This document shows, one piece after another, positions 1 through 45,622 of a stretch of DNA of 45,622 bases. Numbering within the stretch: position 1 is the first letter of the stretch; every line of letters starts with the position of its first letter. A program made the position numbers and the translations under genes. Origin of the DNA: Cytophagales bacterium (GTDB lineage Bacteria; Bacteroidota; Bacteroidia; Cytophagales; VRUD01); assembly GCA_019456305.1 (NCBI GenBank), contig VRUD01000029.1:1861-47482 (forward strand), in the 5' to 3' direction. The notes beneath the pieces were generated by a model that was given only the letters and a program-made list of their open reading frames with translations, ran no database searches and was not told where the DNA came from.

Positions 1-2280
1 ATGGATACTTCAATTGTAACAGATGAAATTTGCGGTAACGGGCAAGGGGCTGTTGATATAACTGTTTCAGGCGGAACAACACCTTACACTTTTACCTGGA
101 GCAATGGAGCAACTACAGAAGATATTAGTGGATTAAGTGCCGGTAATTACACTTGTCAAATAACTGATATTAACGGTTGTATTCTTAATCTGTCAGCAAC
201 TGTAACAAATGCTGTGGGAAGTTTAATTATGGATACTTCAATTGTAACAGATGAAATTTGCGGTAACGGGCAAGGGGCTGTTGATATAACTGTTTCAGGC
301 GGAACGACACCTTACATTTTTACCTGGAGCAATGGAGATACAACAGAAGATATTAGCGGATTAAGTGCCGGTAATTACACTTGTCAAATAACCGATTTTA
401 ACGGTTGCATTATTAATCTGTCAGCAACTGTAACAAATGCTGCAGGAAGTTTAATACTAAATAGTTCAATTGTAACGGATGAAATTTGCGGTAACGGACA
501 AGGGGCTGTTGATATCTCTGTTTCAGGCGGAACAACACCTTACACCTACCTCTGGAGTAATGGAGCAACTACAGAAGATATTAGTGGATTAAGTGCCGGT
601 AATTACACTTGTACAATTACTGATATTAATGGCTGTGTTATTAATATATCTGAAAATGTACTAAACCAAACAGGCACCTTTAGCTTAGACACCATTATTG
701 TAACATACGAAATTTGTGGTAACGGACAGGGCGTTATTGATATCACTGTTTCGGGTGGCATTTCACCTTATACGTATGCCTGGAGCAATGGGGCTACGAG
801 CGAAGATATCAACGGATTGAGTGCAGGAAATTATTCTGTCGTAATAACTGATAATAGCGGGTGTATTATTAATCAAACAGTTGATGTTTTAAATGCAACG
901 GGCACCTTTAGCTTAGACAATATAATTGTAACCGGTGAATATTGTGGTAATGGGCTGGGTGCTATAGATGTGACCATGTCGGGTGGAGTTACTCCCTACT
1001 CATTTACCTGGAGCAATGGAGCAGTTACTGAAGATATAACCGGATTAAGCGCTGGTAATTATACCTGTGTCATTACCGATAGCACGGGTTGTATTATCAA
1101 TACAGCAGGAGATGTATTAAACCAGACTTTTGGTTATAGTGTAGATTCCATAATTGCCATAGATGAAGTATGTAATAACGGACAAGGCGCTATAGATATA
1201 ACCGTTTCCGGGGGTTTTCCTCCATATACTTTTGCCTGGAGTAATGGAGGCACAACTGAAGATATTATTAATTTAACTGCGGGTAACTATACTTGTATCA
1301 TTACTGATAGCTTGGGATGTATTCTCAATACAGGTGGAACTGTTTTAAACGAAACACAAGGCTTTAATTTAGCCGCTGCAATTGTCACAGATGAAATATG
1401 TGGTAACGGGCAAGGCACTGTAGATATAACCGTTTCCGGGGGTGTTCTGCCTTATTCTTTCGCCTGGAGTAATGCAGCGACCACTGAAGATATAAACGGA
1501 TTAAGTGCCGGTAACTTTACAGTAACCATTACCGATTCATTGGGCTGTATTGCCGGTACAACAGTAACTGTACTAAACGATCCGGGGAACTTGATCATTA
1601 GTAACGTCACCATAACTGATGAAATTTGCGGCAACGGAAGTGGCGCTATTGACATTACTGTTTCAGGAGGGTATGCTCCCTATACTTTTATATGGAGTAA
1701 TGGAGCTGTTACAGAGGATATTACAGGATTGAGTGCAGATACTTTTACTGTTACCGTTACTGATTCAAATGGATGTGTAAGCGGTACTACCATTACTGTC
1801 TTAAATAGTCCAGGCACCTTAACCATCAGCAATGTAGGGATCACAGATGAAGTATGTGGCAATGGAGCAGGCGCTGTTGACATTACCATTTCAGGCGGAT
1901 CTGCTCCTTATACTTTTGTGTGGAGCAATGGAACTGTTACAGAGGATATTACAGGATTGAGTGCAGATACTTTTACTGTTACAATTACCGATTCAAACGG
2001 TTGTATTACCGATACTTCCGTAACCGTACTGAACAGTCCCGGAACATTAAGTATGACCATTACGGGTATAACGGACGATAATTGCGGCTATGGCATTGGT
2101 GCTATAGATATTACCGTTACCGGTGGCAATGCACCCTATAATTTCATCTGGAGCAATGGAGCAACCACTGAGGATATTAGCGGGTTAGATACAGGAATAT
2201 ATACTGTAATTGTTACAGACAACAACGGCTGCCTGGTAACAGAAAGCGCCACTATTAATGATTCCACCGGGGGGCCGCCA
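1..2280 (+). repeat. Ten tandem 228-bp coding repeats
   Basis: The repeat period is exactly 228 bp (76 codons): ATGGATACTTCA recurs at 1 and 229, and the third unit begins at 457. Units 1 to 3 are nearly identical in DNA while units 4 to 10 diverge progressively, which suggests recent duplication at the 5' side. The array probably continues left of the window. Confidence 0.9.
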
Positions 2281-2829
2281 CTGACAAGTAATATAATTGG
2301 ATTTACAACTGTAAGTGAATTTGCCATAGAAAATTATTCTGTTGCGCTTAATGCAGGGTCCGAATATTATTGGGCTGTTACCGGTGGTAATCAAATAAGC
2401 GGTGGCTTAACAAATGCGATCGGTGTATATTGGGGCGCTGCGGGTACGGGATTGTTGTCTGTTGTTGAAAAAAGCAGTAACGGGTGTTTTGGTGATACGA
2501 TTTATTTGACTGTAAATATAGGTGGAACGGGTATAAATATTGAAGATACTTCACTTATTTCAGTAAAAGTTTATCCAAATCCAAATACAGGAACCTTCAC
2601 CCTGGAATTACAGATAATAGAAGAACAGAATGTACAGTTAAAGATCATAAATATCCTTGGCATTGAGGTATTTTCGGAGGAGCTAATAATGGGTTCCCGG
2701 AACTTGCCGGGACGGGTAGAAATTTATCACAAGGTAATTGATTTTAAAAAATACGCAAGTGGGATTTATCAATTGCGAATAGTTACAGATCAAGGAGTTA
2801 TAACGAGACATATAACTATAAATAAATAA
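1..2829 (+). CDS. SprB-repeat surface protein with T9SS sorting domain (5' partial)
   Basis: This is the C-terminal 942 residues of a large secreted protein; the frame is open at the window edge, and the first Met is an internal repeat residue, so no signal peptide is seen. Residues 1-760 are ten 76-residue SprB-type repeats, each with a GNGxGxxDITVSGG core, a PYxFxWSNG segment, an SAGNYTxxITDxxGC segment and two Cys. Residues about 765-850 form a PKD-like beta domain (YYWAVTGGNQISGG). The last 90 residues are a type A T9SS sorting domain that begins VYPNPNTG and ends near GIYQLRIV. SprB repeats occur in gliding adhesins, so a surface-attached, adhesin-like role is inferred. A 6-bp-armed palindrome (2695-2712) adds a short MGSRNLPGR-like segment inside the sorting domain. 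The next gene starts 15 bp downstream and has a related C-terminus. Confidence 0.88.
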   Translation: MDTSIVTDEICGNGQGAVDITVSGGTTPYTFTWSNGATTEDISGLSAGNYTCQITDINGCILNLSATVTNAVGSLIMDTSIVTDEICGNGQGAVDITVSGGTTPYIFTWSNGDTTEDISGLSAGNYTCQITDFNGCIINLSATVTNAAGSLILNSSIVTDEICGNGQGAVDISVSGGTTPYTYLWSNGATTEDISGLSAGNYTCTITDINGCVINISENVLNQTGTFSLDTIIVTYEICGNGQGVIDITVSGGISPYTYAWSNGATSEDINGLSAGNYSVVITDNSGCIINQTVDVLNATGTFSLDNIIVTGEYCGNGLGAIDVTMSGGVTPYSFTWSNGAVTEDITGLSAGNYTCVITDSTGCIINTAGDVLNQTFGYSVDSIIAIDEVCNNGQGAIDITVSGGFPPYTFAWSNGGTTEDIINLTAGNYTCIITDSLGCILNTGGTVLNETQGFNLAAAIVTDEICGNGQGTVDITVSGGVLPYSFAWSNAATTEDINGLSAGNFTVTITDSLGCIAGTTVTVLNDPGNLIISNVTITDEICGNGSGAIDITVSGGYAPYTFIWSNGAVTEDITGLSADTFTVTVTDSNGCVSGTTITVLNSPGTLTISNVGITDEVCGNGAGAVDITISGGSAPYTFVWSNGTVTEDITGLSADTFTVTITDSNGCITDTSVTVLNSPGTLSMTITGITDDNCGYGIGAIDITVTGGNAPYNFIWSNGATTEDISGLDTGIYTVIVTDNNGCLVTESATINDSTGGPPLTSNIIGFTTVSEFAIENYSVALNAGSEYYWAVTGGNQISGGLTNAIGVYWGAAGTGLLSVVEKSSNGCFGDTIYLTVNIGGTGINIEDTSLISVKVYPNPNTGTFTLELQIIEEQNVQLKIINILGIEVFSEELIMGSRNLPGRVEIYHKVIDFKKYASGIYQLRIVTDQGVITRHITINK

Positions 2830-2844
2830 TAAATAATAACAATC

Positions 2845-5800
2845 ATGAACAGGCTATTACTGATTTTTTTCGTATGGTTTGTCTCTTTTCAGTTTTTATT
2901 CCTGATACAAGCCAATTCGCAAACTACTATATTCACAGTAGGTACAGCAAATACCACCACCTCAGGTACAGGAGAAACCCCTTTTGGAACCTTTTATGAG
3001 GATAACAAAAATCAGATACTGTTCCTTGCCTCCGAGCTTCAGGCGCTTGGAATGGGGCCTGGAAATATTTATTCAATTGCTCTCAATGTTTCAACTGCAG
3101 CAGCTCAGACAATGAATGGATTTAAAGTTCTGATAAAAACCACCACTTCTACTGCAGTGACAAGCTGGGAAACCGGGCTGATTCCGGTTTTTTTAGGTAA
3201 TCATACTGCCACAACGGGCTGGAATACTTTTACATTTTCTACACCATTTTTCTGGGATGGTGTTTCCAACATTTTAATTCAAACATGCTTTGATAATAAT
3301 AACTGGACGAGCAATTCCTCTGTTTTTTATACCGCAACAACATTTAATTCAAATGGTTACCGGTATTGTGATTCGTGTGTCCCTGATATCTGTATTGATA
3401 TGACGTTTACAGCCGGTACACTTCAAAGACCTAATACACGGTTTGAATATGCTCCATTAACTGATATTGACGCTGGTATCACTCAAATAACTTCCCCGGT
3501 TTTGGGATGCGGCTCAGCAGTATTTGAAGATGTCTCTGTAATTATTGAAAATTTTGGCTTAGATACCATTTCCACACTTGACGTATCTTATACAGTCAAT
3601 GGTGGAGTACCAGTTACCGAAAATATAAGTACCACTATTCTTCCGGGAAACAACTTTACCCATACATTTGCAACTCAAGCCAATTTAGGTACTTTCGGAA
3701 CTTATACTTTTGATGCCTGGGCAACACTGGCTGGAGATACCAATAATATAAACGACAGCATTACAAATTACCAGGTTTTACGCGACTCTATTTTTATATT
3801 TGTAGAAAATATTTGTATACATGATGCTCCGGGCGGAGCAGGTAGCTGCAACTTTTCCAATGATCTATGTAATGACGGTAATGATTTTGGAGATATCACA
3901 CTAAAAACATCACCCTTATTTTTCATTAATACCCCAACCGTTGATTCCATAACCTTCTATTTATATTATACTGATTGTAGTTTTAGCACAAACGATTTTA
4001 CATTTTATCTGAATAGTACACAAATTGGTACATTCACAAATACAATCCTGGAATGTGTATGTGCTCCATCATTGGGAACTTACCCATACATATTTAGCAT
4101 CACTGATACAGCTGTTTTAAACGCTGCATGGAGTGATACAAGTACACTTGGCGTTCAACATAATAATATTGATATGGCAGCAGCCGGCTATGCTGCGACA
4201 GTTTATTCTCAAGTTCAATGTCCTCTGCTAACAGCTATTGAAGTTGCTAATGATACTAGCATTTGCATAGGTGACTCTATTTTGTTAAGCGTTGCCATAA
4301 TTGATTCAAATATTTTGGTACCTCCTTACAGCTATTCATGGATTCCCTCAACGGGTTTGAGCTGTGATACCTGTCAAAGTCCACTAGCAAGTCCTTCTTC
4401 TACTATTACATATATGGTAATGGTAACCGATTCTACCGGCATTCAGGATTCTGCCTTTGTTACCGTAACGGTTTTCGTTGCTGCTCCGATTGCCAATGCA
4501 GGAACAGATACAACCATCTGCGAAGGGGATTTAATACAATTAAATGCTTCAGGTGGAGCAACCTATTTGTGGGACCCCGGTACAGGATTAAGTGATTCTA
4601 TAATAGCTAACCCATTGGCAAATCCTTCAACAACAACGACCTGGTCGCTAACAGCGATCAATGCCTGTGGCAGTGATATAGATTCAGTAACGGTATTTGT
4701 TAATCCGCTACCTGTTATAACCATTAGTTCAGATACTGGTATTTGTCCTGGTGATAGCGTGCAATTAAGTGCAAGCGGAGGTGTTTCATATTCCTGGAAC
4801 CCAACTTTGGGATTAGATAATCCTAATATTGCAAATCCCATAGCAAATCCCTTTGTTACAACTACTTATATTGTAGCTGTTACTTCTGACTCTGGTTGTA
4901 CAGATTTTGCCACAGTGATAGTAATGGTAGATAGTGTTGCACAGCTAGTTGCTATTGCAGTTAAAGATACGATTTGTCTTGGAGATAGTACTCAATTATT
5001 TGCAAATTCTTGTCCACCGATGAATGATGATTTTGACCCGAATATCGATTTTGCTCTTTGGTCGGGCATTACAGGTGGAGCAGCAACTATTGATTGCGGA
5101 TCGGTAAGTGGTTTTGCTTTATATTTTAATGGTTCCACAACGCGCGAAGCGATAACACAAAACCTGAATGTATTGGCGGGCGGTAACATCAACTTTTACC
5201 TCAAAATCGGATCAGGCGCTCCTCCTTGTGAAACAGCTGATGCCGGTGAGGATATCGTGCTTGAATATTCAACCGATAACGGTATTACCTGGAACAATAT
5301 CAATACATATTTTACCGGTGGATATGTCACTTTTACAGCCATCAATGAAAATATGCCTGCCGGTGCTCAAACTGCAAGTACACAATTCAGATTTAAACAG
5401 ATTATGTTTTCTGGTTCCTGCTGTGACCACTGGGCTATTGATGATGTAAACATCGCCTGCAGTGGAGTAGATACTACTTTGAGCTTTACATGGAATCCTT
5501 CGACCGGCTTATCCAACCCAAATATTTCCAATCCGTTAGCCAGCCCTTCTTCCACCACTACTTATGTGGTAGAGGCAGCTATTGGTACTTGTTCAAGCTT
5601 TGATACCATCACGATATATGTGGATACGGCAAATTTTATTGTTGCCAGCCCCGATACTGCTATTTGCTTTGGAGATAGCGTGCAATTAACTGCAACTGGA
5701 AGTGGAGCATATCTATGGTCTCCATCCACGGGACTAAGCTGTACCAATTGTCAAAGCCCTTATGCAAGCCCAACTGCTACCACAACTTATTATGTTACCA

Positions 5801-8352
5801 CTCCTGCTGGCTGTACCCCTATTGACAGCGTGACGGTTAGCATTGGCGGTGGTCCAATCATTGCTTCAGCCACAAGAGATTCAATTTGCCCGGGTGATAC
5901 TACTCAATTATTTGCCTATAGTTGCGCACCTGCACTTTTTTATGACGGTTTTGAAGACGGCACGTACAACAAATGGACTGACGCAGGCGGTGGCTATACC
6001 ATTACACCTACCACCTCAACGGCTGCCGTTGGAAACTACTCGCTTCAATTATCTGGTGGAAACTGGGCTTTTTATGATGGGGTATATACTAATTTTAATC
6101 CCGGCACTCCTGATTACGTTGGTTTTTATGTAAACGCCACATCCACTTTTAATTGGGATGCTGGAGTGACAATTGGTGATAACAATACGACAACTAATGG
6201 GGGTATAATAACCTTCTCTGCAGATTGGTCTGGATCTTTTAACATGAATGGAATTTTCAATGTATTTAATGCAAATCAATGGTATCATATAGAATGCCAA
6301 AATATTGACTATATCAATGTAACCTTTGATTACTATATAGATGGTGTTCTTATTCAAGCCAGTGTTCCATTCAATTCTACTACCTCAACAGATATTTCTC
6401 AAATTCACTTATTTAATGTACAACCTGGAAGTATTGCTTATTTTGATGATATTATTATAGGCGCTCCCTGTAGCGGAATTGATACCACCTTGTCTTATAC
6501 ATGGACACCCGCTGCCGGATTATCCAACCCAAATATTGCCGATCCGGTAGCAAATCCCACTACAACCACATCATATATTGTTGTTGCCTCGGGTGGCGGT
6601 TGTTCAGCAACGGATACTGTCACAATTTATACAACCACACTTAATGTTGTTGCTAATGCCAGCACATCCCTTATTTGTTCAGGGGATACAGCTCAATTAA
6701 ACGCTACGGCTAATATTGGAGGTACGTCCTTTTCATGGAACCCTCCTGCTGGATTGAGTTGTATTAATTGTCCTGACCCACTTGCAAATCCCGTGTCAAC
6801 CACCATGTATTATGTTACGGGAACATCGGGGTCATGCACTGACATGGATTCGGTTTTGATCACTTTCGGCACAGGACCAATAGCGCCTTCCTGTACTCCA
6901 ATAACTACCGCATATTGCTGCGGATATGGTATTTACAATGTTACTTTTAATACCATAAACAATACCACTGCCGATGGTATTGAGGGATACCAGGATTACA
7001 GTTGTTCAAATGCAACAAACGTAATTGTTGATCTGACCTATCCCATTTCCATACAAACAGGTGCAGGTGCAGGAAATGAAGAAAATGTAAGGATGTGGAT
7101 TGACTACAACAATGATGGTGTTTTTGATAATGATTCCACCACCGAGCTTGTTTTTTGGTCTGACAATGTTTTACAAAATCATTCCGGAAATATTACCATT
7201 CCTTTTTCTGCAGTGATAAACACACCTTTACGTATGCGGGTAGGGTCTGATATATGGTGGAATACTGCACCTGCACCATGCGTAAATGTTTGGCGTGGTC
7301 AGTTTGAAGATTATTCTGTTGTTATACTGCCCAATACCATCCCTCCGGTAGCTGATTTCTCTATTAATATATTAGACATGTGCCAGGGAATCGTAAGCTT
7401 TACAGATCAATCATTATACAACCCCACTTCCTGGTTTTGGGATTTTGGTGATGGTATTGGACTCTCTGCGTCTCAAAATCCATTTTATGCATACAGTTTA
7501 CCAGGCATTTATACCGTAACCTTAATTGTGACTAATCTTTATGGAAGTGATACCCTATCACAGCTAATCACAATAAACTCTCTAACGGGTAGCTTTACTA
7601 TGAGCAACGATACGGTTAATATTGGTGTAGTTGTGAACTTTTTTGACAATAGTACTGGAGCTGATTCATGGAACTGGGATTTTGGAGACGGATTTTCTTC
7701 AATAATTCAAAATACTTTCCATGCTTATTTTTCAGTGGGGACCTATCCTGTAACTTTAACTGTTACCAACGCATCAGGTTGTATTGCACAAATAGTACAG
7801 CAAATAGTTGTAATTGATTGTGACGTAGGCCCGCAGACCGGTACTATTACCGGACCTTCCAATGTGAATGAATCTGCTACCGAGTTTTATTCGGTCACAT
7901 TTCACGTTGGCTCAACGTATAGCTGGACAATTATTGGCGGAAATCAAACGAGCGGAGGCACAACTAATTTCATCACTGTACAATGGGGACCTTCCGGGAG
8001 CGGGCAAATAATCGTTGTTGAGATGGACAGTTTGGGATGTGCGGGGAATACTGTTAGTTTGATCGTTAATATAGGCCCTACTGGTACATTTGAAAATGAA
8101 ATAGCTAAGCAAATGAATCTATATCCAAATCCAAATACAGGGAAGTTTATATTAGAAGTTTACGATTTAAGTCCTGAGAACCCGGGATACGATTGCTTTA
8201 TTTATAATTTTTTAGGACGTGAAATAACCAAATTTAAGATCATAGATCAAAAAACCGAGATTGATTTGAAGGGGTATGCAAAAGGGATTTATTATTTAAA
8301 AGTGGTATCCGATGGAAAGGGAGCGATAAACAGGAAAGTGGTGATAGAATAA
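2845..8352 (+). CDS. Giant multidomain T9SS-secreted protein (reelin-like, GEVED, PKD)
   Basis: The protein has 1835 residues with an N-terminal signal peptide (hydrophobic residues 3-22, cut near NSQ). After a beta-rich N-terminal domain (about 30-200) comes a CARDB-like domain (about 205-310). Several Ig/PKD-like units follow, each of the form DTxICxGDSxQL...W.P.TGLS.....PxASPxxTTTY. Between them sit a reelin-type jelly-roll (about 730-872, with YSTDNGITW and CCDHWAIDDV) and a DGFEDG lectin-like domain (about 1030-1210). A GEVED domain (about 1355-1495, WIDYNNDG and FEDYSV) precedes two PKD domains (WFWDFGDG, WNWDFGDG). The T9SS type A sorting domain starts at about 1757 (LYPNPNTG). Such architectures are typical of exported adhesins or matrix proteins; no catalytic domain was recognised. 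It lies 15 bp after the SprB-repeat gene and is probably co-transcribed with it. Confidence 0.87.
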   Translation: MNRLLLIFFVWFVSFQFLFLIQANSQTTIFTVGTANTTTSGTGETPFGTFYEDNKNQILFLASELQALGMGPGNIYSIALNVSTAAAQTMNGFKVLIKTTTSTAVTSWETGLIPVFLGNHTATTGWNTFTFSTPFFWDGVSNILIQTCFDNNNWTSNSSVFYTATTFNSNGYRYCDSCVPDICIDMTFTAGTLQRPNTRFEYAPLTDIDAGITQITSPVLGCGSAVFEDVSVIIENFGLDTISTLDVSYTVNGGVPVTENISTTILPGNNFTHTFATQANLGTFGTYTFDAWATLAGDTNNINDSITNYQVLRDSIFIFVENICIHDAPGGAGSCNFSNDLCNDGNDFGDITLKTSPLFFINTPTVDSITFYLYYTDCSFSTNDFTFYLNSTQIGTFTNTILECVCAPSLGTYPYIFSITDTAVLNAAWSDTSTLGVQHNNIDMAAAGYAATVYSQVQCPLLTAIEVANDTSICIGDSILLSVAIIDSNILVPPYSYSWIPSTGLSCDTCQSPLASPSSTITYMVMVTDSTGIQDSAFVTVTVFVAAPIANAGTDTTICEGDLIQLNASGGATYLWDPGTGLSDSIIANPLANPSTTTTWSLTAINACGSDIDSVTVFVNPLPVITISSDTGICPGDSVQLSASGGVSYSWNPTLGLDNPNIANPIANPFVTTTYIVAVTSDSGCTDFATVIVMVDSVAQLVAIAVKDTICLGDSTQLFANSCPPMNDDFDPNIDFALWSGITGGAATIDCGSVSGFALYFNGSTTREAITQNLNVLAGGNINFYLKIGSGAPPCETADAGEDIVLEYSTDNGITWNNINTYFTGGYVTFTAINENMPAGAQTASTQFRFKQIMFSGSCCDHWAIDDVNIACSGVDTTLSFTWNPSTGLSNPNISNPLASPSSTTTYVVEAAIGTCSSFDTITIYVDTANFIVASPDTAICFGDSVQLTATGSGAYLWSPSTGLSCTNCQSPYASPTATTTYYVTTPAGCTPIDSVTVSIGGGPIIASATRDSICPGDTTQLFAYSCAPALFYDGFEDGTYNKWTDAGGGYTITPTTSTAAVGNYSLQLSGGNWAFYDGVYTNFNPGTPDYVGFYVNATSTFNWDAGVTIGDNNTTTNGGIITFSADWSGSFNMNGIFNVFNANQWYHIECQNIDYINVTFDYYIDGVLIQASVPFNSTTSTDISQIHLFNVQPGSIAYFDDIIIGAPCSGIDTTLSYTWTPAAGLSNPNIADPVANPTTTTSYIVVASGGGCSATDTVTIYTTTLNVVANASTSLICSGDTAQLNATANIGGTSFSWNPPAGLSCINCPDPLANPVSTTMYYVTGTSGSCTDMDSVLITFGTGPIAPSCTPITTAYCCGYGIYNVTFNTINNTTADGIEGYQDYSCSNATNVIVDLTYPISIQTGAGAGNEENVRMWIDYNNDGVFDNDSTTELVFWSDNVLQNHSGNITIPFSAVINTPLRMRVGSDIWWNTAPAPCVNVWRGQFEDYSVVILPNTIPPVADFSINILDMCQGIVSFTDQSLYNPTSWFWDFGDGIGLSASQNPFYAYSLPGIYTVTLIVTNLYGSDTLSQLITINSLTGSFTMSNDTVNIGVVVNFFDNSTGADSWNWDFGDGFSSIIQNTFHAYFSVGTYPVTLTVTNASGCIAQIVQQIVVIDCDVGPQTGTITGPSNVNESATEFYSVTFHVGSTYSWTIIGGNQTSGGTTNFITVQWGPSGSGQIIVVEMDSLGCAGNTVSLIVNIGPTGTFENEIAKQMNLYPNPNTGKFILEVYDLSPENPGYDCFIYNFLGREITKFKIIDQKTEIDLKGYAKGIYYLKVVSDGKGAINRKVVIE

Positions 8353-8393
8353 TTGTATTAATAGTTATCAAATCCTTTTCTTTCATCAGAATG

Positions 8394-8428
8394 AATATGT
8401 CGTAAAAATACAAAAATTGCGACATATT
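8394..8428. terminator. Inverted repeat between convergent genes
   Basis: The 9-bp arms AATATGTCG and CGACATATT are separated by 17 bases. They sit between the convergent ends of the T9SS gene and mnmE, a plausible place for a two-way terminator. The loop is long and no T-run follows, so the assignment is weak. Confidence 0.3.
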
Positions 8429-8488
8429 ATTAAAACATGTCGTTAGAATCAACATATAATTAGTGTTGAAAATAACATTTTTGCCAAG

Positions 8489-9979
8489 TCACTTTCCGAT
8501 ACAAAACTTCGAAAATATATTCTCCAGCAGGTCTTCAGTCGTTATTTCCCCCGTAATTTCACCCAAATAGTGCAACCCATTCCTGATATCTAAAGCTATA
8601 ATGTCTCCTGTTTTACCTGTTTCAATACCATCGAGTACTTTGTTGAGTGCGTCTCTTGTTTGTACCAAACTATCGTAGTGGCGAATGTTTGTAACCACCG
8701 TATTTGCGGTTTTTATGGTTTTGGCATTGACCATTTCTAATAGCTTCTTTTTTAGCTTATCTATATTTTGGTTCTTTAAAGCAGCTATAAAAATGATCTC
8801 ATAGGGTAGGGGAGTTCCTATGATATCTCCAGGTATAAGTTTTTTAAAGCTTGAGATAGTCTGCTCGTTACATTTGTCTATTTTATTTCCAGCAATCAAA
8901 TATGGAATGTTGCCTGCCTGCCTGCCTGTTTGTCCCGTCTGTGCACTAACACTTCCAGCCCTGCCGCCAGGCCCGCCTGTATGGACAGGCGCAGGCAGGT
9001 AAGTATTTAGTTTTTTTAATTCTTCTTTTAGATTTTCAGGAGAGGTGTCATTCACGTCAAAAATATAAATGATCAAAGAAGCCTGATTCATCTTTTGATG
9101 TGTTCGCTCTACACCGATTGCTTCTATTTTATCTTTTGCTTTGCGTAGCCCTGCTGTATCTGTAAACCTGAAACTAATACCATCAATATTGATACGGTCT
9201 TCAATATAATCTCTTGTGGTGCCTGGAATTTTAGAAACAATGGCTTTTTCTTCGTTCAGTAAAGCATTAAGGAGTGTAGATTTGCCCACATTAGGTTTGC
9301 CAGCGATTACAATGGGCACCCCATCCTTGATCACGTTTCCAAGGTCAAATGAGTTTATGAGTGGTTGAATTACGTTTTGCAGTCCCTTGACCAATAATTT
9401 CAATTCTTTGCGGTTGGCAAATTCTACATCTTCTTCGCCAAAGTCTAACTCCAGTTCTATTAACGAAGCAAAATGTATCAATTTTTCTCTAAGCTGTTTG
9501 ATCTCTGCAGAAAATCCTCCCCGCATTTGGTTCATGGCTGCCTGGTGTGCTGCTTCCGAATCAGAGGTTATCAGGTCTGCTACAGCTTCTGCTTGTGCGA
9601 GGTCGTATTGCCCGTTTAAAAAAGCTCTTTTGGTAAACTCTCCGGGCTGCGCAGGGCGTGCACCCTGCCTGATCAGCAATTTTATGATCTGAGTAACTAT
9701 AAAAGCGGAGCCATGGCAGGAAATCTCTATCAGGTTTTCTTTGGTATAAGATTTTGGTTCTTTAAAAATAGAAACCAAAACTTCGTCAATAATTTTATTT
9801 CCATCTACAATCGTTCCATAGTGGATGGTGTGGGTTTGCTGCTTTTTAAGGTCTTTACCCTGAAAAACTTTGTCGCAAATATTGATTGCTTGTTTTCCCG
9901 AAAGCCTGACAACAGCTATTGCACTATTACCTTGAGAGGTGGCAGGGGCAACTATTGTATCGTTTAATGGATGACACAA
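8489..9979 (-). CDS. mnmE: tRNA uridine-5-carboxymethylaminomethyl modification GTPase MnmE
   Basis: MnmE (TrmE) works with MnmG to modify the wobble uridine of several tRNAs, using a formyl-folate donor and a K+-dependent GTPase. The N-terminal folate-binding domain starts NDTIVAPAT. The G domain has the P-loop GKPNVGKS (227-234), IPGTTRDY (251-258), DTAG (274-277) and NKID (365-368). The diagnostic C-terminal motif FCIGK (492-496) is intact. At 496 residues it is about 35-40 longer than usual. The excess lies at residues 326-356, between the G3 and G4 motifs, and is encoded by a palindromic repeat. The gene follows the coiled-coil gene by 16 bp and the thioredoxin-like gene before that, all on the minus strand. 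Confidence 0.96.
   Translation of the reverse strand: MCHPLNDTIVAPATSQGNSAIAVVRLSGKQAINICDKVFQGKDLKKQQTHTIHYGTIVDGNKIIDEVLVSIFKEPKSYTKENLIEISCHGSAFIVTQIIKLLIRQGARPAQPGEFTKRAFLNGQYDLAQAEAVADLITSDSEAAHQAAMNQMRGGFSAEIKQLREKLIHFASLIELELDFGEEDVEFANRKELKLLVKGLQNVIQPLINSFDLGNVIKDGVPIVIAGKPNVGKSTLLNALLNEEKAIVSKIPGTTRDYIEDRINIDGISFRFTDTAGLRKAKDKIEAIGVERTHQKMNQASLIIYIFDVNDTSPENLKEELKKLNTYLPAPVHTGGPGGRAGSVSAQTGQTGRQAGNIPYLIAGNKIDKCNEQTISSFKKLIPGDIIGTPLPYEIIFIAALKNQNIDKLKKKLLEMVNAKTIKTANTVVTNIRHYDSLVQTRDALNKVLDGIETGKTGDIIALDIRNGLHYLGEITGEITTEDLLENIFSKFCIGK
8912..9004 (-). repeat. In-frame palindromic repeat inserted in the mnmE G domain
   Basis: GC-rich DNA begins with CCTGCCTGCCTG (plus strand) and ends with GGACAGGCGCAGGCAGG, forming a long imperfect hairpin. 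It codes for about 31 Gly/Pro/Ala/Thr-rich residues (326-356 of MnmE) with no MnmE homology. Related GCCTGCC...GGCAGGC units lie at 13235-13267, 16147-16173 and 32573-32611. Confidence 0.75.
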
Positions 9980-9995
9980 GTTTATATTTACTTTA

Positions 9996-10328
9996 TCATT
10001 TATGTGGTTGTTGTGTTATGGCAATAACTTCCCTATGTTTTTGTTCTGCCCTCTCTTCGCGATTTTCTTCTCTTTCATCAATCTTTTTAAACCAATCCAA
10101 TACTTCTATATGGCGTTGTTCTACTCTTTCGTCACGTTTTTCTTCTCTTTCGTCACGTTTTTCTTCTCTTTCATCAATCTTTTTAAACCAATCCAATACT
10201 TCTTTATGGCGTTTTTCACCTTGTTGATTAATTGTTTTTACTGTTTCTTTCATCAACCGACCATTATTCCATGTCATCCAGGCAAGTACTATAGTGAGCA
10301 AAGTAATTGAAAAACCAAAAATTTCCAT
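9996..10328 (-). CDS. Small membrane-anchored coiled-coil protein
   Basis: I chose the start at 10328 (110 residues, MEIFGFS...) over the longer frame, which would run back into the thioredoxin-like gene and adds no recognisable sequence. One membrane helix (about 3-20, FGFSITLLTIVLAWMTW) is followed by a highly charged coiled coil. The coiled coil holds two copies of EVLDWFKKIDEREE separated by DEREEKRDER-type heptads, and the repeats are also visible in the DNA (about 10060-10210). No function is recognised. The likely topology is a short N-terminal anchor with a cytoplasmic rod. It sits 25 bp after the thioredoxin-like gene and 16 bp before mnmE. Confidence 0.6.
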   Translation of the reverse strand: MEIFGFSITLLTIVLAWMTWNNGRLMKETVKTINQQGEKRHKEVLDWFKKIDEREEKRDEREEKRDERVEQRHIEVLDWFKKIDEREENREERAEQKHREVIAITQQPHK

Positions 10329-10353
10329 AAGCTGATCTGTTATTCGTGTTTGG

Positions 10354-10899
10354 TTAGGGTTTATAGCTGGCCTGAAACTCTTTCCAGGAAGTGGTTTTAT
10401 GATGGTTCTCAGCGTAATAATGCAGGAGTTTTTCCAGGGAGTTAACTCTTTGATAACCAGGAACGACAGAAAGAACATTAACATCTTCATCTAAATACAC
10501 TGTAGTAGGATAGCTCATTCTTCCTTTGAGGAGTTGGAAAGCCAGCTCATGACTTCTATATTTTGGAATAAAATTATAGGTTTTTCCTTTGAATATGATC
10601 GGCTGCTTGCCTTCGGCATTCAGCTTGACAGCATAAAATTTTTTATTTACATATTGCACAATTTTCGGATCTTTAAAGGTAGTGGCATCCATCCTTTTGC
10701 ACCATCCACACCAGGAAGTATAAACATCAATAAATATCTTTTTTTTCTTTTTCTTTGATTTCTTTACCGCTTCTTCAAAGCTTATCCAGTTTATTTCCTC
10801 CGTTTCCGATGTTAAAACCTGTTGTTTAAACAGGAATCCCGATAAGGCCATTGCGACCACTATTAAGGGAATGAGCAATTGTGGGTATTTTTTTATCAT
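10354..10899 (-). CDS. Thioredoxin-like periplasmic protein
   Basis: The 181-residue protein has an N-terminal signal/anchor (about 6-24) and a thioredoxin fold of the DUF255/thioredoxin_7 type: ISFEEAVKKSKKKKK, then KIFIDVYTSWCGWCKRMD with the redox pair C64/C67. The cis-Pro loop is probably SYPTTVYLD. Periplasmic disulfide reduction or cytochrome maturation-type chemistry is inferred; the substrate is unknown. It is the first gene of a probable three-gene unit ending in mnmE. The lysine run 48-54 comes from an A-rich stretch. Confidence 0.82.
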   Translation of the reverse strand: MIKKYPQLLIPLIVVAMALSGFLFKQQVLTSETEEINWISFEEAVKKSKKKKKKIFIDVYTSWCGWCKRMDATTFKDPKIVQYVNKKFYAVKLNAEGKQPIIFKGKTYNFIPKYRSHELAFQLLKGRMSYPTTVYLDEDVNVLSVVPGYQRVNSLEKLLHYYAENHHKTTSWKEFQASYKP

Positions 10900-11036
10900 G
10901 GTGTAATTTTTTTTAGAAAGTTAAATGATCTTTTTTCTTTTTATATCAAAAAAACAGCCAAAGTCATTAAAAAGTTGCAAGTTAATGAAAATAAATTATT
11001 ATTTAAAAATAAATTATTGTAAATTAACGATTTCTT

Positions 11037-12074
11037 TCATTTTTCATTTCCCCCTCCCCACGCTTGTTGTACCCATTGAAATAAACCTTTTGAACTATAT
11101 TTGGTAATAAAAAAGTCAATGGATCCGTCACTTGTGAGCGAAGTATCACCTACGGTAGCGGTGCCCTCAAAATATCCTGTCACAAAAACATTACCGGAAT
11201 GATCTACTATAATACCGTTGCCATGGGTATAGCCAATACCCCCAGCTTGCTGCAGCCATTGTAATTGGCCTGATGAACTGAATTTGGTTATAAAAATATC
11301 TGTACCCCTTGGATTTGAAACTGAACCTGCCCCAAAAGTAGCTGTACCGGGTGTTTGCCTGGTAGCATAAATATTACCTGATGCATCTACTGAAATGCTG
11401 TTGCCGTAATCTTTTATGCTTCCCCTTGCCTGCTGCACCCAAAGCAGTGAACCCGATTGATTGTATTTAGCTATAAAGAGATCGGAGCTGGCTATGCTGG
11501 TAATGGTCTTTGAGCCACCGGGATCCTTCTTTGTAAAGGGGGTTTTTGCTTTCTTAGCAAAAAAAGCTTTACCTTCAAAATACCCGGTTATATAAATATT
11601 ACCTGCCGGATCTGTTGAAATACCATTACCGAAATCATAACCATTCCCTCCTGCCTGCTGCACCCATTGGAATTTACCCGATGCATCATACTTAACCAAA
11701 AAAATGTCAGAACTGGCTATACTGGTAAGCATTTTTTCTCCAAAAGTTGCCCTGCCTTCAAAATAACCGGTTATATAAACGTTGCCTGCAGCATCTACGG
11801 CAAGGGCTTTGCTATAGTCGGTAGCTTCACTGCTGGCTTTCTGTGCCCAATTAAGAGCCTGGGAAAAGCAGTTGGTAGTAGGCAGTCCCGATAAAATTAA
11901 TACAAACAAGAAACAGTTGATGCAAAAGAATCGGGATGTCGCTTTACTCCATAGGCAGTTGGCAATAATAATAGTAATAATGACTATCCGCCTTTGAACA
12001 CAAATTGTAGTATTGATTGCATGATTGCATGGATGCATGGTTGCATGACGTGTTATTGATAATTTGATTTCCAT
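11037..12074 (-). CDS. SBBP-repeat secreted protein, probably C-terminally truncated
   Basis: From about residue 75 the protein is a series of beta-propeller-like SBBP repeats (AVDAAGNVYITGYFEG, STDPAGNIYITGYFEG, SVDASGNIYATR, IVDHSGNVFVTGYFEG), each followed by DIFLVKYDASGxxQWVQQAGG. The family is secreted in Bacteroidetes and usually ends in a T9SS domain; this one stops at GGGNEK after the fifth unit without one. The start is doubtful: the real signal peptide seems to be about residues 50-72 (FFCINCFLFVLILSGLP...FSQ), and the 48 residues before it are encoded by repeat-like DNA including 12015-12050. An in-frame non-ATG start, or damage at the 5' end, is possible. Both ends therefore look altered by repeats. 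Confidence 0.6.
   Translation of the reverse strand: MEIKLSITRHATMHPCNHAINTTICVQRRIVIITIIIANCLWSKATSRFFCINCFLFVLILSGLPTTNCFSQALNWAQKASSEATDYSKALAVDAAGNVYITGYFEGRATFGEKMLTSIASSDIFLVKYDASGKFQWVQQAGGNGYDFGNGISTDPAGNIYITGYFEGKAFFAKKAKTPFTKKDPGGSKTITSIASSDLFIAKYNQSGSLLWVQQARGSIKDYGNSISVDASGNIYATRQTPGTATFGAGSVSNPRGTDIFITKFSSSGQLQWLQQAGGIGYTHGNGIIVDHSGNVFVTGYFEGTATVGDTSLTSDGSIDFFITKYSSKGLFQWVQQAWGGGNEK
12015..12050. repeat. GCATGATT/GCATGGAT short repeat, inverted partner of 12846-12893
   Basis: The unit (GATTGCATGATTGCATGG and following bases) is the reverse complement of the array upstream of the next gene. The two copies flank the 214-residue gene in opposite orientation. Confidence 0.65.
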
Positions 12075-12182
12075 TTGTCATTTGAATTTAATTTTGATAT
12101 CAGGTTTTTATTCATTTTAATCATTTTATTTTCAAACTCATAGATTTTGTTATGATTCCCATATATGAGACAAAAAGTTGTG

Positions 12183-12827
12183 TTATCTGTACCAATCAAT
12201 TTCTGAGCTACTATCCCAAAAACATGAAAAAATTGACAGTATGGGCAATATTTTTAATTTGTATTTAATTTTCCTATTATTTCCAAACATGGAATAACAT
12301 AGCACAATTTTACTGTTTTTTATGTACAAATATATGGTCACATCCGTTTGATTAACGTCCCACATCAATGATTTTCCAGTATAATCATAAATCCACATCA
12401 TTTGACTATCTTTAAAATACTGATCAATTTGACTAGCCGTATGTTTAAAACATATACTAATTTCTTTTTCAATACTATCATTGGTCAATCTTAGTTCTGT
12501 ATATAATTCACAATATGATATTGTATCCTCCTTTATTTCATACAGTTTCCAGCTTCCATGGTTATAATGATGAATATACTGTATCTGTATAATGAAATTG
12601 CCTTTTTGAACTTTCCTTTTTAAATCAAACAATTTTTTTTCAAACAACGGATCTTTGTTAAACAACGAATCATTTATGGATGTGATAAACGATTTGTCAA
12701 AATGATCCCTTTGTTCAAGAAAATTCAAATTAATCATATACCCCTGACTCAAGCATGGTAAACTTAGAATTAGCAATAACTTCAAAATAAACAAACCACC
12801 AAAATTTCTCATTAATTTAATATTCAA
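12183..12827 (-). CDS. Secreted protein of unknown function
   Basis: I do not recognise this 214-residue protein. It has a signal peptide (MRNFGGLFILKLLLILSLPCLSQG if Met6 is the start, which gives a better signal than Met1). The mature part is rich in aromatic and charged residues (HHYNHGSWKLYEI, MMWIYDYTGKSLMWDV) and has alternating strand-like segments, suggesting a beta-rich fold. No lipoprotein Cys or T9SS domain is seen. It is flanked on both sides by octamer repeats in inverted orientation and has no obvious operon partner. Confidence 0.55.
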   Translation of the reverse strand: MNIKLMRNFGGLFILKLLLILSLPCLSQGYMINLNFLEQRDHFDKSFITSINDSLFNKDPLFEKKLFDLKRKVQKGNFIIQIQYIHHYNHGSWKLYEIKEDTISYCELYTELRLTNDSIEKEISICFKHTASQIDQYFKDSQMMWIYDYTGKSLMWDVNQTDVTIYLYIKNSKIVLCYSMFGNNRKIKYKLKILPILSIFSCFWDSSSEIDWYR

Positions 12828-12845
12828 AGGTTATTCTACTTTACA

Positions 12846-12893
12846 ATCATGCATCCATGCATCCATGCATCCATGCAATCATGCAATCATGCA
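12846..12893. repeat. ATGCATCC octamer microsatellite
   Basis: Tandem ATGCATCC units (about three) are followed by ATGCAATC units. The array lies just upstream of the 214-residue minus-strand gene, so its copy number could affect that promoter. The reverse complement occurs at 12015-12050. The rest of the 12828-13055 gap holds a TTTGGCA-GT-TGCCAAA palindrome (12942-12957) and AT-rich sequence. Confidence 0.7.
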
Positions 12894-13055
12894 AAGAAAT
12901 GGTATTTGGCATAGGAATACGTATATTCATTATAGTAATAATTTGGCAGTTGCCAAAATAAAGATATAATTGTTTCATAATTTTAAAAGATTGCAACAAA
13001 TTTATAAATTTAAAAATCTAATAAGAAAATATTATGATATTTTTGTTGAAATAAA

Positions 13056-14507
13056 ATGCCCAAAACAATTACAATATTATTGATTCTGATTTTAATACCA
13101 TTAGCGTCACCAGGGCAGGTGGATACTGTATTGGCAAACACCTGGTTTGAAAAAGCAATGGAACTGAACAAACAAGCGTTGTATGATAGCGCTATTTTTT
13201 ATCTTAAAAAAGTCAGTGAAAAATATCTGTCAGTCCTGCCTGTTTGGCAGACAAGCGTACAGGCGGGTTTTCGTGATACGACTGCAGCAATGGATAGCCT
13301 GTCTGTAAAAGTTTTGCAGCAAGCAGGTGGGATAGAAGATCGTGTTATGAATAAAAGGCTCTGGGAGAAGTATGTGAAAACTTTAGCTTTTATAGCCTGG
13401 AACTTAAATTTAAAAGCAGAGTATAACAAAGCATTAAAATATTTTTATGATGCTTTGAAAACCGGGTTAAATCAGTTAGGAGACAAAAGCCTGGGTGTTG
13501 CAAAAACATACAACGGATTGGGCATAGTTTACGAGAACAAAGGTGAATATGATAAGGCGATGGAATATTTTCAGCAATCACTGGATATAAAACTTTTAAA
13601 AATCGGAAAAAATAATCGTGAAACAGCTAAAAGCTATAATAACATTGGAATAGTTTATGAGAAAAAAGGCGATTATGACAAAGCGATGGAATATTATCAG
13701 CAAGCATTAAATATATTGCTTAAAATAATTGACAGAAACTATCCTGCTATAGCTGTAATCTATCAAAACTTAGGCACTCTTTATTGGTTCCAAGGAGACT
13801 ACTACACTGCGCTGGAATATCATCAGCATTCATTGAACATTAGGCTTAAAGCCCTTGGTAAAGATCATCCTGATGTTGCAATTAATTATAACAACATAGG
13901 AGCTGATTATGAGAAAATAAACGATTATGACAAAGCGATGGAATATTATCAGCAATCATTGAACATAAAGTTTAAAACGCTTGGTCAGGAGCATCCTCTT
14001 GTGGCTTTAACATATAATAACATAGGAATAATTTATCAATTAAATGGCGATATTGACAAAGCCCTGGAATATTATAACAAATCTTTGATCATTTGGCTTA
14101 AATCTCTAGGCAAAGATCATCCTTATGTAGCCGTTAGCTATATAAATTTGGGTGATCTATATGCTGCAAAAGAACAAATCAATAAAGCAAGGGAATATTA
14201 TAAAAAGTCATTAAATATCAATTTAAATTCTTTTGGTTCATATCATCCGGAAGTAGGTAATTGTTATTATAAATTTGGTGATCTTTATGAAATGACGGGG
14301 GATTATAGAAAGGCGCTTCAATATTACCAGCTGGCTATGCAGTCATTAGTGAGGTCTTTTTCGGATAGCAGTATTTATATCAATGTCACATTCCCGGAGC
14401 AATATGAAGATTGGAAAGGTTTGATCAATTCTAAATTGGTATTTCTCGAAACTTTAGAGGCGAAGGCTGAGACGTTTGAGAAGAGATGGGAAGAAGGGAA
14501 AAAGTAG
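13056..14507 (+). CDS. Secreted tetratricopeptide-repeat protein
   Basis: The 483-residue protein has a signal peptide (about 1-20, ending PLASPGQ). From about residue 125 on there are eight TPRs of the 42-residue kinesin-light-chain type, each with AxxYNNIGxxYxxxGDYDKAMEYYQQSLNIxLK and a LGKDHPxVAxxY linker. TPR arrays bind other proteins; in Bacteroidetes such proteins often precede signalling domains, but none is present here and the C-terminus is a short charged helix. Residues about 58-73 (VLPVWQTSVQAGF) come from a GCCTGCC-type palindrome inserted in frame. It stands alone on the plus strand. Confidence 0.82.
   Translation: MPKTITILLILILIPLASPGQVDTVLANTWFEKAMELNKQALYDSAIFYLKKVSEKYLSVLPVWQTSVQAGFRDTTAAMDSLSVKVLQQAGGIEDRVMNKRLWEKYVKTLAFIAWNLNLKAEYNKALKYFYDALKTGLNQLGDKSLGVAKTYNGLGIVYENKGEYDKAMEYFQQSLDIKLLKIGKNNRETAKSYNNIGIVYEKKGDYDKAMEYYQQALNILLKIIDRNYPAIAVIYQNLGTLYWFQGDYYTALEYHQHSLNIRLKALGKDHPDVAINYNNIGADYEKINDYDKAMEYYQQSLNIKFKTLGQEHPLVALTYNNIGIIYQLNGDIDKALEYYNKSLIIWLKSLGKDHPYVAVSYINLGDLYAAKEQINKAREYYKKSLNINLNSFGSYHPEVGNCYYKFGDLYEMTGDYRKALQYYQLAMQSLVRSFSDSSIYINVTFPEQYEDWKGLINSKLVFLETLEAKAETFEKRWEEGKK
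13235..13267 (+). repeat. GCCTGCC-type palindrome inside the TPR gene
   Basis: CCTGCCTGTTTGGCAGAC is followed by AAGCGTACAGGCGGG, a hairpin of the same family as the mnmE and sufD inserts. It stays in frame and lies before the first TPR. Confidence 0.6.
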
Positions 14508-14511
14508 CAGT

Positions 14512-14735
14512 TGCAGTTGGCAGTCGGCAGTCGGCAAAAAGGCAAAAAACAACAATTAAAAAATCGTAATCACATGATTAAAAATCCTGAAAAGTATAAA
14601 TAGAGAAAAGCCGGCAATCTACAGTCCCCAGTCGGCAAAAAACAATTGCCGACTGTGGACTGCCGATTGTGGACTGCCGATTGTGGACTGCCGATTGTGG
14701 ACTGCCGACTGCCGATTGTTAACTGCTACTGCCTC
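14512..14735. repeat. GCAGTCGGCA / TGCCGACTGC repeat cluster
   Basis: This gap between convergent genes holds GGCAGTCGGCAGTCGGCAAA on the left. On the right are about four tandem copies of the 14-mer GGACTGCCGATTGT, which are complementary to the left arm, so the whole forms a large imperfect hairpin. A single unit of the same family is at 31592-31612 (GGCAGTCCACAGTCGGCA). Confidence 0.75.
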
Positions 14736-14737
14736 TG

Positions 14738-16024
14738 CTATTTTTCCCTCTCCTTCCCTTCATCACCTTTTGGTATGGGCTGACCATGAGGGTCTTTTTG
14801 GGGATGCCCAAGCACCTGATCCACTTTTTCCAATATTTCTTCGGGCAGCAAATGCTCTATTTTTTCTGCCGGCTCATGCAGCTCTTCGGCTGGCAAGCCC
14901 ATTTTGGTGGCAAGGTATGTCTCCCATAGCCGGTGGGCTCTCACTAATTTAATGGCTTGATGATTTCCTTTTTCAGTAAGAACGATTTTATCTTTAGTGG
15001 TATTTATTAGTCTAAGACGTCTGAGATAAAGCAGGTGAATTTTAATTTTTGATAAAGAAATGTTCAGATAATCAACAATTGCTATGCGATTGACAGATCC
15101 CCCGGCTTTTATTTTGTAGTAGATCGTTTTTAATATATCCTGGTGATCTATAATAAATTGTTTTTTGAGCTTGCGGTATGAATTAATGAGAAAACCTTTT
15201 TTAGGAGAAAACAGCAGCGCAGCGCCAAAAAATAATACGGCCATCACGGTCATGGTCGGGCCGGGGGTTATTTCCAGTAATATGGCAATCAGCAAACCCG
15301 ATGTGGCTGAAAGTAACCCCAGAAAAGCTGAAATAATGATCATTACCTTCAGTTTGTCTGTTAACAGGTAGGCAGTAGAGGAAGGTACGATCAGCATTGC
15401 CACCACAAGGATCACGCCTACGGATTGCAGTGATGCCACAACGGAGAGTGATAGCAGGAACATCAAAAAGTAGTGGATCACCGCCACGGAAACGCCCATG
15501 GTTGCAGCAATTACAGGGTCAAAAGTTGTAATAAAGAAATATTTAAAAAAGAGGGTAATACAGATCAATACATAAATACCAATTAATGCAGTCAGCCACA
15601 GGTCGCCATTGGAGACACCCAGCACATTACCAAATAAAAAACCCTTCATATCAAGGTGTATACCTTCTTTTTTGGTGAGCCACGAGATGCCAATGATGCC
15701 CAGCGCAAACATCCCGGTGAATACGATCCCGATTGAAGAATCTTCTTTTGTGATCGAATTTCTCTGGATCCAGGTAATAAGGATGGCAGTAAATAATCCG
15801 GCTACAACCGCTCCAATAAAAATGGCTAATGGGTCATGGCCCCAGAAAATAAAACCAATGACTACCCCTGGCAACACTGCATGTGATAAAGCATCTCCGA
15901 TAAGCGCCATCCTTCTGAGTGTAACGAAACAGCCCAGTATGCCGCAGGTCATGCCCACTATAGATGAAGCGATCAGGGCACGGATTGAGTATTCGTATTG
16001 TAATATTTCAAATAGATCAGTCAT
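14738..16024 (-). CDS. Metal ABC transporter permease fused to a DtxR/MntR-like sensor domain
   Basis: Residues 1-275 form an ABC-3 family (ZnuB/MntB/TroC type) inner-membrane permease with about eight hydrophobic segments and the family motifs RRMALIGDALSHAVLPGV and VGVILVVAMLIVPSSTA. Residues about 290-428 are unlike a permease. They form a winged helix (VDYLNISLSKIKIHLLYLRR) followed by the DtxR-family dimerisation and metal-binding helices, RAHRLWETYLATKMGLP and ELHEPAEKIEH. These end in the family tail HPQKDPHGQPIP. The likely metal ligands H364, E368, H383 and H391 are kept. The cytoplasmic tail could sense metal and gate transport, or could bind DNA; this is inference. The gene is third in the operon, 166 bp after the SBP-ATPase gene, with a repeat in the gap. 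No internal stop or frameshift is seen. Confidence 0.85.
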   Translation of the reverse strand: MTDLFEILQYEYSIRALIASSIVGMTCGILGCFVTLRRMALIGDALSHAVLPGVVIGFIFWGHDPLAIFIGAVVAGLFTAILITWIQRNSITKEDSSIGIVFTGMFALGIIGISWLTKKEGIHLDMKGFLFGNVLGVSNGDLWLTALIGIYVLICITLFFKYFFITTFDPVIAATMGVSVAVIHYFLMFLLSLSVVASLQSVGVILVVAMLIVPSSTAYLLTDKLKVMIIISAFLGLLSATSGLLIAILLEITPGPTMTVMAVLFFGAALLFSPKKGFLINSYRKLKKQFIIDHQDILKTIYYKIKAGGSVNRIAIVDYLNISLSKIKIHLLYLRRLRLINTTKDKIVLTEKGNHQAIKLVRAHRLWETYLATKMGLPAEELHEPAEKIEHLLPEEILEKVDQVLGHPQKDPHGQPIPKGDEGKEREK

Positions 16025-16038
16025 TTCTTTAAAAATTT

Positions 16039-16126
16039 ATGCCACAAAATCTAAAACACAAAACCCCACTAAATTATTTTATAAACCCTTTTCGCGGGAT
16101 TTTGTGTTTTCGTGATTTAGTGGCAT
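16039..16126. repeat. Inverted repeat with GCCAC / GTGGC ends between the two transporter genes
   Basis: The left arm ATGCCACAAAATCTAAAACA and the right arm (ending GATTTAGTGGCAT) are imperfect complements over about 30 bases. A similar element with GCCACTAAGACAC arms lies between sufC and sufB. A GC-rich GCCTGCC-like hairpin follows at 16147-16173 (ACCCGCC ... GGCAGGCGGGC). Together they fill the 166-bp gap. Confidence 0.55.
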
Positions 16127-16190
16127 TTTTATTAATCATTTTACCTACCCGCCACTGCGTTTTGGCAGGCGGGCAAAGTCATGTTCATTA

Positions 16191-17969
16191 TCACTCATAA
16201 ACATACTTCTCAGTCTCCTGCAAAATAGTAAGCCGTGCGGCATAAGTAGCCGTTATATTTTGCTGGGTAAATACATCTTTAGTTTTTCCAAATGCTATCA
16301 ACCACTGATTGAGCATGATCACGTAGTCAAAGTAATCCTTCACTTTTGCCAGGTCGTGCTGAATGAGCACGATTGTTTTGTTTTGTTGTGCCAGGTCTTT
16401 GATAATTTGAACGATCTTCTCCTCGGTTTTTATATCAACGCCCACGAAAGGCTCATCAAACAAGAGGATTTCAGCTTGCTGGCAAAGCGCCCTTGCTATA
16501 AAAACCCTTTGCTGCTGCCCGCCTGAAAGGTCGGAGATCTGGCGGTCAACATATTCGCTGATCCCCACTGTTTCCATAGCGTTTGAGCAGATTGACCTGT
16601 CATCACTGTTAAATCTTTCAAATTGTCTTTTATGGGGCAGCCTGCCGGTGATCACGATATCTTCGACTGTAGCCGGGAATGCCCAGTCAATTTCCTCTTT
16701 TTGAGGGATATAGGCGATCTTATCCCTGACTTCATCAATAGATCTGCCGTTTATTTTAATACAACCATTGTCAATGGGGATCAATCCGAGTATAGATTTT
16801 AAAAGGGTGGATTTGCCAGCGCCATTGGGCCCTATCAAGCCGTATAGTTTACCTGATTCGATAGAAAGGGTAATATTTGATAGAACGGTTTTTCTTTGAT
16901 AGGAGACAGATATTTTATTGATATCTATGTTATAATGATCCCAATTATTGCTCTGGGTAGAATTCGGAGCAATTTGTTTTATTTTTAGGAAAACCCATAA
17001 AAATCCTATCCCAAAAAGTAATCCCACTGCAATAAACAAAGGCAGCAGTGTTCTTTTACGTTCCGTATTACGATTGCCAGTCATAGTCAATGCAGTGACG
17101 ATGGTATCGGTGTTTTGTTTTAACATTTTCAGATAAGTATCTGCCCCGCTTTCTTCATCGCCCAACGAATCCGCAAAAAGCTTTCCCCCGATAACAACGC
17201 CATGATCTTTAGCCAACTGTCTTAAAAGTTTCGGATTGATGGTTGATTCCATGAATATTGCACTGATCCCTGTGGTTTTGATCACGTTTATGATATTATT
17301 AACGTCTCCGATCTGTACTTCAGCATCCGTTGAAATGCCCATAAGCGCTTCAACCCTGACACCATATCTACTTCCATAATACCTGAAAGCGTCATGAGAA
17401 GTGATCAACACCCTTTTTTGCTCAGGAATTGTATAGATATTATTCTTTATGTAGCTATCCAGCTCAATAAGCTCTTGTTTGTAGCGAGTAAAGTTTTCAG
17501 TATAATAGCCGGCATTTTTTGCATCTAATTGAATAAAAGTATTTTTGATATTACGGGCAAATTCAATAACCAATATGGGGTCCATCCATGCATGCGGGTC
17601 AGGGGAGCCATGGAAAGCTTCGCTGACAAATGGTTTTATACCCTTAGTAACAACAACAATTGGGCGATTCCCCCCTGCATTTTCAATAATTTCATCCAGC
17701 CAGCCTTCCAGCATAAGCCCGTTTTTCAGCACTACGTCTGATTCTACTACTTTTTGAGCATCTCCCGGAACGGGATCATAAAGATGTGGGTCACCTCCTA
17801 CAGGCATCAGGCAGTTCACTTCAATTTTGTTGCCTGCAATATTTATTGCAATGTCATAGATGATGGTTGTTGTAGCCAGCGCTTTGATCTTTTTTATTCC
17901 TGAACTCCCTGTAGAGTAGGGTAGAAGTATTAACAAAAAGAGTAAAAATATGACCAGTTTCTTTATCAT
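16191..17969 (-). CDS. Fused metal substrate-binding protein, membrane helix and ABC ATPase
   Basis: One 592-residue chain carries two normally separate subunits of a Zn/Mn/Fe importer. Residues 1-22 are a signal segment. Residues 25-296 are a cluster A-I (TroA/ZnuA/MntA) binding protein with predicted metal ligands H62 (DPHLYDP), H126 (DPHAWMD), H192 (TSHDAFRYYG) and D267 (ADSLGD), a TroA-like His3Asp set. Residues 307-330 form a strong transmembrane helix. Residues 346-590 are a complete ATPase with Walker A GPNGAGKST (380-388), a Q-loop at 423, LSGGQ (481-485), Walker B ILLFDEP (501-507) and the switch H538. The topology fits: binding domain outside, ATPase inside. It starts 12 bp after the regulator gene and is followed by the permease, so two polypeptides would make the transporter. 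I know these domains as separate proteins; the fusion is the unusual part. The frame is clean throughout. Confidence 0.9.
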   Translation of the reverse strand: MIKKLVIFLLFLLILLPYSTGSSGIKKIKALATTTIIYDIAINIAGNKIEVNCLMPVGGDPHLYDPVPGDAQKVVESDVVLKNGLMLEGWLDEIIENAGGNRPIVVVTKGIKPFVSEAFHGSPDPHAWMDPILVIEFARNIKNTFIQLDAKNAGYYTENFTRYKQELIELDSYIKNNIYTIPEQKRVLITSHDAFRYYGSRYGVRVEALMGISTDAEVQIGDVNNIINVIKTTGISAIFMESTINPKLLRQLAKDHGVVIGGKLFADSLGDEESGADTYLKMLKQNTDTIVTALTMTGNRNTERKRTLLPLFIAVGLLFGIGFLWVFLKIKQIAPNSTQSNNWDHYNIDINKISVSYQRKTVLSNITLSIESGKLYGLIGPNGAGKSTLLKSILGLIPIDNGCIKINGRSIDEVRDKIAYIPQKEEIDWAFPATVEDIVITGRLPHKRQFERFNSDDRSICSNAMETVGISEYVDRQISDLSGGQQQRVFIARALCQQAEILLFDEPFVGVDIKTEEKIVQIIKDLAQQNKTIVLIQHDLAKVKDYFDYVIMLNQWLIAFGKTKDVFTQQNITATYAARLTILQETEKYVYE

Positions 17970-17981
17970 AAATTCAATATT

Positions 17982-18641
17982 TCAATCTGTAACAAAAATG
18001 TTATCCGATACTTTTTGCGATACGATGAGTGTTTTTTTGTTATCAATCTCAATTTCAACAGACCCGTCAAATTCAATTTTATCCAGAACTTTGATCTTTG
18101 CACCTAAATGGATCCCGGATTTATCAAGGTATTTGAGAAATGAAGAGGTTGATTCTTTAACTCCCACAACAATACCTTCATTATTTAGTGATAATTCAGT
18201 CAGGGGGATTTTATTCTTTGCTTTAATTTGACCATTTGCATCCGGTATTGGGTCTCCATGCGGGTCATATTGCGGAAAACCAAGAAATTCATCCATGCGT
18301 TCTACGAGATAATTTGATCTTATATGTTCCAGTTCCTCTGCTACTTCATGAACTTCGTCCCAGTTAAATTTTAGCTTTTCTACCAGAAATACTTCCCACA
18401 AACGATGTTTCCGGATGACTTGTAAAGCTGTTTTTATGCCTTCTTTTGTAACGGTCAGCCCCTTATATTTTTCATAATTGATCAGATTCTTTTGAGACAG
18501 CTTTTTCAGCATATCACTTACCGAAGCCGGCTTCGTGTTCATTGACTCTGATATGGAGTTTGTAGATACTTCTTTATCACCACCACCGGCTAAATGGTAG
18601 ATGGCTTTCAGGTAGTTTTCTTCTGTGTAGGTTAGTGTCAT
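17982..18641 (-). CDS. DtxR/MntR-family metal-dependent transcriptional regulator
   Basis: The 219-residue repressor is predicted to bind DNA when loaded with Fe2+ or Mn2+. The winged-helix domain (1-70) has the recognition region SMNTKPASVSDMLKKL. The dimerisation/metal domain carries H79, E83, H98, E102, E105 and H106, matching DtxR positions except that Cys102 is Glu, as in MntR-type proteins. At the position that distinguishes DtxR (Met10) from MntR (Asp8) it has Asn9, so the metal cannot be assigned. The C-terminal part (about 140-219) is an SH3-like FeoA domain. It is first in the metal-import operon, 12 bp before the SBP-ATPase gene. Palindromic boxes near its promoter suggest autoregulation. 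Confidence 0.9.
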   Translation of the reverse strand: MTLTYTEENYLKAIYHLAGGGDKEVSTNSISESMNTKPASVSDMLKKLSQKNLINYEKYKGLTVTKEGIKTALQVIRKHRLWEVFLVEKLKFNWDEVHEVAEELEHIRSNYLVERMDEFLGFPQYDPHGDPIPDANGQIKAKNKIPLTELSLNNEGIVVGVKESTSSFLKYLDKSGIHLGAKIKVLDKIEFDGSVEIEIDNKKTLIVSQKVSDNIFVTD

Positions 18642-18648
18642 GAAATCT

Positions 18649-18745
18649 AACTTTCCTAAACTTCTGGGTTTAGGAAAGTTTTTATAATTTGCAAAGTTAA
18701 TAAAAATTTAGATTAATCTAAAAATATTTTTAGAATATGTCTAAC
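18649..18745 (-). promoter_or_regulatory. Promoter and operator boxes of the metal-import operon
   Basis: Reading the minus strand, a Bacteroidetes -7 element TAACTTTG lies at 18699-18692. Directly upstream is a perfect 16-bp palindrome TTTAGATTAATCTAAA (18707-18722). A second box, TTTAGA-ATATG-TCTAAC (18729-18745), lies 22 bp further, two helix turns away. They resemble MntR/SirR-type operators. Between promoter and start codon, 13-bp arms AACTTTCCTAAAC and GTTTAGGAAAGTT (18649-18680, 6-base loop) could be another site or an RNA hairpin covering the AGGAAAG sequence near the ATG. Confidence 0.6.
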
Positions 18746-18788
18746 ATGCTTATATTCAGGAAGTTATAAAATCTAATGGCTGGGGTAA

Positions 18789-18992
18789 AATAGTAGCCAA
18801 CTAGACAGGTATACATATCATTACAACTTTTATAAAGTACAAAAAGCGCTGAACAATAAATCTCCAACTGAATTTTTTTTGGAAAATGTTTGCAAATTTT
18901 AAAAAGAAGGTGTAATATCGCAAAATGAAAAGTTAGCTATTGAAAATATAAAAAAAACGCTTGTATATAATCATAGCCAACTAGACAAATAA
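18789..18992 (+). pseudogene. Remnant of an IS3/IS481-type transposase C-terminus
   Basis: The frame from 18789 reads SQLDRYTYHYNFYKVQKALNNKSPTEFF in pieces; the YHYN...VQKALNNKSPTEF pattern resembles the end of rve-type integrases (YYNxxRxHxALNxKTPxEF). It meets a TAA at 18900, continues in the same frame for 29 codons and stops at 18990. The 14-mer TAGCCAACTAGACA occurs twice, at 18794 and 18974. No start and no DDE region is present. It fills much of the gap between the regulator and the Kelch gene. Confidence 0.42.
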
Positions 18993-19020
18993 TAATAAAA
19001 AAAATGATATTAATAAAGTT

Positions 19021-20781
19021 ATGAAAAAATCAATCATATTTTCGTCAATCCTTTTTTTTCTCACTCTCCTTCAAGGAAAGGATTGTGGTGAGGTATATGC
19101 CCAATGTAACACATGGATACAAAAGATGGATTTTGGTGGTACCGCAAGGCGGGGAGCAGTTGGATTTTCCATTGGCAACAAAGGATATATAGGCACCGGA
19201 TATGACGGGGCTGCCAAAAAAGATTTCTGGGAATATGACATGCCTGGCAACACATGGTCACAGAAGGCAGACTTTGGTGGAACTGCCAGGGGTGGGGTAG
19301 TTGGCTTTTCTATCGGCAGCAAAGGCTATGTTGGAACTGGAAATGATGGTGTAAATAACTTAAAAGACTTCTGGGAATATGACACAACCAGCAATGCGTG
19401 GACCCAAAAAGCTGATTTTGGCGGAACAGCAAGAAGAAATGTAGCTGGTTTTTCCATCGGCACCAAAGGCTATGTTGGAACTGGATATGATGGTGTAAAT
19501 AACTTAAAAGACTTCTGGGAATACGATCCGCTTACCGATACCTGGACTCAAAAGGCAGACTTTGGTGGACCAGCAAAAAACCTGGCAGTAGGTTTTTCTA
19601 TTGGGAGCAAAGGTTACTTTGGTACAGGAGGTGCAGGTAGTGGTACAAAGGACTTCTGGGAATATGACCCTGGGAGCAATACCTGGACCCAAAAGGCAGA
19701 CTTTGGAGGAGTAGCAAGATCACAGGCAGAGGGATTTTCTATCGGGGATAAAGGATATATCGGAACCGGGTGGACTGGTGGAGCATCTAAATATAAAGAC
19801 TTTTGGGAATATAATCCGCTCACTGATACCTGGACCCAAAAGGCAGACTTTGGTGGAAGCGCAAGAAGATTAGCAACTGCTTTTTCTATTGGCAGTAAAG
19901 GGTATATAGGTACAGGATGGGATAATGTTGCTAACCTCGCTGATTTTTGGGAATATGATACGACCACAAACACCTGGACCCAAAAAGCAGACTTTATAGA
20001 TGCAAGAAGAGTTGTGACAGGTTTTTCTATCGGCAGCAAGGGCTATATAGGCTTAGGTTGGGATGGTTTGAGCGCTAAACAAGACCTGTGGGAATATGAT
20101 CCTATTACTGATTCATGGACACAAAAAGAAAATTTCCCTAATAATATATTGTTTACCAGGGATATCTTTTCTCTCGGCAGCAAAGGATATGTTGCTACAG
20201 GGGTATATGGATGGCCTTCGAATACTCATTCTAAAGAATTTTGGGAATATGATCCAAATGCATCAGGTATTTCCATAACTGTTACAAGTGTAACGAATGC
20301 CATTTGCGGTGTGGCAAATGGTAGCGCAACAGTAAGTGTAAGCGGAGGCGCTGCTCCCTACACCTATGCCTGGTCCAACGGTGATTCTTCAGCAACTGCT
20401 GATAGCCTTGTTTCGGGCATATACATTGTAACCGTAACAGATTCAAACGGATGCAGTGATCTTGCAGCTGTTACCATTCAGGCGAACAGGTTTATAACAG
20501 GTGTTAGTGAATTTCAGATTTCGGATTTTAAATTTCGGGTTTATCCTAATCCCTTTAGTGACGAAACAGAAATTACTTATGTTCTAGATGGAAAAGCGAA
20601 TGTTTCTTTAGAAGTTTTTAATCTATTGGGAAACGTACAATTGCTTGTAAATGAATCACAGAACAGCGGGAAGTACCAATATAGTCTTAGTGCCAAAGAA
20701 TTGGGTTTTGCTGCCGGGGTTTATATAGTGAAACTGAGCGTGGAAGATAAGATATTTACCAGGCAGTTGGTTAAATTATAA
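19021..20781 (+). CDS. Kelch-repeat T9SS-secreted protein
   Basis: The 586-residue protein starts with a signal peptide (about 1-20). Residues about 30-420 hold eight Kelch-like units of about 50 residues with the pattern WTQKADFGGxARxxxxGFSIGSKGYIGTGxDGxxxxKDFWEYDP, expected to close into a beta-propeller. One SprB-type repeat follows (about 420-490: GVANGSATVSVSGGAAPYTYAWSNG). A T9SS type A sorting domain ends the protein (VYPNPFSDETEITY ... AAGVYIVKL). A cell-surface or secreted binding protein is inferred. An identical 100-bp repeat element begins three bases after the stop codon and may act as the transcript end. Confidence 0.9.
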   Translation: MKKSIIFSSILFFLTLLQGKDCGEVYAQCNTWIQKMDFGGTARRGAVGFSIGNKGYIGTGYDGAAKKDFWEYDMPGNTWSQKADFGGTARGGVVGFSIGSKGYVGTGNDGVNNLKDFWEYDTTSNAWTQKADFGGTARRNVAGFSIGTKGYVGTGYDGVNNLKDFWEYDPLTDTWTQKADFGGPAKNLAVGFSIGSKGYFGTGGAGSGTKDFWEYDPGSNTWTQKADFGGVARSQAEGFSIGDKGYIGTGWTGGASKYKDFWEYNPLTDTWTQKADFGGSARRLATAFSIGSKGYIGTGWDNVANLADFWEYDTTTNTWTQKADFIDARRVVTGFSIGSKGYIGLGWDGLSAKQDLWEYDPITDSWTQKENFPNNILFTRDIFSLGSKGYVATGVYGWPSNTHSKEFWEYDPNASGISITVTSVTNAICGVANGSATVSVSGGAAPYTYAWSNGDSSATADSLVSGIYIVTVTDSNGCSDLAAVTIQANRFITGVSEFQISDFKFRVYPNPFSDETEITYVLDGKANVSLEVFNLLGNVQLLVNESQNSGKYQYSLSAKELGFAAGVYIVKLSVEDKIFTRQLVKL

Positions 20782-20783
20782 GT

Positions 20784-20883
20784 CATTAGGGCATCTCTAA
20801 AAACTACATATTTTTTAAAACACACCCCTTGCCCCTCTTGATAGAGGGGAATGTATGGTGTAGTTTTTAGAGATGCCCATTAG
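20784..20883. mobile_element. 100-bp MITE-like element, copy 1
   Basis: The terminal inverted repeats are about 20 bp (GGGCATCTCTAAAAACTACA and its complement at the right end). An internal CCCCTCTTGATAGAGGGG hairpin is present, and CATTAG lies at both ends in direct orientation. It is identical over all 100 bases to 24683-24782. It is non-coding, and no transposase is in the window. Confidence 0.72.
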
Positions 20884-20914
20884 TCATTACATTACTTCAT
20901 TAATGACCAAATGA

Positions 20915-21562
20915 CTAAATTAAGTCCGCAGAAATAAGCCGGATAAATTCATCTCTTGTAGCCTGCCTTTCAAACGCACCGGTAAAAGAGGAAGTAGTGG
21001 CAATGGAATTTTGTTTTTGTATGCCGCGCATCAGCATGCAAAGGTGTTTTGCTTCAATCACTACTGCGACTCCCATGGGATTCAGCGTTTTTTGAATACA
21101 GTCGCGGATCTGGTCTGTTAACCGCTCTTGTATCTGCAGCCTTCTTGCAAAAGCATCTACTACCCTGGGTATTTTGCTCAAACCGACTATATATTTGTTA
21201 GGAATATAGGCAACATGCACTTTTCCAAAGAAAGGCAGCATGTGATGTTCGCATAAGGAATACATTTCAATGCCTTTTACCAATACCATGTGCTGATGGT
21301 CTTCCTTAAACATCGCTGAACGCAGGATTTTTTCTGGTTCTACACGATATCCCTGTGTTAAATATTGTAAAGTCTTAGCAATTCTATCCGGAGTTTTGGC
21401 TAATCCTTCCCTTTCCGGATATTCCCCTAATGCCTTAAGTATAGTTTTGTAATTATCAGATATGCTTTTGGTAACTGCGGGGTTGAATTGGTTAATCCCG
21501 TCAATTTGATCAGGAAAAACTTTACTTTTTGATTTTTTAATATCTACATTCATTTTTTTCAA
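20915..21562 (-). CDS. folE: GTP cyclohydrolase I
   Basis: FolE converts GTP to 7,8-dihydroneopterin triphosphate, the first step of folate and queuosine (preQ0) synthesis; it acts in the cytosol as a zinc-dependent decamer. The 215-residue protein has the zinc site C104/H107 ([10 protein letters not shown]) and C175 (HLCMLMRG), plus the signature [22 protein letters not shown]. The N-terminal 30 residues are lysine-rich and variable, as usual. It lies downstream of queD on the same strand, which suggests a shared pterin/queuosine role. The 139-bp gap between them holds repeat DNA. Confidence 0.96.
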
Positions 21563-21694
21563 GATAATTTTTATAGCTTTTAATTTTTTCCAACCCTATT
21601 CGTCCCGATAAGATCGGTATTTCGCTGATACTCAATCTGACCACTTTCCTCTACCAAGCCCAACCCTTATAGGGGCTACATTCGCCTTTGCCCG

Positions 21695-21715
21695 GCTCGG
21701 ATTAACAATCCGAGC
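21695..21715. repeat. GCTCGGATT palindrome containing the queD stop codon
   Basis: Perfect 9-bp arms GCTCGGATT and AATCCGAGC surround AAC. The queD stop codon (21702-21704) lies within it, so the last residues of QueD (about DHCSSDC) are encoded by repeat DNA. The element could also terminate transcription. Confidence 0.65.
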
Positions 21716-22142
21716 TACAGTGGTCGGACGATGCCATGCCCATATATTCAACAAAGTCTTTTTCTGTTTCATATAAAGTTACTTTTAGATCATAATTCTT
21801 ATCAATTTTTTTTCTTAAAATATTCCAGATAACAATTGCAATATTTTCTGCTGTGGGGATATTATCCTTAAATTCTTCAATATCCAGGTTCAGGTTCTTA
21901 TGATCAAACATGGAAATAATATTTTCTTTGATAATATCACCCATGGTTTTCATATCAAAAACATAACCGGTATCCGGGTCCACATCTCCGGTTAGCTTTA
22001 CTTCCAGCTCATAATTATGTCCATGATAGTTTGGATTGTTGCATTTTCCGAAAACCTCATTATTTTTTTGATCATTCCATTGCGGATTGTATAGCCGATG
22101 GGCAGCATTAAAATGTTCTTTCCGGCAAACAGTTACTTTCAT
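21702..22142 (-). CDS. queD: 6-pyruvoyl-tetrahydropterin synthase / 6-carboxy-tetrahydropterin synthase
   Basis: The enzyme converts dihydroneopterin triphosphate to a tetrahydropterin, on the way to preQ0 and queuosine in bacteria. I chose the start at 22142 (MKVTVCRKEHFNAAHRL), where the family homology begins, not the ATG six codons upstream. Zinc ligands are H15, H40 and H42 (NYHGHNYELEV) and the catalytic Cys is C34 (FGKCNNP). The body ends at DFVEYMG; the final 11 residues (MASSDHCSSDC) are not family-like and derive from a palindromic repeat. A -7 box TATATTTG lies at 22199-22192, giving a leader of about 45 bases. It is divergent from cysH. Confidence 0.9.
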   Translation of the reverse strand: MKVTVCRKEHFNAAHRLYNPQWNDQKNNEVFGKCNNPNYHGHNYELEVKLTGDVDPDTGYVFDMKTMGDIIKENIISMFDHKNLNLDIEEFKDNIPTAENIAIVIWNILRKKIDKNYDLKVTLYETEKDFVEYMGMASSDHCSSDC

Positions 22143-22191
22143 GTATAAACAGATTACCACCGAGAAATCGGGGCAGGCACAGATTAAAACC

Positions 22192-22238
22192 CAAATATAG
22201 CTAAAATTAATATTAATCTGTAAAATAGATTATATTTG
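22192..22238. promoter_or_regulatory. Divergent promoters of queD and cysH
   Basis: Two Bacteroidetes -7 elements (TAnnTTTG) face away from each other: TATATTTG on the minus strand (22199-22192) for queD and TATATTTG on the plus strand (22231-22238) for cysH. The 31 bases between include ATTAATATTAAT. The cysH leader also carries a TCCTGAGCG...AGCGAAGGA repeat motif (22249-22268). Confidence 0.5.
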
Positions 22239-22276
22239 CAACAAACTTGTCCTGAGCGATAGCGAAGGAACCAGGA

Positions 22277-22948
22277 ATGTTTAATATCAATCCTATAAAA
22301 CAACAAATCACCAACTATCAAAAGCAAAAGTTAAGGCTATTTGCCAGTTCATCATTTCAAACGCATAGTATAGTTTTATTACACATTTTGAGTAAAATTG
22401 ATAAGAGCATTCCCATATACTTTATCAATACCGGTTATTTGTTCCCTGAAACGATCCGATACAAGGAACAAATTACAGCGTTACTTGAGTTGGACGTACA
22501 AGATGTTTTTTCACCAACACCCAAACATTTGCAAAAAGATGAAACGGGAAGGTTGTTATTTACTTCTAATCCTGAATTTTGCTGCTATTTAAACAAAACC
22601 CAGCCTTTAGAACCTATCCTGGCAGCGCATGACGTTTGGATCAGTGGAATACGTGCAGACCAGAGTACCAACAGGCAAGAAATGAAAAAAGAGGAAAAAG
22701 CTCCGTTTAATACCCTCCGCTATCATCCTATGCTTGACTGGGATACCAGGTTGATTGAACAGTACCTTAAAGAATATGACCTGCCGAGACATCCGCTTGA
22801 GGAAAAAGGATATTTCAGTATTGGATGTGAACCATGTACGCGAAAATTTATCCTTGATGATGGTGATGGCTCTGAGATTAGAGACGGCAGATGGTTTGGA
22901 ATGAATAAAACTGAATGCGGGCTGCATACTGATTTAGTAGAAAAATAA
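22277..22948 (+). CDS. cysH: Phosphoadenylyl/adenylyl-sulfate reductase
   Basis: CysH reduces APS (or PAPS) to sulfite in assimilatory sulfate reduction. The four Cys that ligate a [4Fe-4S] cluster in APS-type enzymes are present: C102-C103 (PEFCCYLNK) and C184/C187 (GCEPC). The C-terminal catalytic Cys is C214 in ECGLH. SSSFQTHSIVLL is the PP-loop region, and ISGIRADQS fits the substrate-binding segment. The cluster makes APS the more likely substrate. At 223 residues it is slightly short at the N-terminus but complete in motifs. AAGGAACCAGGA precedes the ATG. An epimerase gene follows after 14 bp. Confidence 0.93.
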   Translation: MFNINPIKQQITNYQKQKLRLFASSSFQTHSIVLLHILSKIDKSIPIYFINTGYLFPETIRYKEQITALLELDVQDVFSPTPKHLQKDETGRLLFTSNPEFCCYLNKTQPLEPILAAHDVWISGIRADQSTNRQEMKKEEKAPFNTLRYHPMLDWDTRLIEQYLKEYDLPRHPLEEKGYFSIGCEPCTRKFILDDGDGSEIRDGRWFGMNKTECGLHTDLVEK

Positions 22949-22962
22949 TACATTAACCTAAA

Positions 22963-23907
22963 ATGAAAGTACTAATTACTGGTGGAGCAGGCTACATAGG
23001 TACCGGCCTGATACATAAATTAGCCGGAAATGACAAAGTTTCGGAAATTATTGTTTATGATAATCTGAGCAGGCCGAATTATAATCTTTTTCTTCACGAA
23101 GATATTCCTGATGCTAATATTAAATTTGTTTTTGGAGATATATTGGATTCAAGAAAGCTAAGGGAAATGTTGAAAGGGGTTGATGTTGTATATCATTTTG
23201 CTGCAAAAGTAACTACTCCCTTTGCCAATACTGATCCTCACTTTTTTGAACAGGTTAATCATTGGGGTACGGCAGAGTTGGTTTATGCCATTGAAGAGAG
23301 CGAGGTATCAAAGCTGGTCTATACCAGCAGCACTTCTATTTATGGCGCTTCAGACAGGCTGGTAGATGAAGATTCCGTTCCCAACCCGAGAACCTTTTAT
23401 GGAATTTCGAAATTACGGGGGGAGGAACATGTGAGAAGGTTAAATGACAAGATCAATACAATTATTCTGAGATGCGGCAATGTGTATGGTTACAATCCAA
23501 GTATGAGATTCGATGCGGTGATAAATCATTTTATGTTTGATGCGCACTTTAAAAATCGTATACAAATACAGGGTAACGGAAAGCAGACGAGAGCCTTTAT
23601 CCACATTAAGAAAGTAGATGAAGCTCTTGCCAGACTGATGGAAACCAATATTCCCTCAGGTGTTTATAACCTGTTAGACCAGAATATGTCTGTTTTGGAA
23701 GTAGTGGACGTAATAAAAGAAATATACCCTACATTGGAGTTTATTTTCATCAACCAGCACATGGATTTAAGGGAATTACACGTAAATCCCAAAAGCAGAT
23801 TATACCGGTACTTCAAGCTTCCTGAGACAAATTTAAAAGATGAATTGATGGCTTTTAAGGAGAGTTTTGCTTTCAGGACGGTGGAGGAGGTAGTGGAGTT
23901 AATATAA
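22963..23907 (+). CDS. NAD-dependent epimerase/dehydratase (extended SDR)
   Basis: The 314-residue extended short-chain dehydrogenase has the Rossmann motif GGAGYIGTG (7-15), D58 near the adenine pocket (FGDILD), TSSTSIYG (about 121-128) and the catalytic pair Y146/K150 (YGISK). The family acts on nucleotide sugars (UDP-galactose or dTDP-sugar type); the substrate cannot be told from the sequence. It follows cysH by 14 bp, probably in one transcript, though a shared pathway is not obvious. Confidence 0.85.
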   Translation: MKVLITGGAGYIGTGLIHKLAGNDKVSEIIVYDNLSRPNYNLFLHEDIPDANIKFVFGDILDSRKLREMLKGVDVVYHFAAKVTTPFANTDPHFFEQVNHWGTAELVYAIEESEVSKLVYTSSTSIYGASDRLVDEDSVPNPRTFYGISKLRGEEHVRRLNDKINTIILRCGNVYGYNPSMRFDAVINHFMFDAHFKNRIQIQGNGKQTRAFIHIKKVDEALARLMETNIPSGVYNLLDQNMSVLEVVDVIKEIYPTLEFIFINQHMDLRELHVNPKSRLYRYFKLPETNLKDELMAFKESFAFRTVEEVVELI

Positions 23908-23926
23908 TTATATTTGCAATAATTAA

Positions 23927-24175
23927 TTATATAAGTGATTTGCTATACTTCTCAAATTCTTCACCTGTAAAGCGAACGAGATTTTTATTCTTTTTTATAT
24001 CTTCTATCGCTTTCAGAAGATGTGCCCTGTTTTTAGGATTTTTGAGCAAAAAAGAGGTTTCATCGTGGGTATCAGAAACAGTGACTTCTATTTCCTTCTC
24101 TTTAAAAAGCGTTTTTAGAGTTGCCAAAAAAGCGCTGTTGAGTTCAGAAGCTTTTAAACGAAATACAGTTTCCAT
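23927..24175 (-). CDS. Small antitoxin-like protein, orphan
   Basis: I chose Met at 24175 (82 residues, METVFRLKASELNSAFL) because the 13 residues upstream are not family-like. The layout resembles Bacteroidetes RelB/YefM-like antitoxins: a short N-terminal beta/alpha part, then SFLLKNPKNRAHLLKAIEDIKKNKNLVRFTGEEFEKY. Such proteins normally precede a YoeB/RelE toxin gene, but downstream the convergent epimerase gene follows within 20 bp and no toxin is present. A solitary antitoxin or a leftover of a module is inferred. It lies 32 bp after the bacilliredoxin gene. Confidence 0.6.
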   Translation of the reverse strand: METVFRLKASELNSAFLATLKTLFKEKEIEVTVSDTHDETSFLLKNPKNRAHLLKAIEDIKKNKNLVRFTGEEFEKYSKSLI

Positions 24176-24207
24176 AATAAATAATAATTTGAAATACAGG
24201 CAATTTC

Positions 24208-24624
24208 TTAACAAAACTCCTCAAATGCCCCCACCAGATTCTCAGCGATCATCTCAGGTGTTCTTCCTTCAATGTGATGCCTTTCTATAATATGCACCAA
24301 CTCTCCATCCTTAAATAAAGCAATGGAAGGCGATGAGGGAGGATAAGGCTGCATATATTCCCGGGCTTTTCCGGTAGCTTCAGTATCTACGCCTGCAAAG
24401 ACCGTAGTTAGCTTACCAGGTTTTTTGTTGCTGTTTTTGGTGGCTAATATTACGCCCGGCCTTGCGCTGCCTGCTGCACAGCCGCAGACAGAATTTACCA
24501 CTACTAAAGTTGTTCCTTTATGATCCTTTAAAAGATCTTCAACTTCTTCAGGTGATTTTAGTTCCTGGAAACCTACCGTAGTAAGTTCTGCCCGCATTGG
24601 AGCTACCATTTTTTCTGAATACAT
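24208..24624 (-). CDS. brxA: BrxA/BrxB-family bacilliredoxin (YphP/YqiW family)
   Basis: The 138-residue thioredoxin-fold protein carries the family CGC active site (C47-G48-C49 in VNSVCGCAAGSARPG) and the tail PYPPSSPSIALFKDGELVHIIERHHIEGR. Bacilliredoxins remove bacillithiol from proteins; in Bacteroidetes this gene commonly travels with the SUF operon, as here downstream of sufT. The low-molecular-weight thiol partner in this organism is not shown by the window. A MITE-like element separates it from sufT. Confidence 0.92.
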   Translation of the reverse strand: MYSEKMVAPMRAELTTVGFQELKSPEEVEDLLKDHKGTTLVVVNSVCGCAAGSARPGVILATKNSNKKPGKLTTVFAGVDTEATGKAREYMQPYPPSSPSIALFKDGELVHIIERHHIEGRTPEMIAENLVGAFEEFC

Positions 24625-24682
24625 AGTTTTAAAATTTAAAGTAACTAAATTTAAAATACCTGAAATTTTAGTTCATTTCAGT

Positions 24683-24782
24683 CATTAGGGCATCTCTAAA
24701 AACTACATATTTTTTAAAACACACCCCTTGCCCCTCTTGATAGAGGGGAATGTATGGTGTAGTTTTTAGAGATGCCCATTAG
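24683..24782. mobile_element. 100-bp MITE-like element, copy 2
   Basis: It is identical in all 100 bases to 20784-20883, in the same orientation, between brxA and sufT. The flanks outside the shared GTCATTAG...CATTAGT ends are unrelated, so this is a true dispersed copy rather than a segment duplication. The remainder of this gap (24783-24909) shows nothing recognisable. Confidence 0.72.
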
Positions 24783-24909
24783 TTATTGCTATTGCCATTG
24801 CCCCTATTCATCGGATGACGCCAATGCACAATCTATCCAGTCATCAGATGATAGCCATCACTTGTTATAGTCATTGTCATTTAGTTGCATTTAGGCGTGG
24901 CATCGTGTA

Positions 24910-25242
24910 CTACATAAAACCCAATTCCAACTTTGCTGCTTCACTCATCTTGGTTTGATCCCATGGCGGATCCCATACCAGATCCAGCGTCACATCATTT
25001 ACTTCCGGTATAGACTTGACTTTTGCTTCAACTTCTGGTGGTAAAGTCTCTGCAACGGGACAGGCTGGAGAAGTTAAGGTCATTTTAACGTAAACATTGT
25101 TGACCGGGAAAACTTCTATTTCATAGATCAATCCCATTTCGTAAATATTAACCGGAACTTCAGGATCATAAATGGTTTTAAGCACTTCAATGATCGTTTC
25201 CTTTAATGCTTTAATATCGTTTTCAGTGTTTATTGCAGCCAT
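24910..25242 (-). CDS. sufT: SUF-associated DUF59 / MIP18-family protein
   Basis: The 110-residue DUF59 protein has the motifs LKTIYDPEVPVNIYEMGLIYEIEV and MTLTSPACPVAETLPPEVEAKV, with the conserved Cys in SPACP. Its tail matches SUF-linked members (DLVWDPPWDQTKMSEAAKLELG). SufT-type proteins help iron-sulfur cluster maturation or delivery. It lies 45 bp after sufE on the same strand, at the standard Bacteroidetes SUF position. Confidence 0.92.
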   Translation of the reverse strand: MAAINTENDIKALKETIIEVLKTIYDPEVPVNIYEMGLIYEIEVFPVNNVYVKMTLTSPACPVAETLPPEVEAKVKSIPEVNDVTLDLVWDPPWDQTKMSEAAKLELGFM

Positions 25243-25287
25243 ATTGTTGTTTTTGTGTTTTTTTTAAAAAGCGAGAAGTATGTCGCG

Positions 25288-25710
25288 TTACAATTTTGCT
25301 TTATACGCCAGCGCATAAAATTTCATTTGCTTTACCATAGCCGCCAGGCCGTTTGACCTGTTGGGCGAAAGGTGCTGCCGCATTTCTATTTTATCAATGA
25401 AATACAGATTAGAATTGATGATCTCATCGGGATGCTGTCCTGAATAGACCCTTACTAACAAGCTTACCAGCCCTTTCACAATCGCAGCATCACTATCTGC
25501 CTCAAAAAACAAACACTCACCATTTAAATAGGTATGGAGCCACACCGTTGACTGGCAGCCTTTTACTTTATTTTCATTAATTTTATGTTCATCAGGCAAT
25601 ACAGGCAACTTTATGCCAATTTCTATGATATGTTTGTATTTTTCGGTCCAATCATCAAAAAATGAAAATTCTTCTATGATTGAGTCTTGCGTTTTATTGA
25701 TGCTGGACAT
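25288..25710 (-). CDS. sufE: Cysteine desulfuration protein SufE
   Basis: SufE accepts persulfide sulfur from SufS and passes it to SufB. The 140-residue protein has the acceptor Cys C52 in KVKGCQSTVWL and the family motifs LPVLPDEHKINEN, SDAAIVKGL and HLSPNRSNGL. It is separated from sufS by a HEPN-type gene and a fragment (25728-26276), whereas these two genes are normally adjacent in Bacteroidetes. Confidence 0.95.
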   Translation of the reverse strand: MSSINKTQDSIIEEFSFFDDWTEKYKHIIEIGIKLPVLPDEHKINENKVKGCQSTVWLHTYLNGECLFFEADSDAAIVKGLVSLLVRVYSGQHPDEIINSNLYFIDKIEMRQHLSPNRSNGLAAMVKQMKFYALAYKAKL

Positions 25711-25727
25711 TTGTCCTATAAATTAAT

Positions 25728-25928
25728 TTAATTATCAAGTGTATCAATTATCTTTTTGACATTTTTAAATCCTGATTTTATCATTTTAACGTCACAAAAT
25801 CCTTCGTAATATCCTCCAACGTGCAAATTTTCATAAACGGTATTATAATAGTCCATTAATTTCCCATTTCTGGGGATCTTTTTAATATACATCGTATATT
25901 GATCAATACTTTTAGGCAGGTTACGCTG
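25728..25928 (-). pseudogene. In-frame extension or small gene downstream of the PaREP1-type protein
   Basis: After the TAG stop of the next-upstream gene, the same frame stays open for 66 codons (from QRNLPKSIDQYTMYIKKIPR to KKIIDTLDN, stop 25728-25730). An internal ATG at 25892 would give 54 residues. The composition looks coding (YYNTVYENLHVGGYYEG). Either a single TAG splits one longer protein, or this is a short second gene whose ATG lies 36 bp past the stop. I do not recognise the domain; it may be another HEPN-like fragment. Confidence 0.45.
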
Positions 25929-26276
25929 CTAATAAATTGACTTAATTTTATCCACAAACTTTTTTACCTGCTCTGAGTTTGCTATTACATCTTTTTTGGA
26001 AAACCAGCCTTCGTAAAAATTGGAATGTAATGCAGATGCATTACCGAATAAACCTCTCAATTCTTCATCATCGGTTTCACTGGCTATTTTACCAACAACT
26101 TCAAAAAGTTCTCTATGACCGTTATGAACCCACCCTTTTTTTTGGGCATAAGCTTTGACAATTTGAGCGGCAGCTCCCCATATTTTTTCAGATGCTTGCT
26201 GTAGTTCTCCTTTTTTCATTTCTTTTTCGAAATCTTTAAGGAATTTGTCAGCCACTTTTATATAATTTTTTTTCAT
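25929..26276 (-). CDS. PaREP1/HEPN-type protein
   Basis: The 115-residue helical protein has the PaREP1-like pattern (KGELQQASEKIWGAAAQIVKAYAQKKGW, NGHRELFEVV, SALHSNFYEGWFSKKDV). I know this family mainly from archaea, where it is grouped with HEPN domains; its function is unclear. The HEPN RNase motif (RX4-6H) is not evident, so nuclease activity should not be assumed. It sits between sufS and sufE, interrupting the SUF order. Transfer into the operon is inferred from family distribution and position. Confidence 0.65.
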   Translation of the reverse strand: MKKNYIKVADKFLKDFEKEMKKGELQQASEKIWGAAAQIVKAYAQKKGWVHNGHRELFEVVGKIASETDDEELRGLFGNASALHSNFYEGWFSKKDVIANSEQVKKFVDKIKSIY

Positions 26277-26316
26277 AATTTATTTTTGTAATAAACCACC
26301 TATTTTGGAATGTCAT

Positions 26317-27576
26317 TTATTTAAACATTTTTATTACCTTATAAATTCCCTCAACAAGCAGATCAACTTCACTTTTGGTATTATAAAACGCAAAAGACGC
26401 CCTTGCAGTTCCGGAAATATTAAACCTGTCCATAAGCGGCATGGTGCAATGATGCCCGGTTCTTACCGCAATCCCTTCGGCATCCAGCAATATCCCTGCA
26501 TCCTGATGGTGTATTCCATCCAAAACAAATGAAATGACGCTTACTTTTTCTTTTGCCGTACCAATGATCTTTAGTCCTTTAATATCCTGCAATGCTTCAG
26601 TAGCATATTTGAGCAGTTCATCTTCATAAGCTGAAATAGCCTCTTTTCCGAGCTTTTCAGTATATTCTAATGCCTGTTTAAGTGCAATGGCATCGGCTAT
26701 GTTGGGCGTACCGGCTTCAAACTTATAAGGCAGATCGTTGTATGTTGTTTTTTCAAAAGTAACCTCATCTATCATTTCCCCTCCACCCTGGTAAGGCGGC
26801 ATGGCTTCTAATAATTCCTTTTTTCCATAAAGCACGCCAATACCGGTAGGCCCATACGCTTTATGACCGGAAAAAACAAAAAAATCACAATCTAATTCCT
26901 GGACATCAATGGTAAGGTGTGGCGCTGCCTGCGCCCCATCTAACAATACCGGGACACCAAACTTATGAGCAGATTCAATGACCTTTTTAACTGGATTGAT
27001 CGTTCCCAGCGTATTTGAAATATGATTAATGGAGACAAACTTTGTTTTCTCACTTAATAATTTTTCGTATTCTTCAATCAGTATCTCCCCGTCATCGTTT
27101 ATCGGAATGATCTTTAGCTTTGCTCCTTTTTCCTCGCACAGTATCTGCCACGGAACGATATTAGAATGATGCTCCATCGCTGAAATGACCACTTCATCCC
27201 CTTTTTTAATATTTTTTCTGCCATACGAAGATGCTACGAGGTTGATGCCTTCGGTAGTACCTTTTACATAAATGATCTCTTCAATAGCAGAGGCATTCAG
27301 GAAGTTTTTTACAGTTTCCCTGGTTTCTTCAAAATCATGCGTTGCCGCTTCACTCAGGCAGTGTATGCCTCTATGCACATTAGCATTGATCTTATTGTAG
27401 TAATTGTTGATTGTGTCAATAACAATTTTTGGTTTTTGCGAGGTGGCAGCATTATCTAAGTAAACCAACTGCTTATCATCACGAATTCGTTGGTTTAAGA
27501 TAGGGAAGTCGGCTCTGATCTTGTTTACATCAAAGGTTTTTGGTTTTTTGATATTATTTGATGAAACAGCATTCAT
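26317..27576 (-). CDS. sufS: Cysteine desulfurase SufS
   Basis: SufS is a PLP enzyme that takes sulfur from cysteine for iron-sulfur cluster assembly. The 419-residue protein has NAATSQKP near the N-terminus, the PLP lysine K239 (SGHKAYGPTG), and the persulfide Cys C377 in RTGHHCTMPLM, typical of group II (SufS) desulfurases. HHSNIVPW and DGAQAAPH also match. Its ATG shares one base with the stop codon of the AlbA_2 gene upstream, so translation of the two is probably coupled. Confidence 0.96.
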   Translation of the reverse strand: MNAVSSNNIKKPKTFDVNKIRADFPILNQRIRDDKQLVYLDNAATSQKPKIVIDTINNYYNKINANVHRGIHCLSEAATHDFEETRETVKNFLNASAIEEIIYVKGTTEGINLVASSYGRKNIKKGDEVVISAMEHHSNIVPWQILCEEKGAKLKIIPINDDGEILIEEYEKLLSEKTKFVSINHISNTLGTINPVKKVIESAHKFGVPVLLDGAQAAPHLTIDVQELDCDFFVFSGHKAYGPTGIGVLYGKKELLEAMPPYQGGGEMIDEVTFEKTTYNDLPYKFEAGTPNIADAIALKQALEYTEKLGKEAISAYEDELLKYATEALQDIKGLKIIGTAKEKVSVISFVLDGIHHQDAGILLDAEGIAVRTGHHCTMPLMDRFNISGTARASFAFYNTKSEVDLLVEGIYKVIKMFK

Positions 27577-28736
27577 TATTTAATAACGTAATTTAAAGTT
27601 AGTTTAAACAATTCACCAATTTCTGTAATTTCTACTTTTCCTTTCATTTCCTTAATTATCGTTGGAATACCTCTTCCTAAGCCATCAATATACCTGTAAT
27701 TGTCAAGATATTTCAGAATAAAATGGTTTCGTATTGCAGAGTTACCGTATTTGATTTTTTCTACAGTTAGTGTATTTGCAATTTTCCCGGGGGAGGTAAT
27801 CTCAATTTTGTCATTAAAAATATAAACCATAGTTTTCCTGTTAATGATAGAATAATCTCTATGACAAACGGCATTTACTAATGCTTCTCTTATCACTTTT
27901 GGCGGCAATAAATTTTTTTCTTCTCTTTTAAGCCCGTTAATCGTTGAAGGCTTGGGTAAAAATAATTGTATCAAAGATGCTGTATTATCAATAATATCCG
28001 GGAGAGTGCCGGTGATCTCTTTTTTATCAACCAGTTCATCGGTAATATTTTTCCCTTTAAATACTGCAAAAATGATAGCGCTTTGCGGCAGGTATTTTTG
28101 AGGTTCTTTCCCAAATATGAGCATACCTCCTACACTCACAACATTGCCATCCAGAAAAGGCACTAATATATCCGTATTGAACAGCAAATTTTCCCTCTCT
28201 GATTTTTCAATACCTTGATAATCAATGTGATAATAAGTATTCCAGTAATTATGCAGTTTATCGTTATCTAAGCAGCTCATATCAGCTCTTTCTAAAGGTG
28301 AGATATCGAAATTTACCAGCCCCGCTTGTTGAAACAGCCGGCTCAGCTCTTCTTTTGTTGCACTTCTGTTAGTTGAACCAACTCTTATCCAGAACCTTCC
28401 GTCTATTGTTTGATATGGCTTATAAATTCCTTTCGGTACTTCTATAACACCAATTTTTTTATTTTTGTTGGTTTCTGTATAAATTATAGGATCCATAGCA
28501 GGAACAACATTATTACGTGAAATATTAGCAATCCACTCATCAAAATTTTCAATTTCCATTCCACTTATTTTTCCATCATCATCAACCCCAATTAACAGCG
28601 TGCCACCCAAAGTGTTTGAAAATGCAACCAAACCTCTCGCTACGGCATCAGGGCGTACTTGCCCGCTTTTGAATTCAATGGCGGCATTCTCTCCCTGAGA
28701 AATTAAAGCTAATAAATTTTCTTTTTTATTACTCAT
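27576..28736 (-). CDS. AlbA_2 (Schlafen-type) and HATPase_c_4 domain protein
   Basis: Residues 1-130 match the AlbA_2 domain (GENAAIEFKSG, AFSNTLGGTLLIGVDDDGKISG, FWIRVGSTNRSATKEE). Residues about 275-386 match the C-terminal ATP-binding-like part of the same family (PPKVIREALVNAVCHRDYSI, NDKIEITSPGKI, GLGRGIPTI). These proteins are usually annotated as putative transcriptional regulators or RNA-binding proteins; the biochemical role is not settled. It is wedged between a TPR gene and sufS and overlaps the sufS start by one base. It is not a normal part of SUF, so a captured gene is likely. Confidence 0.85.
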   Translation of the reverse strand: MSNKKENLLALISQGENAAIEFKSGQVRPDAVARGLVAFSNTLGGTLLIGVDDDGKISGMEIENFDEWIANISRNNVVPAMDPIIYTETNKNKKIGVIEVPKGIYKPYQTIDGRFWIRVGSTNRSATKEELSRLFQQAGLVNFDISPLERADMSCLDNDKLHNYWNTYYHIDYQGIEKSERENLLFNTDILVPFLDGNVVSVGGMLIFGKEPQKYLPQSAIIFAVFKGKNITDELVDKKEITGTLPDIIDNTASLIQLFLPKPSTINGLKREEKNLLPPKVIREALVNAVCHRDYSIINRKTMVYIFNDKIEITSPGKIANTLTVEKIKYGNSAIRNHFILKYLDNYRYIDGLGRGIPTIIKEMKGKVEITEIGELFKLTLNYVIK

Positions 28737-28753
28737 ACCATTCCAATTATTCT

Positions 28754-30394
28754 CTATTTACATATTTGTTTAATTACTTTTTTATACGCTTTATAATAAC
28801 CAAGCTCACCGGCTTTACTCAAATCCAAACAAGCGCCTGTTATATCATCTAACATAACTTTTGCAAGACCTCTGTTTAAATAAGCCTTTGCAAAATCAGG
28901 TTTTAGCTCAATCGCTTTATTATAATCTTTTATTGCTCCATAGCGACCCTCCAGGTCATCTTTAGCATTACCTCTGTTTAAATAAGCCCATGCAAAATCA
29001 GGCTTTAGTTCAATCGCTTTATTATAATCTTTTATTGCTCCAATGTAATCCTCCAGGTTATATTTAGCAAGACCTCTGTTACAATAAGCCTTTACAAAAT
29101 CAGGCTTTAGCTCAATCGCTTTATTATAATCTTTTATTGCTCCAATGTAATCCTCCAGTTTACCTTTAGCAAGACCTCTTTTAAAATAAGCCACTGTATA
29201 ATCAGGTTTTAGCTCAATCGCTTTATTATAATCTTTTATTGCTCCATAGTGATCCTCCAGGTCATCTTTAGCAACACCTCTGCCAAAATAAGCCTCTGCA
29301 TCATCAGGTTTTAGCTCAATCGCTTTATTATAATCTTTTATTGCTCCAATGTAATCCTCCAGGTTAACTTTAGCAACACCTCTCTCATAATAAGCCTCTG
29401 CATCATCAGGCTCTAGCTCAATCACTTTATTATAATCCTTTATTGCTCCATGGTAATCCTTTAGGTTATGTTTAGCAAGACCTCTGTTATAATAAGCCGA
29501 TGCAGAATCAGGCTTTAGCTCAATCGCTTTATTATAATCTTTTATTGCTCCATAGTAATCCTTTAGGTTATATTTAGCATTACCTCTGTTTAAATAAGCC
29601 AATGCAAAATCAGGTTTTAGCTCAATCGCTTTATTATAATCTTTTATTTCACCATAGTAATCCTCCAGGTTACCTTTAGCAAAACCTCTGTTATTATAAG
29701 CAAATGCATAATCAGGTTTTAGCTCAATCGCTTTATTATAATCTTTTATTGCTCCATAGTAATCCTCCAGTTTACGTTTAGCATTACCTCTGTTATAATA
29801 ACCCTTTGCAAAATCAGGCTTTAGCTCAATCGCTTTATCATAATCTTTTATTGCCCCATAGCGATCCTCCAGGTCATCTTTAGCATTACCTCTGTTTAAA
29901 TAAGCCTTTGCAAAATCAGGTTTTAGCTCAATCGCTTTATTAAAATCTTTTATTGCTCCATAGTAATCCTGTAGTTTATATTTAGCAATACCTCTGTTAT
30001 TATAAGCATCTGCAAAATCAGGCTTTAGCTCAATCGCTTTATTATAATCTTTTATTTCACCATAGTAATCCTTTAGGTTACCTTTAGCAACACCTCTGTA
30101 ATAATAAGCCTCTGCAAAATCAGGCTTTAGCTCAATCGCTTTATTATAATCTTTTATTGCTCCATAGTGATCCTCCAGGCTACCTTTAGCAAAACCTCTT
30201 ATAAAATAAGCATCCGCATAATCAGGTTTTAGCTCAATCGCTTTATTATAATCTTTTATTGCTCCATAGTAATCTCCTAATTCAACTTTAGTAACACCTC
30301 TGTCAATATAGGTATCTGCCTCATCACCTGTTTTTTGTGAATAAGCTGAAAAGCTAAAAAGAATCAGGAAAACGGATATTTGTATTTTTGTCAT
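28754..30394 (-). CDS. Secreted TPR protein with about fifteen near-identical 34-residue repeats
   Basis: A signal peptide (about 1-19, FLILFSFSAYSQ) precedes about fifteen canonical TPRs of the form DYYGAIKDYNKAIELKPDFAxAYxNRGxAKxxLE. The period is 102 bp and the units are very alike in DNA, so the copy number may vary between strains and could be mis-assembled. The C-terminal cap (GACLDLSKAGELGYYKAYKKVIKQICK) matches the paralogue at 30654-31271. Protein binding in the periplasm or at the outer membrane is inferred. It lies 17 bp before the AlbA_2 gene. Confidence 0.88.
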   Translation of the reverse strand: MTKIQISVFLILFSFSAYSQKTGDEADTYIDRGVTKVELGDYYGAIKDYNKAIELKPDYADAYFIRGFAKGSLEDHYGAIKDYNKAIELKPDFAEAYYYRGVAKGNLKDYYGEIKDYNKAIELKPDFADAYNNRGIAKYKLQDYYGAIKDFNKAIELKPDFAKAYLNRGNAKDDLEDRYGAIKDYDKAIELKPDFAKGYYNRGNAKRKLEDYYGAIKDYNKAIELKPDYAFAYNNRGFAKGNLEDYYGEIKDYNKAIELKPDFALAYLNRGNAKYNLKDYYGAIKDYNKAIELKPDSASAYYNRGLAKHNLKDYHGAIKDYNKVIELEPDDAEAYYERGVAKVNLEDYIGAIKDYNKAIELKPDDAEAYFGRGVAKDDLEDHYGAIKDYNKAIELKPDYTVAYFKRGLAKGKLEDYIGAIKDYNKAIELKPDFVKAYCNRGLAKYNLEDYIGAIKDYNKAIELKPDFAWAYLNRGNAKDDLEGRYGAIKDYNKAIELKPDFAKAYLNRGLAKVMLDDITGACLDLSKAGELGYYKAYKKVIKQICK

Positions 30395-30421
30395 AATGAT
30401 TTTGGTTTAATATACCAAATG

Positions 30422-30634
30422 TCACTTTGCTTCATACAAGTCTTCAATGTCTAATGAAGTAAATGTAGTTAATTCCTTGTCGTTTCATAGTCTTTACGAA
30501 GTATTTCAACTGCTTTTTTCATTTGATTTTTTATTTTCTCTATCTCGAAAAAACTTCAAAACTCTTTCAATAATTACCTTTCTGCCGGTAATTGGTAATT
30601 TTTCAATCTCTCTTATTAATTGTTGTGTTCCCAT
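30422..30634 (-). pseudogene. Frameshifted small antitoxin-like gene
   Basis: The ATG at 30634 opens MGTQQLIREIEKLPITGRK...; the frame then fails near an A6 run, continues in another frame as MKKAVEILRKDYE, and shifts again to DKELTTFTSLDIEDLYEAK with a stop at 30422. Together the parts give a 70-residue protein of a type common in Bacteroidetes next to toxin genes. No toxin is present. The two shifts cancel in length (213 bp). It lies between the two TPR paralogues. Confidence 0.55.
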
Positions 30635-30653
30635 TAGTCAAATATATTAATTT

Positions 30654-31271
30654 CTATTTACATAATTGTTTAATTACTTCATACGCTTCATAAACACCAA
30701 GCTCACCGGCTTTATTCATATCCAAACAAGCGCCTTTTTTATCTCCTAATGTATGTTTAGCAATACCTCTGATAAAATAAGCCCCTGCAAAATCAGGTTT
30801 TAGCTCAATCGCTTTATTAAAATCTTTTATTGCTCCATAGTGATCCTCCAGGATAGCTTTAATAGTACCTCTGTTACAATAAGCCCCTGCAAAATCAGGT
30901 TTTAGCTCAATCACTTTATTATAATCTTTTATTGCTCCATAGTGATCCTCCAGGTAACCTTTAGCATTACCTCTGTTATAATAAGCATCTGCAAAATCAG
31001 GCTTTAGCTCAATCGCTTTATTATAATCTTTTATTGCTCCATTGTAATCCTCCAGGTTACCTTTAGCAATGCCTCTGTTATAATAAGCCAATGCATAATC
31101 AGGTTTTAGCTCAATCGCTTTATTAAAATCTTTTATTGCTCCATAGTGATCTCCTAATTTACTTTTAGCAATACCTCTACTATTATAGGTATCTGCCTCA
31201 TCACCTGTTTTTTGTGAATAAGCTGAAAAGCTAAAAAGAATCAGAAAAACGGGTATTTGTAATTTTGTCAT
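30654..31271 (-). CDS. Short secreted TPR paralogue
   Basis: The 205-residue protein has the same signal peptide and start (MTKLQIPVFLILFSFSAYSQKTGDEADTY in pieces) and the same C-terminal cap (GACLDMNKAGELGVYEAY) as the longer TPR protein downstream. It has only about five TPR units. The two genes arose by duplication with a change in repeat number. The degraded antitoxin-like gene lies between them. Confidence 0.85.
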   Translation of the reverse strand: MTKLQIPVFLILFSFSAYSQKTGDEADTYNSRGIAKSKLGDHYGAIKDFNKAIELKPDYALAYYNRGIAKGNLEDYNGAIKDYNKAIELKPDFADAYYNRGNAKGYLEDHYGAIKDYNKVIELKPDFAGAYCNRGTIKAILEDHYGAIKDFNKAIELKPDFAGAYFIRGIAKHTLGDKKGACLDMNKAGELGVYEAYEVIKQLCK

Positions 31272-31403
31272 AATGATTTAGGTTATTTTATACTAATTTC
31301 TAAATGTTTGCCTAAACCGGTTTCAACTATTGAAAACTACAGAGATGTTTAAGTCTTTTATCCTGTTTATTTTAGTTGATCCCCGGTATTTTAATTTTTC
31401 GTC

Positions 31404-31582
31404 TCATTTGAGTCCAGGATTTAATTCATAAAATACATCTAAAGCCCAGTCTGAGTTATCACTCAACCATTCGTATGCTCTTTTCAATTGCTTGTTTAAG
31501 ATATTTGAAGTAAAAATAGTAAGCGCCTTGCCCAGAACGGCTTCAAATAAGGTGATGCGGAGAGTGCTGATAAATTAATATA
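31404..31582 (-). other. Possible gene remnant
   Basis: A frame without ATG reads ...LFEAVLGKALTIFTSN, then LNKQLKRAYEWLSDNSDWAL and DVFYELNPGLK before a TGA. The composition of the last 40 codons looks protein-like, but I do not recognise it. It is followed upstream by a GGCAGTCCACAGTCGGCA repeat unit (31592-31612). The rest of the 31272-31720 stretch shows nothing clear. Confidence 0.3.
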
Positions 31583-31720
31583 AATGAAAACCGGCAGTCC
31601 ACAGTCGGCAAATTTTTCCCCGATGACCCGATGTAAAACACAAGCTGACGCTTGCGCCAGAGGGGTGTGTCTTGGTGTTTTTGTGGCAAAATTGAGCATA
31701 CCGATCCGAATAGTAACAAT

Positions 31721-31831
31721 CTATTTTGATGAATGCTTTTGTTGTTCCTGCCGTTGCTGGTATTTAACAATGGCGAGAGTAATCAGGGCAAGCGCTCCAA
31801 GTACTAACAATGTAATAGAAAACCAAGTCAT
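31721..31831 (-). CDS. 36-residue single-helix membrane protein
   Basis: The small ORF codes for MTWFSITLLVLGALALITLA followed by a charged, Gln-rich tail ending HSSK: one membrane helix and a cytoplasmic tail. It starts 57 bp after the sufD stop on the same strand. No family is recognised; the strong helix and charge pattern argue for a real small protein, but such ORFs also occur by chance. Confidence 0.42.
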   Translation of the reverse strand: MTWFSITLLVLGALALITLAIVKYQQRQEQQKHSSK

Positions 31832-31887
31832 AAATTTAATTTTATTGCAAAAATAGTATTTATTAGTGTTTATTCTAATAATATTTT

Positions 31888-33333
31888 TCATTTATTCAAC
31901 CGATCAGCTATAACCCTTTGCAAATACTCCTTCAAATCACCAATTTTAATTTTATCAAGTATTTCACTCACAAAAGCATGGATCAACAAAGCTTTTGCCC
32001 TGCCCTCATCAATCCCTCTTGAGCGAAGATAGAAAAGCGCTTCTTCATCTATTTGCCCGGTAGTGGCACCGTGGCTGCACTTTACATCATTAGCAAATAT
32101 TTCTAATTGAGGTTTTGTATTTACCGTAGCGTCATTTGATAGTAAAATATTCTTATTTGACTGGAAAGCATTTGTTTTCTGAGCATCCTGCCTTACTATG
32201 ACTTTGCCATTAAATACACCGGTGGATTTATCGTCAAGAATCCCTTTATACAATTCTTTACTAAGAGAATTAGGTACTGCATGATCAACCAAAGTATGAT
32301 TGTCAACATGACTTTTACCGTTTAAAAGGTATAAGCCATATAATTGCGTTTCACAACCTTCACCATCTATCTTTATGTTCAGATCATTGCGGATAATATC
32401 GCCATTGAGAGAAACAGTGGTAGAAGTAAAATTGCTGTTCGCTGCCTGGTAAACCTGTGTGGTGCCTATGTGCCAGGATGTATCTCTATCATTTTGTATT
32501 TTGTAGTAATCCATTGCAGCGTTTTTCCCAACCATTATTTCAGTAACAATATTTGTAAATCCGGACCTCACGCCTGCCTGCCCAATACGAGGCAAGTGGG
32601 AGGCAGGCAGGTCTATGGTGCTGAAAGATTCTGCTATGCTCACCCTGCTATTTTTACCCAATAAAAACAGGTTACGTGGCTGTGCGATAATATTTGATTG
32701 CCTTGTATCAGTGATAAAGTATAATAGTACCGGATAACTTACTACTGCTTCCTCGGGCACATAAATAAAAGCCCCATCAGCAGCGAATGCAGTGCTTAAA
32801 GCTGTAAAGGCATTATTTTGAAAATCTGCATATTTGCCAAAATGCTTATCAATCATACCCGGGTCATTTGCCATAGTCTTTGCCAGGCTTTCTATCCTCA
32901 ATTCATTTGCAGGACTGATAATAGTTGAAAATTCTTTGGAATAGTGTCCATTAATAAAAACAACTGTATTAGAGACGCCCAAATTGGTAGAGACGTCCAA
33001 ATTGGGCGTCTCTACCAATTTGGGCGTCTCTAACACAGATCTATGAAACAAACAGGGCTGAATGTTACTTTTTGAAGTGGACTCCGACTCAGTCGGAGCA
33101 GGTGAAATTCGGGTGGTTAAAAAATCAAACTCATTGTTTAGAATGGGGTTAATGTTCGTGTATTTCCACTCTTCATTTTTAGTGGTTGGAAAGCCGAGAA
33201 TTTCAAATCTTTTTATTGCTGCGCTTCGGATTTTATTTATTGATGAAGTTGCCCTCCCATTCAATTTACTGTTAAATATATCAAATGAAGAGATAAATTT
33301 TTCTTTCAGATGTGAAGTATTTATTTGATTCAT
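31888..33333 (-). CDS. sufD: Fe-S cluster assembly scaffold protein SufD
   Basis: SufD forms the SufBC2D scaffold with SufB and SufC. The 481-residue protein has the family start (RFEILGFPTTKNEEWKYTN), the beta-helix core (ALSTAFAADGAFIYVPE, NLFLLGKNSRVSIAE) and the C-terminal motif DVKCSHGATTGQIDEEALFYLRSRG. Two in-frame repeat insertions lengthen it: residues about 101-122 (a 65-bp hairpin) and about 240-257 (a GCCTGCC palindrome). Both fall in surface-like linker regions and leave the core motifs intact. A HEPN-MNT pair separates it from sufC. Confidence 0.94.
   Translation of the reverse strand: MNQINTSHLKEKFISSFDIFNSKLNGRATSSINKIRSAAIKRFEILGFPTTKNEEWKYTNINPILNNEFDFLTTRISPAPTESESTSKSNIQPCLFHRSVLETPKLVETPNLDVSTNLGVSNTVVFINGHYSKEFSTIISPANELRIESLAKTMANDPGMIDKHFGKYADFQNNAFTALSTAFAADGAFIYVPEEAVVSYPVLLYFITDTRQSNIIAQPRNLFLLGKNSRVSIAESFSTIDLPASHLPRIGQAGVRSGFTNIVTEIMVGKNAAMDYYKIQNDRDTSWHIGTTQVYQAANSNFTSTTVSLNGDIIRNDLNIKIDGEGCETQLYGLYLLNGKSHVDNHTLVDHAVPNSLSKELYKGILDDKSTGVFNGKVIVRQDAQKTNAFQSNKNILLSNDATVNTKPQLEIFANDVKCSHGATTGQIDEEALFYLRSRGIDEGRAKALLIHAFVSEILDKIKIGDLKEYLQRVIADRLNK
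32573..32611. repeat. GCCTGCC palindrome inside sufD
   Basis: Arms CCTGCCTGCC and GGCAGGCAGG are perfect 10-mers around a 19-base loop. It encodes the segment LPASHLPRIGQAG of SufD, between FSTI and the conserved FTNIVTEI. Same family as the mnmE insert. Confidence 0.75.
32969..33033. repeat. 65-bp palindrome with GAGACG core inside sufD
   Basis: Perfect 27-bp arms (starting TTAGAGACGCCC and ending GGGCGTCTCTAA) enclose an 11-base centre that is itself nearly palindromic. In the protein it reads LETPKLVETPNLDVSTNLGV. The GTAGAGACG...CGTCTCTAC core matches the palindromes on both sides of the desaturase gene. Confidence 0.8.
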
Positions 33334-33345
33334 AAATTTCTAATA

Positions 33346-33789
33346 TTAAGCTTTGTCATTATCTTCAATGTCATTAGCTTCAATGTCATTATCCTGAATT
33401 TTCTTAAGCAGATATTCTTCTATTTTATTTACAAAATCCTGAACTTTGGGAAACATGTTCTCAACGTCCCCCTTTTGAAGATCTACTGTTTGATTATAAT
33501 CACCTTTTATTCGAAGATCAAAAGCAACATGCAAAACTTTTGAAAGGCCTTTTTCTAAAATGCCTGTTTTAATAAAATATCTTCCAAATAAATTACGTGC
33601 TCCACTATGCGAAGCTATTTCTATCTGTTTTTTAAGAAAAAGTGCAAGTACAGAATAGTGTATTGCATAATACAATCTGTTCATTATCGAGCGGGCACTC
33701 ATTCCTTCTCTTAATAGTACATTTGCTTCCTCAAGGGACTCATTTGCGTGTTTCAGCCTCCTGGTCATTTTATCCTTCCATTCATTCAT
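33346..33789 (-). CDS. HEPN-domain protein (putative toxin of a HEPN-MNT pair)
   Basis: The 147-residue all-helical protein has the HEPN RNase motif RX5H (R38-H44 in NRLYYAIHYSVLAL) and family features AREGM/SARS, HSGARNLFGRYFIKTG and FDLRIKGDY. HEPN proteins paired with MNT nucleotidyltransferases form type VII toxin-antitoxin modules. Its ATG overlaps the stop of the MNT-like gene by one base, the usual arrangement of such pairs. The C-terminal tail (NDIEANDIEDND) is encoded by a small TGTCATTA-like repeat. It lies between sufC and sufD. Confidence 0.85.
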   Translation of the reverse strand: MNEWKDKMTRRLKHANESLEEANVLLREGMSARSIMNRLYYAIHYSVLALFLKKQIEIASHSGARNLFGRYFIKTGILEKGLSKVLHVAFDLRIKGDYNQTVDLQKGDVENMFPKVQDFVNKIEEYLLKKIQDNDIEANDIEDNDKA

Positions 33790-34106
33790 TATATTCTTAT
33801 TCCGTTACTATAAATATTTTTAATCGGCCATGGTGAATTGTTGTGACCATTTTCAAATTCACTTTTGCTGGTGGGAAAAGTAAGTAAACATGCATCTTCA
33901 GATAACTCTACTTCCCAGGCACAGTCACTGATATGCTCTTCAATTTCCCTATTAAGCTCATCTACAACAATTAACAGTTCAAGGTTAGAGTATCCAATGG
34001 CTTCCTTGCATTCTTCAGAACGATACACAATTAATTCATGAACCTTAACTTTCTTTGAAACAAGCTCCTTAAATTTTTTGGCGATATTTTGATGTTTTTC
34101 TAACAT
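33789..34106 (-). CDS. MNT-like nucleotidyltransferase-fold protein with degenerate active site
   Basis: The 105-residue protein has the MNT layout: HELIVYRSEECKEA at the place of the usual GSRARG motif (28-36), and YSNLELLIVVDE (39-50) where the catalytic pair DxD is expected. Here the residues are N41 and E43, and the Gly-Ser is missing. The C-terminal part (WEVELSED..., SPWPIKNIYSNGIRI) still fits the family. It is therefore probably an inactive antitoxin that could at most bind the HEPN partner. It starts 36 bp after sufC. Confidence 0.72.
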   Translation of the reverse strand: MLEKHQNIAKKFKELVSKKVKVHELIVYRSEECKEAIGYSNLELLIVVDELNREIEEHISDCAWEVELSEDACLLTFPTSKSEFENGHNNSPWPIKNIYSNGIRI

Positions 34107-34142
34107 ATTAAATTAATTAAATCAGACATATTTTATAAAATA

Positions 34143-34910
34143 CTACGCAATTAAAAGCGTTTTGTTTGATTCCTTACCTAACCACTCATAACCTTTTTCT
34201 TCCAATTTCAGGGCAAGCTCTTTACCTCCTGTTTTTGCAATTTTACCTTTATGGAGAACATGTACATAATCGGGTACTATGTAATTTAAAATTCTTTGAT
34301 AATGAGTTACAATAATTATCGCATTGTCTTTGGTTCTCAACTTATTGACTCCATTAGCCACTATTTTCAACGCATCAATATCAAGTCCCGAATCTGTTTC
34401 ATCCAGAATGGCAAGCTTTGGCTCCAGCACTGCCATTTGAAGTATTTCATTGCGTTTTTTCTCTCCTCCTGAAAAGCCTTCATTTATAGACCTGCTCAGC
34501 ATATTTTGTTCAATTTCCAGTAGCTTCATTTTTTCTTTAATAAAAGAGAGGAAGTCAGAAGCTTTCATAGGTTCCAGTCCTTTATATTTTCTGATTTCGT
34601 TGAGGGCGGTTTTTAAAAAATTCACAGAACTTACCCCCGGTATTTCTACAGGATATTGGAATGCAAGGAAAACTCCTTCCCTGGCTCGTTCTTCGGGAGG
34701 CATATCTAATAAGTTTTTGCCTAACCAGGATACTTCACCATCCGTAACCTCATAATTTTCTTTACCTGCCAAAACTGCCGCAAACGTGCTTTTTCCCGAA
34801 CCATTAGGTCCCATAATGGCATGCAGCTCACCTGGCTTAACTTCCAGGTCAATGCCGTTCAATATCTGCTTGTCTTCAACAGATGCTTTTAGATTCTTTA
34901 CTATTAACAT
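34143..34910 (-). CDS. sufC: Fe-S cluster assembly ATPase SufC
   Basis: The cytosolic ABC-type ATPase of the SufBCD scaffold has 255 residues with Walker A GPNGSGKST (34-42), the family segment FLAFQYPVEIPGVSSVNFL, the signature FSGGEKKRNEILQ, Walker B LAILDETDSGLDIDALK and the switch IIVTHYQRIL. It is separated from sufB by 210 bp that contain an inverted repeat; the strand and order are standard. Confidence 0.96.
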   Translation of the reverse strand: MLIVKNLKASVEDKQILNGIDLEVKPGELHAIMGPNGSGKSTFAAVLAGKENYEVTDGEVSWLGKNLLDMPPEERAREGVFLAFQYPVEIPGVSSVNFLKTALNEIRKYKGLEPMKASDFLSFIKEKMKLLEIEQNMLSRSINEGFSGGEKKRNEILQMAVLEPKLAILDETDSGLDIDALKIVANGVNKLRTKDNAIIIVTHYQRILNYIVPDYVHVLHKGKIAKTGGKELALKLEEKGYEWLGKESNKTLLIA

Positions 34911-34945
34911 ATATTTTATTAGTATCGGAATTTCAATAATTTTCT

Positions 34946-35107
34946 TTTGCCACTAAGACACAAAGACACTAAGTTACACAAAGTTTTTTATAAAACCATT
35001 CTTGTAATGCCGTATCGGATAAGGGTTTAAATTTATCTTTTTGCATCTTGGTGTCTTTGCAGCCAATATATAAAATTTTCTTTGTGTCTTGGTGTCTTAG
35101 TGGCAAA
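34946..35107. repeat. GCCACTAAGACAC inverted repeat between sufB and sufC
   Basis: TTTGCCACTAAGACAC on the left is matched by GTGTCTTAGTGGCAAA on the right, with additional CAAAGACAC / GTGTCTTTG units inside. This large imperfect hairpin splits sufB from sufC and could reduce downstream transcription. The family is related to 16039-16126. Confidence 0.7.
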
Positions 35108-35120
35108 TATTTTTTTCAAA

Positions 35121-36566
35121 TTACCCCACACTCCCCTCCAAACTTACAGCCAAAAGCTTTTGAGCTTCTACAGCAAATTCCATGGGTAAGTTTTTGAGCA
35201 CTTCCTTACAATAACCGTTCACGATCAGGGCAGTAGCATCTTCGGTAGAGATCCCTCTCTGGTTGCAATAAAAGATCTGGTCTTCACCAATTTTAGAAGT
35301 AGTAGCTTCATGCTCAACGATTGCAGTATTATTTTTTACTTCAATGTAGGGAAAGGTGTTGGCGCCACATTTATCTCCCATCAGCAGTGAATCGCATTGT
35401 GTAAAATTCCTGGCATTTTCGGCTCTTTTGAGTACTTTGACCAATCCCCTGTAACTGTTGTTACTTTTTCCCGCAGAGATACCTTTTGATATGATCCTGC
35501 TTTTTGTGTTTTTACCGATGTGGGTCATCTTGGTGCCTGTATCAGCTTGCTGGTAATTATTGGTAACTGCTATGGAGTAAAATTCACCGGCTGAGTTATC
35601 TCCCTTTAAGATAACGCTCGGGTATTTCCATGTGATGGCTGCACCTGTCTCTACCTGTGTCCAGGATATTTTAGAATTATCGCCTTTGCAAATACCCCTT
35701 TTAGTTACAAAGTTGAACACACCACCTTTACCATTTTTGTCACCGGGGTACCAGTTTTGTATGGTAGAATATTTCACTTCCGCATCTTTATGGGCTATTA
35801 TTTCAACTATGGCAGCATGCAGTTGATTTTCGTCACGCATTGGAGCAGTGCATCCTTCAAGGTAACTAACATAGCTCCCCTCTTCTGCTATGATGAGCGT
35901 ACGTTCAAACTGTCCCGTATTTGCCTCATTGATCCTGAAATAGGTAGAAAGCTCCATAGGGCAGTGTACGCCTTTGGGAATATAGCAGAATGAGCCGTCA
36001 CTGAACACGGCCGAATTGAGCGCTGCAAAATAATTATCGGTAGGGGGAACCACCGAACCCAGGTATTGTCTCACCAGGTCAGGATGTTTTTCAATGGCTT
36101 CGGTCATTGAGCAGAAAATAACGCCTATCTCGTTTAATTTTTCCTTGAAAGTTGTAGCCACTGAAACGCTGTCCATTACAACATCAATGGCAACGCCAGT
36201 AAGCCTTTTTTGTTCTTCAAGTGAGATGCCCAGTTTTTCAAAGGTTTTCAAAAGTTCGGGGTCCACTTCATCAAGACTTTCAGGTTTAGCTGTTTGTTTG
36301 GGAGCAGCGTAGTATATGATATCCTGGTAATCAATTTCAGGATAGGTTACATTTTGCCATTTAGGTTCTTTCATAGTGAGCCAATGCCTGAAAGCTTTAA
36401 GCCTCCTTTCCAACAGCCATTCAGGGTCATTCTTTTTGGTAGAAATAAACCTGATGATATCCTCATTCAACCCTTTGGGCGCTGTATCACTTTCAATATT
36501 CGTCTCAAACCCGTATTTATACTCGGATGAGGTTACTTTTTCCAGTATTTCTGTTCCGTTACCCAT
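35121..36566 (-). CDS. sufB: Fe-S cluster assembly protein SufB
   Basis: SufB is the scaffold subunit on which the cluster is built. The 481-residue protein has [64 protein letters not shown] and [21 protein letters not shown], all family signatures with the conserved Cys. It is the first SUF gene, with a clear promoter and a palindromic box upstream. No repeat insertion is seen in it. Confidence 0.97.
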
Positions 36567-36579
36567 GTTCTTATTTTTA

Positions 36580-36614
36580 TTTAGACTAATTCTAAATTAG
36601 AAATTACAAATGTA
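36580..36614 (-). promoter_or_regulatory. sufB promoter with metal-regulator-like box
   Basis: On the minus strand the -7 element TACATTTG is at 36614-36607, which puts the transcription start near 36600. The palindrome TTTAGA-ATTAG-TCTAAA (36596-36580 on the minus strand, 6-5-6) lies just after it, 14 bp before the sufB ATG. The half-sites are the same as those upstream of the DtxR/MntR-type gene. A repressor bound here would block initiation. Confidence 0.55.
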
Positions 36615-36799
36615 CAACAAATTTTGTAATAAAAGGGTTTCAATGGATATAATTATTTTTTAAAATAGAAAGGCTATATTTTAAATTAGCGTTGTAAAAT
36701 GCATAATTTTTCAAATTGCATTATCAGAAAAATAAAACTGACAAAAATCATTTTTTTAAAATTTGCTTAATATTAAATTTGCCAAATATTGCGAGCAAA

Positions 36800-36845
36800 G
36801 TAGAGACGTTACATGTAACGTCTCTACAAAAACAACATACTTTTG
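36800..36845 (+). promoter_or_regulatory. Desaturase promoter behind a GAGACG palindrome
   Basis: A perfect 28-bp palindrome (arms GTAGAGACGTTACA, 36800-36827) is followed by a -7 element TACTTTTG (36838-36845), 36 bp before the desaturase ATG. The palindrome covers the place of the -33 element. The rest of the 36615-36799 gap is AT-rich with nothing recognised. Confidence 0.5.
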
Positions 36846-36881
36846 CACCCGAATTAATTACGTAACCAAAAAAATAAAACT

Positions 36882-37958
36882 ATGGCAGAAAAAATAACAT
36901 TCGCAGGAAAAGGTGATTCTGAATTCTTTTCAACTTTAAAGAAAAGAATAGAAGCATATTTTGAGGATAAAGGAATATCCCAATATGCAAATGGCTTTAT
37001 GATCTTTAAAACATTATTTATCCTATCAGTCTTATTTGGCTCCTACTTTCTATTGATTTTAGGACAATACAGCCTTCCGGTAATGTATCTGTTATGGATA
37101 CTGGTGGGCTTATTTACTGGCTTTGCCGGTGTAAATATATGCCACGATGCCATTCATGGCGCTTACTCGTCAAACAAAACAGTAAATTTAATTTTAGGCT
37201 ATATACTGAATATTGCCGGTGGCAATGCCTATCTGTGGGGCCTCACGCATAATATTGCGCATCACACCTACACCAATATCCAGGGATATGACGAAGATCT
37301 TAATGCGGTACCCCTGGTAAGGTTATCTCCACACCAGAAGCGCTATAAGATACAACGTTGGCAGCATTGGTACACTTTCTTTTTTTATGGATTCACATCG
37401 CTTGCATGGGTTTTTCTGAAAGATTATAAAAGGTTTTTTCAAAAAAGCACAGGAAAATATCATGACAAAAAACATCCGAAAATTGAATATTTTAACCTGT
37501 TTTTCTTCAAAGCCGTTTATTATTTAGTGTTTTTGGCTTTACCCTTAATATTGATAAATCAGCCATGGTGGATCATACTAACCGGATTTGCCGCCATGCA
37601 CTTTTTCGAGGGAGTTACACTGTCAATAACAATCATGCTGGCACATCTGGTTGTTGATGTTGATTTCCCCTTGCCGGATAAGGACGGTAAAATCGAAAAC
37701 AACTGGGCAGTGCACCAGTTGCTTACCACGGCCGATTTTGCACGTAATAATCCTGTTATATCATTCTTTTTTGGCGGGCTGAATTTTCACATTGAGCACC
37801 ATCTTTTTCAAAGAATCTGCCATGTACATCACCGGCCTCTTTCCGATATAGTGAAGCAAACGGCAGGGGAGTTTAACCTGCCATATTATGATTATCCGAC
37901 AATTGGAGGTGCTTTACGCTCTCATGTACGGTTTTTGAAAAAGTTTGGGAGGGAGTAA
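36882..37958 (+). CDS. Membrane fatty-acid desaturase
   Basis: The 358-residue diiron desaturase introduces a double bond into acyl chains at the membrane. The three His boxes are present: HDAIH (88-92), HNIAHH (123-128) and HIEHH (303-307), between four main hydrophobic segments. The HxxHH third box and length resemble front-end (linoleoyl-CoA type) desaturases, although no cytochrome b5 domain is attached. Regioselectivity cannot be read from sequence. It is monocistronic, bracketed by two GAGACG palindromes. Confidence 0.92.
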   Translation: MAEKITFAGKGDSEFFSTLKKRIEAYFEDKGISQYANGFMIFKTLFILSVLFGSYFLLILGQYSLPVMYLLWILVGLFTGFAGVNICHDAIHGAYSSNKTVNLILGYILNIAGGNAYLWGLTHNIAHHTYTNIQGYDEDLNAVPLVRLSPHQKRYKIQRWQHWYTFFFYGFTSLAWVFLKDYKRFFQKSTGKYHDKKHPKIEYFNLFFFKAVYYLVFLALPLILINQPWWIILTGFAAMHFFEGVTLSITIMLAHLVVDVDFPLPDKDGKIENNWAVHQLLTTADFARNNPVISFFFGGLNFHIEHHLFQRICHVHHRPLSDIVKQTAGEFNLPYYDYPTIGGALRSHVRFLKKFGRE

Positions 37959-38017
37959 ACCAATTCGTGTTTGTAGAGACGTTACATGTAACGTCTCTAC
38001 AAACACGAGTAAACCAA
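37953..38017. repeat. 44-bp palindrome flanked by an 11-bp direct repeat
   Basis: The palindrome at 37965-38008 has perfect 22-bp arms (left arm starts TCGTGTTTGTAGAGACG). GAGTAAACCAA stands directly on both sides (37953-37963 and 38007-38017), like a target-site duplication. The left copy includes the TAA stop of the desaturase gene. The core is the same as 36800-36827. It may also act as a terminator. Downstream DNA to 38155 has nothing clear. Confidence 0.72.
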
Positions 38018-38155
38018 AATATTTTAACTATGTTCAATGAATGTTCTTCCCATAGAATACGATACTCCTCATAAGATACGCAATAAACAATCCGCAGTTT
38101 GCAGGATTAAGGGAAGAATGGCAGCGGGGGTTATAATTAACTTGCGAATTTTTTT

Positions 38156-38782
38156 TTAAGCTGTTTTATAGCGCTTTACTAAGTCTTTACAATAGTGTTT
38201 GATCTCATCCCTTACTTTTCTATATTCATTTAATATCTCTTCCTCTGTTCCTGTAGCATTGGTAGGGTCTGCAAAGTCGTGATGTAATCTTTTTGAAGAA
38301 CGTTGGTTTAGGGGTTGGCCAGTTCTCCCCCCTTTATCAGCCCCCCTAAATCCCCCCAAAGGGGGGACTTTGCCATCGCTTTTGCCTCGGGGAAGGGTAA
38401 AGTGTTGGCCAGTTCTCCCCCCTTTCTTCTTTCCCCCCTTTGGAGGGATTAAAGGGGGGCTTGGAGTCAGAGGGGGGCTGTGGGGGCTTGGAGTTAGAGG
38501 GGGGCTGGCAGGAAAGTTTGGGCAATGCTCCTGTGCATTATCACATACTGTGATCACAAGATCAAAATTATTTTTTGAATATTTATCAACACTTTCAGAT
38601 TTGTGATTGGAAATATCAATACCAATTTCCCGCATCACCTGAACGACTTTTGGATTTAGTCCGTACGCAATTATACCTGCACTACTAACTTCCACTTCAC
38701 TGTCTGCATAATGCCTGATAAACCCTTCGGCCATCTGGCTTCTGCAGGAATTGCCTGTGCAAAGAACTAAAATCTTTCTCAT
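38156..38782 (-). CDS. arsC: Arsenate reductase, thioredoxin-coupled LMW-phosphatase type, with repeat insertion
   Basis: The family reduces arsenate to arsenite using a Cys cascade. The CX5R loop is C8-TGNSC-R14, and the two further Cys are C80 and C87 (VCDNAQEHCPNFP), matching the thioredoxin-linked type. The end is HHDFADPTNATGTEEEILNEYRKVRDEI. The expected length is about 140; this is 208, because residues about 93-163 are a Pro/Gly-rich insert (PPLTPSP, PPKGGKKKGGRTGQ) encoded by C/G-run repeats six residues after C87. Whether the enzyme still works is unknown; all catalytic residues remain. No other ars genes are nearby, so a protein-tyrosine-phosphatase role is an alternative. Confidence 0.85.
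   Translation of the reverse strand: MRKILVLCTGNSCRSQMAEGFIRHYADSEVEVSSAGIIAYGLNPKVVQVMREIGIDISNHKSESVDKYSKNNFDLVITVCDNAQEHCPNFPASPPLTPSPHSPPLTPSPPLIPPKGGKKKGGRTGQHFTLPRGKSDGKVPPLGGFRGADKGGRTGQPLNQRSSKRLHHDFADPTNATGTEEEILNEYRKVRDEIKHYCKDLVKRYKTA
38294..38506. repeat. C-run/G-run repeat array inside arsC
   Basis: GTTGGCCAGTTCTCCCCCCT occurs at 38314 and again at 38404 (90 bp apart). Each copy is followed by complementary CCCCCC...GGGGGG blocks and later GGGGGGCTTGGAGT units. The length is a multiple of three in effect, so the arsC frame continues. Confidence 0.8.
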
Positions 38783-38815
38783 TTATATAAAGTCTATTAA
38801 AAAATAATACAAGTT

Positions 38816-39337
38816 TTATTTCGGTTGGGTTTTTTTAAATAATGGCACTGCACTGCAAGCTTCTCCAAACATAATGCTCAATGCCACAGGCATAAGTAAC
38901 CTTGTAATTTCTACGTAAGCAGAGGGTGGAATTGGGGCGCTGCCACAGCCCTTTACTATTACTTTGGCGCCTTTAAATTTATTCAGATCTATCTTTGACA
39001 ACGCATCCTGAAACAAAGCTTGCTCTAATATCTCAAGATCACCCCATACAACCCTATTAGCATAAGGTGAGATATGTACTGTTAAAAGCATATATGCCCA
39101 CGTAGGTATCACTGCATCAACACTGCAAGTGAGGGCTACATTTTTATTTTTGTAGATCGTCCAGTCATTTTCCTTAACAAATTTTCTAAACTCCTTTTCT
39201 TTTAAAGCGATCCCTTCATACAGATTATCTTTAATATCATAAACTACGCGTTCGCCCTGGGAATAATAATCTTCAAGATTCAGGGTTATTAGGCTGCTTT
39301 TTGCTACTCGGTTTACTATAACATCCTGATTTTCCAT
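38816..39337 (-). CDS. DUF2480 family protein
   Basis: The 173-residue protein is of a family confined largely to Bacteroidetes and often found next to SUF genes. It shows the patterns ITLNLEDYYSQGERVVYDIKD, WTIYKNKNVALTCSVDAVIPTWAYMLL and VIVKGCGSAPIPPSAYVEIT, with Cys in CSVDA and KGCGS. No enzymatic function is established to my knowledge. Here it lies 6 bp after the tsaB start-proximal neighbour's stop, in a run with tsaB, 2 kb from sufB rather than within the operon. Confidence 0.82.
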   Translation of the reverse strand: MENQDVIVNRVAKSSLITLNLEDYYSQGERVVYDIKDNLYEGIALKEKEFRKFVKENDWTIYKNKNVALTCSVDAVIPTWAYMLLTVHISPYANRVVWGDLEILEQALFQDALSKIDLNKFKGAKVIVKGCGSAPIPPSAYVEITRLLMPVALSIMFGEACSAVPLFKKTQPK

Positions 39338-39343
39338 AATATT

Positions 39344-40216
39344 TTAGAATGACACGAAATCTTTAAGATAGAACGGTTCAAAATATGCTACATCCTCAAA
39401 ATCGTTTTCTTTGTAACGGTTTGTTGCAAGATAGCCAATATTTTTGGCAGATGGAAAGATATCGTCTATAAAAATTGCATTTTCATGCTTTGAAAGTATA
39501 GGCCTGCATTTATCCATTCCATCTCCAAAAAAAATCACTTTACTTGCCGATAATACATCTTTAAATGAAAATTCATCTATTATTTCTGCGGAAGTATCTT
39601 TAATAAACTCATTTGATGTATTAAACATAGCATAAAAAACTTCCATTCTGCGTGCATCAAGCATAGGGCAGATAAGGATTTCGGATTTCGGATTTCGCCT
39701 TTCGGATTTCGCCTTTCGAATTTCGGATTTCGCCTTTCGGATTTCGCCTTTCGGATTTCGAATTTCGGATTTAAGATTTCGGATTTCGTCTTTCGGATTT
39801 CGTCTTTCGGATTTCGAATTTCGTCCCGAGTACTCGGGATCGGATTTAAGATTGGATATTGGGAATTGGAGTTGTTGGATTGTTGCCTTAACAAACTGTT
39901 GATTTAGTCCATAAGCCATCGCTTGCAATGTATTTATTGCAATTAGAGGCTTTTCAAGGGCATAGCAGAGGCCTTTTGCTGTGGACGTGCCTATTCGCAG
40001 CCCTGTATATGAACCCGGCCCTTTGGAGATTGCGATGGCGTCTATTTGATTAAAGTTAAAACCATTCCCGGAAATGATATTTTTTGTTAATACGGTTAAA
40101 ATCTCACCGTGAGACTTTTCTGCAATAATTTCATTACGAGCAACCAGGATGCCTTGTTCGTGGAGGGCGACAGAGCAGACTTTTGTTGAGGTTTCTATGC
40201 TTAAGATTAAAGACAT
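39344..40216 (-). CDS. tsaB: tRNA threonylcarbamoyladenosine biosynthesis protein TsaB, with repeat insertion
   Basis: TsaB partners with TsaD and TsaE in the t6A modification of ANN-decoding tRNAs. I chose the start at 40216 (MSLILSIETSTKVCSVAL), the conserved beginning; the 36 codons upstream come from GGGTGCTGG repeat DNA. Family motifs: ETSTKVCSVAL, SKGPGSYTGLRIGTSTAKGLCYAL and CPMLDARRMEVFYA. Residues about 114-181 are a Lys/Glu/Arg/Asn-rich insert (KSEIRNPKGEIRKAKSE pattern), encoded by a TTTCGGATTTCGCC minisatellite, just before the CPMLDARR motif. Length is 290 against about 225-230 usually. Confidence 0.9.
   Translation of the reverse strand: MSLILSIETSTKVCSVALHEQGILVARNEIIAEKSHGEILTVLTKNIISGNGFNFNQIDAIAISKGPGSYTGLRIGTSTAKGLCYALEKPLIAINTLQAMAYGLNQQFVKATIQQLQFPISNLKSDPEYSGRNSKSERRNPKDEIRNLKSEIRNPKGEIRKAKSEIRKAKSERRNPKSEILICPMLDARRMEVFYAMFNTSNEFIKDTSAEIIDEFSFKDVLSASKVIFFGDGMDKCRPILSKHENAIFIDDIFPSAKNIGYLATNRYKENDFEDVAYFEPFYLKDFVSF
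39674..39877. repeat. TTTCGGATTTCGCC minisatellite inside tsaB
   Basis: About ten imperfect units alternate TTTCGGATTTCG with CC, AA or TC linkers, ending with a CCCGAGTACTCGGG palindrome (39823-39836) and GGATTTAAGATT. The same GAATTTCGGATTTAAGATT unit forms an intergenic hairpin at 41283-41341. Confidence 0.8.
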
Positions 40217-40234
40217 GACAAAGTAAGTTAGTTT

Positions 40235-40314
40235 CTGGGTGCTGGGTATTGGGTGCTGGGTAATTAGAAAATAAAGTAACATTTGTATACAGAACCCAGA
40301 ACCCAGTACCCAGT
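40235..40314. repeat. CTGGGTGCTGGGT inverted repeat upstream of tsaB
   Basis: Tandem CTGGGT(G/A) units on the left face ACCCAGAACCCAGTACCCAG on the right, a long imperfect hairpin in the 185-bp gap. It extends the tsaB frame upstream without likely function. Confidence 0.65.
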
Positions 40315-40401
40315 AGCTGTTCATTAAGAGTACGAAGGATAGATTTGAATATATGTGTATTTAAAACAAACTAAATTCCGAATTGATAGCATCAATTCTT
40401 A

Positions 40402-41277
40402 TTAGAAAATGTCCATCATTTTTTTAATGATCACCACGATCAAAAAAAATGAAAAAATTATATAGATCGTTTTAGAAGACGCCTTTTTTGAAACCGTTAC
40501 CCCAATAGGGGAAGCTACTACTGCACCCAATGCAAGTGAGAGAGCAACCGGAAAAATAATGTATCCAACACTATAGTGATTAGTGAATGGTGATTGGTGT
40601 ATGGTGTGTGGTGTTTCAAGCATATTAAAGGCAGTCATTATCAAAGATGTGATGGTGATGACGCCTAGCGAGATAGCATTTGTTTTTTTAATATCAATGT
40701 GCATAATAGAATTAAGGATTGGAATAATTATTATGCCACCTCCTAACCCGGATAATGCTGATAATGCTCCACCTGCCAATCCTGCTAAGGTCAGTTTTTT
40801 CTTATCTGTATTTTCCTGCTGGTCTTTTGCTGTTTTCAATACAGATGCTTCTTTTTTAACACCATAGTGGGAGGCTTTTGGTAAAAAATAAAATTTTTGG
40901 AGAAATCTGGAAAGCATAAAGATCAATAATAAAACAACAACAATGTTGAATATTTGCCTGGAATACCAATCTGTGTTGACAATAAGTTGCAGGAATAATA
41001 TCGCGCTAAATGCACCAGCCAATCCAACAAAAAGAGCTTCTTTTAAATAAAAACTTTTACGTTTAACCAATACAACATTTGCAGCCAATGAAGCAAAAAG
41101 AGCAGCAAAAATGGAATTAGCAATGGTATATTGAACAATTTCTGAATGGGGAGTTCCAAAATGCGGTAAAACGGCAGGAATTACCAAAATGTAAATGATA
41201 CCACCGCCTATTCCTAATAATCCTGATAAAAATCCGCCAACACTACCTGCAATGAATAAGTATAAATAAAAGGACAT
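40402..41277 (-). CDS. TauE/SafE (TSUP) family membrane permease
   Basis: The 291-residue inner-membrane protein has two related halves, each with a GLLGIGGGIIYIL / SGLGGGIIIIPIL motif and about four helices, as in TSUP sulfite/sulfonate or organic-anion exporters. The substrate is unknown; no sulfur genes are adjacent. Residues about 221-235 (TPHTIHQSPFTNHYS) are encoded by a repeat of TGGTGATTGG / TGGTGTATGG type (40573-40617) in a loop between helices. Confidence 0.82.
   Translation of the reverse strand: MSFYLYLFIAGSVGGFLSGLLGIGGGIIYILVIPAVLPHFGTPHSEIVQYTIANSIFAALFASLAANVVLVKRKSFYLKEALFVGLAGAFSAILFLQLIVNTDWYSRQIFNIVVVLLLIFMLSRFLQKFYFLPKASHYGVKKEASVLKTAKDQQENTDKKKLTLAGLAGGALSALSGLGGGIIIIPILNSIMHIDIKKTNAISLGVITITSLIMTAFNMLETPHTIHQSPFTNHYSVGYIIFPVALSLALGAVVASPIGVTVSKKASSKTIYIIFSFFLIVVIIKKMMDIF
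40573..40617. repeat. TGGTGATTGGTGTATGGTG repeat inside the TSUP gene
   Basis: Short imperfect GTGATT / GTGAAT / GTGTAT units in tandem code for about 15 loop residues in frame. The style is the same as the other coding repeats in the window. Confidence 0.5.
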
Positions 41278-41282
41278 TTTGG

Positions 41283-41341
41283 AATTTCGGATTTAAGATT
41301 GTGGATTTGGGATTTTTGTTTACGGTTTTAAATCCGAAATT
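41283..41341. repeat. AATTTCGGATTTAA inverted repeat
   Basis: Perfect 14-bp arms AATTTCGGATTTAA and TTAAATCCGAAATT are 31 bases apart, between the S41 protease gene and the TSUP gene. The arm sequence equals the tsaB minisatellite unit. Confidence 0.72.
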
Positions 41342-41366
41342 GAAAATCGGAAATCCGTAATTCTAA

Positions 41367-43025
41367 TTATTTTCCTTTTAGAATCTTATCATATCTTTCA
41401 GGATCATTAAACAGTTCTAATGCAGCTTGTATATACAGATCATTATCAAATGAAGCTTCTACAACCCCTTTTTGCAGATAATACATTTTAACGATCTCTT
41501 CTTCGAGCAATTCACTGACATCTTCCCTGAACTTTTGCAGGTCAGTTTCTTTATTATGTTTTACCTGTTTTTTTAAAGACTCTATTTGGTTTTTAATATC
41601 ATCGTAATATCTTTCTTTCTTGGCTTGTGTTACTAATTGTTCAAGTGTATTCTCAACTTTTGTTTTATAATCATATTCTTTATCTGATAACCAGCTTATA
41701 AAATGCTGGTATTCAGCATCAGATAGTTTAAACAGTTTTGCGGGTAAAATAGAATCGTGCCGGCTATGATAATCCAGGGCATAATCAAACAATAAAACTT
41801 TCTTAATTAATCTGAGAGTAATTGGCGCCAATGGCTTGGATTCAACGGTTATATCAGGGGTTATACCGCCTCCGTCATAAACGACCCTGCCATTTTTTGT
41901 ATTAAAAGCAGATTTTAAGCTATCAGGCATTTTACCTACGCTTCCATCCGCATTTCTATTTTTGTAATTGATAGCCTGGATACATCTGCCGCTGGGGATG
42001 TAATACTTTGCTGTAGTGATCTTTAACTGAGAATTGTATGAGAGGGGCCTTGTTGCCTGTACCAAACCTTTTCCAAAAGTCCTTTGTCCTAATATGACTC
42101 CCCTATCATAATCCTGTACTACGCCAGCCACGATTTCTGATGCAGAGGCGCTCTTTCTATCTGTAAGAATAACAAGCGGTATTTCAGTATCAGCAGGTTG
42201 ACCGAGTGTGATATATTTTTTATTCCAATTTTTTACCCTGCCTTTTGTGCTAACTACTTCCATGCCTCTTGGTATAAATATATTTGAAACATTAACGGCT
42301 TCATTTAACAACCCGCCAGGATTACTCCGTAGGTCAAGAATAATTTTTGTTGCTCCTTTATCTTTGAGGCTGTTCAAACCCTTTTTTACTTCCTTAGATG
42401 CACTTGTAGTAAAATCGGATAAGCGAATATAGCCAACTTCATTATTGACCATGCCATAATAGGGCACATTTTTAATTTTTATTTTTTGCCTGATTAATTC
42501 AATATCAAATTCATTTTTTACATCATAACGCTGTATAGTTACTGTAACCATTGTACCTGCCTGGCCTTTTAACAATTTACTTATATCGTTTGAAGACTTG
42601 TCTGTGATGTTAATTCCGTCAATTTTTAAAATTTCATCTCCTACCTGCAGGCCGGAATTATGGGCAGGAAATCCCTCGTAGGGTAATAATATAATTGTTT
42701 TACCATTTCTTTTACCAATTATGGTACCGATTCCCCCATATTGTCCTGTAGTCATCGATCTGTAATTCTCAATCTCATCTTCAGGTATGAAGTTGGTATA
42801 AGGATCTAATGATTTCAGCATCGCATCAATGGCTTGATTCATTAATTTAGCCGGCTTAATATCATTAACATAATATTGATTCACTTCTCTAAACAGGGTA
42901 CCAAAAATATCGAGGTATTTTGATATTTCAAAGAATTTTTCTTGCGGAGGGGCTACGGCAATGATGCTAATAAAGAGGGAGAACAGCAGGCCAACAATAG
43001 TAATTTTTTTTATGATATTTTTCAT
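41367..43025 (-). CDS. S41-family C-terminal processing peptidase
   Basis: The 552-residue periplasmic protease has a signal/anchor segment (about 8-25), an N-terminal helical part (LDPYTNFIPEDE), a PDZ domain (about 95-170, GGIGTIIGK, SGLQVGDEILKIDG) and the S41 core. The catalytic Ser is S294 in SASASEIV and the Lys is K319 in FGKGLVQ, at the family spacing of 25. A long helical tail follows. It trims proteins at the C-terminus in the envelope. Its start overlaps the rnpA stop by one base, an arrangement suggesting coupled translation. Confidence 0.93.
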   Translation of the reverse strand: MKNIIKKITIVGLLFSLFISIIAVAPPQEKFFEISKYLDIFGTLFREVNQYYVNDIKPAKLMNQAIDAMLKSLDPYTNFIPEDEIENYRSMTTGQYGGIGTIIGKRNGKTIILLPYEGFPAHNSGLQVGDEILKIDGINITDKSSNDISKLLKGQAGTMVTVTIQRYDVKNEFDIELIRQKIKIKNVPYYGMVNNEVGYIRLSDFTTSASKEVKKGLNSLKDKGATKIILDLRSNPGGLLNEAVNVSNIFIPRGMEVVSTKGRVKNWNKKYITLGQPADTEIPLVILTDRKSASASEIVAGVVQDYDRGVILGQRTFGKGLVQATRPLSYNSQLKITTAKYYIPSGRCIQAINYKNRNADGSVGKMPDSLKSAFNTKNGRVVYDGGGITPDITVESKPLAPITLRLIKKVLLFDYALDYHSRHDSILPAKLFKLSDAEYQHFISWLSDKEYDYKTKVENTLEQLVTQAKKERYYDDIKNQIESLKKQVKHNKETDLQKFREDVSELLEEEIVKMYYLQKGVVEASFDNDLYIQAALELFNDPERYDKILKGK

Positions 43026-43408
43026 TATACATAATTTAAACGTTGTAAAGCCAAAATTAGTTTTCTTTCTAACTCCTGAAAAGGTATTTTCTTATCTGAA
43101 ACATATATTATTGCAATAGCATAAGGTGTTTTAAATTTAGAATTTAGAAGAAAATGTTTATTTATCCTATAAGCCTCTATCATTTGTCTGCGAATTCGAT
43201 TTCTGTCAACTGCGCGCTTAAATTTTTTTTTGGAAACAGTGATCAATACCTGGGGGAAATCTCTTTTTTCATTTGAAAGATATAAAAGGCGAATAGGAAA
43301 ACAATTGACTGATCTCCCTTTTTCGAAAAGTTCCTTAATTAATTCTTTGCTTTTTAAACGTTCTCTTTTTGTGAATTTTTTATGGATGTCTTCTTTCATC
43401 AGAGACAC
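43025..43408 (-). CDS. rnpA: Ribonuclease P protein component
   Basis: RnpA binds RNase P RNA to process tRNA 5' ends. The 127-residue frame has the motif [22 protein letters not shown] and the basic N-terminus [20 protein letters not shown]. The start may be Met1 (43408) or Met4 (43399); both overlap the end of rpmH (by 29 or 20 bases), in keeping with the compact rpmH-rnpA pair known in bacteria. Confidence 0.93.
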
Positions 43409-43535
43409 TAAGCTTTTTTCTGCCTTTAGCTCTTCTTCTTGCCAATGTTTTTATACCACCAACCGAGCCCATCCTCTCTCTGAACCCGTGTTTATTTTTT
43501 CTTTTACGTTTATGTGGTTGATATGTTCGTTTCAT
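43380..43535 (-). CDS. rpmH: 50S ribosomal protein L34
   Basis: The 51-residue protein begins [18 protein letters not shown] and continues [24 protein letters not shown], the complete L34 signature. The C-terminal extension SVSDERRHP overlaps the rnpA start region. It is the first gene of rpmH-rnpA-S41 protease. Confidence 0.95.
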
Positions 43536-43586
43536 CTCTTAATTAGTTATTTAAGTTAGTTGGTGTAAAGTTAACTTTATTTTTTG

Positions 43587-43613
43587 TATTTGCTATCAAT
43601 GAAATAGCAAATA
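43587..43613. other. Inverted repeat upstream of rpmH
   Basis: Perfect 10-bp arms TATTTGCTAT and ATAGCAAATA are separated by 7 bases, about 50 bp upstream of the rpmH start in the 192-bp gap to the PfkB gene. It could be a terminator for the PfkB gene or an operator for rpmH; nothing decides between them. Confidence 0.35.
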
Positions 43614-43727
43614 AGTACGAATGTACGAAAAAGTAAGAGACATAATGTTACCATCAGAACGTGTTTGTAGCCTGAGAATTCGTATAAATTTCGTTATTTT
43701 TTGAAGCTCATTTTAGGCATTTTACCA

Positions 43728-44645
43728 TTAATTAATCTCAAATTGAACCAGGTCAACAAATTGTCGAACCCTGTCTTGCAAACCTTCCTTTGATAAACCA
43801 ACCAATCTCTCTGTACCAAATTTCTCAACACAAAAAGATGCCATTGCCGAACCATAAATGATGGCTCTTTTCATATTTTGGAAGGAAATATCGTTGGTGC
43901 TTGCTAAATAACCAATAAATCCACCGGCAAAGCTATCCCCGGCACCGGTAGGGTCAAATACATCTTCAAGCGGCAGGGCAGGTGCAAAAAAGACCTGATT
44001 TTCATGAAACAATAAAGCGCCATGCTCCCCTTTTTTGATAATAAGCACTTTAGTACCCGTTTTTAAAATCTTTTTTGCCGCTTTTACCAATGAATATTCA
44101 TTTGATAATTGTCTCGCCTCTTCATCATTGATAGATAGTACATCAACCATAGAAATAGTTTCCAAAAGATCATCAAGGGCAGTATCCATCCAGAAATTCA
44201 TCGTGTCCAATACGATCAATTTCGGACGGTTATTTAATCTTTGAATAACTGTTTTTTGAATTTGGGGTACTAGGTTGCCAAGCATAAGAAAGTCACAATC
44301 CTGGTAAGAACCGGGAATGACCGGGTCAAAATTTTCTAATACGTTCAATTCAGTAATTAGTGTCTCCCTTGTATTCATATCATTGCTGTACTTGCCTGAC
44401 CAGAAAAATGATCTTTCGTTCTCCTTAATTTGCAAGCCTTCTGTATTGACACCATGGTTTTGCATTAGCTCAATATCAGTTACTGCGAAATCTCCACCTA
44501 CTACGGCTACCAGATTTACAGGCTTTGTGAAGTAAGATGCAGCCAGTGAAATAAATGTGGCCGCCCCGCCTATGATCTTATCTGTTTTCCCGAAGGGGGT
44601 TTCTATGGCATCAAAGGCTACGGAACCTATTACGAGTAAGCTCAT
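43728..44645 (-). CDS. PfkB-family carbohydrate or nucleoside kinase
   Basis: The 305-residue kinase of the ribokinase superfamily has the N-terminal GSVAFDAIETP with GGAATF (substrate side), and the C-terminal signature DPTGAGDSFAGGF with catalytic base D237. SINDEEARQL and KKGEHGALLF are also typical. The substrate (sugar, adenosine or a sugar phosphate) cannot be assigned. It stands alone, 112 bp after the heparinase-like gene. Confidence 0.88.
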   Translation of the reverse strand: MSLLVIGSVAFDAIETPFGKTDKIIGGAATFISLAASYFTKPVNLVAVVGGDFAVTDIELMQNHGVNTEGLQIKENERSFFWSGKYSNDMNTRETLITELNVLENFDPVIPGSYQDCDFLMLGNLVPQIQKTVIQRLNNRPKLIVLDTMNFWMDTALDDLLETISMVDVLSINDEEARQLSNEYSLVKAAKKILKTGTKVLIIKKGEHGALLFHENQVFFAPALPLEDVFDPTGAGDSFAGGFIGYLASTNDISFQNMKRAIIYGSAMASFCVEKFGTERLVGLSKEGLQDRVRQFVDLVQFEIN

Positions 44646-44758
44646 TATTATTGAATTTCGGTATTTTAAGTTGCTTCTTCATATAACTTTTTCTCTTTAA
44701 TTTTTACAAATTAAATGAATAATCCAAAAATATCCAAATACATTTTATTTTTTAAAAA

Positions 44759-45622
44759 TTAAGATAAAGTATCTTCATAAAAGATCACTGTCTTAAAATA
44801 CTCCCCATTAGTCTCAAAAACCAACTGCCTGGAAGGCTCTTTGATTCCATAATAAGACGAATAAAAAGCATCTCTTTCTTTGCCTTCAATTTCATTTCCG
44901 TTTTTGTCTCTGCTAGTGATCTTAAATCCATCCTTAGAAAAATCAGGAGCAAAATTCCAGATTTGTTTTGCGGATAATTTGATGCCTGGTGGGGGTATTT
45001 CAATCACATCCTCTATTTCCCAGAGCAATTGCTTTTTATGCTGCTTTACAATACGGGTATGAAAAATGTTGGGCTTAATATGCTTAAAAGCATGAATTTT
45101 TCCCTTAAATATGAGCCACTCATCATCTTCACTCAAATTAGCTTCTACCGCCTGGCTCCAGTAATACCAGATAAAATGTTCTCCCTTTTCCATTTGATCG
45201 TAATTGCCAAGCATTACTGTATTGTGTGAAATGGTTCCCATGAAATATTTGATATCTTCAGGAGTAGTGTTGTATTTAAAAGAACCTGCATCACGCAATA
45301 TATTTTTGCCGTTTACCCAAATATCTAAATGCAGGTTATCGGCCTGGGAAGGACGGTCTTTGTGTTTGCCGCAGCGGATGAAAGCAAACCTGGTGTTATC
45401 TCTTAATACATAAAATCCCCCTTCTTTAAAGGCAGCCTCACGCCTTAAATTAGGCTTTACATCAAACTCTTCCTCTCCCTGCCAGCCCACCTTTAAATCA
45501 CCTCCGCCACTATTCCTTACCCCCGAGCACTCGGGGGTGAACGGGTGAATGGGTGAATCGGTGAATCGCTTCGTTTTTATTCTCTCCGTTTCTCCGATTC
45601 CCTGTTTCTCCTTTTCGGGGGG
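44759..45622 (-). CDS. Heparinase II/III-like protein (5' part outside the window)
   Basis: The frame is open from the window edge to the stop; a GTG at 45490 is possible but probably internal. The segment QADNLHLDIWVNGKNILRDAGSFKYN fits the family's catalytic beta-sandwich region (HxHxD-like: QADNLHLD here), followed by SHNTVMLGNYDQM and a C-terminal beta domain. The family degrades or modifies uronic-acid polysaccharides, or helps make exopolysaccharide. About 40 residues before DLKVGWQGEEEF (ETERIKTKRF..., DSPIHPFTPECSG) are encoded by repeat DNA, again in frame. Confidence 0.7.
   Translation of the reverse strand, partial: PPEKEKQGIGETERIKTKRFTDSPIHPFTPECSGVRNSGGGDLKVGWQGEEEFDVKPNLRREAAFKEGGFYVLRDNTRFAFIRCGKHKDRPSQADNLHLDIWVNGKNILRDAGSFKYNTTPEDIKYFMGTISHNTVMLGNYDQMEKGEHFIWYYWSQAVEANLSEDDEWLIFKGKIHAFKHIKPNIFHTRIVKQHKKQLLWEIEDVIEIPPPGIKLSAKQIWNFAPDFSKDGFKITSRDKNGNEIEGKERDAFYSSYYGIKEPSRQLVFETNGEYFKTVIFYEDTLS
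45502..45600. repeat. GGGTGAAT/TCTCCG repeat in the heparinase-like gene
   Basis: An ACCCCCGAGCACTCGGGGGT palindrome (arms ACCCCCGAG) is followed by tandem GGGTGAAT/CGGTGAAT units and TCTCCGTTTCTCCGATTC. The minus-strand reading frame stays open through all of it up to the window end. Confidence 0.6.

Follow-up and report, generated by a model that had tools for sequence, protein, structure and literature searches.

The sole studied fusion of a metal permease to a DtxR-type domain is YtgCR of Chlamydia, a permease-repressor in which the tail is cleaved off and binds operators in an iron-dependent manner (PMC5599777, PMC7755916). YtgR is the only iron-dependent regulator identified in Chlamydia, and a review has suggested that a YtgCR-like mechanism may exist throughout bacteria. 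Orthologous permease-DtxR fusions have been reported in 11 phyla (PMC5599777, PMC7755916), and the fusion as such is already known and not new; the belief of an earlier note on this DNA, that related ABC-3/Fe_dep_repr combinations occur elsewhere, is borne out by YtgCR and by these fusions in many phyla. The studied fusion has been read as a transcription factor, whereas the large branch of fusions described here predicts the opposite, a direct and fast feedback valve on Mn/Fe import made from a retired repressor. A non-DNA-binding branch, a fixed coupling helix and a counterpart at FeoB were not found in our literature search, which covered few subscription papers, and a search on ABC-3/DtxR fusions by domain matched no paper.

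We analysed a stretch of 45,622 nucleotides from a Cytophagales bacterium (contig VRUD01000029.1), which as a whole is here called the window. The fused permease gene and its parts are the following:

14738..16024, minus strand: permease fused to a DtxR-like tail, 428 aa (open reading frame, Pfam, model, 110 relatives)
15194..16024, minus strand: ABC-3 permease (residues 1-277), carrying the triad D44, H48, D95 for Mn transport (Pfam, PsaC fold, triad in 110/110)
15107..15193, minus strand: unbroken helix 278-306, from the last membrane segment to sensor helix 1 (secondary structure of the model, linker spacing)
14975..15157, minus strand: winged-helix part, residues 290-350, without the DNA-recognition signature (IdeR fold match, signature 0/110, matched-identity test)
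14768..14977, minus strand: Fe_dep_repr_C metal-binding/dimerisation domain, residues 350-419, with H364, E368, H383, E387, E390 and H391 (Pfam, conservation)

The open reading frame starts with ATG and has no internal stops. Pfam matched ABC-3 (PF00950) at residues 9-272 (1e-71) and Fe_dep_repr_C (PF02742) at 350-419 (2e-26) of the 428-residue protein; the N-terminal DNA-binding family PF01325 was not reached in the tail, and a FeoA domain is absent. An AlphaFold2 model of the monomer, built from a 40-sequence alignment of fusions, had a mean pLDDT of 90.1 and a pTM of 0.81. In the model, residues 285-423 superpose on IdeR 1-140 (Z 20.0, 1.8 A, 137 residues), the permease part superposes on PsaC (Z 35.9, 1.9 A), and the membrane part and sensor helix 1 are joined by the single unbroken helix 278-306. 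The Asp-His-Asp triad, which is required for Mn transport in B. anthracis MntC, is the same in all 110 fusions. The gene product is an ABC-3 metal permease of the MntC/PsaC type with a complete two-domain DtxR-like tail, in agreement with the earlier note, which had described a permease running into a winged helix and DtxR metal-binding helices. A chance pattern or a misassembly as the origin of the fusion is ruled out by the 110 relatives.

Seven residues of the tail, D296, H364, E368, H383, E387, E390 and H391, align with M10, H79, E83, H98, C102, E105 and H106 of IdeR, which we take to be the ligand positions of the DtxR family, and by this residue alignment all seven positions, at both metal sites, are kept in the window tail. 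The first inspection had named H364, E368, H383 and H391, and these residues are indeed found there, but it had missed E387, E390 and the helix-1 residue D296, the counterparts of IdeR C102, E105 and M10. Among the 110 fusions H364, E368, E390 and H391 are identical throughout, position 383 is H in 103 and D in 7, position 387 is mostly E or D, and position 296 is D, N or H; a metal-capable residue stands at all seven positions in 107 of the 110. With four residues invariant and seven positions metal-capable to this extent, the ligand pattern is not due to chance. The metal sensed would, to judge from sequence, be Mn or Fe(II), either or both. Elsewhere among the relatives, the first of two tandem permeases (L152:4701-5933) has an apparently degenerate tail with ligand residues missing, and the second permease keeps its ligands.

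The DNA-reading part was compared between the 110 related fusions, which come from several phyla, and 40 stand-alone DtxR proteins. In the stand-alone proteins the recognition helix carries a motif of the type PASVSDM and the wing is conserved, whereas in the fusions recognition helix and wing are near random except for the hydrophobic core, and the recognition-helix signature was present in 27/40 stand-alone proteins versus 0/110 fusions. Because the fusions span more phyla than the stand-alone set, pairs were also compared at equal identity of the metal domain. At a metal-domain identity of 0.6-0.7, the identity of the recognition helix was 0.65 for stand-alone proteins, 0.12 in the window's clade and 0.17 for fusions of the window's order, which indicates that the metal site is constrained and the DNA-reading face is not. 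The window tail has the fold and the ligands of a DtxR-family repressor and lacks the recognition-helix signature and the wing, and it is best explained as a descendant of a DtxR-type repressor without its former DNA-reading surface. The interpretation given in the earlier note is supported in part: a cytoplasmic DtxR-type metal site on the permease is supported, and conserved ligands together with lost DNA-reading features speak for a sensor acting locally more than for a repressor that is set free, whereas closure of the transporter by bound metal is a prediction. As has been shown for Chlamydia YtgCR, where the tail is released and binds operators in an Fe-dependent manner, the tail could instead be cleaved from the permease, or stay tethered, and act as a metal-dependent transcriptional repressor. 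The recognition helix of the fusions is still basic (mean +2.9 versus +1.3), which would suit such a repressor and counts against a direct sensor, but the signature missing from all 110 fusions and the randomness of the helix at matched divergence do not suit it.

The linker between membrane part and sensor also bears on a released repressor. The distance from G277, after the last membrane helix, to the D296 position is exactly 19 residues in every one of the 110 fusions. Elsewhere in the tail length is not fixed: the segment between helix 1 and the recognition helix differs by -9 to +8 and the wing by -4 to +4. Such constancy of the linker suggests rigid helical coupling of the membrane part to the sensor, and a rigid helix of fixed length, not a variable linker, argues against release of the tail. 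An internal translation start yielding a free tail was also considered and rejected for the window gene, as there is no ATG, GTG or TTG between residues 262 and 305. In the wider set, an ATG lies at most 25 residues before the D296 position in 32 of the 110 fusions, with an SD-like motif in 4.

The genes around the permease include a canonical regulator:

16191..17969, minus strand: substrate-binding protein (SBP, ZnuA type) fused to an ABC ATPase, 592 aa (Pfam; same fusion in relatives)
17982..18641, minus strand: stand-alone regulator of the DtxR/MntR type, in which the DNA-binding, metal-binding and FeoA domains are canonical (Pfam PF01325, PF02742, PF04023)
18707..18722, no strand: palindrome TTTAGATTAATCTAAA, likely operator of the stand-alone DtxR (position, conservation)

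The stand-alone DtxR, the SBP-ATPase and, as the last gene, the tailed permease probably form one operon, and in the whole genome only two proteins with PF02742 were found, the regulator and the tailed permease of this operon. The palindrome TTTAGATTAATCTAAA lies 66-81 bases upstream of dtxR and is weak on its own, with 0.19 expected in the window. Its form TTAG-N6-CTAA stands upstream of 23 of the 40 stand-alone dtxR genes, where 0.3 would be expected, and of 38/107 fusion genes (0.6 expected), solitary permease genes among them. From this position and conservation, it is likely that the stand-alone DtxR controls transcription via the palindrome at 18707. Three near-complete genomes have the fusion only and no stand-alone DtxR, which would leave room for a tail that represses transcription and again weighs against a direct sensor; however, the box was found upstream of the fusion gene in 0/3 of these genomes, and in the window operon a canonical DtxR with its box is already present. 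Together with the linker and the missing start codon, this makes a YtgCR-type repressor an unlikely account of the window tail.

Other features were seen in and around the operon. Directly upstream of the dtxR start codon, at 18649-18680, there is a perfect 13-bp inverted repeat (AACTTTCCTAAAC...GTTTAGGAAAGTT), terminator-like on the plus strand. The product of 16191-17969 is a single polypeptide made of a periplasmic SBP and a cytoplasmic ATPase, apparently joined by one membrane segment at about residues 303-326, and this unusual fusion occurs also in the relatives L036, L075, L110, L124, L125, L151 and L153-L156. Further away, window positions 1-8352 and 28754-31271 encode large surface-type proteins rich in repeats (SGG..PY..WSNG motifs) and also a pair of TPR-like proteins whose repeat units are nearly identical.

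In relatives the commonest gene order is dtxR, SBP, ATPase, tailed permease and second permease, and where the permease gene is solitary the SBP and ATPase genes lie elsewhere in the genome. Only one ABC-3 permease was matched in the window's genome, which makes a permease homodimer with two sensors likely. Of the heterodimeric relatives, most have a tail on one permease only, so that pairing of sensors inside a transporter cannot be a general feature; in some Planctomycetota and Latescibacterota both permeases are tailed, which speaks for a direct sensor. Within the phylum of the window, the relatives L174, L175, L178 and L188-L194 have two tandem permeases that both reach at least about 370-390 aa, and the tails of L174 and L175 have the winged helix without the metal-binding domain. 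In a tree rooted only for drawing, tail-less permeases nest inside the tailed clade, which suggests from the sequences that the tail has been lost in several close relatives. Such losses indicate that the core transporter can persist without the tail, and they fit a regulatory part and do not refute the sensor idea.

The fused and the stand-alone domains fall on opposite sides of one well-supported branch of the tree. Each of six tail-less genomes that were checked keeps one stand-alone DtxR and the three fusion-only genomes do without it, so neither needs the other, and the two have been gained and lost independently, a point in favour of the direct sensor. This distribution bears on the possibility that the tail pairs with the stand-alone DtxR via the dimerisation domain, so that transporter and repressor titrate each other and the repressor is sequestered at the membrane. 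The metal-binding/dimerisation domain is common to both proteins, they are often encoded in one operon, and transporters with a single tail would require a partner. But the retention of DtxR in tail-less genomes, the tails in genomes without DtxR and the clear separation of the two domain sets in the tree make such pairing improbable.

A second occurrence of the module was found beside another importer. In ten loci (L121:1035-2093, L179-L187) a gene for a protein with one membrane segment, the F.P..G motif and 19-residue linker of the permease tails, a DtxR-like sensor with its ligands, and FeoA domains (two by Pfam in those scanned) lies between a canonical dtxR and a split feoB. The linker spacing is 19 residues in 10/10 of these proteins; the glycine is present in nine, and one has K instead. 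In the tree they are set apart from stand-alone DtxR (97), and the exact placement relative to the ABC tails has weak resolution. FeoA of Bacteroides fragilis acts on the GTPase of FeoB (PMC8980893), which supports a role of the Feo-locus module at the transporter. Given its presence beside feoB as well, the unit of membrane segment, linker and sensor appears to be portable. The same module beside FeoB, together with the strictly constant helix length, argues for conformational coupling and against a tail that serves as a metal acceptor or activator, which would take incoming Mn/Fe at the channel exit or stabilise the complex and so promote transport. A conserved cytoplasmic metal site beside the channel would suit that role, and the winged-helix-only tails on both tandem permeases of some genomes imply that part of the tail may be structural; yet close relatives manage without the tail, and we give an acceptor or activator a low probability.

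It is rather likely that the tail senses Mn/Fe(II) in the cytoplasm and acts directly and allosterically on the importer, probably by feedback inhibition. The fusion, its fold, the conserved ligands, the lost DNA-reading signature, the fixed linker and the separate regulator with its box are computed results, from which we infer the metal, the dimer, the gating and its sign. In the transporter, two copies of the permease would pair up, each bringing a sensor to the side of the ATPase subunits. When cytoplasmic metal rises, metal would be bound between helix-1 D296 and E387/E390/H391, and H364/E368/H383 would form the second metal site. As D296 lies on the helix that is continuous with the end of the last membrane segment, bound metal may pull or turn this helix and/or pair the two sensors, and the helix movement and/or the sensor pairing would slow transport (trans-inhibition). 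Transcription would be handled apart. Against the direct sensor, besides the basic recognition helix and the three fusion-only genomes, stand the single tail of most heterodimeric relatives and, in some relatives, the winged-helix-only tails without the metal domain. More broadly, it is possible, though tentative, that a repressor came into use as a portable membrane module (last membrane segment, fixed 19-residue helix, DtxR-like sensor and often FeoA) which senses Fe/Mn in the cytoplasm and exerts direct gating on ABC-3 transporters and on FeoB, two importers unrelated to each other, and that many presumed permease-repressors are post-translational valves. If true, ABC-3 importers would have a mechanism of trans-inhibition that works by sensing metal, and FeoB would gain a candidate for its iron sensor.

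Compared with known systems, the window protein resembles YtgCR of Chlamydia trachomatis in that an ABC metal permease is extended at its C-terminus by a DtxR-like domain with metal ligands. In contrast, YtgR is cleaved off and binds operators, by which published description we set it apart, whereas the window tail is without the DNA-reading signature and its operon has a separate canonical DtxR at 17982-18641. With DtxR, IdeR and MntR the tail shares a fold of two domains (137 residues, Z 20.0 against IdeR) and the placing of the ligands, but it is tethered to the membrane and the recognition-helix signature is absent. The permease fold and the D-H-D triad are those of the PsaBC and MntBC Mn importers, although PsaC and MntC have no sensor tail. 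Like the trans-inhibited importers MetNI and ModBC, the window transporter would have a cytoplasmic domain that senses the imported substrate and slows transport; in those two the sensor, of unrelated fold, sits at the C-terminal end of the ATPase, while that of the window is on the permease. Finally, the likeness to FeoA/FeoB is the module of membrane segment, linker and DtxR-like sensor with FeoA that adjoins feoB in the 10 loci, where it is a separate subunit, whereas in the window it is a covalent part of the ABC permease.
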